Source: Thermoplasmata archaeon
Lineage (GTDB): Archaea; Thermoplasmatota; Thermoplasmata; Lutacidiplasmatales; UBA184
DNA: 64,000 nucleotides
Direction: 5' to 3'
NCBI GenBank assembly: GCA_035532555.1
Contig: DATKQS010000009.1
Coordinates: forward strand, 62,001-126,000
Shown one piece after another: positions 1 through 64,000 of the stretch. The position numbers and the translations under genes are program-made. The first letter of the stretch is position 1. Each line of letters starts with the position of its first letter. Under the pieces are notes generated by a model. The model saw only the letters and a program-made list of their open reading frames with translations. It had not been told where the DNA came from and searched no databases.

Positions 1-371
1 CCGTCCGCGGGCTGCAACACGACGGCCCCGGCGGGAACTTCGGGCGGAGGTCGATCTCCCGCCTTGGAACGGGATGGCGACACCCGCAGCACCCCGGAGC
101 GTTCGCACCAGTCCGGCGGCGGATCGAACGGGGCGGGAGCGATCGACTCCCGTGTGGTCGCACGGGCCGCGCCGGTTCCGTACACCAGCGACCGGAGGGA
201 GCTCGGACGGATCGTGATCTGCGGAGGAGCGCCCGCGATCCGCTGTTCGAAGACCGCCCCGGCGGGATCCGAAGCCGTCACGATCGCACGTGCGAGGTTC
301 TGGTAGAGTCGCGCGCGGATCTCTGGGGGCCCGGTGCATCGGAGCGTGACGACCGACCGATCCACGGTCAT
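1..371 (-). CDS. Unrecognised protein, C-terminus cut by window edge
   Basis: The minus strand is open without a stop from the ATG at 371 to the window edge, and codon use is strongly G/C-ending as in the neighbours. The visible 123 residues start MTVDRSVVTLRC and contain a helix-like PPEIRARLYQNLARAIV stretch followed by a Pro/Arg-rich part. The frame stays open upstream to about 650 with only a GTG near 512, so the true start could be earlier, because the ATG lies inside what looks like a continuing beta strand. I recognise no family. It is a probable gene because of the frame length and codon bias; the function is unknown. Confidence 0.45.
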   Translation of the reverse strand, partial: MTVDRSVVTLRCTGPPEIRARLYQNLARAIVTASDPAGAVFEQRIAGAPPQITIRPSSLRSLVYGTGAARATTRESIAPAPFDPPPDWCERSGVLRVSPSRSKAGDRPPPEVPAGAVVLQPAD

Positions 372-889
372 GGGGACCTCGATCCTCGTGCGACCGGAGG
401 CTCCGCGCGAAGGCGGTCTTGTCGTGTTCGGCTTCGAACGGGTTCGGTGGGAAGTGGTTCTCTGGGCATCCCTATGGGATTCATGGTCTCTCCAAAGCCC
501 GGCGGCGCGCACGAGGGGTTCCGCGGACGCTCGGGCGGACGTCGCGGTGGGAACTGCAATCTCGACGGAGGGTCGCCGTGGATCCGGCCGGGCCGAGGCT
601 CGCCGTAGCCGGATGCGAGTGGTCGATTCGCGCGTTCCGGTTACGTCCGGTCAGGCGAGCGGTCCACGGTAGGCACGGGCGGGTCGGCAAGGCGGTGCCC
701 TGCGGAGCGGCCGGTGCGAAGCGGGGGTCGTCGGATCGATCCACGTCGGCGAGGAGTCGGCTTCCAAGGGGAGGGAGCGGGGACCTGCGTTCGATGGAGG
801 GGATCCGTTCATGCAGCAAAGTGGCGCACGCGCCCGGAGGGGTCGATCGTGCGGTCCTGTAGAACGGTGAACGATGGTCCGACTCCCGG
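372..889. other. Gap of about 520 bases with no convincing gene
   Basis: Open frames occur on both strands here, but they are Arg/Ser/Pro-rich with no recognisable domain and look like chance frames in GC-rich DNA. The stretch separates the end of the QueA-like gene from the partial gene at the window edge and may hold the latter's promoter; no clear TATA-like box is visible. Confidence 0.4.
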
Positions 890-1930
890 CTAGTGCGCGT
901 AGGGAAGAATGAGGTGGCTGTCCCCGAACTCGTGCCAGAGATAGCCGGAGTCGATGGCGACCCGGTAGGCGCGATGCATCTCCGCGGTGCCCGCGACGGC
1001 GCAGAGGAGCGCAAGATGGCTCGATCGAGAATCGTGGAAGCCCGTGAGCAGCCCATCGAACGCGCGAGGTGGACGGCCGGGGTGGACGAAGAGTCGCGTA
1101 AAGCCGGCCGCCGCTACAATCCGCTCGCCGTTCCAGGCGGATTCGAGGGCCCGAACCACGGTGGTGCCGACCGCCACGACGCGGCCGCCTCGCTGCCGAC
1201 ATCGCGCGAAGGCGGTTGCGGTCGCGGGAGGAACCTCGAACGGTTCGGGGTACAACGGGGCCGACGCGAGGGTCGGTCCATCCACCTCGAGGCTGGATAC
1301 CCCGGTGTGCAGCACGATCGGAGCGTGCTCGATACCATGCTCGCGCAGGGCTGCCAGAAGGGAGAAGGAGAACGGTCGACCGGCGCTCGGCATCTCAGCG
1401 CTTCCCGGAGAGCGCGCAAACACCGTCTGGTACCGCTCCAGGGGATAGTCCCGATCGAGGTAGCCGTAGCGGATCGGCCGACCCTGCTCATGCATGGTCG
1501 GCTCGAGAGCTTCGTCGAAGGTGAGGAAGAGCAGTCGTGGGATCCCGGGGAACGGCGCGACCACGCGGGTCTCGACCCCCGCGACCCTCAGCCTCGCGCC
1601 CGGGCGTAATGGGAGGGGGCCCGGACGGGAGGCCGACCAGCGCGGTTCGGCGAGCCAGAGCTGCGGGCCGTACCGGGTGCTCAGGTGAACGACGAACTCG
1701 CCGAACTCGGCCACCGCCGGCAGCGCCGCCGGCACGGTCGCGCTTTCGTTGATGACCAGAAGGTCTCCTGAGGCGAGCAACGAGGGGAGGTCGCGGAACC
1801 GGTAGTGCTCCTCGGCTCCTCCCCGGCTCAGCAACAGGCGCACGTCGTCCCGAGCGAGGCCGCGTTCCTCGGGCGGTCGCGTCGCCTCGAGATCCTTCGG
1901 TCGATCGAAGGTGATCTCCGAGACGTTCAT
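890..1930 (-). CDS. queA: QueA-like S-adenosylmethionine:tRNA ribosyltransferase-isomerase
   Basis: The 346-residue protein resembles QueA, which moves the ribosyl group of S-adenosylmethionine onto 7-aminomethyl-7-deazaguanine in tRNA during queuosine synthesis. Visible family features are RPPEERGLARDDVRLLLSR near the N-terminus, the GDLLVINESATVPAAL strand region, and a C-terminal core with GGRVVAVGTTVVRALES. The start is the ATG at 1930, which leaves a normal QueA N-terminus; a longer frame upstream overlaps the neighbour and is unlikely. It overlaps the SDR gene by four bases, so the two are co-transcribed. Queuosine is essentially a bacterial and eukaryotic modification, so in an archaeon this is either transferred or has another substrate. 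Family assignment is firm, substrate is not. Confidence 0.8.
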   Translation of the reverse strand: MNVSEITFDRPKDLEATRPPEERGLARDDVRLLLSRGGAEEHYRFRDLPSLLASGDLLVINESATVPAALPAVAEFGEFVVHLSTRYGPQLWLAEPRWSASRPGPLPLRPGARLRVAGVETRVVAPFPGIPRLLFLTFDEALEPTMHEQGRPIRYGYLDRDYPLERYQTVFARSPGSAEMPSAGRPFSFSLLAALREHGIEHAPIVLHTGVSSLEVDGPTLASAPLYPEPFEVPPATATAFARCRQRGGRVVAVGTTVVRALESAWNGERIVAAAGFTRLFVHPGRPPRAFDGLLTGFHDSRSSHLALLCAVAGTAEMHRAYRVAIDSGYLWHEFGDSHLILPYAH

Positions 1931-2658
1931 CGCACAACCTCCCAGCGTTCGGCCTGGGCTTGGAAGCGGTGTCCGGACACCTGGGTGGGATCCTGATGCA
2001 GGAGCCACGCCCAGAACGGAAGGGTGACGTCCGGGAGAGGCCGGTCGGAGATGTCCCGGCCGGCGTACGCGGCCTGGTGCATCGTCGTTCGCATATCCCC
2101 TGGGTCGACACTGACGATCGCGATCCCGCGCTCGCGTAGCTCGTTCGCGAGGGTTCGGCTGACGAGATCGAGAGCGGCCTTGCTCGCCCCATAGCCGCCC
2201 CAGCCGGGGTAGCCGCCGAGCGCGGCATCGCTGGAGATGTTGATCACCCAGCCTCGGGCAGATTCGAGAAGGGGTAGAAGTTCCTGGACGAGCCCCACGG
2301 GCGCGACCACATTGATCGAGTACACCCGCTCGAGCTGGTCCAGCGGGTACTCCGCTAGGTGCGGCAGAGGGGACGGCCCGAGCTCGCTCGCATTGTTGAC
2401 CAGCACATCGATGCGACCGCGCTGGGTCGCAACGTTACGCAGGCGAGCACGGTGGAGCGGATCGGCGACATCGCCCGGAAGTGCGACGACCTCGACCCCG
2501 AGCTCCCGGACGGAGGCGGCCGTTCGCTCGAGGTCCTCTCGTCCGCGGGCGGTGAGGATCAGTTCGTAGCGTTCTCCGGCAAGGAACCGCGCGATGGTCT
2601 CGCCGAGGCCGCGGCTCGCCCCGGTCACGAGGGCGACCTTGCGTGCCGCGTTCGTCAT
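1927..2658 (-). CDS. Short-chain dehydrogenase/reductase (SDR)
   Basis: This is a 243-residue classical SDR, a cytosolic NAD(P)-dependent oxidoreductase. It shows the Rossmann motif TGASRGLG near residue 14, the NNAS structural motif near residue 90, the catalytic Ser in NISSD, and the Tyr/Lys pair as YGASK near residue 160. The family's usual length is 240-260 residues, so it is complete. It is sandwiched by four-base overlaps between the SufR-like regulator upstream and the QueA-like gene downstream, which suggests one transcript and translational coupling. The substrate cannot be read from the sequence. The pairing of an SDR with a QueA-like protein suggests a small-molecule or nucleoside role, but that is inference. 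Confidence 0.9.
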   Translation of the reverse strand: MTNAARKVALVTGASRGLGETIARFLAGERYELILTARGREDLERTAASVRELGVEVVALPGDVADPLHRARLRNVATQRGRIDVLVNNASELGPSPLPHLAEYPLDQLERVYSINVVAPVGLVQELLPLLESARGWVINISSDAALGGYPGWGGYGASKAALDLVSRTLANELRERGIAIVSVDPGDMRTTMHQAAYAGRDISDRPLPDVTLPFWAWLLHQDPTQVSGHRFQAQAERWEVVR

Positions 2659-3317
2659 CGGTCCGCCGATGCATCCCGGATCCAGAAGCGGCAGACCGGA
2701 TCGCCCGCAACGACCCGGTGAGAGACCTCGATGCGCGCGTGCAGCAACGACTCGAACATTCGGCGCTCGGTGTCGCAGGCTTCGGGATACTCCTGCGTGA
2801 CGGTGAGGATCGGACAGTTGTGCTCGCGCATCTCGATCGCATCCCGACGTCGCGCGCCGAGCTCGGCCATGTAGCCGCCTTCGGTGCGGATCCGAGCGAG
2901 TTCGGAGACGCGCGCCCGCAGATCTCCGGACGCGAGGCGCGCGCGGTTCAGGTCGGCCACCTCGCGCGCGCGCTCCTGCAGGAGCTCTACGACCGCCGGG
3001 CGGCCGAGCCGTCGCTCGATGAAGGCGAGCGCGCAGCGCGACATCTCTCCGTAGCCCTGCGGGAAGAGTCCGTCGGAACCTTCCGCGAGCCGAAAGCAGA
3101 CGGCCGGTCGTCCGACCGAGCCGCGCCGGTAGCTACGCTCGATCCAGCGCTCGGTCTCGAGTTCCTGCAGGTGGCCGAGCGCGGCGGCCTTCGAGATATC
3201 CGATGCGCGCGCGATCTCTGCGAGCGATGCGTCCGGCGTGCGCTTGAGGTAGAGGAGGATCTCCCGTTTCGCGGAGGAGAATCCGCGAGCTTCTCGGACC
3301 GGCGCGGGAGCGGACAT
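2655..3317 (-). CDS. SufR-like winged-helix regulator with C-terminal cysteine cluster
   Basis: The protein is about 220 residues from the ATG at 3317. Residues 10-75 form an ArsR/DeoR-type winged helix (FSSAKREILLYLKRTP, then ISKAAALGHLQELE). The C-terminal part carries NCPILTV, EACDTE and GDPVCRF, matching the spaced cysteines by which SufR-type regulators hold an Fe-S cluster. SufR family members repress iron-sulfur assembly genes when the cluster is bound. Here the gene heads an operon with the SDR and QueA-like genes and no suf genes are visible, so the regulon may differ. A TATA-like box lies 26 bases before the ATG, implying a leaderless transcript, and a palindrome overlaps the promoter, suggesting autoregulation. 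Confidence 0.8.
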   Translation of the reverse strand: MSAPAPVREARGFSSAKREILLYLKRTPDASLAEIARASDISKAAALGHLQELETERWIERSYRRGSVGRPAVCFRLAEGSDGLFPQGYGEMSRCALAFIERRLGRPAVVELLQERAREVADLNRARLASGDLRARVSELARIRTEGGYMAELGARRRDAIEMREHNCPILTVTQEYPEACDTERRMFESLLHARIEVSHRVVAGDPVCRFWIRDASADR

Positions 3318-3339
3318 GGAGGAAGCATCGGCCTGGTCG

Positions 3340-3366
3340 TTTATACACTGTTTTATTAACAAAACA
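3340..3366 (-). promoter_or_regulatory. Promoter and palindromic operator of the SufR-like operon
   Basis: Minus-strand TATAAA (3345-3340) sits about 26 bases before the start codon at 3317. Immediately upstream, TGTTTT and AAAACA flank six bases at 3349-3366. The palindrome would cover the transcription-factor-B site, a good place for a repressor. The stretch is strikingly A/T-rich in a GC-rich region. Confidence 0.65.
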
Positions 3367-3551
3367 AACGAACGCGCACCCCGCGCGCAAGGGTTTGAAC
3401 GACCCCCTCGCACGCTCGAGACGCGGTGCCGTCTCCTGGGAGCGATGTTGAGGGGGTCGTTCGGGGTGGTTGCACTACCTCCAGGAGGTTCCGGGGTATT
3501 TCAAGCGGGAACGAAGGGGGAGCGCAACGCTTCCCCGAGAGACCGTTTCGT

Positions 3552-4052
3552 CTATCGGGTCCGGTGGCCTTCGGTGTCGGCGAGCACGATCCGCGGGAGC
3601 TCGCCCTGGATCGCGGGCGTCCGACGTGGATTCGTTCCCGGCCGGGTCGCCGGTGTCGCACGAGGCACGAGCCAGCGTTCCCCCCAGGCCCGCAGTTCGC
3701 GAGCGACCGGGGCCAAGCCCATTCCCATCTCCGTCAGGGAGTACGTCACCGAGAACGGTCGCGTGCTGATCACATGGCGCTGCACGACGCCTTGGTTCTC
3801 GAGATACTTCAGGGTCGCGCTGAGGGTCTTCGCGTTGAGGCGGGCGTTGGACTTGAGGATCTCGCTGAACCGCTGAGGTCCCTCGAGCAAGCGGTGGATG
3901 ATCGCGAGGCGCCACTCGGTCCCGATCACTCCGACCGAGGCCAGCACCGGGCACAGATTGCGCCCCCGCATCGCCGCGGAGTCGCAGGAGGCGTCGGCCG
4001 GAGCTTCGGAGCGCGTGGTTCGACGGGAACGATCGGCTTGCATGGAGGTCAC
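3552..4052 (-). CDS. HxlR-family transcriptional regulator
   Basis: A winged-helix protein of 166 residues. The HxlR signature is visible: a CPV motif (LCPVLASVGVIGTEW) followed by RFSEILKSN, LNAKTLSATLKYLE and a wing ending RPFSVTYSLTEMG. HxlR proteins are dimeric repressors or activators, often redox- or aldehyde-responsive through the conserved cysteine; the Cys of CPV is present. The GTG at 4052 is preferred because a TATA-like box at 4077-4082 lies about 27 bases before it, which fits leaderless transcription; an ATG at 4043 is the alternative. The C-terminal 40 residues are Arg/Pro-rich beyond the domain. The gene stands alone and its target is unknown. Confidence 0.88.
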   Translation of the reverse strand: MTSMQADRSRRTTRSEAPADASCDSAAMRGRNLCPVLASVGVIGTEWRLAIIHRLLEGPQRFSEILKSNARLNAKTLSATLKYLENQGVVQRHVISTRPFSVTYSLTEMGMGLAPVARELRAWGERWLVPRATPATRPGTNPRRTPAIQGELPRIVLADTEGHRTR

Positions 4053-4076
4053 TAGAATATCGAGCGCCGGACCGTT

Positions 4077-4082
4077 CTTATA
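4077..4082 (-). promoter_or_regulatory. TATA-like box of the HxlR gene
   Basis: Minus-strand TATAAG lies about 27 bases before the GTG at 4052, the spacing expected for leaderless archaeal transcripts. It supports the GTG over the later ATG as start. Confidence 0.55.
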
Positions 4083-4203
4083 GTTACCGTATGGAATTAG
4101 CTGGCCTCAGGTAATCGAGTGGACGAACGGCACCCATGGGCACCGTCCACCGGCCGGCCTCTCCCGCGCGTACGTTTTGTCCGCGCGCTCCCCTCCGAAG
4201 GAG

Positions 4204-4794
4204 ATGGCGCTCAAGCGGAGGGAGATCGAGCTCTCCGTCGAGCAACCGCTGGGTCCCCCCGCCGATGGGACCGTGCGGCTCAGCGTGCGCTTCGAGGTCG
4301 GCCCGCAAGAGACCACCACCGATCCCGAGGACCTGGCGACCGCGCTCGCCCATCTTCGAGAGGAGCTCTCCGAACTCGTAGGCTCCCCGGCCGCGGCAAC
4401 CCACGAGGATCGCGATCTGGCCGAGCTTGTCGAGACGTATCGCCCCCGACAACCGGAGCTCCTCGAGCTCTTGCGTGGAGAGGGCGATCTCTCGCCTCGA
4501 GAGTATGAGCTGCTGAAGGCGCACCTCGCAACGGCGCCTCCGAGACCTGCGGCCGCTCCGGCCGCCCGCTCGCGACCGGCGGGTCCGGCGGTCCCGGCGA
4601 TCCCCGCGACCCCCGTGGGACCCGCGACGCCACGGGACGTACCCGATCTCTTGCGAGAGTACCATATCGAATCGTTGCGGCAAGCCGGAGCCGTGCGGGC
4701 CCGGCGCCAGATTTCCTTCGAGGAGTACATGGCCCTCAAGCGCCACTTCGAAGAGGCGCCGGCCGTTGCGCCGAAGCCCGGGCCGACGACCTAG
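4204..4794 (+). CDS. Uncharacterised protein with two related helical hairpins
   Basis: No family recognised. From the ATG at 4204, preceded at once by GGAG, the protein has about 196 residues. It begins with a charged beta-rich part (EIELSVEQPLG, VRLSVRFEVG) and an acidic helix around EDLATALAHLREELSELV. Two short helical units follow, one around LLELLRGEGDLSPREYELLK and one around YHIESLRQAG ending FEEYMALKRHF, separated by an Ala/Pro linker of about 30 residues. The units resemble short SHOCT-like C-terminal helices that mediate oligomerisation, but the match is weak. The gene converges with the MFS gene and their ends overlap by four bases. Cytosolic location is likely because no membrane segment is visible. 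Confidence 0.7.
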   Translation: MALKRREIELSVEQPLGPPADGTVRLSVRFEVGPQETTTDPEDLATALAHLREELSELVGSPAAATHEDRDLAELVETYRPRQPELLELLRGEGDLSPREYELLKAHLATAPPRPAAAPAARSRPAGPAVPAIPATPVGPATPRDVPDLLREYHIESLRQAGAVRARRQISFEEYMALKRHFEEAPAVAPKPGPTT

Positions 4795-6041
4795 AATCGC
4801 AAGCGTCGGATCACGGGCAGCGCCAGCAACCCGGCGGCCCCGACGAGGACCATGAACACGCCGATCGTCGCGCCGACCCACGCGAGGGGCACCGCCGCGA
4901 TCAGGAACCCGATCACGATCGCTCCTACCGCACGCGAGCTTCCGCGGAAGACGTAGGAATTGGTGATGGTCCGCGCGACGAGCTCGCGCGGGGCCGTCGC
5001 TTGAAGGTAGACAAGCCAGGTGGCGAAGAAGATCCCGTCGACCGCGCCCACGGCGAACCAGCCGAACGCGCTTGCGAGCAACTGCGGCGCGGCATAGATC
5101 GCGCCGACGAGCAAGAGGCCCTCGGCCACCGGCCCGATCCCGAGCACGATCCCGAGCCACCGACGAGGGTTCGTCTGCCCCAACGCGAGGACCCCGAGCC
5201 CACCTCCGATCGCGAAGGCAGTGAACATCACGCCGTAGGCGGCGGCCGGCACCGCGAACCGCTCGCTCGCCAGGACGGGCAAGAGAATCGCCGGCGCCGC
5301 CGTGAAGAACGACTGGAAGGCGGAGTACACCGAGAGTTGGAGGAGCGTGCGATGGGGCCCTCCGAAGAGGTATCGCCACCCGGCCCGGAACTCGGTCCCC
5401 ACCGAACGGATCGCACGGACGACGCGAGGGACGTCCACACCGAGCGCCGAGATCCCCGCCGCGACGTTGAGGGCGGCATACAGGAACGCAGCGTAGGATG
5501 GGCCAACGAGGAGGAGCAGGGCCGACCCGGCCGCGTACCCCGCGATCTGGCCGCCGCCAGCTCCGGCGTTCATGACCCCGCTCGCACGGAAGAGCGTCGG
5601 GGCGTCGACGAGCTCGGGAGGTACGGCGTTGGAGGCGGTCCAGGTGAAGTCCCAGACGCTCGAGATGAGCACGACAAGCCCGAGGAGGAGCGGGATCGTC
5701 AGGACCCCGGCTTCGGCGGCGAACCCGAGAGCCGCCGCTCCAGCCGCCTGCAGCGGGTAGCCGACGATCAGCACGAGCCGGAGATTGTGGACGCGATCGA
5801 TGTACGGGCCGACGAGGAAGGCGAGGGCGTAGACCCCGAACTCGATGCCGACGACGGCTCCGACGACCGTGACCTGGTGGGTGGTCGTGTAGGCGAGCCA
5901 CGGGATCGCGACCGCGTATACGGCGTATCCCGCCTCGCCGAAGACGTAGGAGAGGAAGAACGCGAGGAAGCTCCGATCGGCGAATAGGCGGCCGTACGAG
6001 GTCGGAGGGTCGCGGGGGACCGCCGAGGTCGCTTCCGTCAT
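4791..6041 (-). CDS. Major facilitator superfamily transporter
   Basis: A 416-residue membrane protein with about twelve hydrophobic segments, beginning FLAFFLSYVFGEAGYAVYAV and including the loop GPYIDRVHNLRL after the third segment, the position of the MFS A-motif (GxxxDRxGRR), here degenerate. Length and layout match MFS permeases. It lies nine bases downstream of the glycerate-kinase-like gene and is the last gene of the operon that starts with the two dehydrogenase subunits, so it may carry that pathway's substrate or product. A clear paralogue lies at 55535-56779 on the other strand. Substrate and direction of transport are unknown. Confidence 0.9.
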   Translation of the reverse strand: MTEATSAVPRDPPTSYGRLFADRSFLAFFLSYVFGEAGYAVYAVAIPWLAYTTTHQVTVVGAVVGIEFGVYALAFLVGPYIDRVHNLRLVLIVGYPLQAAGAAALGFAAEAGVLTIPLLLGLVVLISSVWDFTWTASNAVPPELVDAPTLFRASGVMNAGAGGGQIAGYAAGSALLLLVGPSYAAFLYAALNVAAGISALGVDVPRVVRAIRSVGTEFRAGWRYLFGGPHRTLLQLSVYSAFQSFFTAAPAILLPVLASERFAVPAAAYGVMFTAFAIGGGLGVLALGQTNPRRWLGIVLGIGPVAEGLLLVGAIYAAPQLLASAFGWFAVGAVDGIFFATWLVYLQATAPRELVARTITNSYVFRGSSRAVGAIVIGFLIAAVPLAWVGATIGVFMVLVGAAGLLALPVIRRLRF

Positions 6042-6049
6042 CCCGAGCT

Positions 6050-7372
6050 CTAGGCTGTCGATGGCTTACCGAGAAGCGCGATCGCGAGACAGCCGACGTC
6101 CGTGACCCCGGACTGCATGGGGATCGCTCGTGCGCGGCCGACGGGGACCTTGGCCTGTGGATCGGTCGGCCGTCCGATCACGGCTCCGGGCGGATACGCC
6201 TCGTCCCCGATCGTCCCGGCCGTCCGCAGGAGAGCGATGCTCATCTCCGGTCGCCGCATCCTCTCCTGCGCTCGGTGGAGAAAGCGAGCGAGAGCCGGGC
6301 CCTCGTCGGCCCCTTCGGGAAGTCCGAGCGTCGTCATCGCGAACGCGCCGATCCCCTGGCTGTGATCGAGCTCGAGATCGGCCTCCCGCGCGACGATGGC
6401 CTCGAATCGCTCTAGGAACCGGTCGGCGGCGAGCTCGGGAGGGCCCTCGATCTGGAGCATCGCGAGACGGCTGCGCCACTTCTTGTCGAAGATGACGTCC
6501 CCGGCAGCGCGAAGCGCATCGTTCGGTCCCGCGACGCGCACGGGGCGATGTCGCGGAGGCTCTCCGGACTGCGCCGGGCCGCCTCCGGGTGCGAGCTCCG
6601 CGATCGTGGCCGACGGCAGGGCCCTCTGCAGGTCGAGACGCCGGAGTACCGAGCGCGCCTCCTCGCGTTCGCGCGGAGCGATGGGGTGGGCCGGTCCCCC
6701 TCCGAGCAGCGTGGCCCCATCCCCGTGATCGACGATGAACGTTGCGACGTCGGCCTTCTGGACCGCCGCCCCGAGGCGGCCTCCGACGGGACCGCGGGCG
6801 AGGACCCGCGCCAGCAGACCGACCTCTCGCCCGCTCGCTCCCCGCTCGTGCGCGTTCGTCAGAAATCGGCCGAACTCCTCGCCGGACATGCCCGGAGGTG
6901 GGAGCGCGAGCGCCGCGATCGTCCCGGGCGAGAGGAGCAGGAGGAGCAACTGATGCTCGCCTAGGCTCTCGGCAACCTCGAGCGCTCCACGGGCCGCTTC
7001 CTCCGCGCGGGGCGTGCCCGGGCTTCCGAGGGGGAGAGAGATGTGCAGGAACGGAACTTCGGGAGGGATGGGGGTGGGACCGACGGTGAAACCCATCGTG
7101 AGGCGGTCGTGGAGGGAATCGAGCGCTGCGATCGCCATCGATCCAGCCGCCGAGCCACAGGCGATGAACGCGATGTCCCGGTAGTACCCGAGGGGAACGA
7201 ACCGGTTCCCAACCCGCATCGTGTCCCCTTCGATCTGGAGGGCGTCGCGCACGCCGTGGTAGGCGTCGGCCGCCTTCACCGCGGCTTCGTAGGCGAGTGC
7301 GGGCAAGGGATCGGGGCCTTTGGGAAGCGGAATCCCATGCGGGAACGGGTCCCAGGGGAACTGACCGATCAC
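6050..7372 (-). CDS. Degenerate glycerate 2-kinase-like (DUF4147/MOFRL) protein
   Basis: The 440-residue protein aligns along its length with glycerate 2-kinases: HGIPLPKGPDPL start, AAVKAADAYHGVRDAL, then GDGATLLGGGPAHP and a C-terminal LLRTAGTIGDEAYPPGAVIG region like the MOFRL domain. Family hallmarks are altered. The usual GKAA lysine motif reads CGSAAGSMA, the SGGGSAL loop reads LLSPGTIAAL, and no GGRNQE motif is seen. The enzyme therefore probably does not phosphorylate glycerate in the usual way, or at all. It sits between the FAD oxidoreductase beta subunit and the MFS transporter in one operon. A TATA-like TTTTAG near 7394-7401 lies just before its start, so it may also have its own promoter. 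Confidence 0.75.
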   Translation of the reverse strand: MIGQFPWDPFPHGIPLPKGPDPLPALAYEAAVKAADAYHGVRDALQIEGDTMRVGNRFVPLGYYRDIAFIACGSAAGSMAIAALDSLHDRLTMGFTVGPTPIPPEVPFLHISLPLGSPGTPRAEEAARGALEVAESLGEHQLLLLLLSPGTIAALALPPPGMSGEEFGRFLTNAHERGASGREVGLLARVLARGPVGGRLGAAVQKADVATFIVDHGDGATLLGGGPAHPIAPREREEARSVLRRLDLQRALPSATIAELAPGGGPAQSGEPPRHRPVRVAGPNDALRAAGDVIFDKKWRSRLAMLQIEGPPELAADRFLERFEAIVAREADLELDHSQGIGAFAMTTLGLPEGADEGPALARFLHRAQERMRRPEMSIALLRTAGTIGDEAYPPGAVIGRPTDPQAKVPVGRARAIPMQSGVTDVGCLAIALLGKPSTA

Positions 7373-7459
7373 ACTCGCGCGATGAAGTTCTGACTAAAAG
7401 GGTCTCGACCCCGACGAAGGATGTCGCGAGAGGCCCTTCGATGCTCGGAGAAGGCCGGT

Positions 7460-8629
7460 TTACCCGAGCTGGAGCCGTTCGGTGGGAAGCTCGCGGCCGG
7501 ATTCGGAGAAGCGCTGGGGGCCGAACAGGTGGGGATCGAGGTCGGAGGGTTCTCCCAGGACGGCGCGGGCGACGCGCTGGGCAGAGGCCGGGGCGAGCAT
7601 GAACCCGTGCCCCCCGAACCCGTTCGCGTGCACGAATCCGGGAAGGCGCGCATCCGTGCCGATCACGGGGAACCCATCCGGGGTATCGTCGTAGTACCCC
7701 GACCATGCGCGGAGGACTCGGAGCGATCGAAACTGCGGGAAGAGTCCGACGAGGCCTCGGGACATCCGCGCAAGGAAGTCAAGCGAGCTCCCCATCCCGG
7801 GCCGGGTCGCTAGGGTAGCGGAGGGCGCGATACCTCCGACGATCTCCCCGCGCATCGTTTGGCTGAAGTAGAGTCCGTCCGAGACCCGAACGACCATGGG
7901 GTCCAAGAACGGTTTCAACGGTTCGGTAGCGAGGATCTCGTGCCGTGTGGCCACGTTGGGGACATCGAGGCCAGCGCGGCGTGAGAGCTCCCCGGACCAG
8001 CCACCGGCGGCGTTGACGCAGTGCTCGGTCGCGATGCGACCGAGGGACGTCTCCACGGCCGCCACACGCCCCCCGAGAGCGTGGATTCCCGTGACTTCGG
8101 CCCCCAGGACGACCTCGACGCCAAGAGCGCGGACGGCCTCGTACAGACCCCACAGCGCCGGGAATGGGTACAGGATTCCGTCCGTGCGCAGGTACGTCCC
8201 GCCAATGGTCGCATCGGGACGGATACCGGGCACCAGCCGGAGTACCTCCGCGGCGTCGAGGACCCGGGAGACGAGCCCCTCGCCGCGCACGACGGCGTTG
8301 ACCCGGCGAAGGCGGGCGAGTTGGCCCTCATCCTCGGCCACGAAGACGTAGCCCGATTGCCGGAACCAGATGTTGTACCCGAACTCCCGCCCGAATCGGC
8401 GGTATGCGGCGACGGATTCGCGCGCGAGCCGGATCGTGGCCGGGGTCTCCCATTGCTGGCGGACACCGCCGCCGTTTCTTCCGGATGCCCCGCTCGACAG
8501 GAACCCTCGATCCAGTACGAGGATCGGTCCGGCACCGGCGTGGGCCAGATGGTACGCGGTGTAGAGCCCGATGATCCCGGCCCCAACGACGACCGTGTGG
8601 TAGGAGGATCGGGCCGGGGAGGTGATCAC
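7460..8629 (-). CDS. FAD-dependent D-amino-acid dehydrogenase, beta (DAO-type) subunit
   Basis: A 389-residue DAO-family flavoprotein. The dinucleotide-binding motif VVVGAGIIGLYTAYHLA is at residues 13-29, followed by LDRGFLSSGASGRNGGGVRQ, typical of sarcosine oxidase beta, HcnC and D-proline or D-hydroxyproline dehydrogenases. The C-terminal FAD-contact region reads GFVHANGFGGHGFMLAP. Its start overlaps the stop of the alpha subunit gene by four bases, so the two chains are made together. Enzymes of this type oxidise a secondary amine or D-amino acid and pass electrons to the partner's Fe-S clusters. With a 4-hydroxyproline epimerase elsewhere in the window, cis-4-hydroxy-D-proline is a reasonable substrate, but D-proline, sarcosine or an opine are possible. 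Confidence 0.88.
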   Translation of the reverse strand: MITSPARSSYHTVVVGAGIIGLYTAYHLAHAGAGPILVLDRGFLSSGASGRNGGGVRQQWETPATIRLARESVAAYRRFGREFGYNIWFRQSGYVFVAEDEGQLARLRRVNAVVRGEGLVSRVLDAAEVLRLVPGIRPDATIGGTYLRTDGILYPFPALWGLYEAVRALGVEVVLGAEVTGIHALGGRVAAVETSLGRIATEHCVNAAGGWSGELSRRAGLDVPNVATRHEILATEPLKPFLDPMVVRVSDGLYFSQTMRGEIVGGIAPSATLATRPGMGSSLDFLARMSRGLVGLFPQFRSLRVLRAWSGYYDDTPDGFPVIGTDARLPGFVHANGFGGHGFMLAPASAQRVARAVLGEPSDLDPHLFGPQRFSESGRELPTERLQLG

Positions 8630-10278
8630 GGCGCCTCCTTCTCATCTGGGGGGCCGGCAAAGGACGCTAGCGCTCCCAAAGATGTCGGCAGGACCGGAGG
8701 GCGTTGGGTGATGTAGCCGACCTCGGACGGGCGGCGCTGTTCCAGGATGGAGAGAAGCAGGACGGCGTCGGGGAGGCAATACCGGCCCTGGCAGAGCCCG
8801 GTGCCGAGGCCCGTGTAGCGCTTGATCACCTCGATCCCACGATACCCACGCCGCTCGGCGTCCTCCACTTCGTGGAGGAGGACGTCCTCGCATGGACATG
8901 CGATCCACTTTCCGGAGCCCCGGGGTTGGCGAAGAAGCTCCCGATAGTATCCTTCGAGCTCCCCAGGGAGATCCATGGAGGGAGGATTGGACGAGGACGG
9001 CGCGGAGGAGTCCCGCTGCACGATCGACGTCGCGGCGAGTTGAGCGCACCTGACCGCGGCCGCGGGGTCGAACACCCCAGCCGCCTCGCCCACGGCATAG
9101 AGGCCGGGCACGGTCGTCTGCCCGGTTTCCGAAACGATCGGGAAGTAAGCCGCGGCGCGGGAGCGCCACTGCATCAGGGCCCCGGCCTGGAAGAACAGCT
9201 GTGGGTGGGGCACACGCCGGTGGGCGAGTATGATCGCATCCGCTCCGAGCCGGAAGGATGGCCCATCCGAGCGGGTCCGAAGCGTCAGCCCTCGAACCCG
9301 ACGTCGACCGACCGTAGAGAGAACTAGACTCCGGGGGTAGAGGGGGACTCCCTGCTCCGAGGCGAGCCGGGTGAGATCGGGATTGACGTCTCCCGGAGCC
9401 GCGATGGCCGAGATCCGGCTGGGAAAGCGTGCGAGTACCTCCCGCGCGCGCTCGCCTCCACCGAAGACGACGGCGCGGTTGAACGGCGGAGGCCCGGGGG
9501 CCGAGAGAGCGAATGCCCCTTCCGCCGTGAGCACCCCGGGGCGATCGTTCCCCGAGAACAGCAGGGAGGCATCGTAGCCTCCCGTCGCGACGATGACCGA
9601 GCGCGCGCGAACCTCCACGCCCTGGCCCGAGTCGTTGGTTGCGGCGAGGGAGAACGGCTGGGCCGCGGCCGGATCGGGAGGGGGGAGGAATACTGCCGTC
9701 GTGCGGCCGAGCATCTCGGCACCCGACAGGGTCGACGCCCGGGCATCGCGATCGAGCACTACGACGGACCCGACGCCCGAGCGCAGGAGGGCGCCGGCCG
9801 CGGCGCTTCCGCTGACCCCTCCGCCCACCACCGCGACCTCCACGATCCTACGGATCGAAGCCGGAGGAGGCTGCTGCGTGGCCTCGGTAGGAGGGTCGTC
9901 ATACCCGCTTAGGCGACGGACGACCCGTTGGTAGAGCGACGTGAACGCCGCGGGGCGCCGGAACCCCCGAAGGGTGTCGATGCCCCGCGGGAACACGACA
10001 TCGACGATGCCGAGGAGATCGAAGGACGGAGAGGGCCAGGCGTTCGCCGTTGTCTTCATTCCCGGCAGGTCGAACCCCTCCCGGCAGGCCCGAACGTTGG
10101 TCCGTCCGTCCACGCGGACGAGGCAGTTCGTGCAGTAGCCGACCCCGCAAAACGGGGCGCGGGGCCGGTGGTAGCGAATCGAACGTTGCAACAGAGGAAG
10201 CAGGCCCTTCCGCGACGGCGATCCGACACGGGGAACGCTCGACGGCTCGGGCGAGGAGGCCGAGGGCATGCCCGACAT
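8626..10278 (-). CDS. Dehydrogenase alpha subunit: 2Fe-2S, pyridine-nucleotide flavoprotein and BFD-like domains
   Basis: About 550 residues from the ATG at 10278. The N-terminus holds a ferredoxin-like site (CGVGYCTNC and a following RAC, the C-x4-C-x2-C pattern of sarcosine oxidase alpha and HcnA). A flavin domain follows with VAVVGGGVSGSAAAGALL near residue 150 and GLYAVGEAAGVFDPAAA near residue 430. The C-terminus has a BFD-like cluster: CPCEDV, then a second pair in GLCQGRYC about 35 residues later. This is a fused HcnA/HcnB layout, found in opine oxidases, hydrogen cyanide synthase and D-hydroxyproline dehydrogenases. It is the first gene of the operon and overlaps the beta subunit by four bases. 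Electron acceptor and substrate are unproven. Confidence 0.87.
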   Translation of the reverse strand: MSGMPSASSPEPSSVPRVGSPSRKGLLPLLQRSIRYHRPRAPFCGVGYCTNCLVRVDGRTNVRACREGFDLPGMKTTANAWPSPSFDLLGIVDVVFPRGIDTLRGFRRPAAFTSLYQRVVRRLSGYDDPPTEATQQPPPASIRRIVEVAVVGGGVSGSAAAGALLRSGVGSVVVLDRDARASTLSGAEMLGRTTAVFLPPPDPAAAQPFSLAATNDSGQGVEVRARSVIVATGGYDASLLFSGNDRPGVLTAEGAFALSAPGPPPFNRAVVFGGGERAREVLARFPSRISAIAAPGDVNPDLTRLASEQGVPLYPRSLVLSTVGRRRVRGLTLRTRSDGPSFRLGADAIILAHRRVPHPQLFFQAGALMQWRSRAAAYFPIVSETGQTTVPGLYAVGEAAGVFDPAAAVRCAQLAATSIVQRDSSAPSSSNPPSMDLPGELEGYYRELLRQPRGSGKWIACPCEDVLLHEVEDAERRGYRGIEVIKRYTGLGTGLCQGRYCLPDAVLLLSILEQRRPSEVGYITQRPPVLPTSLGALASFAGPPDEKEAP

Positions 10279-10309
10279 ATGGAACGGGCTCGGAACCCGC
10301 GCCCGGAGT

Positions 10310-10403
10310 ATTTTAGGGTCCCGGCTCCGGAACCGACCGCGGCGGGTGCCGAATCGTCCTCCGGTGGACACGGACGACACCTGCCGAACGAGCCAACTAT
10401 ATA
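10310..10403. promoter_or_regulatory. Divergent promoter region between dehydrogenase operon and phoU-like gene
   Basis: Plus-strand TATATA at 10398-10403 lies about 27 bases before the ATG at 10428, giving a leaderless PhoU-like transcript. On the minus strand CTAAAATA at about 10317-10310 lies 32-35 bases before the ATG at 10278, giving a leader of only a few bases. The two start regions are about 120 bases apart and could share regulation. Confidence 0.6.
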
Positions 10404-10427
10404 GACTCCTGATACACCGACGCCCCG

Positions 10428-11495
10428 ATGCGCGCCACCGGAGGATTTCATGGCCGGAAGATCCAGAAGACCGGTGGCTCGACCTACATCATCTCGCTTC
10501 CGAAGAACTGGGTCACGAGCCGGGGGCTCCACGCCGGTGACGTCCTGACCTTCGCCCCCCACCCGGACGGCTCGCTGCAGATCCAACCGGAAGAGGGCAG
10601 CTCGATGGAGGTCCTGCGCCGGGTAGTCGCGATCTCGAACGACATGGACGAGGAGCACCTGCTCCGCCGGCTGATCGCGGAGTACATCGCGGGCTCGACC
10701 TTGCTCGAGATCCGCACGCCGACGCGGATGAGCGCTCGCACCCGCGACATCGTTCGAGGATTCGCTCAGCGCGTGATCGGCCCGGAGATCATCGAGGAGA
10801 CTGCGGAGTCGGTGATCCTCCAGGACGTCGTGGGCCCGAATCCGCTTCCGCTCCCGTCCGTCATCCGCCGGATGCACCAGATGGCGCGCGCGATGCAGTC
10901 CGATGCGATGGCCGCCTTCCACTCCGCGGACGCGTCGATCGCGAAGGACGTGATCGAGCGGGATCGCGAGGTCGACCGGCTCCACTGGTTCATGGAGAAG
11001 CAGGTCAACTCCGCCCTGCGGGATGCCCGTGTCCTGACGAGCCTATCGGTCACGCTTCCGGACTGCTCGACGTACCTGCTCGCTTCGCGCCTGATGGAGC
11101 GAATCGCCGACCATGCCGTGCGCATCGCGGGAACGATCCCCCTGTTCCAGAAGGAGCGGCCGCCGGCCGCGATGGTCGGCGAGCTCGAGCGGATGTCCGA
11201 AGCCGCGGCGAAGGCTCTCACCGAGGCCCTCGAGAGCCTTGAGCACCGGGACATCGAGCGAGCGAATGCGGTCATCGACGCGGCCCACCGCCTGGTCCGC
11301 GAGCGGGCCCACCTATTGCAGGAGGTCTCGACCAAGCGCGGCCGGATGGCGGTCGGCCTTGCCTATGTCCTCGAGAGCCTGGAGCGCAGCGCGCTCTACG
11401 CCGGAGACCTCGCAGAGATCGCGATCAACCACGCCGTCGAAACACCCACCGCCACGGTCGAACGTTCGGTCGGCGCCCCCGTGCCCAAGGCGTAA
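10428..11495 (+). CDS. PhoU-domain regulator with N-terminal AbrB/SpoVT DNA-binding domain
   Basis: A 355-residue protein in two parts. Residues 8-50 form an AbrB-like swapped-hairpin domain (GRKIQKTGGSTYIISLPKNW, then GLHAGDVLTFAPHPDG). Residues 115-340 form two PhoU helical repeats with the acidic metal-binding patches typical of the family, for example RDREVDRLHWF and LMERIADHAVRIA. The fusion is a known archaeal architecture thought to couple phosphate status to transcription. No pst transporter genes are visible here. Leaderless transcription is indicated by the TATATA box 27 bases upstream. It is divergent from the dehydrogenase operon. The domain assignment is firm; the regulated genes are unknown. 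Confidence 0.9.
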   Translation: MRATGGFHGRKIQKTGGSTYIISLPKNWVTSRGLHAGDVLTFAPHPDGSLQIQPEEGSSMEVLRRVVAISNDMDEEHLLRRLIAEYIAGSTLLEIRTPTRMSARTRDIVRGFAQRVIGPEIIEETAESVILQDVVGPNPLPLPSVIRRMHQMARAMQSDAMAAFHSADASIAKDVIERDREVDRLHWFMEKQVNSALRDARVLTSLSVTLPDCSTYLLASRLMERIADHAVRIAGTIPLFQKERPPAAMVGELERMSEAAAKALTEALESLEHRDIERANAVIDAAHRLVRERAHLLQEVSTKRGRMAVGLAYVLESLERSALYAGDLAEIAINHAVETPTATVERSVGAPVPKA

Positions 11496-11545
11496 AATGG
11501 GCCCCCGGGCGAGACCTACATAGCTAGGGCCCAATAGTCGGTCGC

Positions 11546-12703
11546 CTATGGTGGTCGCGGGCCGTCGGTGCCCGCGACCTGCTCCACCAAGCGGCGGAGC
11601 TCCTCCGCCGACGGAACGCGGGGGTTCGCGATGCATGTGGTCGAGTGCAGTGCCCGTTCTACGATCACCGCCCGCTGGGCCCGGATCGCGTCGAGGGGAA
11701 CCCCTGCCGCAGCCAGGGTCCGCGGGATCTGAAGCTGCTCGCCGAGCGCGCGCAGTCTTTCGGAGAGCGTCGCGTGGCTCTGACCCACCGGTTCGGAGAG
11801 CACCGGCCCGAGCGCGAGGTATCGATCGCGTGCCGAGCCGAAGTTGAAATCGACGACGTACGGCAGGACGATGCCGAGGAGCCGACCGTAGCCGAGCCCC
11901 GTGTCGGGGAGCATTGCCCGCGTGAGCGCGTGGGCGAGGCCGAGTTGGGCGTTCGATGCAGCGAGCCCGGCGCGCGTAGCGGCATAGAACAGGGCCGTTC
12001 GGGCCTCCTCGTCGCGGGGGTGACGGGCGAGACGCGGCAGGGCCGTCAGGGCGGTCACGGCCGCATCGCGCGCCAGCGCGTCCGAGAACGGATTCGCCCA
12101 CTCCGATGCGAGCGCCTCGAGTGCGTGGGCGACCACCTCCATGCCGGTGTCTACGGCGAGGGCCGGCGGCATCGATCGTCCGAAGGTCGGGTCGACCAGG
12201 GCCCAGTCCGGAGTGAGGTCCCGGTGGGAGAGTTCGATCGTGGAGCCGTCCTCCGCGAGAAGGTTGCTCGATCCCGTGGCCTCGCTGCCGCTCCCCCCCG
12301 TGGTCGGGATCGCGATGAGCCGGGGTCGCGCCGGCACGGCGAGCTCTGCGAGCGGGGTCAACGTGCGCACATCGAGATCGGGGCGGGCGCGCGTGGCGAC
12401 GAGCGCCTTCGCGAGATCGATCAGGCTACCTCCGCCGACGGCGAGGAGGGTGTCGAACGATACGTTCTTGGATCGATCGATCAGGAGGGCGAGCGTGCGA
12501 AGGGTAGCCGCCGACGGGAGATCGTCCACGACGATCGACGGGGTCTCGCTGCGGGCGAGCTCTCGGATCACCCGACGGGCGGGATCCAACGCCGCGATCG
12601 CCGGATCGATGAGAACGAACGCGGACCGGATCCCGAGTCCGCTCAGCTGTTCGATGGCTCCGGGTCCCCACGCGACGCGCGGCGACGTGAAGAACCCGGA
12701 CAT
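11546..12703 (-). CDS. Iron-containing alcohol dehydrogenase family protein, altered metal site
   Basis: A 385-residue group III ADH-fold protein (NAD(P)-dependent alcohol, butanol, glycerol or maleylacetate reductases). The nucleotide-binding GGGSLIDLAKALVA is near residue 90 and IAIPTTGGSGSEAT near residue 130. The metal site usually has Asp-x3-His and two later His residues. Here it reads GMEVVAHALEAL (Glu for Asp, His kept) and GLAHALTRAML (His kept), while the last ligand region reads TGLGYGRLLGIVLP with Tyr where His is normal. Metal binding and activity may therefore differ. It follows a Fur-like zinc-domain gene by 18 bases on the same strand and probably shares its transcript. The substrate is unknown. 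Confidence 0.82.
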   Translation of the reverse strand: MSGFFTSPRVAWGPGAIEQLSGLGIRSAFVLIDPAIAALDPARRVIRELARSETPSIVVDDLPSAATLRTLALLIDRSKNVSFDTLLAVGGGSLIDLAKALVATRARPDLDVRTLTPLAELAVPARPRLIAIPTTGGSGSEATGSSNLLAEDGSTIELSHRDLTPDWALVDPTFGRSMPPALAVDTGMEVVAHALEALASEWANPFSDALARDAAVTALTALPRLARHPRDEEARTALFYAATRAGLAASNAQLGLAHALTRAMLPDTGLGYGRLLGIVLPYVVDFNFGSARDRYLALGPVLSEPVGQSHATLSERLRALGEQLQIPRTLAAAGVPLDAIRAQRAVIVERALHSTTCIANPRVPSAEELRRLVEQVAGTDGPRPP

Positions 12704-12721
12704 TTCACTGTACGGTTCCGA

Positions 12722-13009
12722 TCAGGGCGATCCGGCGGCGCACCGAGGACAGACTCCGGTGAGCGAGTAGGAGATACCATCCACGGACCAGCTGCGCGGC
12801 CGTCGTTCGACGAGAGAGGCTAGGCTCCCGAGATCCTCCGGAGTGAGGGTGAGATGACTGATGCGGCCGCACCGTCGACAGACGATGTGGGTATGGGCGG
12901 GCCCGGGGACGGACGTCGCCGACACGGGCGGCGGCGGCGCACGCGGCCGGCGAGCCGTAGAACGCCGACGCGCGGGGCGCGCGCGGCGGGTCCGCCGACG
13001 GGCTGCCAT
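12722..13009 (-). CDS. Fur-like C-terminal zinc/dimerisation domain without recognisable DNA-binding domain
   Basis: The last 55 residues look like the C-terminal half of Fur-family regulators: HTHIVCRRCGRISHL, a short helix, then SYSLTGVCPRC, giving the two CxxC zinc-binding pairs. In Fur proteins a winged helix of about 80 residues precedes this. Here the preceding frame is an Arg/Pro/Ala-rich stretch without helix-turn-helix features, and neither other minus-strand frame supplies one. The ATG at 13009 gives 95 residues; the frame is open to 13165. It may be a truncated Fur relic, or a small zinc protein. It lies just upstream of the iron-ADH-like gene on the same strand. Confidence 0.5.
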   Translation of the reverse strand: MAARRRTRRARPARRRSTARRPRAPPPPVSATSVPGPAHTHIVCRRCGRISHLTLTPEDLGSLASLVERRPRSWSVDGISYSLTGVCPRCAAGSP

Positions 13010-13280
13010 CGAGCCGTGGAATCTCCTCCGCGTATTTGATGACGTGGAGACTTCCGGTGGCGACGCCGGGCTCGCCTCGCGGTGCGTCGAGCCGCGCGGG
13101 TTCGCCCGTGCATCGCAATCGATGACCTCCGCTCGCCCCGGGAGAATCACCAGCGCCGCGATCACCCTTCGGAAGGAGTAAGGTCGAATCTAGCTCGAGG
13201 AGATCCCGTCGAGTGGTCCTACGTTTCACGGGAATTTCCGTCCGCTCCAGGTCAGGAGTGCGCGGAGATGGACGGCCCGA

Positions 13281-14339
13281 TCAGCGTCGGGAAAATTTCG
13301 AAGGCTTCGAAATGAAAAGCCGGTTGCCGCTTCCCTTTCGTGAGTCGAGGTCGTCGATCGAGCCCAAGACCTCCAGCGCTCCCTTTCCACGGGCGGTGAG
13401 CCGGTATCGCTCTCGAGGCAGGTGGGCGACGAGCCCGCTCTCGGCCAGCTTACGAAGGTGGAAGGCAATCAACGAGGAGTCGTCGAGGTGAGCCGCCTCC
13501 ATCGCTTGACCGAAGGTGCAGGGACCTTCTGCAAGGCGTCGCAGGACCAGTCGACGCAGAGGGTTCGATAGCGATTCGAGCGTCATGTGCACGTCCGCCG
13601 ACGCGATTGCGGCTCGAACGGCCAGGGCGCCGGAGGCCGTGATCTTGTCCGGATCGTACCCGATGGCGAGCGGCCCCTTCCCCTGAACGGCCCGTCGCAG
13701 CTGCTCGAGGAGCTCGGCGATATCCTCTTCGCGATGACGTGCGAAGAGCGTCTCGATGGCGGCGAGCACCACCGCTGCCCTCTCCCTCGCGGAGGCGAAA
13801 TCCTCGACCGCGCCACGAATGTGGGATGGATCTCCGGCATCGAGAGGAAGGTGGCTGACCGCAGGGGGTACTATCGGAGGAGGAGGCGGCGTGATGAGGA
13901 GAACTTCGTAGCCTCCGTCCTTGGCCAGGGCCTTGGCATACTCGACGGGATCGAGGGGTTTCCCGCCCATCCGTACGAGGGCGAGTTGCTGACCGATAAG
14001 GTCCAAGACCCGCTGGACCTGGTCGGCTCGAATGGGCTTTCGGATGTAATCGACAGCACCCAATTGGAGAGCCCGGACCGCGGTTTCGACGGTCGCGTTG
14101 GTGGCCAACATGACCACAATCACCCGAGGCCACCGCTCGCGCACCTCTGTAAGGAGCCGCATGCCGCCGCGCCGGCCCAGCTGGAGGTCCGTAAACATCG
14201 CATCAAACTCATCCCGTTCAAGGGCCGCGGTGGCATCCGAGGCAGAGGCGACGCCCGTCACGAAGTGGTTACCCTCCTTCAGCTGCGAGATGAGCTCGTC
14301 CCGGAATTCCGAATCCCTATCGACGATCAGCACTCGCAT
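13281..14339 (-). CDS. Response regulator with C-terminal winged-helix output domain
   Basis: About 352 residues from the ATG at 14339. Residues 1-115 are a receiver domain: acidic pocket in MRVLIVDRDSEF (Asp7, Asp9), phospho-acceptor Asp51 in MFTDLQL, Thr near 79 in MLATNAT, and Lys near 101 in YIRKPI. A helical linker with a PPPPPIVPPA hinge follows, then an ArsR-like winged helix (SNPLRRLVLRRLAEGPCTF, AFHLRKLAESGLVAH). A DNA-binding output domain is less common for archaeal receivers. No histidine kinase lies in the window. A strong Shine-Dalgarno GGAGGTGA is placed 11 bases before the ATG, unlike the many leaderless genes here, and fixes this start over the longer frame to 14459. Confidence 0.88.
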   Translation of the reverse strand: MRVLIVDRDSEFRDELISQLKEGNHFVTGVASASDATAALERDEFDAMFTDLQLGRRGGMRLLTEVRERWPRVIVVMLATNATVETAVRALQLGAVDYIRKPIRADQVQRVLDLIGQQLALVRMGGKPLDPVEYAKALAKDGGYEVLLITPPPPPIVPPAVSHLPLDAGDPSHIRGAVEDFASARERAAVVLAAIETLFARHREEDIAELLEQLRRAVQGKGPLAIGYDPDKITASGALAVRAAIASADVHMTLESLSNPLRRLVLRRLAEGPCTFGQAMEAAHLDDSSLIAFHLRKLAESGLVAHLPRERYRLTARGKGALEVLGSIDDLDSRKGSGNRLFISKPSKFSRR

Positions 14340-14350
14340 TGCTCGGAGAA

Positions 14351-14358
14351 TCACCTCC
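14351..14358 (-). promoter_or_regulatory. Strong ribosome binding site of the response regulator
   Basis: Minus-strand GGAGGTGA matches the 3' end of 16S rRNA over eight bases and lies 11 bases before the ATG at 14339. It is one of few clear Shine-Dalgarno sites ahead of a gene in this window and decides the start. Confidence 0.7.
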
Positions 14359-14360
14359 CC

Positions 14361-14660
14361 TTCGCATTGTTCTACCGTACTCGGAAAACTAGAATCTACA
14401 TAATCTATCTGCGCGGACGCACCGTTCGGTGAATCGCTGGTCGATACCTCCGACCCCATCGCAGTGGGGAGCCAGCGGCACGTTCGAGGATAGGTCGATA
14501 CGACGATCCAAGATGGAGGATTCGCTCGCGAAGATATCGTCCCTGAGCTCGATAGGCGTCGCTGGGTCCGATACGACCGAGGAGTACTGGATCGCGAGTC
14601 TGCCGAGACGCGGGCGATCGCGTGGCTACGATCGCCCCTATTCTAGTTAGTCGGCGGCGC
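14361..14660. other. Intergenic stretch of about 300 bases upstream of the response regulator
   Basis: This stretch is less GC-rich than its surroundings and includes A/T-rich DNA at about 14390-14412 that probably holds the response-regulator promoter. A plus-strand frame at 14429-14650 is open but resembles no known protein, and I do not call it. Confidence 0.4.
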
Positions 14661-14825
14661 TCAATTTCCGATGGTGACTCGGTTGCCGGGCCCCAGTGCG
14701 TACCATAGGAGGATCGCCGCTATGACTAGAATGAGCAGCCCCAGCGGGCCGATCACGAACAGCAATACGAGCGCGATCAGAATGATCAACAGAGCGGCTC
14801 CGAAACTGATTCTATGGACGGACAT
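14661..14825 (-). CDS. Small hydrophobic membrane protein (54 residues)
   Basis: From the ATG at 14825 the product starts MSVHRISFGAALL and is almost wholly hydrophobic: two membrane segments at about residues 9-26 and 28-46 joined by a Gly-Pro turn, ending in a short polar tail. Such tiny two-span proteins are common and usually uncharacterised. It diverges from the small basic repeat protein at 14914, and the 88 bases between probably hold both promoters. A longer frame to 14897 would add a basic N-terminus, but the ATG gives the more typical product. Function unknown. Confidence 0.65.
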   Translation of the reverse strand: MSVHRISFGAALLIILIALVLLFVIGPLGLLILVIAAILLWYALGPGNRVTIGN

Positions 14826-14913
14826 ACTTGCATCCACCCTCTGGCGAGGGATGACGCTTCGCTTGATTCGGATTGAGCGACCGCTTATGGATGGCACCCG
14901 CGATTAATGACCG

Positions 14914-15114
14914 ATGACAGCGAAACCAACGAAACGCAGAGAGACGGTCTCTTTCCTGGAAGGGAAGAAGACGCCGCGACGAATCCGAGTGAAGTTCACC
15001 GCGCCGAAATCGGCCGGGGCTAAGCGCGTGTCGTTCCTCGAGGGCAAGAAGTCGCCCCGGAGGACCCGCGTGACGTTCAAGGCGAAGAGATCCGCGAAGG
15101 CGCGCAGTCACTAG
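14914..15114 (+). CDS. Small basic protein made of two tandem 24-residue repeats
   Basis: The 66-residue product is very basic and consists of two near-copies of one unit: VSFLEGKKTPRRIRVKFTAP and, 25 residues later, VSFLEGKKSPRRTRVTFKAK. The N-terminal MTAKPTKRRET and C-terminal KRSAKARSH tails are also basic. I recognise no family. The pattern of a short strand, a Gly-Lys-Lys turn and a basic strand suggests a small nucleic-acid-binding or ribosome-associated protein, which is inference. The repeat is conserved at protein level while its codons differ, which supports a real gene. A GC-rich hairpin follows the stop codon. Confidence 0.7.
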   Translation: MTAKPTKRRETVSFLEGKKTPRRIRVKFTAPKSAGAKRVSFLEGKKSPRRTRVTFKAKRSAKARSH

Positions 15115-15153
15115 CGACTCACGTACATCGATCCAGGAGGGAGGGACGCGCGT

Positions 15154-15187
15154 GCCCTCCCCCACCCTCTGAGAAGAGGGAGGGGCG
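15154..15187 (+). terminator. GC-rich hairpin downstream of the small basic protein
   Basis: CCCTCT (15165-15170) and AGAGGG (15175-15180) pair around a GAGA loop, with further C-rich and G-rich arms outside. It lies about 40 bases after the stop at 15114. It has no T-run, so it may stabilise the 3' end rather than terminate. Confidence 0.4.
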
Positions 15188-15642
15188 ATTGGGACGGTCC
15201 TACCGGGCCGGGTCCGCGGCTCCCGCGCAGGGAGTCCGTCTAGAAGCGCTCGGTTTCCCTCCTCATCGCGCTGTCGGATCTTTCGGGACGTCCCATTGCC
15301 CGAGGTCCGCACGGACGGCACGACCGCGATCGGGTTGAGGCGTTGGTGCCCTCACTTCACGTAGTGCGGTTCGTGAACCGGTCGCCGCGGGGAAGACGGT
15401 TCATTGAGGTGATGTCACGGTGCCGCCCGATGTATGGCCATCCCACTAGCGCGTTGCCCTGAGGTGCTCGGCTCACTCTTCTCCGCTGGATCGCGACCTC
15501 CCTCGGTGACGAGGCGCGCTTTCGAGCAGGCCCGCCACCGGGGCCATGAGGTCGCATCGGTGGCTTGATTTGAATCAAGGGGGGAGCTATCTCATGATCG
15601 AGGGATCGAAGGACCGGTCTCAGGACTGCAGGGAATGTCAAC
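15188..15642. other. Intergenic region upstream of the DUF3494 protein, with a palindrome
   Basis: No convincing gene lies in these 455 bases. At 15564-15579 CTTGATT and AATCAAG form a perfect inverted repeat with a two-base centre, an A/T-rich island in GC-rich DNA about 65 bases before the ATG at 15643. It could be an operator for the surface protein gene. The rest shows no structure I can name. Confidence 0.5.
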
Positions 15643-17070
15643 ATGAAGATCGTATCGAAGCGAGCAGCGACCGTAGCCATGAGCGTACTCGTCGTCACCG
15701 GACTGCTGTTTGCAGCATTCGTCGTGATGACTCCGCCCACATCTCCAAGGACCGCGACCTCCGACTCCGCTTCTCCAACGGGCGCTCGCATCGGAGAAGC
15801 TAGCGTTCATCTTGCTGCCACCTGCGGCCAGGTTCCGGTTCCGCTCGCCTCCGCTGCGTCCTACGCCGTTCTTGCGAGCAGCACCGTTACGAGTACGGGG
15901 GCGACCGCAATCACGGGAGATCTCGGGCTCTCCCCCGGCACTTCGGTGACGGGCTTTCCTCCCGGGACGATCACCGGCCTCAAGAACGTGACAACCCCCT
16001 CCGCGGCAGGAGCAAAGGCGAACCTCACCGTCGCCTACAACAATGCCTCGGCGCGATCGAACTGTCCGGTAACCGTCGCCGGCAACATCGGCGGGCAGAC
16101 GCTGACCCCAGGCCTCTACAAGTCGACGTCCTCTCTCGCAATTTCTTCTGGGGACCTTACCTTGAGCGCTGCCGGTAATCCCAACGGAGTGTTCATCTTC
16201 CAGGTGGCATCGGCACTCACCACGACCTCCGGTCGCGCCGTTATCTTGGCGGGCGGTGCTCAGGCCGCGAACGTATTCTGGGTAATCGGAAGCTCGGCCA
16301 CCCTCGGCACCACGTCGGTCATGAAGGGGACGGTCATGGCGTACGACTCCATTTCGATGTTGACGGGCTCCGTCCTCGACGGGCGAGCGCTGGCGGATAC
16401 CGGCGAGGTGTCCCTCGCAGGAAGCACCATCGTAGTACCGACCCCCACCTCCCAATCGACGTACCCGGTGACCTTTACGGAGAGCGGGCTGCCCACGGGG
16501 ACCGCCTGGTCGGTCACTCTGGCCGGAGCCCCGGTGAGCTCCACGTCCCCAACCATCAAGTTCAGTGTAGTGAGCGGAACGTACGCGTACACTACGGCCG
16601 TAGCTGGGTACATCGCGACCCCGTCGTCCGGGAGCCTTACGGTGAACGGAGCGGCGGTGGATCAATCGATCGTCTGCACGACCGCCGCCACGGGGACCTT
16701 CAACCTTACATTCACGGAGTCCGGGTTGCCCGCGGGGACAGGCTGGTCAATTGCGTTGAACGGAGTGACAACGAGCTCCGTCGCGACGACGATCGGGTTT
16801 ACCGAGGCGAGCGGAACCTACAGCTACGCGGTGGGTTATCTGTCGAACTACACCTCCAGCCCGGCTTCGGGCAGCGTGACGATAAACGGTGCGGCAACCA
16901 GTGTGACGATCGCGTTCTCCTCCACCGGAGGTAACGGCACCACGTCACCCGGCGGCGGATCCCCCGGAATCTCCTCCGGGGAGTGGGCGCTTCTCGCGAT
17001 TGTCGCGGTTGCGGCCGTGGTCGCAGCTGTCACCGTTGCCGTGGTCTTGCACCGGCGGAAGAGTCCCTAA
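15643..17070 (+). CDS. Predicted exported DUF3494 (ice-binding-like) surface protein
   Basis: A 475-residue predicted surface protein. Residues 8-30 are a hydrophobic signal or anchor segment. Residues about 66-265 match the DUF3494 ice-binding fold: LASAASYAVLASSTVTSTGA, TAITGDLGLSPG, GQTLTPGLYKSTSSL, GVFIFQVASAL and VFWVIGSSATLGT are its usual landmarks. Two repeats follow, each built around TFTESGLPTGTAWSVTL or TFTESGLPAGTGWSIAL, of the kind seen in Thermoplasmata surface proteins and thermopsins. A Gly/Ser/Pro linker and a membrane segment (WALLAIVAVAAVVAAVTVAV) with a basic tail end the chain. It stands alone with a palindrome upstream. The fold serves in ice binding but also in adhesion, so the role in a non-polar archaeon is open. 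Confidence 0.85.
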   Translation: MKIVSKRAATVAMSVLVVTGLLFAAFVVMTPPTSPRTATSDSASPTGARIGEASVHLAATCGQVPVPLASAASYAVLASSTVTSTGATAITGDLGLSPGTSVTGFPPGTITGLKNVTTPSAAGAKANLTVAYNNASARSNCPVTVAGNIGGQTLTPGLYKSTSSLAISSGDLTLSAAGNPNGVFIFQVASALTTTSGRAVILAGGAQAANVFWVIGSSATLGTTSVMKGTVMAYDSISMLTGSVLDGRALADTGEVSLAGSTIVVPTPTSQSTYPVTFTESGLPTGTAWSVTLAGAPVSSTSPTIKFSVVSGTYAYTTAVAGYIATPSSGSLTVNGAAVDQSIVCTTAATGTFNLTFTESGLPAGTGWSIALNGVTTSSVATTIGFTEASGTYSYAVGYLSNYTSSPASGSVTINGAATSVTIAFSSTGGNGTTSPGGGSPGISSGEWALLAIVAVAAVVAAVTVAVVLHRRKSP

Positions 17071-17278
17071 GGGCCTCACCCGCACGAAGGTGTCGCCTGC
17101 CCGAGCGTCGGGAACGCACCGCTGATATCCGCGTCGACCGCTCTCGCCTAAGGGCGGCCGATCACCTCGATGCGCTCGGTGAAGCACCGCTTCAGGGAGT
17201 CCCGTGCGGTGGAGGGCAGATCGTCTCGCGCGAGAACTCTCGGAGAGTCCTATACAACCCGCGCGCGCGGCCGAGAGG

Positions 17279-17363
17279 TGCGGGGAGAGGGATTTGAACC
17301 CACGAACTCCTACGAGACCAGACCCTGAATCTGGCGCCTTTGACCAAGCTGGGCGATCCCCGC
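17279..17363 (-). tRNA. tRNA-Leu (CAG)
   Basis: The minus strand folds as a class II tRNA. Acceptor GCGGGGA pairs with TCCCCGC, the anticodon stem CCAGA/TCTGG encloses TTCAGGG with anticodon CAG, a long variable arm follows, and the T loop reads TTCAAAT. The discriminator is A; CCA is not encoded. There is no intron. A TATA-like CATAAG at 17385-17390 lies about 24 bases upstream. Confidence 0.93.
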
Positions 17364-17420
17364 GGCGTGGGGAGTGGTGTACCGCTTATGAGAATTCCCG
17401 AGCCCGGACCCGCGCACGTG

Positions 17421-18275
17421 TTACGCGACGGTGGCGCGCGAAGGCCGTGCTTTCTCCTGGGTCAGAATGTCCATCGCCTCGCCGACCGTGGCATGCTCAT
17501 GGACGATCGATCGCAGCGCCTTGAGCATCGCAACGGGATAGTCGGATTGCCATATGTTCCGGCCCATGTCGATTCCCTTCGCGCCGAGCGCGATCGCGTG
17601 GTGGGCTAGCTCTAGAGCGGCCTGGTCGCTGTCCAGCCTCGGTCCGCCGGCCACGACGATCGGGACGGGACATCCCTCGACGACCTTCTCGAAGTCATCG
17701 CAGTAGTACGTCTTGACCATGTGCGCCCCGAGCTCGGCGGAAACGCGGCAAGCGAGCGCGAGATAGCGCGCATCCCGTTTTTCCAGCTCCTTCCCTACCG
17801 CCGTAATCGCAAGCACGGGCATCCCCGCTTCCTCCCCTTGGTCGACCAGCTCGGAGAGGTGAACGAGCGAGGAATGTTCGTGGGGGGAGCCGACGAACAC
17901 GGAGAGTGCTACGGCACTGACGTTGAGGCGGACCGCATCCTCCATCGAGACCGTGATGTCCTCATCCGAAAGATCCTCCTGAAGGACGGTCACGCCCCCG
18001 CTCACCCGAAGGACGATCGGGGTCCGGGTCGAAGGTGGGACGCAGGTGCGCAGGATCCCGCGGGTCAGCGCGAGCGCATCGGCGTGGGGGAGGAGCGGTG
18101 CGATCGTCGCGCGCGGGTCCTCCAAACGTCGCGTCGGGCCCATGAAGTATCCGTGGTCGACCGCGAGCATGACCGAGTTCTGGCTCCCGGGGGAGAACAT
18201 CCGGGCCATCCGATTCGCAAGACCCCAGTCCATGGCGACCTCGCTCTCCGATGGGCCGAGGGCCCTCATAGCCAT
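17421..18275 (-). CDS. lsrF: LsrF-like class I aldolase/thiolase
   Basis: The 284-residue protein matches LsrF closely: MDWGLANRMARMFSP, VMLAVDHGYFMGPT, LTRGILRTCVPPST, MEDAVRLNVSAVAL and GIDMGRNIWQSDYPVAMLKA. LsrF is a DhnA-type (beta/alpha)8 enzyme that transfers an acetyl group in phospho-autoinducer-2 breakdown; the Schiff-base lysine region HMVKTYYC is present. Archaeal relatives include 2-amino-3,7-dideoxy-D-threo-hept-6-ulosonate synthase and fructose-bisphosphate aldolase, but the N-terminal DWG and MGRNIWQSD motifs favour the LsrF branch. No other lsr genes are present, so autoinducer use is doubtful. It follows the Lrp-type regulator by 65 bases on the same strand. The ATG at 18275 is chosen as start; 18269 is possible. 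Confidence 0.85.
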   Translation of the reverse strand: MAMRALGPSESEVAMDWGLANRMARMFSPGSQNSVMLAVDHGYFMGPTRRLEDPRATIAPLLPHADALALTRGILRTCVPPSTRTPIVLRVSGGVTVLQEDLSDEDITVSMEDAVRLNVSAVALSVFVGSPHEHSSLVHLSELVDQGEEAGMPVLAITAVGKELEKRDARYLALACRVSAELGAHMVKTYYCDDFEKVVEGCPVPIVVAGGPRLDSDQAALELAHHAIALGAKGIDMGRNIWQSDYPVAMLKALRSIVHEHATVGEAMDILTQEKARPSRATVA

Positions 18276-18340
18276 TGCCCCGGACGCTCCGCGACCGGGC
18301 GACCGCTCCCCGCCGGCGAGAAAAGCGGGGCTCGTGGGTA

Positions 18341-18832
18341 CTAGGCGGAATCCGCCCGATCCGCCGGGCGCAGGGACACCGGCACCCGTCGGTCCTCCTT
18401 GACCCGGTTGAGGACCACCTGGGTGTTGGTCCGCTCGATGTGGGGGTCTTGGAGAGCGTGTTTGACGAACCGGTCGAGATCCCTCCGATCCCGGAACCGA
18501 CCGATGACGAGCGCGTCGAACTCTCCCGTGAGATCGTAGATCGCGTAGGCGCGGGGGTTGCGCGCGAGTCGCTCCTCGACCTCCCGGAGCTTCCCTTTCG
18601 AGATCCGGATGCCGATCGTGGCCCAGAGGTCCCAACCGAGCTGCTCGTCGTCCAGGATCGGAACGTACCCACGGATGATCCCGCTGGCCTCCAAGCGCGC
18701 GATCCGGGTGCTCACGGTTGTGGGGGAGACATCCAGATGGTGGGCGATCGTTCGGTGACTGCGGCGCGCATCTACATTGAGGTCTTCCAAGATGGCTCGA
18801 TCGAGCTCGTCCACGCTGGATGTACGCACCAT
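18341..18832 (-). CDS. Lrp/AsnC-family transcriptional regulator
   Basis: A typical Lrp protein of 163 residues. The N-terminal helix-turn-helix covers residues 8-55 (LDRAILEDLNVDARRSHRTI, VSPTTVSTRIARLEASGII). The RAM ligand-binding and oligomerisation domain runs from about residue 68 to 150 (ATIGIRISKGKLREVEERLA, DLTGEFDALVIGRF). It is divergent from glutamine synthetase, with 121 bases between the starts, and precedes the LsrF-like gene on its own strand. Archaeal Lrp proteins often sense amino acids and control nitrogen genes, so regulation of the neighbouring glnA is plausible. The intergenic inverted repeats are candidate binding sites. Confidence 0.93.
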   Translation of the reverse strand: MVRTSSVDELDRAILEDLNVDARRSHRTIAHHLDVSPTTVSTRIARLEASGIIRGYVPILDDEQLGWDLWATIGIRISKGKLREVEERLARNPRAYAIYDLTGEFDALVIGRFRDRRDLDRFVKHALQDPHIERTNTQVVLNRVKEDRRVPVSLRPADRADSA

Positions 18833-18849
18833 GTATAGAGTACAATTCA

Positions 18850-18902
18850 GGTGAAATTAACAATTTTCGTCGGGGAGTAGGACAAACGTCCAATATTATT
18901 GG
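18850..18902. promoter_or_regulatory. Divergent lrp/glnA control region with two inverted repeats
   Basis: An A/T-rich imperfect inverted repeat GAAATT-AAC-AATTTTC at about 18853-18868 contains the likely TATA element of the Lrp gene, 23-28 bases before its ATG. Next to it CCAATA-T-TATTGG (18890-18902) is a perfect palindrome and contains the only A/T-rich element suited to drive glnA. Both look like operator sites overlapping core promoters. Confidence 0.65.
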
Positions 18903-18953
18903 CCATGCCTTGATGTAGCCGGGGACCCTCGTCTTCGCCGGGGGCTCGAAAAT

Positions 18954-20417
18954 TTGCCACCGCAGACAGGTGCCGGAACCACGCCGGACGGAGCGAAGGT
19001 ACTACGGGATCTGAAGGAGGCCAAGGTCCGCTGGATCGAGCTGTGCTACACGGACGTGCTGGGGGGATTCAACCAAGTTGACGTCCCGCTGGATACCCTG
19101 GACGCCGAGTCGTTCGTTTCCGGAGTACCCAAGCTCGACGGCTCCTCCGTGCGCGGATTCCGCGAGATTTACGAATCCGACATGCTGCTCGTGCCCGATC
19201 CGCGGACCGTGGCCATCATCCCATGGCACCCGGACGCCGGCGGGATCGCGCGGTTCATCTGCGACGTGCGCCTGGGTACGATGAGCGAGCCGTACGCCCA
19301 CGATCCTCGCGGGGTCGCGCGCAAGACCGAGAAGATCCTTGCGGACGCGGGCTACGATCAGTCGTTCTGGGGCCCGGAGATCGAGTTCTTTGTCTTCGAT
19401 TCGATCGAGCTGATCCCCTCCGCCCAGGGTGTCCGGGATGCCTGGGGAGGTTCGGGATATCTCATCAACAGCGGTGAGACCTCCTGGCAGGAAGGGCCCA
19501 CGCCCGCCCCGATACGATTCAAGGAAGGGTACCATCGCACCGCGCCGTACGACACCTTGATCGGGATCCGGGCCGAGGCGTCGAACATCCTCGCCGATAA
19601 CTTCCACGTCAAGATGGACGCGCACCATCACGAGGTGGCCACGGCTGGGCAGAGCGAGCTCAACGTGCACTACGACGAGCTCGTCCCGATGGCCGATCAT
19701 GTTCAGGATGTTCGGTACGTCCTCAAGAACGTCGCCCACCGGCACGGCAAGATCGCCTCGTTCATGCCGAAGCCGGTCTTCGGGGACAACGGCATTGGGA
19801 TGCACGTCAACCAGTCCCTATGGACGAAGGGGACGAACACGTTCTTTGATGGCAACGACGCCTACGCCGAGGTCAGCCAGACCTGCCGGTACTACATCGG
19901 CGGGCTGCTCGAACACTCCCGGGCGTTGTGCGCGATTACCAACCCCACCACCAACTCCTACCGTCGCCTCGTCCCGGGCTACGAGGCCCCGGTGTTCATT
20001 GCCTGGAGCAAGGCAAACCGATCGGCGAACGTCCGGATCCCGTTCTATCATCGCGGGCGCCCCGCCGTGAAGCGAATCGAGTACCGCACGCCGGATTCCG
20101 CGGCCAACATCTATCTAACCGAGGCCGCCCTCGCACTCGCGGGTCTCGATGGGATTCGCCGGAAGATCGAGCCGCCGGCCCCGGTCGACCACGACATCTA
20201 CAAGCTGACGCCCGCGAAGCGCAAGGAGCTCAGCATCCGAGAGCTGCCCGGATCGCTCGGAGAGGCCCTCGACTGCCTCGCGAGCGATCACGAGTTCCTG
20301 AAGCCCGCGTTCGCGGACTCGCTTCTCGAGGCGTACACCGACATCAAGCGCGAGGAGCAGCTGCAGCTGAACCTGAGGCCCCACCCGTACGAGTTCTATC
20401 GGTACATGGACGTCTGA
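18954..20417 (+). CDS. glnA: Glutamine synthetase, type I
   Basis: A 487-residue GlnA makes glutamine from glutamate, ammonia and ATP in the cytosol. Catalytic-domain landmarks are GPEIEFFVFD, GQSELNVHYDEL, GIGMHVNQSLWTKG, the NPTTNSYRRLVPGYEAP ATP loop, RSANVRIP and KRIEYRTPDSAANIYL. The N-terminal beta-grasp domain is present (VRWIELCYTDVLGGFNQVDV). The TTG at 18954 is the only start that places this N-terminus normally. No adenylylation-type Tyr loop is evident near the C-terminus, which ends YEFYRYMDV. It is divergent from the Lrp regulator and followed by an amidohydrolase after 83 bases. Function is secure. Confidence 0.96.
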   Translation: MPPQTGAGTTPDGAKVLRDLKEAKVRWIELCYTDVLGGFNQVDVPLDTLDAESFVSGVPKLDGSSVRGFREIYESDMLLVPDPRTVAIIPWHPDAGGIARFICDVRLGTMSEPYAHDPRGVARKTEKILADAGYDQSFWGPEIEFFVFDSIELIPSAQGVRDAWGGSGYLINSGETSWQEGPTPAPIRFKEGYHRTAPYDTLIGIRAEASNILADNFHVKMDAHHHEVATAGQSELNVHYDELVPMADHVQDVRYVLKNVAHRHGKIASFMPKPVFGDNGIGMHVNQSLWTKGTNTFFDGNDAYAEVSQTCRYYIGGLLEHSRALCAITNPTTNSYRRLVPGYEAPVFIAWSKANRSANVRIPFYHRGRPAVKRIEYRTPDSAANIYLTEAALALAGLDGIRRKIEPPAPVDHDIYKLTPAKRKELSIRELPGSLGEALDCLASDHEFLKPAFADSLLEAYTDIKREEQLQLNLRPHPYEFYRYMDV

Positions 20418-20500
20418 GGCCGGCACGCGGGCGGTGTCCAACCTTTTCCTCCGCTCGACCCTTCCTGGGATACCCGACGGAAGGGGGAGAGGAGGGGCGC

Positions 20501-22051
20501 ATGGTCGACGCACGTCGATGGATCGGAGGCCGCATCTTCACCGGGAGCGGATACGCCGAGGCGCTCCTGATCGAGGACGGCCGCGTGGTCGTCGCCGGTA
20601 CCGAGGAAGAGGTTCGCCGCGCCAGCCCCACGGGGGTCGAGACGAATCAGCTCACGGGCCGCCTCGTGATTCCGGGACTCGTAGACTCTCACCTGCATCT
20701 CTCCGAGCTTGTTCGCCAACGGGAGGGAGTGGCCCTCGACGGGGCCCGCTCGATTGCCGAGGCGGGGGAGAGGATCGCCGACTGGTCGGTCCGGAACCCG
20801 CACGGCCCGATCTTCGGTCGCGGGTGGAACCAGGACGAACTCATCGACGGTCGGTGGCCGGATCGCCGGGACCTCGACCGGTCCGCTCCCGATCGACCGA
20901 CCGTGCTCTACCGCATCTGCGGGCACGTGGTGTGGACCAACAGCCCGGCGCTCGCGCTCATGGGGATCGAGCGAGAAACGCCCGATCCTCCGGGTGGGGC
21001 CATCGGGCGCGACTCGCGCGGAGAGCCGAATGGGCTTCTCTACGAGAGTGCGCTGTCCCTGGCCGAGTCCATCGTCCAGAGCGCGCTCGTCGTGGACGCG
21101 TCGAGGTTCGAACCGACCGTGCGATCGGCCGTGCAGATGGGCCTGACCAGCGTCGCCTCGATGCGGGCCGATCTATCCGAGATCGAAGGATTGCGTACGC
21201 TGGCGCGTGCGGGTCGGCTTCCCCTCCAGGTGCGGCTGTATGTCGGGATGCGGTACCTCGACGCCGTGGAGCGCGCGGGAGCGATTGACGTATCGGTACC
21301 GTCCGGGTCCGTGCGGGTGATCGGGGTCAAGGCCTTCGCGGACGGGTCGTTCGGAGGGCGAACCGCGCTCCTCGATAGCCCCTATCTGGACGCCCCGGAG
21401 ACCTCGGGTATCGCCGTCGCTTCCCCCGCCCAGCTCGCCGAGGTGGTCACGCGGGCTCGTTCCCGTGGGCTCGCTCCGGGAATCCACGCGATCGGTAACC
21501 GGGCGATCGATCGGGCGCTCGATGCGCTCGAGACGGATCGGTTTCCTTCCCCTCCCCCTCGCATCGAACATGCCTCGCTGACTCCGCCGTCGACGATGGA
21601 TCGGATCGACCGAATCCGGCCAGCCCTGATCGTCCAGCCAGGGTTCCTGGCGAGCGATTACTGGCTCCAAGATCGCCTCGGGTCGGAACGGGTTCGATGG
21701 GCGTATGCCTTCCGGACCCTCCTCGAGAAGGGACACTTGCTCGCGGGCTCGAGCGACGCTCCCTTCGATTCGTTCAATCCGTGGGTCGGGATCCGCTGCG
21801 CGGTCCGACGGACCGACGACGCCGGACGTTCGGCGAACCCGATCCGCTCCGAGGGACTCGATCCGGAGATGGCCGTGGCCCTGTACACGGTGAACGGCGG
21901 TCGCGCGTTGGGAGACGAATCGATCGGGTCGCTGCGAGCGGGGGCACGCGCCGATCTGGTCGTGCTCAACGGCGGTAGCCTCGAGCGGATCCTGGATTGG
22001 TCCGTCACGCCCGTGGCCGAGACTTGGAGCGGCGGGGCGCGCGTCGCATGA
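20501..22051 (+). CDS. Amidohydrolase family 3 protein (YtcJ-like)
   Basis: A metal-dependent amidohydrolase of 516 residues. The N-terminal strand domain leads to the metal-binding motif LVIPGLVDSHLHLSEL near residue 58, and the family-3 signatures GRGWNQDEL, YRICGHVVWTN, VIGVKAFADGSFGGRTALL, GIHAIGNRAIDRALDAL and GSSDAPFDSFNPW are all present. The C-terminal beta cap GSLRAGARADLVVLN is complete. Substrates of this group range from N-substituted formamides to imides and amides, so a specific reaction cannot be assigned. The start ATG at 20501 follows GGAGGGG. It lies between glutamine synthetase and a hypothetical gene on one strand, consistent with nitrogen scavenging. Confidence 0.9.
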   Translation: MVDARRWIGGRIFTGSGYAEALLIEDGRVVVAGTEEEVRRASPTGVETNQLTGRLVIPGLVDSHLHLSELVRQREGVALDGARSIAEAGERIADWSVRNPHGPIFGRGWNQDELIDGRWPDRRDLDRSAPDRPTVLYRICGHVVWTNSPALALMGIERETPDPPGGAIGRDSRGEPNGLLYESALSLAESIVQSALVVDASRFEPTVRSAVQMGLTSVASMRADLSEIEGLRTLARAGRLPLQVRLYVGMRYLDAVERAGAIDVSVPSGSVRVIGVKAFADGSFGGRTALLDSPYLDAPETSGIAVASPAQLAEVVTRARSRGLAPGIHAIGNRAIDRALDALETDRFPSPPPRIEHASLTPPSTMDRIDRIRPALIVQPGFLASDYWLQDRLGSERVRWAYAFRTLLEKGHLLAGSSDAPFDSFNPWVGIRCAVRRTDDAGRSANPIRSEGLDPEMAVALYTVNGGRALGDESIGSLRAGARADLVVLNGGSLERILDWSVTPVAETWSGGARVA

Positions 22052-22105
22052 GCGTGCGCGAGGGTCCCCGAAACGTCTAAACGTCCGCGGGGAGGAGGGC
22101 GAAAC

Positions 22106-22756
22106 GTGGGCGCGCCTACCGTTCCCAAGTTCGTCGAGTTCTCTCCCACGATCAAGGTCGACCTGATCGTTTCCGACTGGAGAGCGGAGCTATTGCCCGA
22201 GTGGTCCAGCGAAGAGAAGGAACGGCGTCTATACGATCAGGCGTGGCAGGCGTACACCGCCGGTGATTACGGGTTCGGGCTATGGTGCTGGCACGAGTGC
22301 GACCGGCTCTCGAACGCGCTCTCCAACAACGTTCGAGAGGTAACGCGCGTGCTCGGCCCCGGCCGATACTTTGGTTTCTCTCAGAAGAAAGCGGTCGCCG
22401 AGGCCGTTCCGTTCGATCGGATCTACCGGCCGCGCAAGGGAGACATGAGCCGCCCCCGCCCCGATTCTTACGTGCTCGCGCACTACCAGCTCCTGTGCGT
22501 CTACGCGGTCCGCGCGCAGAGCGGGGATCCGAAGGCGAAGGCGCAACTCGAGATCGCGCTCGGGGATGTCGAGAACCAGCGTCGGGCCGACCCCTTCCTG
22601 AGGCACTTCGAAACATTCCAGTCGATCCTCGCCCGAGGAGACGCAGAGGCGGCCGGCGCGGCCGCCACCCCGGAGTCCCCGCCGATGACGCCACCTCCAC
22701 CGAAAGTAGCGACCGGACCCCGATCCCCGGCCACCCTACGGCGCGCAGGAAAGTAG
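22106..22756 (+). CDS. Uncharacterised 216-residue protein
   Basis: No family recognised. The product begins MGAPTVPKFVEFSPTIKVDL and has an aromatic and cysteine-containing middle (YGFGLWCWHECDRLSNAL), a Lys/Arg patch around RYFGFSQKKAVAEAV, and a helical region (YVLAHYQLLCVYAVRAQSG, AKAQLEIALGDVENQRRADP). The last 45 residues are Ala/Pro/Ser-rich and probably disordered. There is no signal peptide or membrane segment. The GTG at 22106 follows GAGGAGGG. It sits between the amidohydrolase and the saccharopine-dehydrogenase-like gene with small gaps on the same strand, so one operon is likely. Confidence 0.75.
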   Translation: MGAPTVPKFVEFSPTIKVDLIVSDWRAELLPEWSSEEKERRLYDQAWQAYTAGDYGFGLWCWHECDRLSNALSNNVREVTRVLGPGRYFGFSQKKAVAEAVPFDRIYRPRKGDMSRPRPDSYVLAHYQLLCVYAVRAQSGDPKAKAQLEIALGDVENQRRADPFLRHFETFQSILARGDAEAAGAAATPESPPMTPPPPKVATGPRSPATLRRAGK

Positions 22757-22788
22757 CTCCTCAACGCGTGAGGCAACACGAAGGTCCG

Positions 22789-23994
22789 ATGCGCGCAGTG
22801 GTCCTTGGGGGAGGTGGCCTGACCGGCCGGTGCACCGTCCGTGACCTGGCCGCGGGTCACCAGTTCGACTCGATCGTCGTCGCCGATCTCGATGAGGAAC
22901 TCGCCCGGGAAGCCGCGCGACGTGCCGGAGCCCCGCGGCGGGTCCGCGCCGAACGGGTCGACGTCCGCGACGCCGCGGCCCTCGCCCAGCTCCTGGAGGG
23001 CGCCTCGGTCTGCGTCAATGCGGTCCAGTACACGTTCAACCTCGCGGTCATGAACGCCTGCCTCACCGCGAGGGTCCCCTACCTCGACTTCGGCGGACTC
23101 TTCCACACCACTCGGAGACAACTGGCCCTGGATCCGAAGTTCCGCGAGGCCCAACTCCTGGCCATCCCCGGCCTTGGCCAGGTTCCGGGCATCTCGAACG
23201 TGCTCGCCATGGCGGCGTGCCGGGACCTGGAACGCGTCGAGTCGATCCTCATCCGCGATGGCTGGAAGGACTTCACCGAGAACGGGCCCGAGATCGCGTT
23301 CACGTGGTCGCCGAGCACCTTCCTCGATGAAATGATCCAGCCGGCCCTGATCTTCGACAACGGGGAGTACCGGGAACAGCTTGCGATGAGCGGGGCCGAG
23401 GAGTACGACTTCCCATCTCCGGTGGGTCGCACCCGCGTGTATCGGACCTTGCACTCGGAGGCCGCCACGCTCCCCGAGAGCTTGCGAGCGAAAGGGCTGC
23501 GCCATTGCGAATGGAAGGAAGGGGGTCCCGGGATCGATCTCATGCGAACGATGGCTCTGCTCGGGCTCGGATCCGACCGGCCGGTTCAGGTCGGGGATCG
23601 GTCGGTCGTGCCCCGCGAATTCCTCGCCGCTTTGCTGAAGCGAGAGGGCCTGCTCGGGTCCCCGCCCGGAGTGACGATCGAGGATTGGGAGGTCTGCGAC
23701 ATCGAGGTACACGGCACGCTCAGCGGCCGGCCGGCCGAACGTCACGCGGTCGCACGTTTCCCGCCTCGACCGGATTGGCAGCTCAGCGCTACGGAGTACG
23801 CGGTCGGAGTCGCCGGCTCGATCGGCGCGGAGATGATCGCGCGCGGAGAGATCACGGGCGTCGGCGTGCTTCCGCCCGAAGTGTGCGTCCCCGCGCCTCG
23901 GTTCCGGCACGAGCTCGCGCGACGGGGGATCGAGACGACGATCTCTCCCCCCGAGCGGGAGCTCGCCCCCCTGGACCTCGTCCGCCAACGCTAG
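22789..23994 (+). CDS. Saccharopine dehydrogenase-like NAD(P)-dependent oxidoreductase
   Basis: The 401-residue protein has an N-terminal Rossmann fold (MRAVVLGGGGLTGRCTVRDL) with an acidic end of the second strand (VVADLDEELA), the loop CVNAVQYTFNLAVMNACL, then YLDFGGLFHTTRRQ and PGLGQVPGISNVLA, all typical of saccharopine or carboxynorspermidine dehydrogenase and lysine 6-dehydrogenase. The C-terminal domain carries the usual substrate-binding regions (EWKEGGPGIDLMRTMALLG). Lysine 6-dehydrogenase or a related amino-acid oxidation is the closest guess, but several activities share this fold. The gene is the last of the plus-strand nitrogen cluster and converges with the DapA-like gene. Confidence 0.85.
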   Translation: MRAVVLGGGGLTGRCTVRDLAAGHQFDSIVVADLDEELAREAARRAGAPRRVRAERVDVRDAAALAQLLEGASVCVNAVQYTFNLAVMNACLTARVPYLDFGGLFHTTRRQLALDPKFREAQLLAIPGLGQVPGISNVLAMAACRDLERVESILIRDGWKDFTENGPEIAFTWSPSTFLDEMIQPALIFDNGEYREQLAMSGAEEYDFPSPVGRTRVYRTLHSEAATLPESLRAKGLRHCEWKEGGPGIDLMRTMALLGLGSDRPVQVGDRSVVPREFLAALLKREGLLGSPPGVTIEDWEVCDIEVHGTLSGRPAERHAVARFPPRPDWQLSATEYAVGVAGSIGAEMIARGEITGVGVLPPEVCVPAPRFRHELARRGIETTISPPERELAPLDLVRQR

Positions 23995-24036
23995 AACTAC
24001 CTCAGGGTGGGGTCCCCCCTCTGCCGAGGAGCACTC

Positions 24037-24936
24037 TCAGCTCGAAGAGGCGTTCGGGCGATTCGAGAGCGTCGCCTGGATCAGTCGACGGGTCCGGTCC
24101 AGCTCCTCCGCGTGGAGCTCGAGTCGCGGAGGGCGCACCCGAGAACTTCCCATCCCCACCTCTTGCTGAACGAGCTTGATCAACTGGACGAACTTCGGAT
24201 TCGCATCCAGACGGAGCAGCGGCAAGAACCAGCGGTATCGCGCGAGCGCATCGACTTGCCGTCCGGCGCGCGACGCTTCGAACAGTTCGACCGATTCTCG
24301 AGGGAGCGCGTTGGCAAGCCCGGCCACCCACCCGGACGCCCCGGCGGCCATCCCCTCCAAGATCTGGTCATCGATCCCGACGAATCGAGCGACGTGGGAA
24401 CCCAGCCGAAACCCGAGATCGGTGATGCGTCGAACGTCTCCGCTCGACTCCTTGACGGCCACGAGATTGGGGTTGTCGCGCGCCAGTGCCTCGACATCGT
24501 CGGGTACCACGTCGGTGCCGTAGGCGATCGGGTTGTTGTACAACATGCACGGGAGCCGCGTTGCACGGAACACCTGAGAGAAGTGGGCGCGCACCTCCCG
24601 GGCGTCCCCGTGGTAGACGTACGGCGGGAGCACCATGAGTCCGCTCGCGCCCCACTCCTCAGCCGCACGCGCGAGTCGAGCCGCGTCCGCAGTGGAGTAG
24701 GCCGAGATCCCGACGAGCACCGGCATGCGGCCGGCGGTGCGCACCGCGCTCTCGACGATCCGCATCTTCTCCTCCGCGGTGAGCGCGGGAGCCTCTCCGA
24801 GTGAGCCGAGCACGACCACACCCGCGCACCCGGAATCGAGCAGCCATCGAACGTGCCGCTCGAGAAAAGGCAGATCGACCTCCAACGACGGATCGAACGG
24901 GGTCGTGAGGGCCGGCCAGACACCACTCCACGTCAT
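24037..24936 (-). CDS. DapA/NanA-family lyase, candidate pyrroline-4-hydroxy-2-carboxylate deaminase
   Basis: A class I aldolase-fold protein of about 299 residues. It shows the GxxGE turn as LGSLGEAPALTAEEK, the catalytic Tyr in LYNNPIAYG and the Schiff-base Lys in LVAVKESSGD. In DapA itself this family condenses pyruvate with aspartate semialdehyde; other members deaminate 1-pyrroline-4-hydroxy-2-carboxylate to 2-oxoglutarate semialdehyde. The next gene on the same strand, 115 bases upstream, is a 4-hydroxyproline epimerase-like protein, which is the usual partner of the deaminase, so that role is preferred by context. N-acetylneuraminate lyase or dihydrodipicolinate synthase activity cannot be excluded. 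The ATG at 24936 gives the normal N-terminus; 24966 is an alternative. Confidence 0.85.
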   Translation of the reverse strand: MTWSGVWPALTTPFDPSLEVDLPFLERHVRWLLDSGCAGVVVLGSLGEAPALTAEEKMRIVESAVRTAGRMPVLVGISAYSTADAARLARAAEEWGASGLMVLPPYVYHGDAREVRAHFSQVFRATRLPCMLYNNPIAYGTDVVPDDVEALARDNPNLVAVKESSGDVRRITDLGFRLGSHVARFVGIDDQILEGMAAGASGWVAGLANALPRESVELFEASRAGRQVDALARYRWFLPLLRLDANPKFVQLIKLVQQEVGMGSSRVRPPRLELHAEELDRTRRLIQATLSNRPNASSS

Positions 24937-25051
24937 CGACGCGCTTCTCCTCCCGGGTTCGCCCACGCACCGGGGCCGGCCAGATGGAGGTTTCGGCCCT
25001 CGAGGCGTTCGAATCCATCGCCGACCGCGTCCGCGTCGGGTTCCCGAGAGC

Positions 25052-26020
25052 TCACCCTCGTGGATTCCGGATCAACGGATCGTCGCGGTCGACGAGAAGT
25101 TCCGTTTCACCCGTGACATAGGCCGAGCCGCGGATCGCAGGGTAGAGGATCCCGTCGCGGCGCACTAGTCGACCCACGAATCGAGTGCCGAGAACGCTCT
25201 CCTGCCGCCAGAGCGCTCCCTCGGCAAGCTTTCCATCGGCGTACAGGCAGGCCATCTTCGCGCTCGTTCCCGTGCCGCATGGGGAGCGATCGTACGCGTC
25301 CCCAGGGCATAGCACGAAATTCCGAGCATCCGCGTCGGGCCGTTGCGGCGGTCCGGAGAGCTCGACGTGGTCGATCTCCGCCCCATCGGCCCCGGTGATG
25401 CCCTTTCGGTGCAGTTCCCGTCGGATGGCAACGGTCCGGTCCGTGAGGGCGGGTACGTCGGCGAGCCGCAGCTCGATGGTCGGATCGGCGACGAGGAAGA
25501 ACCAGTTCCCCCCCCATGCGATGTCCCCGTAGACCCGTCCGTACCCAGGGACTTCGAGCTCGACGTCCTTGTGATGGCGGTAGCTCGCAACGTTGGTGAA
25601 CGTCACCTCGTGAGCGTTGTGCAGCTCGGCAGAAACCACGCCGACCGGCGTCTCGAGCCGGTAGGTTCTCGGGGCCGCGATCCGGCCCAGGTGGTGGAGG
25701 GTAACGAGCACTCCGATCGTACCGTGCCCGCACATCCCGAGGTACCCGACATTGTTGAAGAAAACCACACCGGACGCGACCGGAGCGACCGGTGCGCAGA
25801 GGAGCGCCCCGACGGCGATGGGCGAGCCCCTAGGTTCGTCTACGATAATCCGACGAAAGTTGTCGTGGAGGGTCCGGAAGCGCTCGACACGGCTCGCGAG
25901 CGATCCGCCCCCGAGGTCGGGCCCTCCGGAGAGGACGACGCGGGTCGGCTCCCCTTCAGTGTGGCTGTCGATCACCCGGATGCGCCCGTCAGCGGGTCGT
26001 GGATTCCCGTGCGACGCCAT
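25052..26020 (-). CDS. 4-hydroxyproline 2-epimerase (proline racemase family)
   Basis: About 322 residues of the proline racemase family, which acts through two cysteines as acid and base. Both are present: GYLGMCGHGTIGV and DRSPCGTGTSAKMACL. The second Cys separates it from the trans-3-hydroxyproline dehydratases, which have Thr there. Other family features are VIDSHTEGEPTRVV at the N-terminus and GDIAWGGNWFFLV in the middle. The RSPCGTGTSAK context favours 4-hydroxyproline epimerase over proline racemase. The ATG at 26020 places the N-terminal strand as in relatives; longer frames to 26116 exist. It is followed by the DapA-like gene and lies opposite the aminotransferase operon across an A/T-rich divergent region. 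Confidence 0.88.
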   Translation of the reverse strand: MASHGNPRPADGRIRVIDSHTEGEPTRVVLSGGPDLGGGSLASRVERFRTLHDNFRRIIVDEPRGSPIAVGALLCAPVAPVASGVVFFNNVGYLGMCGHGTIGVLVTLHHLGRIAAPRTYRLETPVGVVSAELHNAHEVTFTNVASYRHHKDVELEVPGYGRVYGDIAWGGNWFFLVADPTIELRLADVPALTDRTVAIRRELHRKGITGADGAEIDHVELSGPPQRPDADARNFVLCPGDAYDRSPCGTGTSAKMACLYADGKLAEGALWRQESVLGTRFVGRLVRRDGILYPAIRGSAYVTGETELLVDRDDPLIRNPRG

Positions 26021-26342
26021 GCGACCCAAGGGGGCCCGGCCGCCCCGGGAGGCCATGGCGCCCGCGAACGCATCAACCTTCGGGGCCCCGGAGACCGACC
26101 CCCGCGGGGACCCCACTCGGCAGGTGAAGGGTTACCCAACCGTGTCCGAAGTGGATAATTTGGAGAACTTATAGCAGTGTTTTCGAGGGCGAGTTGGCAA
26201 TATCATCGATATAGAGTCCTTTAACTTAACACGCGTGAAAATGTATTATAACGTACATCTTACGTACCACGGATTCCGTGGGTTCGCTGTCTATATATAC
26301 GGTCCCCCGGGTCGATGAGACAGTTACGGAGATGAAATTCTC
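26021..26342. promoter_or_regulatory. A/T-rich divergent control region of the epimerase and aminotransferase operons
   Basis: About 320 bases without a gene, with a low-GC core from 26150 to 26300. The plus strand has TATATATA at 26292-26299, about 44 bases before the ATG at 26343, giving a leader of about 20 bases. Just before it CCACGG and CCGTGG form a palindrome at 26267-26281. For the minus strand a TATAAG lies near 26170. The palindrome next to the TATA box is a good repressor or activator site. Confidence 0.6.
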
Positions 26343-27947
26343 ATGGCGGAATCGGAGACCGCCCCAACTCCCCCACCCCGAGCCCCGGGCGACCGTCCGG
26401 GCGCGGATGGCCGACCGGTCCGGGAGCTGCCGGCAGGCCTGAAGGCAGAGGGCGCCGCGCAGCCCTCCATCGTCCCTGCCGAGAACGCCGCCGCGGCCGA
26501 CGCGCGGAAAGAGGAGCTGTCACGAGAGGCCAAGAAGGACCCGACCTCTGCCCCCCTCGTTGTCGAGGTCGAAACCCCTCCGGAACTGCCGATCCCGATC
26601 GCACGGCTCGTGCCCAAGCTCAGGAAGAGCGCGAAGCTCTTCGCGGAGGGGAAGCTCTACGTTCCGAACGCATCGAGCTCCTTGATCCGGGTCGCCTCCT
26701 ACGATCCCTGCCCACCGTTCATCGCTCGCGGGAAGGGCGCCCGCATCTGGGACGAGGACGAGAACGAGTACCTCGACTTCAACCTCGCGTACGGGTGCCT
26801 CATCAACGGGCACGCACCCGCGGACCAGGTGCGTGCGATCGCCGAGCAGGCGGAGAAGGGGATCCACTTTGCTGCCCCTACCGAGCTCGAGATCGACGTA
26901 GCGAAGCAGTTCCGCCGGCTCGTCCCGAGCGCCGAGCGCGTCGCGTTCTGCTCGAACGGTTCCGACGCCACGATGAACGCTATCCGGATCGCCCGCGCCG
27001 TGACCGGCAAGGATGCCATCTTGAAGTTCGAGGGCCACTACCACGGCCAGCACGACTACGCGCTGATCAGCGCCGAGGCTCCGCCGATCGTGGCGGGCCT
27101 GGACGAGTATCCTCGCCCGCTCCCGAACTCCGCCGGGATCCCGCCGGGCGTCACGGACTACGTGATGGTCGCGCAGTACAACAGCATCGTCTCCTTCGAG
27201 CGGATGGTCAAGCGCTACCGCGATCGGCTCGCCTGCGTGATCCTGGAACCAATCATGGCGAACGCGGGGGTCATTGCGCCGGTCCCGGAGTACCTGAAGC
27301 GGATCGTGGAGATCGCCCACCAGAACGAGATCCTAGTCATCTTTGACGAGGTGTTCACGGGATTCCGGGTGGCACCCGGAGGCGCGCAGCAGCTCTACGG
27401 GGTAGAGCCCGATCTCTCTTGCTGGGCGAAGGCGCTCGGCGGAGGCGTGCCGATCTCGGCGGTCTCGGGGAAGGCTGAGTACATGGACTCGATCGCGCCG
27501 GGCCGGATCTCCTTCGGAGGTACGTACTTCGCGAACAACCTGTCCCTCTCCGGAACGCTCGCGAACCTCAAGCACCTCGCGCGCGGAGGAGAGGAGTTGT
27601 ACGCGCGCTTTGGGCACCTCACCAACAAGCTCGAGAAAGGCATCGAACAGGCCGCGCGCGACGCCAAGGTGTCCGTCCTGGTGCAGTCGGTCAACGGGAT
27701 GCTGCAGTACTTCTTCACCCGCCGCAAGAAGATCCAGAACTACCGGGAGGCCCTCCAGATCGACTGGAACCTCTACTTGCGCAACCACCAGCTCCTGCTC
27801 GACAAGGGGATCTACACACATCCGGACAACTACGAGCGGATCACCTTCTCGAGCGCGCACACGGACAAGGACGTGGAGCGGTTCATCCAGGCGATCGGAG
27901 AGACCTTCACCGAGCTCAAGACGCTCCCGCGCGATTACCTGGCGTGA
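26343..27947 (+). CDS. Class III (GSAM-like) aminotransferase with long disordered N-terminus
   Basis: A PLP-dependent class III aminotransferase of 534 residues with glutamate-1-semialdehyde-aminomutase-like features: PPFIARGKGARIWDEDENEY, FCSNGSDATMNAIRIARAVT, FEGHYHGQHDY, LVIFDEVFTGFRVA, and the PLP lysine at residue 363 in CWAKALGGGVPISA. Residues 1-85 are Pro/Ala/Glu-rich and probably disordered, an unusual extension for the family. No haem biosynthesis genes are nearby, so it more likely transaminates an amino acid or amine than makes 5-aminolevulinate. It is followed, with a one-base stop-start overlap, by a 48-residue gene and then an aldehyde dehydrogenase, suggesting an amine to aldehyde to acid route. 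Confidence 0.9.
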   Translation: MAESETAPTPPPRAPGDRPGADGRPVRELPAGLKAEGAAQPSIVPAENAAAADARKEELSREAKKDPTSAPLVVEVETPPELPIPIARLVPKLRKSAKLFAEGKLYVPNASSSLIRVASYDPCPPFIARGKGARIWDEDENEYLDFNLAYGCLINGHAPADQVRAIAEQAEKGIHFAAPTELEIDVAKQFRRLVPSAERVAFCSNGSDATMNAIRIARAVTGKDAILKFEGHYHGQHDYALISAEAPPIVAGLDEYPRPLPNSAGIPPGVTDYVMVAQYNSIVSFERMVKRYRDRLACVILEPIMANAGVIAPVPEYLKRIVEIAHQNEILVIFDEVFTGFRVAPGGAQQLYGVEPDLSCWAKALGGGVPISAVSGKAEYMDSIAPGRISFGGTYFANNLSLSGTLANLKHLARGGEELYARFGHLTNKLEKGIEQAARDAKVSVLVQSVNGMLQYFFTRRKKIQNYREALQIDWNLYLRNHQLLLDKGIYTHPDNYERITFSSAHTDKDVERFIQAIGETFTELKTLPRDYLA

Positions 27948-28093
27948 TGGCCGCGTCCCCGGCTGCCCGGATGGTCATCGGCGGGGAGTGGGTCGACCTG
28001 CTCGCCCACTACACGGTCCTGAGGAACATCGGTGCCGACTTCGCGGGCCCGGTGCGGAAGGGATGGCATTACACGGTCTACGGCGATCCGTAG
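27947..28093 (+). CDS. 48-residue protein between aminotransferase and aldehyde dehydrogenase
   Basis: The ATG at 27947 overlaps the TGA of the aminotransferase by one base (TGATG) and the frame ends at TAG 28091-28093, nine bases before the aldehyde dehydrogenase start. The product begins MAASPAARMVIGGEWVDLLA, continues HYTVLRNIGADF and ends KGWHYTVYGDP. Codon use is G/C-ending like the flanking genes. It has two Trp, four Tyr and alternating hydrophobic residues, suggesting a compact mostly beta fold. No family is recognised. Tight coupling to both enzymes suggests a subunit, chaperone or cofactor adaptor of this pathway. Confidence 0.7.
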   Translation: MAASPAARMVIGGEWVDLLAHYTVLRNIGADFAGPVRKGWHYTVYGDP

Positions 28094-28102
28094 GCAGGTC
28101 GC

Positions 28103-29590
28103 ATGATCGAGGGAGTGCCGTCGGACGGCCGCGGTCGCCTGTTCATCGCGGGAGAGTGGCGGGCTCCGGCCGGGGGAGGGTACCGACCCGTGGTCGATCC
28201 ATCGACAGGGAGCACGGTCGGGCAGGCGCCGATCGCTTCTGTGGACGAAGCGCGCGCTGCCGTGGACGCGGCCGCGGCGACCGAAGAGAGCTGGGCGGCG
28301 GTCACCGGCCATCAACGAGCGCGCATCCTGCGGGAGATCGCCCAGCGCCTTCGCGCCGATCGGGACCCCCTCGCTCACCTGATCGCCCTCGAGGTGGGCA
28401 AGCCGATCACCGAAGCGAGAGTCGAGGTCACCCGGGCGGCGAGCGTCTTCGAGCTCGCGGCCGAGGAGATCCGGCAGCTCGGAGGGGAGAGCTATCCGGC
28501 CGACGCCTACGAGTATCCGGTCGGCAACGATCGTCGATTCCTGTTCACCGTCCGGGACCCGATGGGGGTCATCGTCGCGATCGGCCCGTTCAATTTCCCC
28601 CTGAACCTCCTCTGCCACAAGATCGCTCCAGCGCTGGCCGCTGGGAACCCCGTGGTTGCCAAGCCGACGAGCAGCGCGCCGTTCACGGCGCTCCGCCTCG
28701 CCCAGCACCTCGAAGCGTCGGGGATCCCGCCGGGGGTGTTCAACGTCGTCATCGGCCCGGGCGGCGCGATCGGCAGTGCGCTCGTCGAGCATCCCCGCAC
28801 GCGCCTCGTGACCTTTACCGGATCGACCGAGGTCGGCAAACAGCTCGCGGAAGCCGCGGGCCGGCACGCGAAACGCGTGATTCTCGAGCTCGGCGGGCTC
28901 GATCCGTTCATCGTGCTCGACGACGCGGCCCTCGACGTGGCGGTCGCGGCCGCCGCGCGAGGAGCGTTCGGATATTCGGGCCAGGTCTGCACAGCCTCCA
29001 AGCGGTTCCTCGTCCAGGAAGCGGTGGCCGACCGGTTCGGCATCGCGCTCGCGGCGCGGGCCAAAGGGCTCCGCCTGGGACCGGCCAGCGAGGAGACCAC
29101 CGAGCTCGGCCCGCTCATCGACCGGGCCGCGGTCGATCGGGTCGAGCGAATGGTGGAAGACGCACGTCGTCGGGACGCTACGGTCCTGACGGGCGGCCGG
29201 CGCTCGAATGCCTTTCCGGGTGGGAACTTCTTCGAGGCGACAGTGCTCGACTCCGTGCCCGAGGGTGCGGAGGTCGTGCGGCAGGAGCCGTTCGGTCCGA
29301 TCGCGCCGATCCTCCGCTTCGAGAAGATCGAGGACGCGATTCGGATCGCCAATGCCACTCCGTACGGACTGCAGGCCTCCGTCTACACCCGGGATCTCGC
29401 GCGGGCGTTCCGTGTAGCGAAGCGGATCCGAGCCGGCTCGGTCCATCTCAATGACCCGACGAACTTGCGCTGGGACGCGCTTCCCTTCGGTGGGGTGAAG
29501 GAGAGCGGGCTCGGCCGTGAAGGGATCCGCGACGCGATGCTCGAGATGACCGAGGTCAAGCTCATCTCGGTGAACTACGCCGACGGTTGA
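28103..29590 (+). CDS. NAD(P)-dependent aldehyde dehydrogenase
   Basis: A complete 495-residue ALDH. The catalytic Cys296 is in GYSGQVCTASKRF, the general base Glu in ILELGGLDP, and the cofactor region VIVAIGPFNFPLNL with FTGSTEVGKQLAEA is intact; the C-terminal PFGGVKESGLGREG motif is present. Family members oxidise succinate semialdehyde, 2-oxoglutarate semialdehyde, lactaldehyde or glyceraldehyde phosphate. The preceding class III aminotransferase points to a semialdehyde made by transamination, and the epimerase and DapA-like genes next door point to 2-oxoglutarate semialdehyde from hydroxyproline; both are inference. The gene end overlaps the convergent aminotransferase by 29 bases. Confidence 0.93.
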   Translation: MIEGVPSDGRGRLFIAGEWRAPAGGGYRPVVDPSTGSTVGQAPIASVDEARAAVDAAAATEESWAAVTGHQRARILREIAQRLRADRDPLAHLIALEVGKPITEARVEVTRAASVFELAAEEIRQLGGESYPADAYEYPVGNDRRFLFTVRDPMGVIVAIGPFNFPLNLLCHKIAPALAAGNPVVAKPTSSAPFTALRLAQHLEASGIPPGVFNVVIGPGGAIGSALVEHPRTRLVTFTGSTEVGKQLAEAAGRHAKRVILELGGLDPFIVLDDAALDVAVAAAARGAFGYSGQVCTASKRFLVQEAVADRFGIALAARAKGLRLGPASEETTELGPLIDRAAVDRVERMVEDARRRDATVLTGGRRSNAFPGGNFFEATVLDSVPEGAEVVRQEPFGPIAPILRFEKIEDAIRIANATPYGLQASVYTRDLARAFRVAKRIRAGSVHLNDPTNLRWDALPFGGVKESGLGREGIRDAMLEMTEVKLISVNYADG

Positions 29591-31073
29591 TCCGTCGGAT
29601 CGCGGCACCCGAGGCCGTGGGATGGGGTTGGTACGCGGCCGGACGTCGAGCGTGAGCCGGAGGCGGCGATGGGCTCGATCCGTCGGCGGCGGATGCCGTT
29701 GCGGGAGGCTGGCGGTCGAGGTCTCCGATCGCCTGTTCGAAGATCTCGGTCCCACGCTCGAGGAGCTCGTCCTCGATCGTGAGCGGGGCCATGAACCGCA
29801 GCACCTGATCGTACGAGCCGGCGGTGTGCATGAGCACCCCGCGGCCGAGCATGCCCGTGCGTACCGATTTCGCACCCTCGGTCCAGGGGGAGCGCGCGCG
29901 GGCATCGCGGACGAACTCCGTGCCGATCATGAAGCCGAGACCGCGCACGTCGCCGATTGCGGGGTGGGACGACGAAATGGAGCGGAACCGCTCGAGCAAG
30001 CGAGCACCGCGCGTCCGGGTCCGCTCGATCACATCCGTTCCGGCGAGGATGCGGAGGACCTCGGTTCCGACCGCGAGCGCGAGGGGATTCCCTCGATAGG
30101 TTCCCAGGTGGAATCCGGGGGGGAGTTCGGGAGCGAGATCCTCGCGGTAGGCGACCAGCGAGAGGGGGATTCCGCCCCCGATGCTCTTCGCGATGCACAG
30201 GATGTCCGGGGTCACTCCGGAGTGTTCCACGGCCCAGAAGCGTCCGGTCCGGCCGAGTCCCGTCTGCACTTCGTCGGCGATGAGCAGGATGTGATGGCGG
30301 TCGCAGAACTCCCGCAAGGAGGGAAGGAAATCGGCCGGCGGGACCACGTACCCTCCTTCGCCGAGGATGGGCTCGACCAGCACCGAGGAGATCTGATCGA
30401 TCCCCGAATGCGGGTCCGTGACCAGATGCTCCAGATAGCGGATCGTTCCGGCCGCGCCCGTGTCGGCACCGAGGACCGGGTGGTACGGGTCGGGGTACGG
30501 AACTCGAACGATCGAGCCTCCGTGGAAGGACGTGGTGCGATGGTACCGGCGGCCGCTCGTCAGGTTGACCGCTCCGCCGTGGACCCCGTGGTACGCCCCG
30601 GAAAAGGCGACGGTGCCGGTGCGGCCCTGAGCAAAATCGGCGAGGCTAACGGCCGTCTCGACCGCATCGCCGCCCGTGACCGTGAAGAGGATCTTCGCAT
30701 GATTCTTCAACGTTCCCGGTAGATGCGCCTGGAGCTCGCGCAAGAACTCGATCCGTGCCTCGGTCGGGAGTTCGAGGGCGTGCCAGATCTTGCCTGCCTG
30801 GGCGTGGAGGGCCGCTTCGAGGCGAGGGTGGCGGTGACCGAGATTGAGGACCGAGATGCCCGCGACCCAGTCGATGAACCGGTTGCCGTCGACGTCCTCG
30901 ATCGTCGCTCCCTGGGCGGAAGCGATCGCGATCGGAAAGTGGCGGGGGTAGGAAACTGCCTCGGTCTCGAGTCGCGCCTGCTCGGCGAGGAGTTCCCGGG
31001 AACGTGGACCCGGAGGGGGATGGAGGATCCGGGGAGCGTCCCGATAGCTCGACCACTCGGCATCGCGGGTCAT
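29562..31073 (-). CDS. Class III aminotransferase (GabT-like)
   Basis: The protein has about 503 residues from the ATG at 31073. It matches 4-aminobutyrate or acetylornithine-type aminotransferases: IEDVDGNRFIDWVAGISVLN, FTVTGGDAVETAVSLADFA, FSGAYHGVHGGAVNL, LLIADEVQTGLGRTG, and the PLP lysine at residue 296 in CIAKSIGGGIPLS. The last 50 residues are Pro/Ser/Arg-rich and go beyond the family; they overlap the end of the convergent aldehyde dehydrogenase gene. Its start is divergent from another class III aminotransferase at 31179. Substrate is likely an omega-amino acid such as 4-aminobutyrate, beta-alanine or ornithine; the sequence alone does not decide. Confidence 0.9.
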   Translation of the reverse strand: MTRDAEWSSYRDAPRILHPPPGPRSRELLAEQARLETEAVSYPRHFPIAIASAQGATIEDVDGNRFIDWVAGISVLNLGHRHPRLEAALHAQAGKIWHALELPTEARIEFLRELQAHLPGTLKNHAKILFTVTGGDAVETAVSLADFAQGRTGTVAFSGAYHGVHGGAVNLTSGRRYHRTTSFHGGSIVRVPYPDPYHPVLGADTGAAGTIRYLEHLVTDPHSGIDQISSVLVEPILGEGGYVVPPADFLPSLREFCDRHHILLIADEVQTGLGRTGRFWAVEHSGVTPDILCIAKSIGGGIPLSLVAYREDLAPELPPGFHLGTYRGNPLALAVGTEVLRILAGTDVIERTRTRGARLLERFRSISSSHPAIGDVRGLGFMIGTEFVRDARARSPWTEGAKSVRTGMLGRGVLMHTAGSYDQVLRFMAPLTIEDELLERGTEIFEQAIGDLDRQPPATASAADGSSPSPPPAHARRPAAYQPHPTASGAAIRRINRRRSSPR

Positions 31074-31178
31074 CGACGTGCTCGCGCGCTCCAGTGCCCT
31101 TGCGCATATCACAATGCCCGGAGGGTCGCGCGGCGATGGGCCCTTATTAGGGGAGGCTCGCTCGCCGAGTCGAGAGCG

Positions 31179-32522
31179 ATGGATCCCGAAGCGGAGCGCA
31201 AGATCGTACGGGAGACGAACTACGTCACCTGGCGACGCCAAGGCGGATGGGATCCCGTGGTCGTGGTCCGTGCCCAGGGGTCCAAGTTCTGGGACCGGGC
31301 CGGCAAGGAGTACCTCGATCTATCGGCCCAGCTGATCGCGACGAACCTCGGCCACGGGAACGAGCGGGTCGCCCAGGCGATCGTCGATCAGGCGCGCACG
31401 TTGCCGTACGTCGCCCCCGGCATGTCGACCGAGGTCCGCGCGCAGGTCTCGGCCCGGCTCCTCGAGGTGCTGCCCTCCCCGCTTTCCCGGTTCTTCTTCA
31501 GCACGTCGGGGACGGAGGCGAACGAGGCCGCGCTGAAGATCGCACGGGCTGCGACCGGCCGCACGAAGGTGATCTCGCGCTTCCGATCCTATCACGGCGC
31601 CACGGCCGCCTCGATCTCCGTGACGGGCGAGCTCCGTCGTCGGGTCATCGAGAAATTCCAGAAGGTCCCGGGAACCGTCTTCGCTCCCGACTGTTACTGC
31701 TATCGCTGCCCGTTCGGGCTCACGTACCCCAGCTGCAACGTGGAGTGCGCGGAGTACGTGGACCAGCAGATCACGCGGGAGGGGGACGTCGCGGCGATGA
31801 TCGTGGAGCCCGTGGTCGGCACGAACGGCGTCATCGTCCCGGTGCCGGAATACCTTCCCCGCATCCGCGAGATCACCCGAAAGCACGAGGTGCTTCTGAT
31901 CGCGGACGAAGTGATGAGCGGCTGGGGCCGCGTCGGGGAGTGGTTCGCGGTCAACCATTGGAACGTCGTCCCGGACATCCTGACGACCGCGAAAGGGATC
32001 ACCGGCGCGTACGCGCCTCTCGGATTGACGGCGACGACCCCGGCGATCCACGACATCTTCCAAGAGCGTTACTTCCCGCACGGACACACCTACGAGGCGC
32101 ACCCGCTCACCCTCGCGCCGGCCGTCGCGGCCATCGAGGAGTATCGCCGTCTCGCCCTCATCGAGAAATCACGACGGGACGGGGAGTATCTATTGGGCCG
32201 GCTGCGGGAGATCCAAGCCCGGCACCCATCGGTCGGAGAGGTCCGGGGCCTCGGGCTGTTCGCGGCGGTGGAACTGGTCAAGAACCGCACGACCCGCGCG
32301 CCGTTCAACACCGAGGACGACAAGATCGCGGGGAGGCCTCTCGTGGCCGATGCCGTGAGCCAGGCGATGATGAAGGAGGGGGTCTACTGCATCAGTTGGG
32401 TGTCGCACCTCGTGATCGGACCTCCCCTCATCATCACCCGAGAGGAACTCGACCACGGCCTCGAGGTGCTCGACCGTGCCCTGGCGGTCGCCGACGCCCG
32501 CGTGGATCCCTCAACGGCGTAA
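31179..32522 (+). CDS. Class III aminotransferase (taurine/beta-alanine-pyruvate type)
   Basis: A 447-residue class III aminotransferase. The landmarks are VRAQGSKFWDRAGKEYLDLS, FFSTSGTEANEAALKIARAA, FRSYHGATAASISVTG, LLIADEVMSGWGRVGEWF and the PLP lysine at residue 272 in LTTAKGITGAYAPLG. A cysteine-rich insert (DCYCYRCPFGLTYPSCNVEC) is typical of the taurine-pyruvate and putrescine branch, and residues GHTYEAHPLTLAPAV match it too. The substrate is probably an omega-amine such as taurine, beta-alanine or a diamine. A TATA-like TTATTAG at 31143-31150 lies about 33 bases before the ATG. Directly after its TAA comes a TruA coding frame in the same phase. Confidence 0.92.
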   Translation: MDPEAERKIVRETNYVTWRRQGGWDPVVVVRAQGSKFWDRAGKEYLDLSAQLIATNLGHGNERVAQAIVDQARTLPYVAPGMSTEVRAQVSARLLEVLPSPLSRFFFSTSGTEANEAALKIARAATGRTKVISRFRSYHGATAASISVTGELRRRVIEKFQKVPGTVFAPDCYCYRCPFGLTYPSCNVECAEYVDQQITREGDVAAMIVEPVVGTNGVIVPVPEYLPRIREITRKHEVLLIADEVMSGWGRVGEWFAVNHWNVVPDILTTAKGITGAYAPLGLTATTPAIHDIFQERYFPHGHTYEAHPLTLAPAVAAIEEYRRLALIEKSRRDGEYLLGRLREIQARHPSVGEVRGLGLFAAVELVKNRTTRAPFNTEDDKIAGRPLVADAVSQAMMKEGVYCISWVSHLVIGPPLIITREELDHGLEVLDRALAVADARVDPSTA

Positions 32523-32633
32523 GCGCTCAAGAACCACCTCGGGGTTCGGTGGAACACGACGCGCTGGCTAGTCCGCTTCGGATACGATGGTGCCGCGTTC
32601 GACGGCTGGGCCCGCCAGCCGGGTCGCCGTACG

Positions 32634-34046
32634 GTGGAAGGAACGATCCGATCGGGAGTCGTGCGCCTCGGCATCGCTCCGAACGCAGACGCCGCTCGCA
32701 TCGATGTTGCGAGCCGTACCGACGCCGGGGTCAGCGCGCGCGGGAACGTTCTGACCGCTACGAGCCCGCTCGCGGGCCCCGCCTTCTTGCGGGCGATCAA
32801 CGGAACCGCCGAGGATATCTTCTTCAACGCGGCCCGTGAGGTCGACGAAACCTTCCGCGTCCGAAGCGCGACGCACCGCGTCTATCGCTACTACTTACCC
32901 GGGAACGAGCGCCGGATCCATCACCTGGAGGAGGGCGCTCTCCTTCTCGGCTCGAGCGTCGACGCGCGTACCTTCGGCCGCGGCCTACCGGCCGAGCGGG
33001 CAAGCCTCCGGCCGATCGAATCAATCCGGGTGCACGCCGCCGTTCGCGGGATCTGGATCGAGGTGAGAGCTCCCTCGTTCGTGTGGGGGATGGTCCGCAA
33101 GATCGTCGGCGGTCTCCTGATGTGGGAGAGCGGCTCGCTGTCCTCGGAGAAGCTTCGGGCGGCTGCCCGCGGCAAGGAGCGGCTCAGCCTACCGCTCGCC
33201 CCGCCGGACGCGCTCGTCCTGTGGGAGGTCGGGCACTTGGGACCGTGGGAGTTCAAGTTCGAGCGGGCCCGCCGCCATCAACTCCGGTACCGCCTCGAGT
33301 CGGCGCGTCGGGCCGACGCTCGGGTTCATGTGCTCGACGCCCTCAACGCCCCGGAGGCCGGGCGGTCCAGCGAGCCCGACGTGATCGCGGACCCAGCCTC
33401 GCCGCTTTCGAGCGCGCGTGCGAAACGACTGGTACGAGACGGATGGGATCAGGTCTCACTTCGATACCGTTCGGATGACGCCGCAGCGGATCCGTTCCGA
33501 CATACGGCCGCGGAGTATGAACCGTGGTTGGGGCCGATCCTCGATCACGTCGACGCGGGAGCGGAGGTGCTCGACCTCGGGTGTGGGTGCGGCGTCCCGA
33601 TCGCCCGTCGGCTCGCGCCGAGGTATCGGGTCACGGGCGTGGATATCTCCGACGTTCAGATCGAGCGGGCGCGCGCGCTCGTTCCTTCCGCACGGTTCAT
33701 CCGCGTAGACATGGCCAAGGTCGCCTTCGCCGAGAACATGTTCGGAGCGGTCGTTGCGCTCTATTCCATGATCCATCTGCCGCTCGCCGAGCAACGCCCG
33801 CTCTTCGAGCGGATCTACTCATGGCTCATGCCAGGGGGATTCTTCCTCGCCACCCTGGGAGCCGAGGCGTACACCGGTATCGAGAGAGGGTGGCTCGGAT
33901 CGGAAGCAACGATGTATTGGAGCCATGCCGACGCCGGGACGTACCAGCAGTGGCTCGGGGAACTCGGGTTCGAGCCGATCGAGCAGGCGTTCGTCCCGGA
34001 AGGGGACGGCGGACACACGAGGTTCCTCGTACGCAAGCCAAGGTGA
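32634..34046 (+). CDS. truA: TruA pseudouridine synthase fused to a SAM-dependent methyltransferase; N-terminal start unresolved
   Basis: The first 230 residues are TruA, which makes pseudouridine in the tRNA anticodon arm: catalytic Asp in ASRTDAGVSARGN, VYRYYLP, FVWGMVRKIVGGLL and LAPPDALVLWEVGHLG. After a linker, residues about 280-470 form a class I methyltransferase (VLDLGCGCGVPIARRLAPRY, VTGVDISDVQIERA, MIHLPLAEQRPLF). I know of no such fusion in characterised proteins. The coordinates start at the first in-frame GTG, but coding clearly begins earlier: the same frame from about 32550 encodes RWLVRFGYDG and FDGWARQPG, the conserved TruA N-terminus. Between the upstream TAA (32520-32522) and that motif no ATG, GTG or TTG is in frame. 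A GTG at 32549 is in the wrong phase. Confidence 0.85.
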   Translation: MEGTIRSGVVRLGIAPNADAARIDVASRTDAGVSARGNVLTATSPLAGPAFLRAINGTAEDIFFNAAREVDETFRVRSATHRVYRYYLPGNERRIHHLEEGALLLGSSVDARTFGRGLPAERASLRPIESIRVHAAVRGIWIEVRAPSFVWGMVRKIVGGLLMWESGSLSSEKLRAAARGKERLSLPLAPPDALVLWEVGHLGPWEFKFERARRHQLRYRLESARRADARVHVLDALNAPEAGRSSEPDVIADPASPLSSARAKRLVRDGWDQVSLRYRSDDAAADPFRHTAAEYEPWLGPILDHVDAGAEVLDLGCGCGVPIARRLAPRYRVTGVDISDVQIERARALVPSARFIRVDMAKVAFAENMFGAVVALYSMIHLPLAEQRPLFERIYSWLMPGGFFLATLGAEAYTGIERGWLGSEATMYWSHADAGTYQQWLGELGFEPIEQAFVPEGDGGHTRFLVRKPR

Positions 34047-34237
34047 CGGACCGAGCCGTCCGCCCCGTTCCAGTGGTTTTGCGCTGCTCGCGTCTCCTCC
34101 GAGAGACTTCGAGGGAAACGACCTTGGGAGAGGAGCGCCCTCCTCGGAACGCACCCGCAAGGTGTCCAACGGACCCACCCCCATCTTGGACTCAAGTACA
34201 ACTAGCCGGGGTCCGCATCGAGGGAGCGGTGAACCTC

Positions 34238-35107
34238 ATGGAGACAAACCCGGCCGTGGTCGCCCACGAGACGATCGTAACGAAAGGCGCGAAGCTGAGC
34301 GCGAGCGAAACGGCGCGAGGAACCGCAAGCGCCGGCCCCTCTTCGCCCAGACCCCCACCGACATCGGGAGGATCGACGGGCACAGCGACCCACGCAGGCT
34401 CTTCGGCTCACGTCGGGGCGACCGCCCAGCTGGGTGCGCAGGCGCCCGCGGGGACTTCGGCAGGTCCCTCCTCGATCGGAATCCACGTCGTGAACACCGG
34501 GACCATCCATGGCGCAACAACGGCGTCCACGTCCACCGGCGTGTCCACAAGCACGATCGCGCATGCCGGAGTGGCGGCCCACGGGATCGCTCAAGGCTCC
34601 GCCGGAGCGTCGGCGGGTTCCCCTTCGGTAGGGGCTCACGCCGTGGGTGCAGCCGCAGGCAAGACCTCAATCGACCTCAACGCTGCCGGGGCAGCGGCGG
34701 GCAAGACCTCGACCGGCATCCACGCCGCTGGAGGGACCACAATCCACGGTGTTACGCATATCGCTCCGATCACCATCGGCACACATGCCGCGGGACACGG
34801 CTCGATCGCGGTCTCGGCCACCGGAGCGCTGTCGAGCGGTGCGAAGTCCATGATGGCAACCTCGGTCAGCAAGATCGGATGGGCCGCGAAAGTGGGCGCG
34901 ATCGCCGCGAAGGGGAGCTTGGCCGCGAAGGTCGTCGCCGTCGCGAGCGTCGGCGTCGCGGGCCTGGTCATCGCGGCTCATACGGGCGCTGCACCCGGCG
35001 TGGAGACCGCGCTCTCCGTGGTGCCGGTCTGGAGTCATGGACATAGCCTGCTCAGCCAGGTACAAGCGGGGATCCAAGGCCGCGCTTCCGGCGGGTTGAA
35101 CCTATAG
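34238..35107 (+). CDS. Low-complexity Ala/Gly/Ser/Thr/His-rich protein with hydrophobic C-terminal region
   Basis: No family recognised. The 289-residue product starts MNLMETNPAVVAHETIVTKG from the upstream GTG or METNPAVV from the ATG at 34238. Residues 30-220 are a low-complexity series rich in Ala, Gly, Ser, Thr and His with loosely repeated phrases such as GAHAVGAAAGKTS and GAAAGKTSTGIHAAG. A moderately hydrophobic region follows (KVGAIAAKGSLAAKVVAVAS, VGVAGLVIAAHT) and could be a membrane segment. The look is that of a surface or cell-envelope stalk, but a signal peptide is missing. The plus-one frame is also open for over 1 kb, so composition alone does not settle the frame; codon bias favours this one. 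It precedes a small membrane protein. Confidence 0.6.
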   Translation: METNPAVVAHETIVTKGAKLSASETARGTASAGPSSPRPPPTSGGSTGTATHAGSSAHVGATAQLGAQAPAGTSAGPSSIGIHVVNTGTIHGATTASTSTGVSTSTIAHAGVAAHGIAQGSAGASAGSPSVGAHAVGAAAGKTSIDLNAAGAAAGKTSTGIHAAGGTTIHGVTHIAPITIGTHAAGHGSIAVSATGALSSGAKSMMATSVSKIGWAAKVGAIAAKGSLAAKVVAVASVGVAGLVIAAHTGAAPGVETALSVVPVWSHGHSLLSQVQAGIQGRASGGLNL

Positions 35108-35145
35108 CGGAAGGTCCCGGGAGTCCCCAAGAGGCAGGAGGAGCC

Positions 35146-35370
35146 ATGGACGCGGACTTTCTGCCGCGCCGGACCCCTCCCGCCAGCCCGGGAACGCGCT
35201 GGCCGCACTGGACCGGCATCGTCCTGGTCCTGGCAGGCGTCGTCGTGGTGGTCGCGGAGACCAGCAGCCTCCTGATGGTGGTCGGGGCACTCTTCGTCGT
35301 GGCGGGAGCGTACTCCCTCCTGCGCGGATGGAGCACCAAGTACACCCGAGCTTCGCTGTCGACCGACTAG
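35146..35370 (+). CDS. Small two-span membrane protein (74 residues)
   Basis: The product has a polar N-terminus (MDADFLPRRTPPASPG) and two membrane segments, about residues 23-38 (TGIVLVLAGVVVVVAE) and 42-58 (LLMVVGALFVVAGAYSLL), then a short basic and polar tail. The ATG at 35146 follows GGAGGAGCC. It comes 38 bases after the low-complexity protein and may be co-transcribed. The family is unknown; small proteins of this shape are common envelope or stress proteins. Confidence 0.7.
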   Translation: MDADFLPRRTPPASPGTRWPHWTGIVLVLAGVVVVVAETSSLLMVVGALFVVAGAYSLLRGWSTKYTRASLSTD

Positions 35371-35436
35371 TCCGCGCGCGATATCGCTCGTCCCGTACCC
35401 CGTTCGGTCCGATCCTCCGGCACCGAAGGGAAGGAG

Positions 35437-35511
35437 TGCTCCCGGCGGGATTCGAACCCGCGTTACGTGGTCGAAGGCCACGAATCCTTGACCGGACTAG
35501 ACTACGGGAGC
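35437..35511 (-). tRNA. tRNA-Glu (TTC)
   Basis: The minus strand folds with acceptor GCTCCCG and CGGGAGC, anticodon stem CGTGG/CCACG around CCTTCGA (anticodon TTC), and T loop TTCGAAT. The discriminator is A and CCA is not encoded. No intron is seen. Confidence 0.94.
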
Positions 35512-35597
35512 GCCTCGGGCGGCCCTCGTTCGCGAGCGCCGGCCCGTCCTATTGAGCTTTCGTGTGGGTCGAGTGCCCCGTCGGACCCGAGCACGGC

Positions 35598-36902
35598 TCA
35601 GCCGACCCGTTCCCATCGCTCGAGCTTCTGAACCTTGGAGAGCGTCGATCCGCGCTGGATCTCCTCCCGGACGCGGTTCTCGTGCTCGAGCACGTCCAGC
35701 GATCGGTTCGCGATCTCCTGCGCCCGCTCGCGCGGAACCACGACGATCCCGCTGAGATCGCCCACGATCCAGTCCCCGGGACGGACGCGCTGGCCTCCGA
35801 CCAGGACCTCGATCCCGATCTCACCGTGGCCCTTCGGCTCTCCGGCGTTCGGGCTCAGGTTCCGGCTGAAGATCGGCAGCCCGATATCGAGGATCGCATC
35901 GATGTCCCGGGCCGCGCCGTCGATGACGACCCCCGCGACGCCCCGTCCGCGAGCGCTCCAGCTCGCGAGCTCCCCCCAGACGGCGGTGCTGCTGCCTCCG
36001 GCGTCGATCACGATTACGTCCCCGGGGCCGGCCCGGTCGATCGCCTCGACCGGCTTCGCCCAGTCCCCGTCCCGGGTCACGACGGTGACGGCGGGGCCGA
36101 CCATGCGAACGGTCCGGTCCGTAAGGTGCGGCTGGATACCGTGCATCGCTCCTTGGCGCTGCATCGCGTCGGTGACGTTCGGGCTCGAGACCTTCGAGAA
36201 CGCCTCCCGGATCTCCGTTCCCGAGTACCGCCGGAAGAGCTCGGTGGAGACCTCTTTCTGCGTATCGATCGCGCGCCGGATCTCGCGGGTCGCTTCCACG
36301 ATCTTCGGGCTCTTGGTGATCGCGCCCCCGACGATGAGGATCTGCGCGCCGGCGCGGGTCGCGCGCGCGACGCTCTCGCTGTTGAGACCTCCGGCGACCG
36401 CCACGGGGATCGGTGAGCCCCTCGCCAACTCCTCGATCATGGCGAACGGCGTCTTTCCCTGCATCTGCATGTCGATCCCGACGTGCCAGCAGACCGCGGC
36501 CGCTCCGAGCTCGGCGGCTCGCCGCGCGCGCGCGACGGGATCGGCCACGTTCAACAGATCCACCACGACTTCCGCTCCGTAGAGCTCGCCGCCGCGCACC
36601 GCGTCGGCGATCGTGTCGTCGTCCGCGGTTCCGAGGACGGTCACCACGTCGGCGCCGGCCTTGGCCGCGATCTCGACCTCGAAGGCGCCGGTGTCCATGA
36701 TCTTCATGTCGGCGACGATGCGATGGCTCGGGAACGCCTTCTTCAGCTCCCGGACCGCGTCCAGTCCTTCGCTCTTGATCAGCGGGGTTCCGGCTTCGAT
36801 CCAATCCGCCCCGCCCTCGACCGCCTCCCGAGCGGCGAGCAGCGCACGAGAGAGGTTCTCGAAGTCCAGCGCGACCTGGAGAACGGGCCGGTCGAGCCTC
36901 AT
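35598..36902 (-). CDS. Bifunctional 3-hexulose-6-phosphate synthase / RraA-like protein
   Basis: A fusion of 434 residues. The N-terminal half is 3-hexulose-6-phosphate synthase, joining formaldehyde to ribulose 5-phosphate or running in reverse: LQVALDFENL, DWIEAGTPLIKSEG, DMKIMDTGAFEVEIAAKAGA. The C-terminal half is an RraA or DlpA-like domain (VTDAMQRQGAMHGI, GDVIVIDAGGSSTAVWGELA, GVVIDGAARDID). The fusion is known in archaea, where HPS run backward supplies ribulose 5-phosphate; the RraA partner is often listed as a demethylmenaquinone methyltransferase homologue or aldolase. A TATA-like TTAATA at 36926-36931 lies 26 bases before the ATG at 36902, fixing this start and leaderless initiation. 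Confidence 0.92.
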   Translation of the reverse strand: MRLDRPVLQVALDFENLSRALLAAREAVEGGADWIEAGTPLIKSEGLDAVRELKKAFPSHRIVADMKIMDTGAFEVEIAAKAGADVVTVLGTADDDTIADAVRGGELYGAEVVVDLLNVADPVARARRAAELGAAAVCWHVGIDMQMQGKTPFAMIEELARGSPIPVAVAGGLNSESVARATRAGAQILIVGGAITKSPKIVEATREIRRAIDTQKEVSTELFRRYSGTEIREAFSKVSSPNVTDAMQRQGAMHGIQPHLTDRTVRMVGPAVTVVTRDGDWAKPVEAIDRAGPGDVIVIDAGGSSTAVWGELASWSARGRGVAGVVIDGAARDIDAILDIGLPIFSRNLSPNAGEPKGHGEIGIEVLVGGQRVRPGDWIVGDLSGIVVVPRERAQEIANRSLDVLEHENRVREEIQRGSTLSKVQKLERWERVG

Positions 36903-36925
36903 CGCTCGATGGAGGCCGGTGGCGG

Positions 36926-36931
36926 TATTAA
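36926..36931 (-). promoter_or_regulatory. TATA-like box of the HPS-RraA gene
   Basis: Minus-strand TTAATA centred 26 bases before the ATG at 36902, preceded by purines. It favours the ATG at 36902 over the in-frame ATG at 36935, which lies upstream of the box. Confidence 0.55.
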
Positions 36932-36955
36932 CCATCGCCTCGCTCTCACGGAGCG

Positions 36956-37765
36956 GTGGCCGTGATTCGCCCGCTGTTGGTGACGCTCCTCCGCGGCGAC
37001 GCCCGCTTGCTGCCCGGAGTCGCCGACACGTCCGTCGATCTCGTCGTCACCTCCCCTCCGTATCCGATGATCCCGCAGTGGGACGAGACCTTCCGGCGCC
37101 TCGGGGCGTTAGAGTACGACGGGATGCACGCGGCGCTTACCGAAGCGTGGCGAGCGTGCCATCGAGTGCTCGTACCCGGGGGGATCCTCGCGATCAACAT
37201 CGGGGATGCGCTTCGGTCGACGAACGGACAGTTCCAGCTGTGGCCCAACCACGCCACGGTGCTCGCGAAAGCGAGCGCAATCGGGTTCCGACCGCTCCCG
37301 TATCTCCTCTGGAAGAAGCCCACGAACAAGCCGAACGCCTTCCTGGGGTCCGGCTTCCTTCCGCCGAATGCGTACGTCACGCTCGACTGTGAGTTCATCC
37401 TCCTGTTCCGCAAGGGAGCCCTCCGGCGGTTCTCCCCGGGGGATCCGCGCCGGCGATCGAGCCGGTACACCCGGCCCGAACGGGATCGCTGGTTCTCCCA
37501 GATATGGACCGATGTCCGGGGAGCGCGCCAGAGGGCCGGCATGCAGCGGACCGGCGCGTTCCCTCCTGAGATCCCGCGTCGGCTCGTCCGCATGTTCAGC
37601 GTGGTCGGCGACACAGTCCTCGACCCGTTCGCCGGTACGGGGACGACGCTATGGACCGCGGCCGGCCTCGGCCGGAAGGCGATCGGGGTCGAGATCGATC
37701 CCGAGATCCACGCGCGTTCGGTCGACGAGGGACGCCGCCAAGGCTTCGAAGTCGCCGTGGAGTAG
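36956..37765 (+). CDS. DNA methyltransferase of the N4-cytosine/N6-adenine class
   Basis: The 269-residue protein has the beta-class order of motifs: catalytic VVTSPPYPMIPQWDE near residue 30 (TSPPY favours N4-cytosine), a target region, and the SAM-binding FxGxG motif at the C-terminus as LDPFAGTGTTLWTAAGLGRK with GVEIDPE. It methylates a base of double-stranded DNA at a short site that cannot be read from sequence. No restriction endonuclease is adjacent, so it is probably an orphan. It starts with GTG, diverges from HPS-RraA and converges with the last gene of the VirB-like operon. Similar in build to the methyltransferase at 60746-61693. Confidence 0.9.
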   Translation: MAVIRPLLVTLLRGDARLLPGVADTSVDLVVTSPPYPMIPQWDETFRRLGALEYDGMHAALTEAWRACHRVLVPGGILAINIGDALRSTNGQFQLWPNHATVLAKASAIGFRPLPYLLWKKPTNKPNAFLGSGFLPPNAYVTLDCEFILLFRKGALRRFSPGDPRRRSSRYTRPERDRWFSQIWTDVRGARQRAGMQRTGAFPPEIPRRLVRMFSVVGDTVLDPFAGTGTTLWTAAGLGRKAIGVEIDPEIHARSVDEGRRQGFEVAVE

Positions 37766-37788
37766 ATGGAGATGGGTTCGATCCGACC

Positions 37789-38319
37789 CTACTCGGGTGC
37801 GGCCGCCGGCGGAGTCCGTTTCGAGCGCGTCCGGTGGACGCGCTCTTCTTCGACCGCGTGGCCGAGGTAGACCAGCGCCGTGTCGCTCAGACGATCCATG
37901 TGCAACAAGAGATAGTGCAGATAGAGCCGCTCCGGTCGAGCCAGGGGCCCCGGAGTTCGCCCGGTGTTCGCGGGCGCGTCCGGGCCGGTGCGATGGCGAG
38001 CGATGGTCTCCGCGTCGTGCTCGTGGTCCTTACCGTGATACTCGCGCCCGAGCTCGCCGACGAGCGGCGGGTAAATCGCTTCGATCGGATCGGGATCCGC
38101 GGCCTCCCGCGCGTCCGCGGCCGGAAGGGACTCGCCCGGCGGGGCGGACTCGGCCACGCCGGCACTCGAACGTGGGGCCGGAGGAGTTGGAAGCGACCGG
38201 GGAGGATCCTGAAAGTGCGCAATCGGGTGGCCCGAGACGTTCTCGACGATGGTCCTCAGGCTCCAGTTCGGGCGGCGTCGCGCGGGTGCGGTCGCGGTGG
38301 CCCGGTCCTGCGTCGCCAC
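37789..38319 (-). CDS. Uncharacterised protein at the end of the VirB-like operon
   Basis: A 176-residue product starting with GTG at 38319, 24 bases after the stop of the VirB4-like gene and on the same strand, so probably the last gene of that operon. The middle is Pro/Ala/Arg-rich. Recognisable elements are a basic N-terminus (ARRRPNWSLRTIVENV), a helix EAIYPPLVGELGREYHGKDH, and a C-terminal amphipathic helix LYLHYLLLHMDRLSDTALVY. No membrane segment or known family is evident. Position suggests an accessory or regulatory role for the secretion apparatus. Confidence 0.65.
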   Translation of the reverse strand: MATQDRATATAPARRRPNWSLRTIVENVSGHPIAHFQDPPRSLPTPPAPRSSAGVAESAPPGESLPAADAREAADPDPIEAIYPPLVGELGREYHGKDHEHDAETIARHRTGPDAPANTGRTPGPLARPERLYLHYLLLHMDRLSDTALVYLGHAVEEERVHRTRSKRTPPAAAPE

Positions 38320-38343
38320 GTCGAGACGGTTCGGGCCCTTTCC

Positions 38344-40026
38344 TCATAAGCGTGGTGTTGGAGGCGCAGGATGGGGTCCCTTCGACGCGGAGTCGGGGGC
38401 CAAGACCCGAACCAAGAAGTCGTATTCCGGGGTCGAGGCGACCAGGGCGATCGGGAGGTGGAGATCTCCGAGGCGCAGCAGGCCTTCGGAGTACCCCGCC
38501 TCGCGCGGGAGCCGCGCGCGAGGGATCCACTCTGCCTCCGCGTCGGTCAGCCCGAAGAACGCTCGCACGTCCGGCGCGACGTGGGTGAGCCTCAACAGGA
38601 AGGTCGCGCGGAGGTTCCCGAGCAGCGAACGACCACTCGGATGGAGGAGGAAGTCGTCCGGATGCTGGCTGAGCACCACGACGCCTCCCTGGAAGTGCCG
38701 CACATGCCGAACGATCCGGTCGAGGAACTCCGCCGTGGCACCGTGCCGCACCAGCAGGTGAGCCTCGTCAACCACGAGGAGCTTCGGGCCGGGGCGATCC
38801 CGCAGCCGTCCGTACGCCCAATCGAGAACGTACGCGAGGTGGAACGGCAGGTGATCTTCGGGGATCCCTCGGAAGTCGACGCTGACGACGTTCGTCTCCA
38901 CGTTGACCGAGGTCGGACCGTTCACGCTTCGCAGCGAACCCGAGCGGAACGGCTCGAGCAGGGCCTCGAGGCGCTCGGTGGCCGGTCCGCGATCCACTTC
39001 GGCGAGGAGATCGGAGAACACCGGGATCTCCGGCCCCCGGTCGTACAACCGACTCACCGCCGCGTCCAGCGCCGCGGACTCCTCGTCCCGCAGGCTCGGA
39101 AACAGCGTGCGCAGGATGGCGCCGACGCGCCCGGCCTTCTCGGCACGATCCCCGCCCGTGGAGATCGGGTCGAGTGGGTTCAGACGAACTTCGCTCTCCG
39201 CACCAAAGGTCAGAACGGTACCTCCGAGCGCCCGCACGAACCCCCCGAACTCGCCGAGAGGATCAAGGAGGACGACGCCCGCTTCCGGGCGGATCCACCG
39301 CGTGCGCAGGAGGGTCAGCGCGGTCGCGAAGGTCTTGCCGGACCCGGTCGCTCCGAAGATCCCCCAGGAGTGGCTCGCGTGCGACCAGCGGTCGAGGAAG
39401 ACCGGGGCGGCATCCTGCAACAGGAGCCCGACCAGCACTCCGCCGGGCTCGAGCACGGTCTCGTCCACGAACGGATAGAACGCCGCGAGACCGTCGGTCT
39501 GGAGGGTTTGCCAGTAGCCGACGGGCCGGACCTCCGAGCCGGTCAGTCCCGGAGCGGCCAGCGCTTCGCGTACCGCATAGCGAGGCACGCGCGTGTGGAA
39601 CCCCAGTGCGGCGAGGCGCCGCTCGAGTCCCGTGCGCGTCCGCTCGGCCTGGCCCTCCGAGCTCGCGACCGCGGCGAATCGAACTCCCACCCTCCAAAGC
39701 TCCTGCTCGCGCCGGGCGACCTGATGGCCGAGCTCCTGGGCGCTCTCGCGCTCCGCATGGAGCTGGGCGGATCGGCCGTCTCCGTCGCCGCCGTGGGCGA
39801 GTTCCGCTTCGGCGACCGCGCGCGCTCCGTGCAGGAGCTCCAGCGCTCGTCCCGAGCCGATGGGGTGGGCCTCGACGAGGACCTCGAGCGACTCCGAGGT
39901 CGGACAGAGGCCACCGAGGAATCCGAACGGAACCTCCCTCGGGAACTCTCGGATCAACAGGGGGGCGACGTAGCGCCCGCGCGTGCGGAGCCACCCCGGC
40001 CCTTCGACCGCACTCGCTCGGGTCAT
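38344..40026 (-). CDS. VirB4-like (CedB/TedB-like) secretion ATPase
   Basis: About 560 residues from the ATG at 40026. The C-terminal ATPase domain shows Walker A GATGSGKT near residue 225 and Walker B LLVVDEAHLL near residue 415, plus the VirB4-typical VVVLSQHPDDFLL and LLGNLRATFLLR. The N-terminal 190 residues match the substrate and partner domain of VirB4 proteins (GRYVAPLLIREFPREVPFGF, YWQTLQTDGLAAFYPFVDE). VirB4 energises type IV secretion, conjugation and archaeal DNA import. It is co-transcribed with small membrane, PrgI-like, TrbL-like and pilin-like genes, overlapping the preceding gene by four bases. The missing relaxase and coupling ATPase suggest a domesticated DNA transfer or pilus system rather than a mobile element. 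Confidence 0.9.
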   Translation of the reverse strand: MTRASAVEGPGWLRTRGRYVAPLLIREFPREVPFGFLGGLCPTSESLEVLVEAHPIGSGRALELLHGARAVAEAELAHGGDGDGRSAQLHAERESAQELGHQVARREQELWRVGVRFAAVASSEGQAERTRTGLERRLAALGFHTRVPRYAVREALAAPGLTGSEVRPVGYWQTLQTDGLAAFYPFVDETVLEPGGVLVGLLLQDAAPVFLDRWSHASHSWGIFGATGSGKTFATALTLLRTRWIRPEAGVVLLDPLGEFGGFVRALGGTVLTFGAESEVRLNPLDPISTGGDRAEKAGRVGAILRTLFPSLRDEESAALDAAVSRLYDRGPEIPVFSDLLAEVDRGPATERLEALLEPFRSGSLRSVNGPTSVNVETNVVSVDFRGIPEDHLPFHLAYVLDWAYGRLRDRPGPKLLVVDEAHLLVRHGATAEFLDRIVRHVRHFQGGVVVLSQHPDDFLLHPSGRSLLGNLRATFLLRLTHVAPDVRAFFGLTDAEAEWIPRARLPREAGYSEGLLRLGDLHLPIALVASTPEYDFLVRVLAPDSASKGPHPAPPTPRL

Positions 40027-40364
40027 GCAAGCCCTCCTCGATCGGCGGTCGGATGACGGGTCGCCCACCACAGGGGCAGAAGGCTCATCGCGAGGATCGG
40101 TCCGCGCACCGCGTCGACCGGAATCGGGGCCGCCACGTAGAGAAGAGTCGCTAGGGCCACGATCGATATTCCCGCGAGCTCCTCGCGGGGCACGCGCAGT
40201 CCACGAGCGGGGGAGCGCAGATGCACGAGGCGCGCCGCGATCGCGAGCGCGACGAGCGTGAGCGAGAGCGCGCCGAGCTGCGGATCTTCGACCGACGCAA
40301 GCGCGGTGGCGATCGCGAGGACGACGGCCATCATGAACGGATCATGGTCAAGCGGTCCGTTCAT
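40023..40364 (-). CDS. Small membrane component of the VirB-like system
   Basis: A 113-residue protein with four predicted membrane segments (MMAVVLAIATALASV, LGALSLTLVALAIAARLVHL, LAGISIVALATLLYVAAPI, PILAMSLLPLWWATRH). It overlaps the PrgI-like gene upstream and the VirB4-like gene downstream by four bases each, so its synthesis is coupled to both. No family recognised. By place and size it could be an inner membrane adaptor such as a VirB3- or VirB8-like subunit, but that is inference. Confidence 0.75.
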   Translation of the reverse strand: MNGPLDHDPFMMAVVLAIATALASVEDPQLGALSLTLVALAIAARLVHLRSPARGLRVPREELAGISIVALATLLYVAAPIPVDAVRGPILAMSLLPLWWATRHPTADRGGLA

Positions 40365-41149
40365 GGTCGCTCGCTCCCCGGTCGCCTCTCGCCCCATCCA
40401 AAGTGGCGGAGCGCTGCCGTGAGCGACCGGTCGCGTAGGCGAGCGGGCTCCGCCCCGAGGGTCGCGAGTCCCTGACGCATCGCCTGGACCCGGTCGCTCA
40501 GTCGGGAAGCCCCGTCCGTCCGGAACGCATGCTCCCAGAGGAGCACGTAGACCCGACGCCGGCGACGGCGAGAACAGAGCAGCTGGACCATCTCCGAGTA
40601 TGCGGCTCGTGCGGCGGCGTCCGGGCGGTCGCCTTCCGTGCTCGATGGGAGCCAGGGCCGGGCGTCGATCGGCGTTCCGACCGAAGCGAGCACGATCCCG
40701 CCCTCGCTCCCGCGCAGGAGGTCCCGGTACCCCCGGAAGCGCCGATGGAGTTCCTCCGGAGGAAGGAATGCGACGGGGGATCCCGCGCACTTCAACACGG
40801 CGACCCGCACGCCCGAGGCGAGACGAACGGTATCTCCCAACTCCGCGCGGGTCGACGGGCCGCTCACAGCATCGACCTCCCGGTGCGTCCGCAACGTCCA
40901 GCGGACGTACGCGGCGATCCGCGCGTCGACGGCCGTTCCTTCGGGGTGCCAGACGGTGACGAGGAACGCCACACCGACGATGGGAAGCCACGTCCACGCG
41001 CCGGCCCAGGGGATGACCAGCGCACCCACCGCGGCATACGCCACGCACCGGAGCGCGTCGCGTACGGAGGGGAATGGACCGAATCGCATCCGTCGGTCGA
41101 TCCGCTCCGGCAGCGGGATCCGCTCGGGCCGGATCTCGCCCAGGGCCAT
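40361..41149 (-). CDS. PrgI/VirB3-like membrane protein
   Basis: About 262 residues from the ATG at 41149. The N-terminal part carries a PrgI-like layout: RPERIPLPERIDRRMRFGPF, two membrane segments (ALRCVAYAAVGALVIPWAG, TWLPIVGVAFLVTV) and a following strand. PrgI and VirB3 proteins bind VirB4 in conjugation systems. The C-terminal 150 residues are cytosolic and charged, with an arginine run in SRRRRRRVYVLLWEH. The ATG at 41149 begins one base after the upstream TGA and is preferred to the earlier in-frame ATG at 41254 that would overlap the TrbL-like gene. Function as a VirB4 adaptor is likely from context, and the fold match is moderate. Confidence 0.75.
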   Translation of the reverse strand: MALGEIRPERIPLPERIDRRMRFGPFPSVRDALRCVAYAAVGALVIPWAGAWTWLPIVGVAFLVTVWHPEGTAVDARIAAYVRWTLRTHREVDAVSGPSTRAELGDTVRLASGVRVAVLKCAGSPVAFLPPEELHRRFRGYRDLLRGSEGGIVLASVGTPIDARPWLPSSTEGDRPDAAARAAYSEMVQLLCSRRRRRRVYVLLWEHAFRTDGASRLSDRVQAMRQGLATLGAEPARLRDRSLTAALRHFGWGERRPGSERP

Positions 41150-41150
41150 C

Positions 41151-42272
41151 TCATCCGCCGCCTCCTCGACCCACCGGGGCGAACCGGCGCGTCGAGGTCT
41201 CCATCGAGCCACGAATGTGGCGAGCGAGGTGGGCCGCGCTTCGCCCGAACGCATCCGCTACGAGGATCGGAGCCGCTGCCGGCATCGCAGCCCCCGAGAG
41301 CGAGCGCGAAGACCCCTGGATCGCGGCCCCCGCGCCTCCACTGCCTCCGCCGCCGCTACTCGAGAACGCCTGCGCCCCCGACGACGGCCCGCGGGACGCC
41401 TGGGCGAGACCCCGCTCGACCCCGTTGGAGAGCGTGGAGCCGACGTTCGGGAACCCGAAGGAGGAGAGCTGCGTGCCGGACATCGACAAAAGGAACGGCG
41501 AAGCGAGGGCGATCGACAGGTACGCAACGAGCAGTCCCACGTTCGGCGAGCCCACCGCGAGCTCGAGCGGGATGACGAGAACGCACGGTAGGAAGGCGAG
41601 CTCGATGAACAATAGCCATCCGCGCTTCGCCCAGATCGAGAACGGGCGGATCGGCCAGACAATCGTGAAGAGCGGCAGGACGACGATCAGCACCGCGAGG
41701 AGAGCATCTCGCACGCCGATCGCGAGCGCTAACAGGAGCACGAGGGAGAACTGAACGAAAGCGAGGACGAACGTGAGTGCGCCGTTGCTCCAGGAGAAGC
41801 TGAACTCCGCGCTCCCCGCGAGATTCACCCAGTGCTGCCAAGCGCCGCCGTCGTAGCCGGCGATGGTCGGGTACATCGCGCCGGCGACCTCGAGGATCCC
41901 GCCGGCGATCGGGACGGTGAAGTTGGCGAGGACGACCGCGACCACGAACCGCGCGATCAGGCCGTCCGCCCATGCCGGCGAGCGCGGCCAGACCGACTTC
42001 GCGAGGTAGACGCCGCCGATGCCGATCGCGACGAGCGCGATGAGGGGATCAACGAGGCTCACCAGAGTGAACGAGCTGAAATTCGCCGCCTGGGCGAGAT
42101 AGCTCGGGCCCCCATGGCTCCCCGGTCCGAGCGGTGGGAACAACTGGCCGACCTGCAGCTCGGGAACGACCAGGTTGTCGTACGTGGGCCCGATGATCGC
42201 AGCGAGCGCCGCGGTCAGCGCGGCGAACAGCCCGAAGAGGATTGCCTGGACGATCTGGCCGATGTCGACCAT
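41151..42272 (-). CDS. TrbL/VirB6-like polytopic membrane protein
   Basis: A 373-residue protein with about seven membrane segments, such as ILFGLFAALTAALAAIIG, LVDPLIALVAIGIGGVYLA, FVVAVVLANFTVPIAGGIL, FVLAFVQFSLVLLLALAIG and DALLAVLIVVLPLFTIVWPI, and a glycine/serine-rich C-terminal tail. The layout resembles TrbL/VirB6 and archaeal CedA, the channel-forming parts of type IV secretion and DNA import systems. It begins seven bases after the pilin-like gene and its stop is one base before the PrgI-like start. Similarity is by topology and genome order; sequence identity to known VirB6 is weak. Confidence 0.8.
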   Translation of the reverse strand: MVDIGQIVQAILFGLFAALTAALAAIIGPTYDNLVVPELQVGQLFPPLGPGSHGGPSYLAQAANFSSFTLVSLVDPLIALVAIGIGGVYLAKSVWPRSPAWADGLIARFVVAVVLANFTVPIAGGILEVAGAMYPTIAGYDGGAWQHWVNLAGSAEFSFSWSNGALTFVLAFVQFSLVLLLALAIGVRDALLAVLIVVLPLFTIVWPIRPFSIWAKRGWLLFIELAFLPCVLVIPLELAVGSPNVGLLVAYLSIALASPFLLSMSGTQLSSFGFPNVGSTLSNGVERGLAQASRGPSSGAQAFSSSGGGGSGGAGAAIQGSSRSLSGAAMPAAAPILVADAFGRSAAHLARHIRGSMETSTRRFAPVGRGGGG

Positions 42273-42279
42273 GGGGGCG

Positions 42280-42663
42280 TTAGACCCCGGTGATGACCCA
42301 CTGCGCGAGCCCCCAGACGAGGCCCGTGATCGCGGCGGTGAAGACGAGCGTTCCGATCAGCGCGTCGCGCGCGCGGTCCTTCGCTTGCACCTTCTTCGTG
42401 ATGTCGTTGGAGAACCAGCTGAAGGCGACACGTGCCCACACCAACGCGAGGATCCCACCGCCCGCCACCGCAAGGAGATCGACCAAACGGTTCACCGCCG
42501 CGGAGAAGTTTCCGACCGGGCTATTCGCCGACGCCGCCGACGGGGCCGGATGCGGAGCGTGGGGTCCCGCCACGGTTCCAGGAACGACCGCAGTTCCCGC
42601 TCCCACGCTGAGGAGGCTCGCGACGAACACCGCGAACGCGGTCGGGCCGAGGCGGGGGTTCAC
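42280..42663 (-). CDS. VirB2/TrbC-like pilin candidate
   Basis: A 127-residue protein with the three-segment plan of conjugative pilins. A hydrophobic signal-like N-terminus (AFAVFVASLLSVGAGTAVV) is followed by a Pro/Ala/Ser linker with possible cleavage sites, then two membrane helices (LVDLLAVAGGGILALVWARV and ALIGTLVFTAAITGLVWGLA) separated by a basic loop (NDITKKVQAKDRARD). VirB2, TrbC and archaeal CedA1/TedC have the same two-helix hairpin with a positive loop that binds lipid in the pilus. The GTG at 42663 overlaps the stop of the wHTH gene by four bases. It lies upstream of the VirB6-like gene, as in conjugation operons. Confidence 0.75.
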   Translation of the reverse strand: MNPRLGPTAFAVFVASLLSVGAGTAVVPGTVAGPHAPHPAPSAASANSPVGNFSAAVNRLVDLLAVAGGGILALVWARVAFSWFSNDITKKVQAKDRARDALIGTLVFTAAITGLVWGLAQWVITGV

Positions 42664-42956
42664 CGTCCCTCCCGACGCTCGATCCAGGTCAGTCGGACCA
42701 CCCCGTCCTCTCCGCGATCCGATCGGATCCGGCCCGTAGCGCACAATCGATCGATCGTGCGTCGCACGCGCGCCCAGGGCACCCCTTCCTCCTCCGCGAG
42801 GAGCTCGACCATCGCCCGCTCCGCCCCATCGCACGGCTCGATGATCCGTCGTAGGACCTCGACCGCGTCCGGGGGCGTCACCGACGGAGGCGGACGCCTC
42901 CCCCACAGCCATCCGATCCAGTTCCCGCGCGTCGTTGCCTTCTCTTCGTCGTCCAT
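42660..42956 (-). CDS. Small winged-helix-like protein heading the VirB-like operon
   Basis: A 98-residue protein. After an acidic start it has helices and a wing pattern: PPDAVEVLRRIIEPCDGAE, ELLAEEEGVPWARVRRTIDR, CATGRIRSDRGEDGVVRLTW, which looks like a compact winged helix. It overlaps the pilin-like gene by four bases and is the first gene of the seven-gene operon, so a repressor of the operon is the natural guess. A membrane helix is absent; the Trp-rich GNWIGWLWGRR stretch is probably a surface patch. The next gene upstream, fibrillarin, is on the same strand but separated by 79 bases. Confidence 0.7.
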   Translation of the reverse strand: MDDEEKATTRGNWIGWLWGRRPPPSVTPPDAVEVLRRIIEPCDGAERAMVELLAEEEGVPWARVRRTIDRLCATGRIRSDRGEDGVVRLTWIERREGR

Positions 42957-43035
42957 GCAGCCACCCGTCCGTGCGACGGGAGGTCGGTATTTGCGGCTCG
43001 ATCGGCCCGCGAACGGTGAACGATGGGGGCTGGGT

Positions 43036-43692
43036 TTACGACCGAACGAGGAGCGCCGTGTGCTCCCGCGAGAACGGGACGAGCGCCGTCTCCGATAGGA
43101 CCGTCAAGCCGTCCCGCGAGAGCTCGGATCGAGCCGCGTGGACGATCGCCGGAGCCGGGCGGGTCTGGGTCACCGAGCGGATCTTGAGCATCATGAGCCC
43201 CCGCCCGCCGGTGGCGAGGAGACTCCTTGCGTTCTCCGCAAATATCGCTGCCTGCGTTCTCTGGGCGATGTCCTGGTAGAGGAACTCCACCGTCCCGACG
43301 TCCGCCGCATAGCGCTCGGGAAGCTGCGCGTCGGCCAGGATCGGGTATAGATTGGTGCGTCGGCGTGCGAGCGCGAGCAGGGGAGCGAAGGAGGTGGGGC
43401 TCTTTTCGACCACGAAGATCCGCGCGTCCGGCAGCAGGTCGGACAGGTGGCTCGCGGTGGTCCCGTGCGCTGCCCCGAGATAGAGCACGTTCTTCGCTCC
43501 GACCCACGGTGCCTCTTCGGCCCCGCGCAGGAGCCAGGCGGCCAGCTTCGAACGGAATGGATCCCACTGGCGGTACTCGACGCGCGCGGAGACGCGGAGC
43601 TCCTCGCCGTAGACCCGCTCGCCGGGCCGCAGGTTGACCGTGTAGAGATCGCGCCCCTCACGAAACACGCCCGGCCAGTTCGTCGGATCCAT
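43036..43692 (-). CDS. flpA: Fibrillarin (box C/D RNP 2'-O-methyltransferase)
   Basis: A 218-residue fibrillarin. N-terminal strands (NWPGVFREGRDLYTVNLRPG) lead into the methyltransferase with YRQWDPFRSKLAAWLLRGAE, the SAM site NVLYLGAAHGTTASHLSDLL, VEFLYQDIAQRTQA and LMMLKIRSVTQT. In archaea it methylates rRNA and tRNA within the L7Ae-Nop5-guide RNA particle. Nop5, usually the neighbour, is not in this window. It follows a RidA gene by ten bases on the same strand. The protein is normal in length, and the function is secure. Confidence 0.95.
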   Translation of the reverse strand: MDPTNWPGVFREGRDLYTVNLRPGERVYGEELRVSARVEYRQWDPFRSKLAAWLLRGAEEAPWVGAKNVLYLGAAHGTTASHLSDLLPDARIFVVEKSPTSFAPLLALARRRTNLYPILADAQLPERYAADVGTVEFLYQDIAQRTQAAIFAENARSLLATGGRGLMMLKIRSVTQTRPAPAIVHAARSELSRDGLTVLSETALVPFSREHTALLVRS

Positions 43693-43702
43693 CGGGCCCC
43701 GC

Positions 43703-44164
43703 TCAATCGATCGCGGCGACGATCTCGACTTCGACCGGTCCGTTCAGGGGGAGCGCGGTGACTCCGACCGATACGCGGGCAGGCCGCGCCGCCTCCCCGA
43801 ATAGCTGGACGAGGAGATCGGTCGCTCCGTTCCCGACCTCGTGCTGGCGGACGAAGCCGGGAGAGGAGGCGACGAAGACGACGACGCGCACGATCCTCCG
43901 AACGCGGTCGAGCGATCCCAGCGCCGCCGTGAGCGCGCTCAGGGCCTGGAGGGTAGCGCGACGCGCGAGGTCCTTCGCGATCTCCGCCGAGACGTCCCGA
44001 TCCACGAGTCCCGGATGGGCGACCGCTCCTCCCTCCACGACGATCTGGCCGGAGACCCAGGCGATCGGTCCGTCGGCCACGACCGGGGCGTAGGAACCTA
44101 CCGGCTTCGGCGGCGGGGGAAGCAGAATCCCCAGTTCGCGTAGGCGTTCGGTGACGCTCGGCAT
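43703..44164 (-). CDS. ridA: RidA-family enamine/imine deaminase
   Basis: The 153-residue protein matches the RidA (YjgF/UK114) family, small trimers that hydrolyse reactive 2-aminoacrylate and related imines formed by PLP enzymes. Features are ADGPIAWVSGQIVVEGG, LDRVRRIVRVVVFVAS, PARVSVGVTALPLNGPVEVE with the catalytic Arg. The ATG at 44164 gives the normal length; a longer frame is unneeded. Three class III aminotransferases and a flavin dehydrogenase in this window provide plausible imine sources. It sits ten bases before fibrillarin and is divergent from the DUF885 peptidase. Confidence 0.93.
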   Translation of the reverse strand: MPSVTERLRELGILLPPPPKPVGSYAPVVADGPIAWVSGQIVVEGGAVAHPGLVDRDVSAEIAKDLARRATLQALSALTAALGSLDRVRRIVRVVVFVASSPGFVRQHEVGNGATDLLVQLFGEAARPARVSVGVTALPLNGPVEVEIVAAID

Positions 44165-44277
44165 GAGGAAGGATATCCGGTCGCAGGGAAAATGCTGCGG
44201 GAGGGCGCCCGGAGGGGTCGGAGTGGGGCCCGAAGCGGACCCGTGACCGTTTAGGAGGGAACCGCTTCGGCGCGGCG

Positions 44278-45912
44278 ATGACACCGAACGTTCCGTCCGC
44301 GGCGGGGGAATTCGAGGCACTCGAGCGCCAGGTCGTGGACCATTTCTTCGAGCTCTATCCGAACTGGGCGGTCTCGCTCGGGCTGCACGAGTACGATGGC
44401 CGGCTGCCCCTGGTCTCCCGCGCCTCGACCGATCGTTGGGTCGGAGGGGCGGAGGCACTGCTTCAGCGGCTGGCGGCCATCGATGTGAGAGACGACGCGA
44501 ATCGGAACATCGACCGGTTCCTCCTGCAGCTCCTGCTCGAGGGCCCTCGATTCGACCTGAAGGATCTCGGCGAGTTCGACCGCAACCCGATGGTCCACCT
44601 CGGCTCGCTCTCCCTCACCTCGTATGTCGCCCGTGACTACGCTCCCATCGCCCAGCGAGTGGAGGGGATCGTCCAGATCTTGGACACGATCCCGGAGCAT
44701 CTCGCCGAGGCCCACCGGCGCCTCGGAGCGAAGCTTCCGAGGCCGTTTCTCCAACTCGCGGTCTCGATGGGCCGGGGCCTGCCCGCCCACTTCCTCGAGG
44801 CCGAGGAGTTCGCCGCGAAGGCCGATCCGCTCCTCGGAGCTCAGGTGGCGAAGGTGCGTCGGCCGGCCGAGGCCGCGATCACCGCGTTCCTCGCGCACAT
44901 CCAGGACAATCTCCTGCCGCAGTCGACCGAGGATTTTGCACTCGGGCCACCGCGATTCCAGCGACTGCTCTTCGTGCGCGAAGGGCTCGAAACCCCATTC
45001 GCGGAGATTGAGAAGGCCGGCTGGGTGGACCTGAAGCGCAACCAAGCCCGATTGGCGGAGATCGCTGCGGCGGAGCACTCGAGCGAGGACACGCTGTTCG
45101 AGGGTCTCCGCCAGGACCACACGAGCGCCGCCGATCTGATCCCAACAGCGCAGGCCGAGGTCGAGTTCACTCGACGGTTCGTCCAGGATCGCGAGCTCGT
45201 CTCGATCCCGGATCCGGCCAACTGTAAGGTCGAAGAAACGCCGGCCTGGGGCCGAGCACTCTCCACGGCGAGCATGGACTCTCCCGGTCCGTTCGATACC
45301 TCGAGCGGGCAAGGGATCTACTACGTCACCCCGGTCGATGCAAAGTGGAGTGCGAAGGAGCAAGAGGAATGGCTACGTTCGCTCAATCGCACCATGCTGC
45401 GCAACATCACCGTACACGAAGTGTTCCCGGGGCACTTCCTGCAGTTCCTCCACCTGCGGCAAAGCTCCGGAAGTCTCTCTCGGAAGGTGTACATGTCCCC
45501 GTCGTTCGTCGAAGGTTGGGCGCACTACTGCGAACAGCTGGTCATCGAGCAAGGGATGGGAGGGCGCGGAACATCCGACGAGGTGGCGCAGATCCACGAC
45601 GCCCTACTGCGGGACTGCCGCCTGATCGCGTCGGTCGGGCTCCACACCCGGGGCTTGTCCGTGGCCGACGCGACACGCCTGTTCGAGACGGAGGCCCATT
45701 TCGAGCACCTTCCGGCCGAACGCGAGGCGGTCCGGGGAACGTTCAACCCGGAGTACTTCTGCTACACGCTCGGGAAGCTCGCAATCCTCCGGGCCCGGTC
45801 GAAGCATCTCGAACCGCGGTTCGGGGGTTCGTTGCTCCGCTTCCACGACACCCTCCTCGGATTCGGGTGCCCACCGATCGGCCTGTTCGATCGGCTGCTG
45901 GCGCCGGTGTAA
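44278..45912 (+). CDS. DUF885-family metallopeptidase-like protein
   Basis: A 544-residue DUF885 protein. The thermolysin-like zinc site is clear: HEVFPGHFLQ near residues 381-390, with the third-ligand region SFVEGWAHYCEQLVIEQG near 412. Many DUF885 members are secreted in bacteria; here no signal peptide is seen and the product is likely cytosolic. The helical N-terminal half (NIDRFLLQLLLEG, DYAPIAQRVEGIVQILDTIP) encloses the active site as in related M3/M32-type peptidases. It probably cleaves short peptides, in line with the amino-acid economy suggested by the window. It begins with ATG at 44278 and is followed after 14 bases by MsrA. Confidence 0.9.
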   Translation: MTPNVPSAAGEFEALERQVVDHFFELYPNWAVSLGLHEYDGRLPLVSRASTDRWVGGAEALLQRLAAIDVRDDANRNIDRFLLQLLLEGPRFDLKDLGEFDRNPMVHLGSLSLTSYVARDYAPIAQRVEGIVQILDTIPEHLAEAHRRLGAKLPRPFLQLAVSMGRGLPAHFLEAEEFAAKADPLLGAQVAKVRRPAEAAITAFLAHIQDNLLPQSTEDFALGPPRFQRLLFVREGLETPFAEIEKAGWVDLKRNQARLAEIAAAEHSSEDTLFEGLRQDHTSAADLIPTAQAEVEFTRRFVQDRELVSIPDPANCKVEETPAWGRALSTASMDSPGPFDTSSGQGIYYVTPVDAKWSAKEQEEWLRSLNRTMLRNITVHEVFPGHFLQFLHLRQSSGSLSRKVYMSPSFVEGWAHYCEQLVIEQGMGGRGTSDEVAQIHDALLRDCRLIASVGLHTRGLSVADATRLFETEAHFEHLPAEREAVRGTFNPEYFCYTLGKLAILRARSKHLEPRFGGSLLRFHDTLLGFGCPPIGLFDRLLAPV

Positions 45913-45926
45913 GGAAGGTGCAGCGG

Positions 45927-46490
45927 ATGTCGGAAGCGACGTCGAACGGAGGGGCTGGAACGGAGGTCGTAACGCTCGGCGGAGGGTGCTTCTGGTGCGT
46001 GGAAGCGGTCCTCTCGGAATTGCGGGGCGTCCAGAAGGCGGTCTCGGGGTACTCCGGCGGCACGGTGGAGAACCCTTCGTACGAGGAGGTCTGCGGAGGT
46101 CGGACCGGTCACGCCGAAGCGGTGGAGGTTTCGTTCGATCCGGCCGTGATCTCCCTGCACGATCTCTTGTCGGTGTTCTTCACGACCCACGACCCGACGA
46201 CCCGAAACCGCCAGGGAGGGGATGTCGGTCCCCAGTATCGATCGGTGGTCTTCTACCGGAACGCGGCCCAGAAGGCGATGGCGGAACGAGTGTCGGGTGA
46301 GATCCACGCCGCGAAGATCTGGCGCGGGCCGATCGTGACCGAGATTGTTCCCTTCGTGAAGTTCTACCCGGCCGAGGAGTACCATCAGGACTACTTCCGG
46401 CGGAACCCGGAAAAGGCGTACTGCCAGCTCGTGATCCAGCCGAAGGTCGTGAAGTTCCGACAGCATTTCGCTACCCAGCTCAAGCACTAA
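45927..46490 (+). CDS. msrA: Peptide methionine sulfoxide reductase A
   Basis: The 187-residue protein is MsrA, reducing methionine-S-sulfoxide in proteins and free. The catalytic GGGCFWCVEAV motif is near residue 20; GYSGGTVENPSYEEVCGGRTGH, QYRSVVFY and AEEYHQDYF are further conserved parts. The extra Cys in EEVCGGRTGHAE and the Cys near the C-terminus (EKAYCQLV) could act as resolving cysteines. It follows the DUF885 gene and is probably co-transcribed. The start ATG at 45927 is preceded by GGAAGG. Confidence 0.96.
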   Translation: MSEATSNGGAGTEVVTLGGGCFWCVEAVLSELRGVQKAVSGYSGGTVENPSYEEVCGGRTGHAEAVEVSFDPAVISLHDLLSVFFTTHDPTTRNRQGGDVGPQYRSVVFYRNAAQKAMAERVSGEIHAAKIWRGPIVTEIVPFVKFYPAEEYHQDYFRRNPEKAYCQLVIQPKVVKFRQHFATQLKH

Positions 46491-46553
46491 CGCCCGTCCG
46501 CCCGCCGACGACCCGGTGAAACTCTCTTAGGGCGTCACCCCTCACCGAGAGCT

Positions 46554-47186
46554 ATGACGCCGCCCCCCGGTCTACCGCAGTCCGGCATGTCCGCTCCCGG
46601 ACTCTCTGGGTCGGTCTCTTTCGTGAACTGGCCGATCGCCGCGGCCGGAGCGAAGAAGCGGACGGGGAAACGGCCCTTCTCGCACGTCGCCCTCGAGGTC
46701 GATCTGAAACCCTCGAATGCGGAGCTCGCGAAGCACTCGGCGCTCCGTCGCTTCGAGAGGATCCTGAAGGAGCGGAACATCGAGGAGGGCGACGATCTCC
46801 TCCGCCTGGTCGGGAGCGCGCTGCATGCGTTTTCCGCGGCCGGGTACGGTCGGGTCAATCACTGGGAGCTGATCCCGGGAGGCTGGCTTCCACTCCCCGG
46901 AGACCCCACAGGAACAGGAGTCGAGCCGCTCGGTCGTCTCCTCAAGGCCCTCGACAGCGAGCAGTGGAAGCCGTTCTCGACCGCGCGCGAGTTCTCCGTT
47001 CGCCTATCCGGCGAGGGGAATCGCGCCGACCTCACGGTGCGCCGGACCCATCGCGAGCGGCGCCACTCGATGACGGTCGATCTGTACGGTTCCGTGACCT
47101 CGGCCGACGTACACGCCCTCGTCGGAAAGCTGCGCGAGCGGCTGCCCGTGGCGAGCTCCGACGTCACCAGGTTCACGTACGCCTGA
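46554..47186 (+). CDS. Uncharacterised 210-residue protein
   Basis: No family recognised. The N-terminal 40 residues are Pro/Gly/Ser-rich. A helical section follows (LKPSNAELAKHSALRRFERI, DDLLRLVGSALHAFSAAGYG), then a beta-rich C-terminal half (REFSVRLSGEGNRADLTVRR, HSMTVDLYGSVTSADVHALV). It has no membrane or signal segment. Codon bias matches its neighbours. It lies between MsrA (same strand, 63 bases upstream) and the convergent CLC channel gene, and its role is open. Confidence 0.75.
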   Translation: MTPPPGLPQSGMSAPGLSGSVSFVNWPIAAAGAKKRTGKRPFSHVALEVDLKPSNAELAKHSALRRFERILKERNIEEGDDLLRLVGSALHAFSAAGYGRVNHWELIPGGWLPLPGDPTGTGVEPLGRLLKALDSEQWKPFSTAREFSVRLSGEGNRADLTVRRTHRERRHSMTVDLYGSVTSADVHALVGKLRERLPVASSDVTRFTYA

Positions 47187-47199
47187 GCGGTGGGGTCGC

Positions 47200-49065
47200 T
47201 CACGCCCGCGGGGAACGCTGGAAGTTGGTGATCGACTCGCGGGTCACCACTCCCAAGAGGTGGTGCGGATCGTCCGGATCGACAACGAGGATCGCGTCGG
47301 CGTTCTCCGCATCCATGCGCCCGAGCGTATCGAGCAGCGTGCTCGCCGGATGGACCACGGGATAGTTTTCGCGCGCGATCCGCTGTACGGTCTCGAGCGC
47401 TCGTTCCCGGAGCGGCACGTCGAGCACGTCGGCGAGTCGCACCTCGCCGACCAGACGATCGTGGTCGATGACCGCGACCACGGACACGTCGGATCGACCG
47501 AGCGCGCGGTGCGCCTCTTCCACCGACGCCGTGGGTGCCGCGCAGGGAACGTCGGTCCGCATCGCGGCCGAGGAGGGCACGTGCTTGAGGAACTCGGCGA
47601 AGTACTCGGTCGTATGGGCGGGGGAGGCGAGCCGGTTCTCGACCTGTTCGGTGTACAGATTGTGGCGCGCGTTGACGTAGTACGCGATGAAGATCGCGAT
47701 CATCGCCGGGACGATCAGCGACTCCGAACCCGTCATCTCGACGACCATCAAGATCACCGCCACCGGAGCCCTCGATACGCTTCCGAAGAAGGCCATCATC
47801 CCGATGATGGCGAACGCGGCCGAATCGCCGGTTACCGCGAACGAAGGAACTAACTGATCGGTGAATCCCGAGACCGAGAACCCGATCAGCGCGCCGATCA
47901 CGATCCCGGGACCGAAGAGCCCCGCGCTACCCCCGGAACCGACCGTCAGGGAGGTCGCCACGATCTTGACGAAAATGAGGCCCACGAGCAGCACGAGGAC
48001 CAAGATCGGAAGGGATCCTTGGAACAGGAGCCATTGGACGATGCCGTAGCCGATCCCGATGCCTCCTACCGCCAACAGATGGCTTTCCTGGGGCACCAGA
48101 TAGTACAGGCCGACGAACAACGCGCCCACGATCGCGACGCCGATCGCCGGACGCGCCCACGTCGGAGCGTTCACTCGATCGAACGCGCGATGGGTCCGGT
48201 GGAACGTGACGACGTAGAGGATGCCGAGGAGACCGCAAACGACGCCGAGGATCGCGTAGAGCGGAAGCTGGTCCGGGGACCAACCGAGCCCGGCCGGGGT
48301 GGCGAACTCGGGCCCGAACCCCTCGACCGATCCGAAGATCGAATAGGAGATCACCGAGCCGAGGATCGACGGCATGATGACGTCCGGCTCGAAATCGGAA
48401 AGGTAGAGGATTTCCGCGGAGAGCAGCGCGGCGCCGAACGGGGCCTTGAAGATCGCTCCGATGCCGGCACCGACGCCGACCATCATCGCAATCCGGCGTT
48501 CGCGCGTGGTGAGGCCGAGGGGATGCGCGAGGAAGGTCGCCAAGCCCGAGCCGATCTGGGCGGTCGGACCTTCGCGGCCCCCGCTTCCCCCCGTTCCCAG
48601 CGTCAGGACGGAGACGAGGAACTTCATGGGTGGGACCCGGGCCCGCACCGCCCCACGGCCGCGGTGGAAGGCGCGGATCGCTTGATCGGTTCCGTGTCCG
48701 CCCGTCTCCGGGGCGAGGTTCGTGACCAGGAGACCGACGGCGAAGCCTCCGGCGATGAGGAGCAGCGGGAGGATGAAGAAGGTCGAAGGGTCCGTGCTCC
48801 AACTGAAGGACGTCCCGGGAGCCGACCCGTTCGTCGGCAGATTGATGCCCAGCAGGCCGCCGAGCATGCTGTTGCTCGCGAGCTGGAGCGCGTAGTAGAA
48901 CGCGAGCGCGACGAATCCCGCGATCACTCCCACCGTGATGCCGATAAGCGCCCACCGGTAGAGCGCCCGCGTGTCGGTGAAGGAGTGGGCCCACGCCTTC
49001 CAGCCCTTCGAGGCCGGAGGGTCTTCGGGAGCCAGCGGTTGCGGATCCGTCCCTGCCGAAGTCAT
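47200..49065 (-). CDS. CLC chloride channel/transporter with C-terminal CBS pair
   Basis: A 621-residue CLC protein. About ten membrane helices hold the ion path: the first motif reads GTGGSGGREGPTAQIG near residue 160, with the gating glutamate of GREGP present, and the third reads SGGSAGLFGPGIVIG. The first motif is Gly-Thr-Gly-Gly-Ser instead of the usual GSGIP, so selectivity may differ from chloride/proton exchangers. After residue 480 comes a cytosolic CBS pair (ASVEEAHRALGRSDVSVVAV, HPASTLLDTLGRMDAENADA) that usually senses nucleotides. Such proteins aid acid resistance or volume control. It stands alone, converging with the hypothetical gene at 46554. Confidence 0.93.
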   Translation of the reverse strand: MTSAGTDPQPLAPEDPPASKGWKAWAHSFTDTRALYRWALIGITVGVIAGFVALAFYYALQLASNSMLGGLLGINLPTNGSAPGTSFSWSTDPSTFFILPLLLIAGGFAVGLLVTNLAPETGGHGTDQAIRAFHRGRGAVRARVPPMKFLVSVLTLGTGGSGGREGPTAQIGSGLATFLAHPLGLTTRERRIAMMVGVGAGIGAIFKAPFGAALLSAEILYLSDFEPDVIMPSILGSVISYSIFGSVEGFGPEFATPAGLGWSPDQLPLYAILGVVCGLLGILYVVTFHRTHRAFDRVNAPTWARPAIGVAIVGALFVGLYYLVPQESHLLAVGGIGIGYGIVQWLLFQGSLPILVLVLLVGLIFVKIVATSLTVGSGGSAGLFGPGIVIGALIGFSVSGFTDQLVPSFAVTGDSAAFAIIGMMAFFGSVSRAPVAVILMVVEMTGSESLIVPAMIAIFIAYYVNARHNLYTEQVENRLASPAHTTEYFAEFLKHVPSSAAMRTDVPCAAPTASVEEAHRALGRSDVSVVAVIDHDRLVGEVRLADVLDVPLRERALETVQRIARENYPVVHPASTLLDTLGRMDAENADAILVVDPDDPHHLLGVVTRESITNFQRSPRA

Positions 49066-49346
49066 CTTCCACTTAAGCCGACGACGGCGAGAGGGGGTCC
49101 GGATTCCGCGGCGATCCGAGCCCGCGGCGTTGCCGCGAGGTCGGCCCCGCTGGGAAGGTCCCGTTGGCCACGGCGGAGCCTCTCTGCGGTCGACTCGGCT
49201 CTTGTACGAGGGAGAGCCAGCCCGCCCGATTTTATATGGTTCACGTGCTCCCGTGATCGGGCCTCGGGCTCGCGGCGAGCCGGTAGGCTCCTCGATCGGC
49301 GTCCCGTCTCCGAACGCATAATGGGCTCGGACCGCGTCCCCTCCTC
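49066..49346. other. Intergenic region of about 280 bases with a promoter-like box
   Basis: A TTTTATATGG near 49230-49240 is the only A/T-rich element. On the plus strand it would give a transcript starting about 85 bases before the GTG at 49347. No gene or repeat is apparent in the rest. The upstream part should carry the CLC promoter, which I cannot pinpoint. Confidence 0.4.
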
Positions 49347-49829
49347 GTGAGCGACCGGGGACTCGGTTCGTGGTTCTCGCTCCTGCGCCAGGGACTTTCG
49401 GTCGAGAGGGAGTTCGGTCGGCATTCGCTGGAGGCGCTCGTCTCGATTGCGGAGACGATCGAGCAGTCCGTCTACGAACGCGGCTCCCTTACACGGACCG
49501 CGAACGGGTTCACCTTCTGCCTGAACAATCCCCCGCTGCGTCTCGGCGCCTTTTCCTCGCTCCATCTGATCCTGGACGAAATCCCGATCGCTCCGGAACG
49601 GGTGCGCCTCCGTAGTGGCCCCGGCCGCGCTTGGCGTGAACTGACGGACCTCTCGAAGGAGCAACCCCTCGATCTAGGTCCCGGGGCCCGGATCGAGTTC
49701 GCGGTGGACGGCCCGCTCCCCAAGGACGCGAAGGACCTGGGAATTCGCCTCGAGTTTCAGTCCATTGCGATCCCGCCCCTCGTCTGGTTCGAGTTCACGG
49801 ACATCTTGCGTGACGAGGACGCGGCTTGA
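49347..49829 (+). CDS. Uncharacterised 160-residue protein upstream of the debranching enzyme
   Basis: No family recognised. The product starts with GTG and has an N-terminal amphipathic region (LGSWFSLLRQGLSVEREFGR, SLEALVSIAETIEQSVYERG), then a beta-rich middle (NGFTFCLNNPPLRLGAFSSL, HLILDEIPIAPERVRLR) and an acidic end (WFEFTDILRDEDAA). The predominantly beta middle resembles small carbohydrate-binding or chaperone-like domains only loosely. It shares a four-base overlap (TTGA) with the debranching enzyme and so should work with it. Confidence 0.7.
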   Translation: MSDRGLGSWFSLLRQGLSVEREFGRHSLEALVSIAETIEQSVYERGSLTRTANGFTFCLNNPPLRLGAFSSLHLILDEIPIAPERVRLRSGPGRAWRELTDLSKEQPLDLGPGARIEFAVDGPLPKDAKDLGIRLEFQSIAIPPLVWFEFTDILRDEDAA

Positions 49830-51997
49830 CCGCGAGCGCCCGCCCCGTTCTGCTGACGAGCCTGGCTTCCGCGGCGCTCCTGGACGGGCGCGGAGATCTC
49901 GAACTGGTCCGGGAGACACGCGGGGCGCCGGTCGACTGGGGAGGCGTCTATGCGCAGTCGGTCCGCCTCACGGGGCCGTGGCGGCTCTCCCTGCGCGCCG
50001 GAGAATCCGCATTCGAACTGCCCGCGACCCTAATCGCTTCCGAATCGTCGAACGGGATCTGGCGGAGCCGCCACCGCCATGGGCCGATCGAGATCGAACA
50101 GACCGTCGCCCCGATCGCCGACCCTCCCGGCGTGATCCGTACGTTGCGGACGACCACCTCGGAAGTGGTTCCGGGTCCGTTGATGATCGAGAATCATTGG
50201 TCGCCGTATCTCCTTCCCGTCCTGATCGAAGGGATCCGCCCGCTCCTCTTTCACGCCGAGACCCGGGGAGAGGAACTGCGCCTGCGCCAGCGAGAGTTCG
50301 GGCTCTCGTTCCGGTCGACCGTTCTCCCGACCCGTCTCTACCTCAACCGCGGATCGTGGATCGGAGGCCGCTACGAGGGGCGGCTGGAGGAGGTCGCCTC
50401 CGAGCACGAACTCTTGGTGGCTCCGGGCCGAACGGCCGAGATCACGTTCCTCATCCACGGCGGGCTCGAGCGGGAGATCGGGCGCCGCGACGCAGTCGAA
50501 CCCGCGCTCGCGGATCCAGAAATGGCAGCGGGGCGGGTCGGGACGGCGGACGCCACCTGGATGGAACGGACCCCAATCCTTCGATTCCCCGATGCGCCCG
50601 AGCTCGAACGTGCGTACTCCCTTGCGCGCGCCTCGCTCCGGCGCCTGTATGCCGCGCCGGGAGAGGGACTGAACGGGCTGGTCGCGGGCTACCCCTGGTA
50701 CTCCGCGATCTGGTGCCGGGACCTCGCCTGGATGCTCCCCGCGGTGCTCTGGCTCGGAGACGTCGACTGGGTCGAACGCTCGCTCTCGTCCGTCTTCCAC
50801 TACCAGCTGCACGCCGATGTTCCGATTCTCGGAGGACGTCCCGGTGAGCTCCCCATGCAGATCGCCCCGGGCCCCATCTTCCTCTACGGAACGTCCGACA
50901 CGACGCTGTACTACCCCGGCCTCATCGACCGGTTCATTCGTCATTCGGGGCGGACCGCCACCGCCCCATCGTGGAACGGAGTGCTCGAGCGGATCTTGAG
51001 CTGGGGCGAGGCCCGCACCGACCCGAAGACGGGACTTTTCCGCAACGGCGGAGAGGTCCACTCCGTGGGCGCGGTGAAGGATTCGCTGGCCCGCGTGCAC
51101 TACGGGATCGATGCCGCGGACACGACAATCTGGGACTCCACCGACCGACGAGACCACGCCATCGACATCCAGGTCCTTTGGAACGAAGCGCTCGGGGCGG
51201 GGGCTCGATGGACCTCGCGCGGAGCGGACGATCCACGCTCGGCTCGATGGACCGCGATGGCCGACCGGGTTCGGGACACGGTCGGCCGCCGGTATCCGTG
51301 GCCCGAGGAAGGGTATCTGTTCGATTCCATGGACGCGGAGGGACCGGTACGAAAGGTGCGACCGAACGCCCTGCGCGCGGTGAGCGCCGGCTGGTTCGAT
51401 ACGGCGTTCGCCCGCTCGGTCGTGCATCGCGCCGCGCGCGATGACCTCACGACGCCGTGGGGCGTGCGCACGCTCTCTCGTCTCCATGCGACGTACGATC
51501 CCCAGGCCTACCACGACGGACAGGTCTGGACGATCGCGACCGCGTGGGCGGCGGACGCCGCGCTCGCCGCGGGGGAGCAGGACATCGGCATGGCCTACCT
51601 GGAGACCATCGCCCGCCGCATCGTGGAGGAGGGTGGGTACGCGAACGAATGCTATCGAGGCGACCGGCCCGAGCCGTTCAACTCCTGCTTCCTGCTCGGA
51701 TTCAGCGTAGCGCCGTTCCTCACAGTGGTGTTCGAGCGACTTTGGGGTCTTCGGATCGACGCTCCCCGCGTTCGCCTCACGGTGCGTCCGGTGTTTCCCG
51801 TGACGTGGACCTCGGCATCGATCGCCGGGCTTCGTATCGGGGAAGGCTCGGTCGACCTCGATTGGTCCCCGTCGCGGCTCAGCGTCCGATGGTCCGGCCC
51901 GAGCGCCCTCACCATCGTCACTCCGAACGGGGAGGGGTCGGTACCGAGCGGCACCCGTCGAGCGTTCGATCTTGCGGCACGAGCGGGATCGAAGTAG
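49826..51997 (+). CDS. Amylo-alpha-1,6-glucosidase-like glycan hydrolase (GH133-like)
   Basis: A 723-residue protein. Residues 20-240 form a beta-sandwich (VDWGGVYAQSVRLTGPWRLS, NHWSPYLLPVLIEGIRPLLF). Residues 250-650 form an (alpha/alpha)6 barrel with GLVAGYPWYSAIWCRDLAWM, which carries the WCRDLAW acid region, and GVRTLSRLHATYDPQAYHDG, the usual positions of catalytic acids in GH133/GH15-type enzymes. These debranch glycogen or act on other branched glycans. The start is the TTG at 49826 overlapping the preceding stop. The C-terminal 60 residues are a beta-rich cap. Family-level assignment is good; glycogen as substrate is an inference, and no glycogen synthase lies in the window. Confidence 0.87.
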   Translation: MTASARPVLLTSLASAALLDGRGDLELVRETRGAPVDWGGVYAQSVRLTGPWRLSLRAGESAFELPATLIASESSNGIWRSRHRHGPIEIEQTVAPIADPPGVIRTLRTTTSEVVPGPLMIENHWSPYLLPVLIEGIRPLLFHAETRGEELRLRQREFGLSFRSTVLPTRLYLNRGSWIGGRYEGRLEEVASEHELLVAPGRTAEITFLIHGGLEREIGRRDAVEPALADPEMAAGRVGTADATWMERTPILRFPDAPELERAYSLARASLRRLYAAPGEGLNGLVAGYPWYSAIWCRDLAWMLPAVLWLGDVDWVERSLSSVFHYQLHADVPILGGRPGELPMQIAPGPIFLYGTSDTTLYYPGLIDRFIRHSGRTATAPSWNGVLERILSWGEARTDPKTGLFRNGGEVHSVGAVKDSLARVHYGIDAADTTIWDSTDRRDHAIDIQVLWNEALGAGARWTSRGADDPRSARWTAMADRVRDTVGRRYPWPEEGYLFDSMDAEGPVRKVRPNALRAVSAGWFDTAFARSVVHRAARDDLTTPWGVRTLSRLHATYDPQAYHDGQVWTIATAWAADAALAAGEQDIGMAYLETIARRIVEEGGYANECYRGDRPEPFNSCFLLGFSVAPFLTVVFERLWGLRIDAPRVRLTVRPVFPVTWTSASIAGLRIGEGSVDLDWSPSRLSVRWSGPSALTIVTPNGEGSVPSGTRRAFDLAARAGSK

Positions 51998-52729
51998 GCC
52001 CGCGTTCGCCCTCGCGGGGGAATGTCGGAGGGGGATTCTGAACCTCCCCGGGGGTCAAGCGTCGGTAAGCTCCGCGCGTTCCAGCATCCAGTCGCGTCCG
52101 ATAGGACACCTGCCCCTTACACAACCCCTTCGTTAGAAATCAATTCGCGCGGATGGATCCGGGCCTCCCGTCGCAGAACGTGCCCGTTCTGAGGGAATAC
52201 TCCCACCCGGTCTCCTCGGCTTGTCCTAGCTGGACACTGAGGGGAATGATCGGAGTACGCCCCCGTCTCCCCCTTGCTGCTCGACATGCCCCCGTAGCGA
52301 GGTGCTAGGCGTCCTCGTCGTCCTCGTACCTGGGTCAGGATTCTGGTCTTCTCGAACAGGGATAGACTCTGGAACCTGGCAAACAGATACCCGCCCTCAA
52401 CCGAATCCTCTACCCCATCCCAAGACTTCAATGTTGAATCGTTCCGCTCGAAGTAGGTTGTGGCCTCAGGAAACCTAGCTTGAACCTTGCTGGCACCCGC
52501 CGGCCCTTCGTGAGCGTCGCCGGGAGGAGAGCCACCGATGGTTAGGTTCGGTGGCTGAATACGTCACCCACCCGGCTTCGAGTGGCCCTCCCGAGCGCCC
52601 GGTGCGATGGGTCGGGGTCCAGCTCAACTCTGGCCCGACCGCGGGGCTTCAGCTGCCGAGCTGGTCTGTCTCGAGCCGTTCCATCATCCCTCCTTCTCGT
52701 TTATGAGGCCGGGAGCGGCTCTCCGGCCG
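51998..52729. other. Decayed, lower-GC stretch without a gene, containing tRNA-like sequence
   Basis: About 730 bases with lower GC than the neighbours and no convincing coding frame. A minus-strand frame of 104 residues (52117-52431) resembles no protein. Its left end carries a tRNA 3'-end-like sequence at 52022-52055. Composition, missing genes and the tRNA fragment suggest remnants of an integrated element. Confidence 0.5.
52022..52055 (-). repeat. tRNA-Met 3'-end-like fragment (possible attachment site)
   Basis: Plus-strand ATGTCGGAGGGGG followed by a TGAACC T-loop core and CCCCGGGG matches the tRNA-Met 3' end at 54461-54492 over most of about 32 bases, with a few changes in the T stem. 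There is no matching 5' half, so it is not a tRNA gene. It could be an attachment-site copy left by integration, or a decayed duplicate. Confidence 0.45.
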
Positions 52730-53572
52730 ATGAACGATCCGGTCGTAACGAAGACGCTGGAAGTCCGCGGCGGGAAGATTTCCTACGACGTGGGAGGACG
52801 GGGTCGGCCAATCGTGTTCCTCCACGAGGGAATCGCGGACCGACGCATGTGGAATCGCGAGGTCCCGCTCTTCGCGCGCGACCATCGCGTGGTGCGCTAC
52901 GACCTACGGGGGTACGGGGATTCAACACCCGCGACTTCGGAGTATTCTCCCGTCCGCGATCTGGTGGCCCTGCTGGACTGCCTTGGCTTGACGCGGCCCC
53001 TGATCGTCGGTCCCAGCGTAGGGGGGAAGATCGCCCTCGACCTGACACTTGCGTACCCCGATAGGGTGGGAGCCCTGTTGCTCATCGCTCCAGGGTATTC
53101 GGGTATGGATTACGATCACGTTCCCGGTGGAAAGTCCACTTTCGAGCGCGACGAAAGGCTCTCCAAGGCGGCGGCAGACGCCTGGGCCGCCGGAAGGCTC
53201 GAGGAGGCCACAGAGCACCTCAGGCAGCTGTGGGCCTCGTCGCTCACAGGAAGCGCACTGGCGCTCTTCCAGACTATGGTCCGGCATAATGCGAAGGAAA
53301 TCTTCGAGGAGCGTTCCGGCCGATACGAAACGCGCGAAGGAGAGCCCGCCGCTGCTCGACTGAGGGAGATTCACGTCCCGACCCGGATCCTCGTCGGAGA
53401 CCGTGACAACCCCGCGATGCCGCACTGCGCGAACTTCCTAGCGCGAGGGATCGGGGGCGCTCAGGTACAGCTCGTTCCCGGAGCGGACCACCTCTTGAAC
53501 CTCTCCAGGCCGGACGCATTCGACACCGCACTCCGCGGATTCATCGAGAGTCTTCCGAGCGCTGGCGAGTAG
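52730..53572 (+). CDS. Alpha/beta hydrolase
   Basis: From the ATG at 52730, about 280 residues of the alpha/beta-hydrolase fold. The oxyanion region is PIVFLHEGIADRRMWNREV, then DLRGYGDSTPATSEYS. The nucleophile elbow reads VGPSVGGKIALDL (Gly-x-Ser-x-Gly), the acid lies in VGDRDNPAMP and the His in GADHLLNLSRP. Length and motifs resemble 3-oxoadipate enol-lactone hydrolase and epoxide or ester hydrolases; the substrate is not defined. An ATG at 52703 is possible with a TTTATG element upstream. It lies in a 2.4 kb stretch bounded by tRNA-derived sequence and may have been transferred. Confidence 0.88.
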   Translation: MNDPVVTKTLEVRGGKISYDVGGRGRPIVFLHEGIADRRMWNREVPLFARDHRVVRYDLRGYGDSTPATSEYSPVRDLVALLDCLGLTRPLIVGPSVGGKIALDLTLAYPDRVGALLLIAPGYSGMDYDHVPGGKSTFERDERLSKAAADAWAAGRLEEATEHLRQLWASSLTGSALALFQTMVRHNAKEIFEERSGRYETREGEPAAARLREIHVPTRILVGDRDNPAMPHCANFLARGIGGAQVQLVPGADHLLNLSRPDAFDTALRGFIESLPSAGE

Positions 53573-53592
53573 ACGCGGAGAGCTTCTCCTCG

Positions 53593-54270
53593 ATGACCGG
53601 TGACTCGAGAACCTCTCACGGCGCCCCGAAGGTGTCTCCTGCACATCCTCCGGGGCGTGGTCGTCCCTCACGAGCCTGGTGTTTCACCTCAAGACCGCTC
53701 TCCGCGGACACATGGCCCGCGTTTGCCCGCCTTGTGGAGAAGCACAACGGAATCTTCGGCGGGTGCTGGTGCATCTCATTTCATCTCGGCCCGGGCGAAG
53801 GGAAGCGCACGGCCGTCGAGTACCGAGCCATGAAAGAGGCGCGCGTCCGGGAAGGGCGGGCCCACGCCGCACTCGTCTTCGACGGCCCGGACGCGGTCGG
53901 ATGGTGTCAGTTCGGTCCTGCCGGAGAACTCCCGAACATCCGGAGCCGGAGGACCTACGAAGAGGGGCTGCGCGAGTTCCCCGATTGGCGCATCACCTGC
54001 TTCTTTATTGACCGAGAACGCCGGGGCGAGGGGATCGCGAACTTCGCCCTTCGCGAGGCGCTTTGGGAGATTGCCCGACTGGGAGGGGGAACGGTCGAGG
54101 CGTACCCCGAAGAAGTTGCTGGCCGTAAGGTCTCTCGTTCGTTCCTATGTAGCGGGACCCTGGGCATGTTCGAGAAAGCGGGATTCGAGAAGACCCGCAA
54201 GATCGCTATGCATCGATGGGTCGTGGCTCGTAGGGTTTCCCCGGATCGGGCGAAGCATTCCGCGAACTGA
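53593..54270 (+). CDS. GNAT-family acetyltransferase
   Basis: A 225-residue acetyltransferase. The acetyl-CoA loop is visible as ITCFFIDRERRGEGIANFAL near residue 135 (RRxGxG/A), followed by a helix and an aromatic core (MFEKAGFEKTRKIAMHRWVV). The first 45 residues are Pro/Arg-rich and may not be translated; an internal start is possible, but no later ATG is obviously better. N-terminal part of the domain has several Trp and Cys (GGCWCISFHLGPGEG). Substrate unknown. It follows the alpha/beta hydrolase by 20 bases within the tRNA-bounded stretch. Confidence 0.85.
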   Translation: MTGDSRTSHGAPKVSPAHPPGRGRPSRAWCFTSRPLSADTWPAFARLVEKHNGIFGGCWCISFHLGPGEGKRTAVEYRAMKEARVREGRAHAALVFDGPDAVGWCQFGPAGELPNIRSRRTYEEGLREFPDWRITCFFIDRERRGEGIANFALREALWEIARLGGGTVEAYPEEVAGRKVSRSFLCSGTLGMFEKAGFEKTRKIAMHRWVVARRVSPDRAKHSAN

Positions 54271-54461
54271 ACCTAGCCGTTCGGTCTCGACCTCACGGCT
54301 CTGTAAGGGCGGAAGCCGCGGATCTAGGGGGCAGATTTCGTTCACGGCGGGATCGTAGCCAAGCTATCCCTTTCCGGAGGAGCAACTCACTGGTTCGAAC
54401 CCCCCACAGGGCCGCGGCCCGTGGGCCTGTCTCCCGATGGGATTTGAATCCCCCGGGGAGA
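54271..54461. repeat. tRNA-derived fragments next to tRNA-Met
   Basis: Plus-strand GGTTCGAACCCCCC near 54393-54407 is a T-arm-like sequence. On the minus strand at 54428-54461 a CCGGGGGATTCAAATCCCAT core repeats the T-arm of the adjoining tRNA-Met. None has a complete cloverleaf. Together with the fragment at 52022 they suggest repeated recombination at a tRNA gene. Confidence 0.45.
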
Positions 54462-54562
54462 TGTCGGAGGGGGGATTTGAACCCCCGGCCCCAGGATATC
54501 TCCCGGGACGGTCGATCGTCCCGCTATGAGTCCCGTGCTCTACCGGGCTGAGCCACTCCGAC
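54462..54562 (-). tRNA. tRNA-Met (CAT, elongator) with intron
   Basis: The minus strand folds with acceptor GTCGGAG/CTCCGAC, D arm TGGCTCAGCCCGGTAGAGCA, anticodon stem CGGGA/TCCTG (one G-U pair), anticodon CAT, variable GGGCC, T arm GGGGG/CCCCC. Intron of 27 bases at 54524-54498 lies at position 37/38 and forms a hairpin (GGGACG...CGTCCC) as expected for a bulge-helix-bulge splice site. The discriminator A is at 54462. The acceptor and anticodon stems do not match the initiator consensus, so elongator Met is preferred; tRNA-Ile2 with CAT cannot be fully excluded. Confidence 0.88.
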
Positions 54563-54606
54563 AAGGGTCATGGGCGAGGACGGTCGGTCCATCGCACGGC
54601 CGCCTT

Positions 54607-55317
54607 CTAAGCTTCGGGCGGGGCTTCGCCCGCGGCCACGACCGGCTCCGGCGCCGCCGACGGGATCGCGCTCGCCGCGGACTCCGGAGCCGGGGCCTCG
54701 TCGGCGATCGTTCCGAGGACCACCGAGGCGCGGATCTCGATCTTCTTGAGGGGGTAGAGGGACTTCATCCCGTGTGCGAGGAGCTTGACGAGGTCTCCTC
54801 CGAGGATCTCGCGAACGAACTCGGCTCCGGATCGGAGCTTTGCCTCTTCGATGAGAATCGAACGCATCTTGTGCCGCAATTCGGCGCGCAGCCGCGTTTG
54901 CAGGCGCTCCTCGCCGACAGCCACGGGCTTGAGAATAAACTGGACCCCGTCGCGGGTCGTCACGTCGACCGAGAGCTCGATCTTGGAGCGCTTGCGTCGC
55001 GCGAGGCGTCGCACGTAGTCGGAGGTGAGCGCATGGCCGATGAACTTCGTTTCGGCCACTCCGTCGCCGCCGATCCGCTCGATCTGGAACCGGAGCTTGA
55101 CGTGGGCCTTCGCGACGTCGGCGCCCCCGGTCAGCTCCTCGAGCGTCGTCTCGAGCGTGCGCCCGATGATCTGCTCCGGCTCGGTCGCGGTCGTCTCTCC
55201 GAGCTCGGCGTGCTGGAAGAGGCCGGGGGCCCGGACCTTGAACCACTGCTTGGAGCGCCATTTGTCCTTGACCGTACGGGCCAGGGTGGCTTTTCGCGGG
55301 GCTTCCTTCTCCGCCAT
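54607..55317 (-). CDS. rps3ae: 30S ribosomal protein S3Ae (eS1)
   Basis: The 236-residue protein matches archaeal/eukaryotic S3Ae: KDKWRSKQWFKVRAPGLFQH, GRTLETTLEELTGGADVAKA, LRFQIERIGGDGVAETKFIG, YVRRLARRKRSKIELSVDV and LVKLLAHGMKSLYPLKKIEI. It binds the small subunit and is specific to archaea and eukaryotes, which fixes the domain of this genome. The C-terminal 35 residues are Ala/Pro/Glu-rich and disordered, longer than usual. It lies between tRNA-Met and a divergent MFS gene and appears as a single-gene unit; a TTAAGT TATA-like element near 55348 is about 32 bases before its ATG. Confidence 0.97.
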   Translation of the reverse strand: MAEKEAPRKATLARTVKDKWRSKQWFKVRAPGLFQHAELGETTATEPEQIIGRTLETTLEELTGGADVAKAHVKLRFQIERIGGDGVAETKFIGHALTSDYVRRLARRKRSKIELSVDVTTRDGVQFILKPVAVGEERLQTRLRAELRHKMRSILIEEAKLRSGAEFVREILGGDLVKLLAHGMKSLYPLKKIEIRASVVLGTIADEAPAPESAASAIPSAAPEPVVAAGEAPPEA

Positions 55318-55534
55318 GGGTCGCGGGGCGGCGAGCGGGGTACCCTACTTAACCATGTCGAGACCGATGAGCCCCGTTCTCGGCGAGAAAACGGCCCCGA
55401 GTCCCCGATCGATGGCGCGGCGCTGGGTTTGTGACCTTTGTGAACGCTCGGAGTGATGGTCCGGCAGCTCCTGCCGACCCTGGACGACCGCTACCCCTGC
55501 GCGCCCGGACCGCCGAGCATCAGGAGATCGGAGC

Positions 55535-56779
55535 ATGGAAGGGACCCGCGAAGCACCGGCCCCACCCGCCGGCTTCCGCACGGTGCTCAAGAACCGACAG
55601 TATCTCCTCTTCCTCGCATCGGCCAACTCCTCCGCCGTGGGCTACTCCGTCTATGCGATCTCGATCGTCTGGCTCGCCTATTCCGTTTCGGGCAGCCTAC
55701 TGGTCGTTGGGGCGACGCTCTTCATCGAGTACGCCGCGTACACTGCGACCTTCCTACTCGCACCGCTGGTCGACCGCGCCCGCAACATGCGCACGATCTT
55801 CCTCGTAAGCTACCCGATCCAGGCCGTGGCCGCGGCGGGCATCGGGATCGGCTTCCACGAGGGGGTCCTCTCCGTCGGCTTGCTCCTCGCGCTCGTGGCC
55901 CTGATATCGATCCTTTGGGACCTGCCATGGGCGGCGGCGAACGCCGCCCCCGGCGTGCTCCTGCGCCCGGAGGAGCAGTTCGCGGCCCAAGGGGTGGCGG
56001 AGGCGGTCGGGGGAGCGAACAGCATCGCGGGGTTCGCCGTCGGTGGGGCCCTGATCCTCGTGGTGGGGCCCCAGGGCGGGATGTACCTGTACGCCGGCCT
56101 GCTCGCGGTCGGAGCGCTCCTCGCGATCCCGCTGCACATCCCCGGCCATGGCCAGGAGGGCGAGAGCTTCGGGGAGAGCTTCCGTGACGGGTGGCGCGAG
56201 ATCTTCTCCGGACCGGGCCGACCCCTCCTCCAGCTGGCGGCGATGGACTCGATCGTCGGCTTCTTCACCTCGGCTCCGGCGCTCCTCATCACGTTGCTCG
56301 CGAGCGTGACGTACGCCGCATCGGCCTCGACGGGCTACGCCGTACTGTTCACGGCCGAGGTGGTCGGGGGAGTCGCCGCGGGTCTCGTGCTGGGGCGGCT
56401 CAACCCACGCGGACGGATCGGTCGGGTACTGATCGGTTCGCTGTTCGCCGCGGCAGCGTTGATCGTTCTCTCTGTGAACCTGCCGCCGGTCGTGGCGTTG
56501 GGCGGGATCGCGTGGTTCGCGATTGGGTTCGCCAGCACCGCCTACCTCAATGCAAAGTACGCCTTCCTGAGAGCCGCGGTCCCGAAGGGCCGGCTCGGCC
56601 GCGTCGTCTCGAACATGTACCTGTTTCCGGGAATCGCCGCCTCGATCGGAGCGCTGGTGATCGGCGACGCGGCCGGAAGCGGTGATCCCTGGATGGTCGG
56701 GATCCTGATCGCCGCAGGGTTCCTCGCGGCAGGGCTCGTGGGGCTTTGGATGCCTCAGGTCCGGGCCCTGCGCTACTGA
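55535..56779 (+). CDS. Major facilitator superfamily transporter (paralogue of 4791-6041)
   Basis: A 414-residue MFS protein with twelve hydrophobic segments. It resembles the one at 4791-6041 from the first segment (FLASANSSAVGYSVYAISIV, IVWLAYSVSGSLLVVGATLF) through the loop LAPLVDRARNMRTIFLVSYP to the C-terminal GLWMPQVRALRY end. The paralogues share gene length and loop signatures but sit on opposite strands. The starting ATG is the first in frame after an intergenic region of 217 bases shared with S3Ae. Substrate not known. Confidence 0.9.
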   Translation: MEGTREAPAPPAGFRTVLKNRQYLLFLASANSSAVGYSVYAISIVWLAYSVSGSLLVVGATLFIEYAAYTATFLLAPLVDRARNMRTIFLVSYPIQAVAAAGIGIGFHEGVLSVGLLLALVALISILWDLPWAAANAAPGVLLRPEEQFAAQGVAEAVGGANSIAGFAVGGALILVVGPQGGMYLYAGLLAVGALLAIPLHIPGHGQEGESFGESFRDGWREIFSGPGRPLLQLAAMDSIVGFFTSAPALLITLLASVTYAASASTGYAVLFTAEVVGGVAAGLVLGRLNPRGRIGRVLIGSLFAAAALIVLSVNLPPVVALGGIAWFAIGFASTAYLNAKYAFLRAAVPKGRLGRVVSNMYLFPGIAASIGALVIGDAAGSGDPWMVGILIAAGFLAAGLVGLWMPQVRALRY

Positions 56780-56816
56780 ACGACGGAGCCGCAGTGCGCT
56801 CGAAGCGACAGGCGAA

Positions 56817-56827
56817 AGTACATATTT
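56817..56827 (+). promoter_or_regulatory. TATA-like box of the MoxR-type ATPase gene
   Basis: TACATATTT at 56819-56827, centred 26 bases before the GTG at 56849, fits leaderless transcription and supports the GTG as start. Confidence 0.55.
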
Positions 56828-56848
56828 CAATCCCAACTCCGCAACTTC

Positions 56849-58399
56849 GTGTCAGGTTCTCCATCCGACCGGCCCGGCGCCGCGACCCGCGTAGGAGCCC
56901 GGAGCACTGCAGCGGAACTGCGCGCCGCTCGCGTAGCGATCCAGAGCCCCGGCGAACGCCTCCGAGCCCGGATCCTAGAGCGGCTACGCGCCTCCGAAGC
57001 GAAAGGCGATGATCGCACCACCGCGCTTGCGTCCCTCTTCCCGCACACGGTGCTCCCCGCGTCGACCTACGACGATCTGGTCACGGCGCTCGTTTCGGGC
57101 GCCCACGTGCTCTTCTTTGGGCCCTCGGGTGCGGGCAAAACGAGCCTCGCGCGTGACGTCTGGGAGCTGTTCCCGAAGGAGGCATGGGTCGTCGAGGGAT
57201 GCCCCGTGCTCGATCATCCGCTGAGCCTCGTCGACCCCGCCACCGCGCTCCGGTTCCCTCCGTGCCCGATCTGCGTGCGCCGTTTCTCTCCGTCCGGAGA
57301 CCCGGGTTCGTTCGATCCTTCGTCGGTCGACGCGGCCAAGGTCCCGGCCGTGTACGGGCACCTAAGGGAAGGATTCGGTTTCGCTCGACTTCAGGGGAGT
57401 TCGGAGGTGTTCCCGGACCATCTGACGGGCAACGTGAACTTGCGCAAGCTCGAGGAGATCGGGGACCCCATGAGCCCGCTCGTCATGGAGCCGGGCAAGC
57501 TCCTCCAGGCGAATCGCGGGATCCTGCTCGTCGACGAGATCGGCAAGCTTCCCCTCGGTACGCAGAACGTGCTCCTGCAGGCGCTCCAAGAGGGCACGGT
57601 CACCCCCTCCAAGTCCCGGGAGACCTTCCCCGCGGCGTTCATCGCGGTCGCGACCTCCAACCTCTCCGACCTCGACAACATCAACGACCCGCTCTCCGAT
57701 CGCTTGACGAGCCTGCACGTCGGCTACAACCCGCACCATGCCGACAACCGCCGGATTGTCGCAATCGGGCGATCCGAGGCGCTCAAGACCTACGTACCCG
57801 AGATCCTCGTCGACGCCGGCATCCGAGTCATCGAATCCTGGCGGCTGCGGTCGAGCGACGACAACCCGGATATCGGTGAGGTCGGATCGAACCGTACGCT
57901 CATCGACGTCGGTGCACGGACGTCGGCGATCGCCACGTTGAACGGCCGATCGATCCCAGGGCCGGAGGATCTCAAGGCCGGCCTCCTTCACGCGATGCGC
58001 GGACGGATCCGCGCCCGCAGCGGAGAGTCGTTCCAACAGAACGTGCGCCGCATCACCGAGTTCATCGATCAGTACCTCGATCCCGCGATCAAGCGCAGCG
58101 CGGGGATCTACTGGTGCCGGTTCTATCGCGGGGTGCTGAAGGAGAGCACCCCGGAGGGAGAGGCCGTGGTCGCGGAAGGGCGTCGGCTCCAGGACGATGC
58201 GGAGCTCCAGACCCAGCTCGCCATCACGGCGGGAACCTTTCCGCGGTTCCACCGCTTCCTCGGGTACGTCGCGGATCGCGAAGGAGCGGCCGGTCCACCG
58301 GGAAACGTCGAGGCGGCGATCGCGGAGTTCCGGCTGCTCGACCGCTACTCCCTCTTCTCCTGCAAGGAGGAGGCCGACGACGACGCCCCCCTCCGGTGA
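56849..58399 (+). CDS. MoxR/BchI-type AAA+ ATPase
   Basis: A 516-residue AAA+ protein of the magnesium-chelatase ChlI/MoxR class. Walker A GPSGAGKTSLA lies at residues 90-100 and Walker B GILLVDEIGKLP near 224; a pre-sensor-1 region follows (FIAVATSNLSDLDNINDPLS, DRLTSLHVGYNPHHADNRRI). A long insertion with CPICVRRFSP, a CxxC motif, lies between Walker A and B. A C-terminal extension of about 180 residues carries several predicted helices. MoxR ATPases act as chaperones that insert cofactors or assemble complexes with a vWA partner, and a vWA gene follows directly. It starts with GTG, 26 bases after a TATA-like box. The end reads GAC GCC CCC CTC CGG TGA. Confidence 0.9.
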   Translation: MSGSPSDRPGAATRVGARSTAAELRAARVAIQSPGERLRARILERLRASEAKGDDRTTALASLFPHTVLPASTYDDLVTALVSGAHVLFFGPSGAGKTSLARDVWELFPKEAWVVEGCPVLDHPLSLVDPATALRFPPCPICVRRFSPSGDPGSFDPSSVDAAKVPAVYGHLREGFGFARLQGSSEVFPDHLTGNVNLRKLEEIGDPMSPLVMEPGKLLQANRGILLVDEIGKLPLGTQNVLLQALQEGTVTPSKSRETFPAAFIAVATSNLSDLDNINDPLSDRLTSLHVGYNPHHADNRRIVAIGRSEALKTYVPEILVDAGIRVIESWRLRSSDDNPDIGEVGSNRTLIDVGARTSAIATLNGRSIPGPEDLKAGLLHAMRGRIRARSGESFQQNVRRITEFIDQYLDPAIKRSAGIYWCRFYRGVLKESTPEGEAVVAEGRRLQDDAELQTQLAITAGTFPRFHRFLGYVADREGAAGPPGNVEAAIAEFRLLDRYSLFSCKEEADDDAPLR

Positions 58400-60179
58400 A
58401 GCGGTCGAACTTCCCGACTGCGAACGGTTCGTCGACGACGTCACCTCGGACGACCTCCTCGACGCGGTCGATTCGGACGCCCTCGCCCGCGCGCTCGCCG
58501 AGCATGGAGTAGCCGGCGCGCACGACCTCCTTCGACGCTCTGCGGATCGCGAAGGGGAGCTGGCCCGGCGGCTCGCACGCCTGCGAGAGCGCCTGCGCCG
58601 GCAGGCGGAGCGTCAGGCTCACCGAGTCTCCGACCAGTATGACCGCCGCCTGGAGGAGCTCCAGCTGGCCGAACACCGGTCGCAGGAGGAGATCGACCGC
58701 GAGATCGCCGCTCTCGAGGAGCGGCTGCGCGCGGCGCGGGCGGGCCGCTCGACGTTCACCTTACCGGAGTTCCTCCCCGACGTGACGGCGGCGCTCCTCG
58801 TTCCCGACGCTCCATGGAATCAGCCTCCTCCGCGACCGTCGATCTGGGAGCGGATCCGGGCGTGGTTCATCGAGTTCTTCGGACGTCTGTTCGGCCGCCG
58901 TGCGAAGGCGGTCCCCAAGAGAGAAGGACGCCGGATCCCCATCGCACGGCTCTCTCCAGACGGGAGAACGCTCGGACCGTCGGAGTTCGCCGAAGCGCTC
59001 TCCCAGTTGAGCCCGGAGGAGGGCCACGATCTCGGAGAGCGCGTCGCCGGGCGCCTCCAGCAGCAGGAACGGGACCTCGAACGGACCGCGGAAGCGAAGC
59101 GTCGCGACGCCGAATCTCAGCTCCGCCGGCTCGAGGAGGAGCGCCGAGAGGCCATGAAGCGGGCCGACAGCGCGGTCGACCGTACGGTCCGCGAGGCCGA
59201 GGAGCGACGGGTCGATCGGGAGCTGCGCGAGCGGGGGTTCGTGGCCGAACGCGGCGGCGAGCTCGTCGTGACGTACGGGCTGATCGAGCGGTTCGCGCGC
59301 CTTTTGCTCGAGGAGGAGCGACGTACGGCCCCCACGGACGTGCGATTCGCCCTGCAGGGGGGCGCCCCGACCGGAGTCTACGAGAAGGCTCGACTTCGCC
59401 AGTCGGTCGAGGTCGCGCACCTGGACGTATCGAGCTCGCTGCTCGCGGCGCGCCTCGCTGGGCAGAAGCACATCGACGAGAGCACGAGCTACGTCTACCG
59501 CGAGGCCACGGGGGAGAGCGTCCACGTCGTTCTCGCCTTCGATCGCTCGGGCAGCATGGCGGAGGGCGGAAAGCTCGAGGCGGCGAAGAAGGCCCTCCTC
59601 GCGCTCTACGTGGCGGTCCGTCGCAAGTATCCGGCGGCGACGATCGATGTTCTCGCCTTCGAGAACGAGGTCAAGGTTCTCGATCTGGTCGAGCTGTGGG
59701 AGTGCAAGCCCGGTGCGTTCACGAACACGGCCGAGGGCTTGGGGACCGCCTACCGTCTCCTCGCCAACTCGCGCGCGAGCCGGCGCGAGGTCTACTTCAT
59801 CACCGACGGGCTCCCCGAAGCCTACACCGACGCGCTCGGGGTCGTCCACAGCGGTCGGCTCGACCTCGCCATGGATCAGGCGCTCGCGCGGGCCCGGGAG
59901 CTGGGCACGCTCGCCCCCCTGCGATTCTCGATGATCCTATTGAAATCCGACCACCCGGAGTACGAGGCCGCGGCCCGCGCGATTACGCGCACCCTGAACG
60001 GGGAATTGATCGTCACGGACCCGCAGCACCTGGGGGTCGAGCTCCTGATCCGCTGGACCCGCGGGACCGAGACCGTCCGGCGGGTGACCACGCCCGTACC
60101 GACCGTCGCGTCTCCCCGCACGTCGCCGTCTCCCGGCGCGGGACGCCGCCGCCGCGCCGACCGAAGGATGGGCGGGTAG
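58395..60179 (+). CDS. vWA-domain protein with coiled-coil N-terminus; start codon missing
   Basis: About 594 residues when read from the TGA of the ATPase gene. A coiled-coil region (ELARRLARLRERLRRQAERQ, LERTAEAKRRDAESQLRRLE) spans residues 45-270 with a Trp-rich segment (SIWERIRAWFIEFFGRLFG). The vWA domain has the MIDAS motif AFDRSGSM near residue 385 and YFITDGLPEAYTDAL later. Codon bias is strong from GAA GCG GTC just after the ATPase TGA, yet no ATG, GTG or TTG is in this frame until much later. The out-of-phase GTG at 58396 (GTGAAGCGG) could be the start if one base is missing, or the ATPase could continue by plus-one slippage at CCC-C. The partner ATPase and vWA pair is standard for MoxR systems. 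Confidence 0.85.
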   Translation, partial: GEAVELPDCERFVDDVTSDDLLDAVDSDALARALAEHGVAGAHDLLRRSADREGELARRLARLRERLRRQAERQAHRVSDQYDRRLEELQLAEHRSQEEIDREIAALEERLRAARAGRSTFTLPEFLPDVTAALLVPDAPWNQPPPRPSIWERIRAWFIEFFGRLFGRRAKAVPKREGRRIPIARLSPDGRTLGPSEFAEALSQLSPEEGHDLGERVAGRLQQQERDLERTAEAKRRDAESQLRRLEEERREAMKRADSAVDRTVREAEERRVDRELRERGFVAERGGELVVTYGLIERFARLLLEEERRTAPTDVRFALQGGAPTGVYEKARLRQSVEVAHLDVSSSLLAARLAGQKHIDESTSYVYREATGESVHVVLAFDRSGSMAEGGKLEAAKKALLALYVAVRRKYPAATIDVLAFENEVKVLDLVELWECKPGAFTNTAEGLGTAYRLLANSRASRREVYFITDGLPEAYTDALGVVHSGRLDLAMDQALARARELGTLAPLRFSMILLKSDHPEYEAAARAITRTLNGELIVTDPQHLGVELLIRWTRGTETVRRVTTPVPTVASPRTSPSPGAGRRRRADRRMGG

Positions 60180-60329
60180 CCCGCGCCCTCCGGGCGCCGC
60201 GACCGCCGGGCGAGGCGCGGGGGTGGCATTCCTGGATCTCCCGCTTCCCCGCGCGGTAAAGATCACGCATTTCCTCCCGCCGTCAATCTTTATCTTCCGA
60301 GACGGGCCTACTTCTCGGGGGCAGGGACG
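60180..60329. promoter_or_regulatory. Intergenic region with promoter of the coiled-coil protein
   Basis: CTTTATCTT at about 60288-60296 is the only A/T-rich element, about 38 bases before the ATG at 60330, implying a leader near 13 bases; GGGGGCAGGG is near the ATG. The rest of this 150-base stretch shows nothing else I can name. Confidence 0.45.
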
Positions 60330-60749
60330 ATGTCCGACTCTTCCGAGCAATCCCAGTTGCGCGAGCACCTCACCGACATCAAGAAGGCGATCCGCGGCCT
60401 GGGCCAGGACATCTCGGTCGAGATCCAGCATCTCGATCGGCGGATCGGCGAACTGAGCCAGCGCACCGGCATGGAGGCCGAACGCGCCGGCGGCGACTTC
60501 AAGCGCGACCTCACCAAGTTCGGACAGTCGATCGACGAGGGAGCCTCCCGCATCCCGGGCCAGGTCTCCCACGTCGGGCAGCGGATCGGCACGGGCGCGA
60601 AGCAGGTAGCGGATACCACCGCCTCGACGGTGGTCAAGACCGCGCACCGGGCCAAGGAAGGGACGCAGGACGTCTTTGCGAGGGCCGCGGGGGTCAAGCG
60701 GACCCCGATGCGGGAGTGGGCCGCTCCTCCGGACGACAAGGACCGTTAG
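60330..60749 (+). CDS. Small coiled-coil protein (139 residues)
   Basis: No family recognised. The product is mostly amphipathic helix (LREHLTDIKKAIRGLGQDIS, VEIQHLDRRIGELSQRTGME), with heptad spacing of hydrophobic residues, then an Ala/Gly/Ser/Thr part and a basic tail. The fold resembles bacterial coiled-coil linkers or apolipoprotein-like helices but I can name no role. There is no transmembrane segment. Its end overlaps the convergent DNA methyltransferase by four bases. Confidence 0.7.
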   Translation: MSDSSEQSQLREHLTDIKKAIRGLGQDISVEIQHLDRRIGELSQRTGMEAERAGGDFKRDLTKFGQSIDEGASRIPGQVSHVGQRIGTGAKQVADTTASTVVKTAHRAKEGTQDVFARAAGVKRTPMREWAAPPDDKDR

Positions 60750-61693
60750 CCGTCCCGGCGAGACGAAGGCGGCCGGACGGGGCGGGCGCGACGCGGGGAG
60801 CGGTCGCCGATCGAACGGGGACCCGCGAGTTCTCGACGAGCCCGGTCGCGAGCGACGGCGAGGTACTCCGGATCGATATCGAAGCCCACGAACGGGATTC
60901 CGAGCCGCGCGGCGGCCACGGCCGAGGCGCCGATCCCCACGAAGGGATCGACCCAACGCCGAGTTCGCCGCACGCCGTGGAGGCGAACGCACCACTCCGG
61001 CAGCTCCGGTGGAAACGTCGCCGGGTGGGGCCGATCCCGCGCGCGTCGCTGGATCGTCGGGTACGGCAGGAACCACGTGCTCCCGCGGCAGCGCATGGGT
61101 TCGCGCGGCCGGCGCCACCGCGCGATGTTGCTGGGATCTTGATAGGCGACCCCGATTGCGAGGCGGTCGAGGGGGACGTCGCCGCTCCGAGAGAAGTGAA
61201 AGACGTACTCCTGCGCGCTGTGCAGGAAGCGTTCCGAGCCGATCGGTTTGTAATGGCCGAGCGCGAGGTCGCGCTTGACCCCGCTCGTGCGGCTCGTAAA
61301 CCGGCGATCGATGGCGATCGACTTGATCCAGTGGACGACGTTCTGCAGCGCGAAGCGGTGGCCGACCTCGCGGGCCACATCCCAAGCGAACCACGGATCG
61401 CGTGGAGGGCTACCGACGTTCAGGAAGAAGGAGCCTCGGTCGGACAGCACCCGGTCGACCTGAAGGACGAACGCGCGGATCCAGCCGAGGTACTCCGCCC
61501 GCGGCAATCGATCGCGATAGCGGCCGTAGCGGATCCCGAGGTTGTACGGCGGCGATGTCGCGATGACGTCGACGGAGCCGGGGGCGAGCCGGCGAGCGAG
61601 ACCCTCGAGGCAGTCCTCGTTCCACAGGACGATCTCGCCTCGGCGGGGAAGTGGAAGGCGTGCGAACGGGCGGTCTCCCTTCGGGTCGGCCAC
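60746..61693 (-). CDS. DNA methyltransferase co-operonic with FlaI/FlaJ-like genes
   Basis: A 315-residue class-beta DNA methyltransferase. N-terminal catalytic motif VIATSPPYNLGIRYGRYRD lies near residue 45 and the C-terminal SAM site reads WVDPFVGIGASAVAAARLGI with FVGFDIDPEY. SxPPY with N following fits N4-cytosine or N6-adenine methylation. The GTG at 61693 is seven bases downstream of the stop of the secretion ATPase gene, so the gene belongs to the pilus-like operon. No restriction enzyme is nearby. The 40 C-terminal residues are Arg/Ser/Pro-rich. Confidence 0.9.
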   Translation of the reverse strand: MADPKGDRPFARLPLPRRGEIVLWNEDCLEGLARRLAPGSVDVIATSPPYNLGIRYGRYRDRLPRAEYLGWIRAFVLQVDRVLSDRGSFFLNVGSPPRDPWFAWDVAREVGHRFALQNVVHWIKSIAIDRRFTSRTSGVKRDLALGHYKPIGSERFLHSAQEYVFHFSRSGDVPLDRLAIGVAYQDPSNIARWRRPREPMRCRGSTWFLPYPTIQRRARDRPHPATFPPELPEWCVRLHGVRRTRRWVDPFVGIGASAVAAARLGIPFVGFDIDPEYLAVARDRARRELAGPRSIGDRSPRRARPVRPPSSRRDG

Positions 61694-61700
61694 GGGCCCT

Positions 61701-63311
61701 CTACGCGGCGGGGCCGAGCGTCGGGTCGACCCGGTCGATCCTCTCTGCCGCGGCGCGTGCATGCGCGAGGGCCCCGATCGGGTCCCGGTAGTACTGCGCG
61801 ATCGCCTGCCCAAACTCCACGTACGTGAACGGCCGATCGGGCGAAGAACGGGCGGATCGGAGGCCCAAGAGCTCGAGAAGCTCCGCACGTCGGGCGAGCT
61901 CTCTCTCGACGTCGGCGAGCGCTTGGTTGCGTTCGCGCGCGATCCGATCGAGGACGTAGGACTGCCCCGTCGAGTGGAACCGGTCGGCGTCCGCATCCCA
62001 GACGTACGCCGCGTTCGTGACCAGTTCGCCGGTGTCGGAGTCAAGACCGACGACCTCGGTGATCGCGTGCACCCGCCGGGCGTGGTCCTCACCGAGCTGG
62101 ATCTGCCGCTGGAGGACCACGAAGCCGAGCGCGCTGAACAGCGCCCGGGGCAGCGAGATCGGAGGATTCTCCATCCGGTGGACCATCGCCTCCACGTCCT
62201 CGGCGTGGAAGGTGGTCAGGCAGGTCTTCCCCGTGGCCATCGCTTGGAAGACGATGTACGCCTCGGGCCCGCGCACCTCGCCGACCGTAAGGTACTGGGG
62301 GCGCTGGCGCAGCGCGGTCGACAACAGGTCGAACATGTCGACCTCCCCCGGGGACTTTCCCGTGGTCGGGTTCGTACGGCCGACGCCGGAGCGCGTGACG
62401 AGCGCGACCCAGTTCTCGTGGGGCAGGTTGATCTCGCGCGTATCCTCGATCGAAACGATCTTCATATCGGGAGGCACGAACGACAGGAGCGCGTTCAGGG
62501 TCGTCGTCTTGCCGCTGGCCGTCCCGCCACAGATCATCCCCGATCGGCCGCTCTCGACCGCGAGCCAGAGGTACGCCATCGGCTCCGCCCCCAGGGTCCC
62601 GAGGCCGATCAGATCGACTGGGGTGAGCGGCCGTTCGCGGAACCGGCGGATCGTGAACGAGCTCCCGCGGGAGGTCACGAAGGTGCCCAAGGTTGCGTAC
62701 AGGCGGGCGCCCTCGGGAAGGGCCGCCTCGAGCATGGGAGAGGCAGCGGAGAGGTGTCGCCCCGAGCGCTGGGCGAGCCAGACGACGAACCGGTCGAGCT
62801 TGAGCGCCGTCGGGAAGCGAATGGTCGTACGGATCGATCCGTGGGCGCGGTGGTGCACGTAGATCGGGATCCCGGCGCCATCGCACGAGATGTCCTCCAC
62901 GGCGGGATCGTTCATGGGCACGTCGATCGGTCCGTATCCCAGGGTGTCCCGCTCGAGGTAGTACGCAAGTCGCGCACCCGCCTCCGCGGAAAGTGCCGGG
63001 GCCACCGACCGGATGCAGGCGAGAGCCAGGGGGCGGAAGACCCGTCGTCGGGCTTCGGGATGCGGATCGACCCCGGTCGGGAGCTCGTCGATGAGCCGAT
63101 CGAGTACGCTGCGGAGGGTGGCGGCCTCGGTCTCGGAGAGGACCGGTTCGACCACCTCGTACTCATATTCCTCGGTGGCCGCGCGGTAGGTCACTCTCGC
63201 CTCTCCCCACTCGGGTCCGGACGCGAGATGCGCCTGGGGAGTCTCTTGCCCGCTCGGGGGCGCGCGCCCGGTCGCTTCCGACCCCTTCGATGGCGGTTCG
63301 ATGAGGCTCAT
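61701..63311 (-). CDS. FlaI/PilT-like (TadA-type) secretion ATPase
   Basis: The 536-residue protein is a type II/IV secretion ATPase. It has an N-terminal domain with LERDTLGYGPIDVPMNDPAV, the conserved arginine region RFPTALKLDRFVVWLA and RRFRERPLTPVDLIGL, then Walker A GGTASGKTTTLNALL near residue 260, the acidic box SIEDTREINLPHENW, Walker B QYLTVGEVRGPEAY, and the His box TFHAEDVEAMVHRM. Such ATPases power archaeal flagella or type IV pilus assembly with a FlaJ/TadC partner, which follows one base upstream on this strand. FlaI usually has the N-terminal extension seen here. The precise machine (archaellum, adhesive pilus, DNA uptake) cannot be told without the pilin genes outside the window. 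Confidence 0.93.
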   Translation of the reverse strand: MSLIEPPSKGSEATGRAPPSGQETPQAHLASGPEWGEARVTYRAATEEYEYEVVEPVLSETEAATLRSVLDRLIDELPTGVDPHPEARRRVFRPLALACIRSVAPALSAEAGARLAYYLERDTLGYGPIDVPMNDPAVEDISCDGAGIPIYVHHRAHGSIRTTIRFPTALKLDRFVVWLAQRSGRHLSAASPMLEAALPEGARLYATLGTFVTSRGSSFTIRRFRERPLTPVDLIGLGTLGAEPMAYLWLAVESGRSGMICGGTASGKTTTLNALLSFVPPDMKIVSIEDTREINLPHENWVALVTRSGVGRTNPTTGKSPGEVDMFDLLSTALRQRPQYLTVGEVRGPEAYIVFQAMATGKTCLTTFHAEDVEAMVHRMENPPISLPRALFSALGFVVLQRQIQLGEDHARRVHAITEVVGLDSDTGELVTNAAYVWDADADRFHSTGQSYVLDRIARERNQALADVERELARRAELLELLGLRSARSSPDRPFTYVEFGQAIAQYYRDPIGALAHARAAAERIDRVDPTLGPAA

Positions 63312-63312
63312 G

Positions 63313-64000
63313 CTAGCTCGTCCCGCCTACGATCGGGACGATGAATCGCATCACGGTCCATCCGATCGCGAGAAGGATCGTCACGTTGAGGAATCCATCC
63401 ACGAGGCGCCCACGGTACAGGATCCCGGCGACCATCCCATCTCCCACCGCATGAACGATGACCGCGACGAGCAAGGCGAGCGAGAGGGTCGCGACCAACG
63501 GGGCGGTAATCCCCAGCCCGCTGTACACGGCCCCGAAGGCCCCCGGGTTGGCCGTCAGCATCTGCGGCAGGAACACCGCCGCGAGCACGTAGATCGTGAC
63601 GAGGAAGACACCGAATGCGAGGTAGACGACCGCCACGTATGTGAGCATCGACGCTCGGCGACGCTCGACGGCGAGCTGCTCGGTCCGGGTGTCGTGCGCG
63701 ACGCGCGTGAGCACGTCCCCATAGTTCCCGCCGGCCGCGTGGGCGCGGATCAGGATCGCGACAGCCTTGCGGACGATCGGCGTCGGGACCCGGTGCGCGA
63801 AGCGCTCAAGCGCGGTCGAGACCGGGACCCCCCATTCGATCTGGGCCGCCATCTTCCGGATCTCGGGGGTGAGGGGACCGTAGCGACCGGCAGCGGCGAC
63901 GGTGATCGCCTCGGGCAAGGTCCGGCCGAAGCGTCCGGACTCCGCCACGTCCCGCAGGAAATCCGGGAGGCGACTCTCGAGCCCTTCGACACGATGGAAG
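63313..64000 (-). CDS. FlaJ/TadC-like membrane platform protein, N-terminus cut by window edge
   Basis: The C-terminal 229 residues of a T2SF/FlaJ-type platform protein. It continues open to the window edge; the edge part reads LPDFLRDVAESGRFGRTLPE, the usual start of the conserved domain. Landmarks are MAAQIEWGVPVSTALERFA, the helical VVYLAFGVFLVTIYVLAAVF, IVHAVGDGMVAGILYRGRL and a last membrane segment. The gene precedes the ATPase by one base on the minus strand, as in archaeal pilus operons. The N-terminus, including its first membrane segments, is outside the window. Confidence 0.9.
   Translation of the reverse strand, partial: FHRVEGLESRLPDFLRDVAESGRFGRTLPEAITVAAAGRYGPLTPEIRKMAAQIEWGVPVSTALERFAHRVPTPIVRKAVAILIRAHAAGGNYGDVLTRVAHDTRTEQLAVERRRASMLTYVAVVYLAFGVFLVTIYVLAAVFLPQMLTANPGAFGAVYSGLGITAPLVATLSLALLVAVIVHAVGDGMVAGILYRGRLVDGFLNVTILLAIGWTVMRFIVPIVGGTS

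Follow-up and report, generated by a model that had tools for sequence, protein, structure and literature searches.

A compact, probably domesticated type IV secretion operon forming a separate branch in Thermoplasmatota

Known systems related to the operon

Chromosomal VirB2/B4/B6 sets that move cellular DNA are represented in archaea by two precedents, the Ced and Ted systems (PMC9905601, PMC11868833). VirB3 homologues have been stated to be missing in archaea (PMC11868833). A single archaeal 'ICE' was reported in 2011 in Aciduliprofundum boonei, where it was described as a mobile element (PMC3158045). In Patescibacteria, chromosomal and mostly relaxase-less type IV secretion systems (T4SS) related to the FATA type have been suggested to serve other functions (PMC12102498). 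These systems, together with archaeal plasmids, are what the open-access literature searched describes; it contains no T4SS of the present kind in Thermoplasmatota.

The DNA analysed here, referred to as the window, is a stretch of 64,000 nucleotides from a Thermoplasmata archaeon (contig DATKQS010000009.1). It contains an operon that would belong with the T4SS of conjugative elements in monoderm bacteria and archaea, the MPF-FATA kind. Sequence comparison supports the view that this operon encodes a compact VirB2/B3/B4/B6-like set, located in the chromosome without a linked relaxase or VirD4.

Organization of the operon

Seven conserved open reading frames, all on the minus strand from 42956 to 37789 of the window, constitute a minimal T4SS core operon. 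The preliminary description had listed them as wHTH, pilin, VirB6, PrgI/VirB3, small membrane protein, VirB4 and a hypothetical protein; this layout holds, with two starts corrected. The start of the PrgI-like gene was reset by family conservation to 41149, at a conserved M1, instead of 41254, and that of VirB4 was reset to 40026 instead of 40071 by alignment with relatives. Because of these corrected starts, overlaps of 4 bases are now seen at three junctions, namely wHTH/pilin, PrgI/small protein and small protein/VirB4, while gaps of 1-24 bases separate the genes at the others. The gene order is preserved in relatives at 23-65% identity, and the operon genes covered by the close relative L040 are under purifying selection (dN/dS 0.06-0.45). 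The conserved order and the low dN/dS against L040 show that the frames are real genes beyond chance.

The small membrane protein (40023..40364) has about three hydrophobic segments and evolves fast, with a dN/dS of 0.45; its position is kept in relatives. The last gene (37789..38319) encodes a conserved hypothetical protein of 176 aa with the C-terminal motif ERLYLHYLLLHMDRLSD. It has no Pfam match and lies 3' of VirB4 in most relatives; in L052 its homologue sits away from the operon.

The gene heading the operon (42660..42956), read earlier as a free wHTH regulator, is better described as the C-terminal remnant of a membrane surface protein that is seen whole in most relatives. Its match to Pfam DUF5817_CT (3.7e-4) is below the cut-off. 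In most relatives the wHTH forms the last ~75 residues of a protein of 500 to more than 1300 residues, in which repeated Ig/PKD-like segments, one TM helix and a cytoplasmic wHTH tail can be read from the sequences; the ectodomain in L034 gave weak Pfam matches of Ig/PKD type. Of this protein the window and L040 keep only the wHTH end; L031 and L038, which have the other genes of the operon, gave no wHTH match. In L065 and L069, which belong to another family, the pilins also have neighbours that combine clear Ig/PKD domains with a TM segment and a wHTH-like tail; the kinship of their tails with those of the window type (hhalign 44%) is only suggestive.

Assignment of the T4SS components

The product of 38344..40026 is certain to be a member of the VirB4 family, judged by its family models, a PDB match and its Walker motifs, which place it in the T4SS core. 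Its best NCBIfam match is NF045971, the CD1110 conjugation ATPase family (3.4e-41), followed by VirB4_plasma, TraC and VirB4_CagE. It matches TIGR00929 at 7.4e-16 and the VirB4 structure 4ag5 in PDB at 8.3e-14, and both Walker A (GATGSGKT) and Walker B (LLVVDEAH) are intact. The CedD model matches weakly (6.4e-9), and CedB is missing from its NCBIfam match list.

None of the remaining operon proteins matches a family significantly by direct search, and they were placed through relatives. Some genomes of g2 and g4 carry second, more divergent copies of the system, where a single open reading frame combines the PrgI-like part with VirB4. The second copy examined most fully, L056, encodes a T4SS_pilin above the cut-off along with VirB6-like, OB/SSB-like and VirD4-like proteins. 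Test profiles for VirB6, PrgI and VirB4 were built from the chromosomal copies only. The VirB6 profile matches the collinear gene of these conjugation-type second copies at 5e-7 to 3e-15, the PrgI profile matches the N-terminal part of their PrgI-VirB4 fusions at 1e-8 to 1e-14, and the VirB4 profile finds them at ~1e-98 or better. Direct alignment of the chromosomal and second-copy families by hhalign gave 97.4% for VirB6, 97.1% for PrgI and 14% for the pilin. An actinobacterial plasmid, from Embleya (NZ_CP108778.1), carries, in order, a B6-like gene, a 'PrgI family protein', a small protein, VirB4 and VirD4; at 4.2e-10 the chromosomal PrgI profile matches the annotated 'PrgI family protein', and the gene upstream of PrgI is matched by a broad B6 profile at 3.9e-13.

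The VirB6-like gene (41151..42272) encodes a polytopic membrane protein with about six hydrophobic segments that is related by profile to collinear T4SS genes, while itself belonging to no named Pfam or NCBIfam family. The next gene (40361..41149) encodes a PrgI/VirB3-like membrane domain joined to a part resembling the VirB4 N-terminus; the direct Pfam match to PrgI is weak, being found in 3 of 22 family members with a best value of 0.011. Both assignments are supported, since the chromosomal-only profiles match second copies that bear T4SS_pilin, PrgI-VirB4 and VirD4, and since the Embleya plasmid presents the same set. The VirB6 family was not found in the plasmid collection and the viral contigs covered by the profile search.

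The pilin, encoded with a GTG start at 42280..42663, is the least certain assignment, because its matches to PF18895 (T4SS_pilin) stay under the cut-off and no hhalign match to the second-copy pilins was obtained. PF18895 matches 9 of 21 family members with a best value of 7.9e-5, the window member reaching 3.4; the homologue L076 matches it at 4.4e-5. Alignment and hydropathy show a signal peptide followed by a pair of hydrophobic helices that flank a conserved charged loop. A structure model places helices at 49-91 and 97-125, at a confidence too low (pLDDT 56) to serve as evidence. The putative identity as a VirB2-like pilin is consistent with these sub-threshold matches, the position and the topology. 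A PDB sequence search with the pilin and VirB6 returned nothing meaningful, the pilin profile found no PDB chain, and the structure models submitted to Foldseek, of low confidence, gave no fold match. The refuting outcome named beforehand, small membrane proteins with no VirB6 or VirB2 match, did not occur: VirB6 and PrgI matches were obtained and, weakest of all and below the cut-off, pilin matches.

Distribution and phylogeny

VirB4 was found in 85 of the 106 genomes of the order and in seven of nine genera, all of one family. In three genera including that of the window (g1, g6 and g7), the operon has a common neighbourhood. RidA and a fibrillarin gene lie upstream; downstream come the 176-aa hypothetical, in most cases a DNA methyltransferase, and an aldolase fusion. 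The constant upstream neighbour is a second fibrillarin-like gene that is not linked to Nop5 (43036..43692, minus strand; PF01269, 1.4e-57), and the N6/N4 DNA methyltransferase (36956..37765, plus strand; PF01555, 2.4e-34) is a frequent downstream neighbour in g1 and g7. The Nop5-linked fibrillarin copy exists elsewhere in the genome of the window. The presence of two fibrillarin genes had raised the suspicion that the contig was a contaminant of the bin, which was dropped because other carriers hold both genes. The neighbourhoods examined in g2, g4 and g5 differ from the common one, so a single fixed site is demonstrated only for g1, g6 and g7.

Beyond the order, the B6 profile, made for the VirB6-like gene, matches 61 of 380 sampled genomes of the phylum, and loci from several other Thermoplasmata families show a pilin-B6-(B3)-B4 cassette. 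The cassette apparently recurs across Thermoplasmatota, with cultured Thermoplasma and Aciduliprofundum among the carriers; genomes G201, G198, G195 and G138 are presumably those of T. acidophilum, T. volcanium, Cuniculiplasma divulgatum and A. boonei. In the VirB4 tree, where row L107 is labelled f6 although it comes from G414 of f13 and where rows labelled g1 include public loci without genus assignment, sequences group by family, with 13 label changes against a minimum of 12 and a shuffled mean of 34.9. Two clades, each with support of 100/100, separate the chromosomal copies of the window's family from the second copies. The proposal in the preliminary description that the system is a distinct branch is supported within Thermoplasmatota.

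Six genomes that are 83-93% complete (G034, G044, G046, G047, G039 and G026) are without VirB4 and without the neighbouring aldolase gene. In the parts compared, G047 is ~94-97% identical to the genome of the window. The two are collinear as far as position 35370 of the window and once more from 54442 onwards; the 19 kb in between, which include the operon, are missing. At one border of this gap the contig ends, and at the other the genes are unrelated; one edge lies near a tRNA-Glu gene, whose end was not found repeated at the far boundary. One of the unrelated genes looked like an integrase on inspection, but it matched no Pfam family. The absence suggests loss, replacement or an assembly gap and a segment that is dispensable; it does not show the excision of an element.

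Relaxase and coupling protein

The locus had been described as lacking a relaxase and VirD4. No PF03432 relaxase was detected in any of the 106 genomes of the order, in a search whose positive control worked, and no VirD4 coupling protein is present in the locus, so that neither of these two marks of a conjugative element was found; the flanks are conserved ordinary genes and not an element boundary. For VirD4 this is true of the locus only: a VirD4/HerA-like ATPase of 790 aa, with TrwB_AAD_bind above the cut-off, is encoded on another contig (C23), adjoining DRG and GINS-like genes. It was not accepted as a dedicated component, as genomes with and without the operon carry it. A role in trans is possible, because in L071 its homologue (3.7e-26) directly follows VirB4.

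Comparison with Ced, Ted and FATA systems

Like Ced of Sulfolobales (CedA, CedA1, CedB, CedD and CedE), the operon is a chromosomal, relaxase-less set of putative VirB2-like pilin, VirB6-like protein and VirB4-superfamily ATPase, and in both systems the VirB4 parts extend over more than one gene, CedB and CedD there and the PrgI plus VirB4-N-terminal part and the ATPase here. Unlike Ced, its VirB4 matches CD1110 far better than CedD, a PrgI/VirB3 homologue is present, and NurA, the proposed maker of ssDNA for Ced and Ted, was not found in the genome of the window. The CedB model NF041017 gave no match at E<=0.001 in that genome, with a positive control in S. acidocaldarius. Membership in Ced is thus not supported, because of the missing CedB match, a VirB4 nearest the CD1110/FATA family and the presence of PrgI. 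Of the Ced/Ted-like layout proposed earlier, the relaxase-less chromosomal VirB2/B4/B6-like set is supported.

In Ted of Thermoproteales (TedA, TedB and TedC), too, the genes for a signal-peptide pilin, a VirB6-like protein and a true VirB4 are neighbours, and a relaxase is missing (PMC9905601). By description the operon is set apart from Ted: ParA/MinD, HerA and Rad50 are not among its immediate neighbours (fibrillarin, RidA, DNA methyltransferase and aldolase fusion, the rest of the window being checked by eye), a PrgI-like gene is present, and the operon of relatives includes a surface-protein gene.

The MPF-FATA modules with CD1110-type VirB4 and PrgI, such as that of the Embleya plasmid, share the order B6-like, PrgI, small protein, VirB4, and for three of these four genes the profile matches are significant. 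In those modules VirD4 comes after VirB4; the present operon is instead a conserved chromosomal locus with a putative pilin gene and with neither VirD4 nor a relaxase linked to it. The Patescibacteria systems likewise have FATA-related VirB4, PrgI, VirB6 and VirB2-like pilins, mostly without relaxase; they belong to a bacterial lineage, for which no Ig/PKD-TM-wHTH protein is mentioned in the text consulted, and they lack the VirB3-VirB4 fusions that occur in the archaeal second copies (PMC12102498). The A. boonei 'ICE' likewise carries VirB4 in the genome of a member of Thermoplasmatota (PMC3158045), and it may or may not be identical with locus L065.

Proposed function and alternatives

The operon represents a distinct branch of T4SS that is probably domesticated. 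The explanation we favor, and regard as fairly likely, is a minimal T4SS fixed in the chromosome whose likeliest job would be to pass chromosomal DNA between kin cells that are in contact, in the service of repair or recombination. Domestication is probable because no relaxase was found, no coupling protein lies in the locus, one chromosomal neighbourhood is kept and inheritance follows the lineage; DNA exchange appears the best inference because no relaxase was found and the chromosomal locus is vertically kept. From what is known of these families, VirB4 and the PrgI/VirB3-like protein would sit under the VirB6-like channel, the latter protein probably docking the ATPase to the channel, and VirB4 would drive pilus assembly, DNA movement or both. 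The Ig/PKD-like surface protein of relatives may act in cell-cell contact, and the substrate would be cellular DNA passed between kin cells as in Ced and Ted; that a pilus is formed, and in which direction DNA moves, we likewise infer.

The same machine could have been domesticated for the delivery of proteins, effectors or toxins, to other cells instead of DNA exchange, which we consider unlikely. The other functions suggested for the mostly relaxase-less systems of Patescibacteria (PMC12102498), the unlinked VirD4/HerA-like ATPase and the several pilin-domain proteins with long ectodomains in L065 would agree with it. Against it, no gene of the operon is recognisable as an effector or immunity gene, DNA is what the closest archaeal systems with a known function move, and the ATPase is present in operon-less relatives too. 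It is highly improbable that the operon makes only a VirB-like adhesion filament, with the Ig/PKD-like protein sensing contact and the wHTH tail signalling to transcription while no DNA is moved. A VirB6-like channel and a VirB4 ATPase exceed the needs of an adhesin, and the ectodomain-TM-wHTH architecture that speaks for such a pilus, found at the operon head in relatives and in similar form in L065 and L069, has shrunk to the wHTH part in the window, and L031 and L038, with the other operon genes present, gave no wHTH match.

A resident or decaying integrative conjugative element, in place of a host function, is also very unlikely, and the mobile-element reading was rejected as the main explanation on the flank comparison, the VirB4 tree and the relaxase search. 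Related second copies with VirD4 in g2 and g4 genomes, and the missing segment of G047 with one end close to tRNA-Glu, would fit an element; against this, the flanks are identical in kind across g1, g6 and g7, the VirB4 tree tracks taxonomy with the second copies apart, PF03432 and a tRNA-end repeat at the far boundary were not found, and the genes are under purifying selection.

In a bolder form of the DNA-exchange reading, which is possible but less likely than not, the VirB2/B3/B4/B6 apparatus would go back to an ancestor of much of Thermoplasmata, Thermoplasma and Aciduliprofundum included, and would be a third domesticated archaeal DNA-exchange machine. Its own Ig/PKD-type mating adhesin, joined to the wHTH in the cytoplasm, would link contact between cells to gene expression. 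A chromosomal VirB core spread over Thermoplasmatota, apparently with cultured Thermoplasma and Aciduliprofundum among the carriers, would extend such systems to another archaeal phylum and would supply the VirB3/PrgI part stated to be missing in archaea (PMC11868833). Gene exchange in Thermoplasmatota would thereby become directly testable.

Genomic surroundings of the operon

The 19-kb segment 35370-54442 is absent from the close relative G047, the edges of the gap being a contig end near tRNA-Glu and unrelated genes. The T4SS-like operon is adjoined by a fibrillarin-like gene (43036-43692), one of two in this genome; the other is linked to Nop5 on contig C23 (locus L096:5209-5910), and the Nop5-linked copy was also found in the operon carriers that yielded an alignable C23-type locus, L108-L112 and L115. 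The product of 37789-38319 is a conserved hypothetical protein with a YLHYLLLHxDRL-type motif at its C-terminal; its gene adjoins the operon in most relatives and is separate from it in L052, a relative's locus.

Related loci and second copies

In family f13, locus L071:5860-12009 carries the order pilin, VirB6-like, small protein and VirB4. Next in line come the gene for a VirD4/HerA-like ATPase and one that is GINS-like, with an Sld5 match below the cut-off; genes reading like topoisomerase VI lie nearby. Five consecutive pilin-domain proteins, several with N-terminal ectodomains of about 200-350 residues, are encoded at L065:12826-17685, adjoined by VirB6, PrgI and VirB4 genes. Divergent second T4SS copies were observed in genomes of genera g2 and g4, which belong to the window's order (L046, L047, L049, L053, L054, L056, L058 and L059), in which PrgI and VirB4 are fused wherever the gene is complete, and a VirD4-like protein, often with an OB/SSB-like protein as well, is present on contigs that reach the next genes. 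These second copies, in which no relaxase was recognised, may be conjugative elements.
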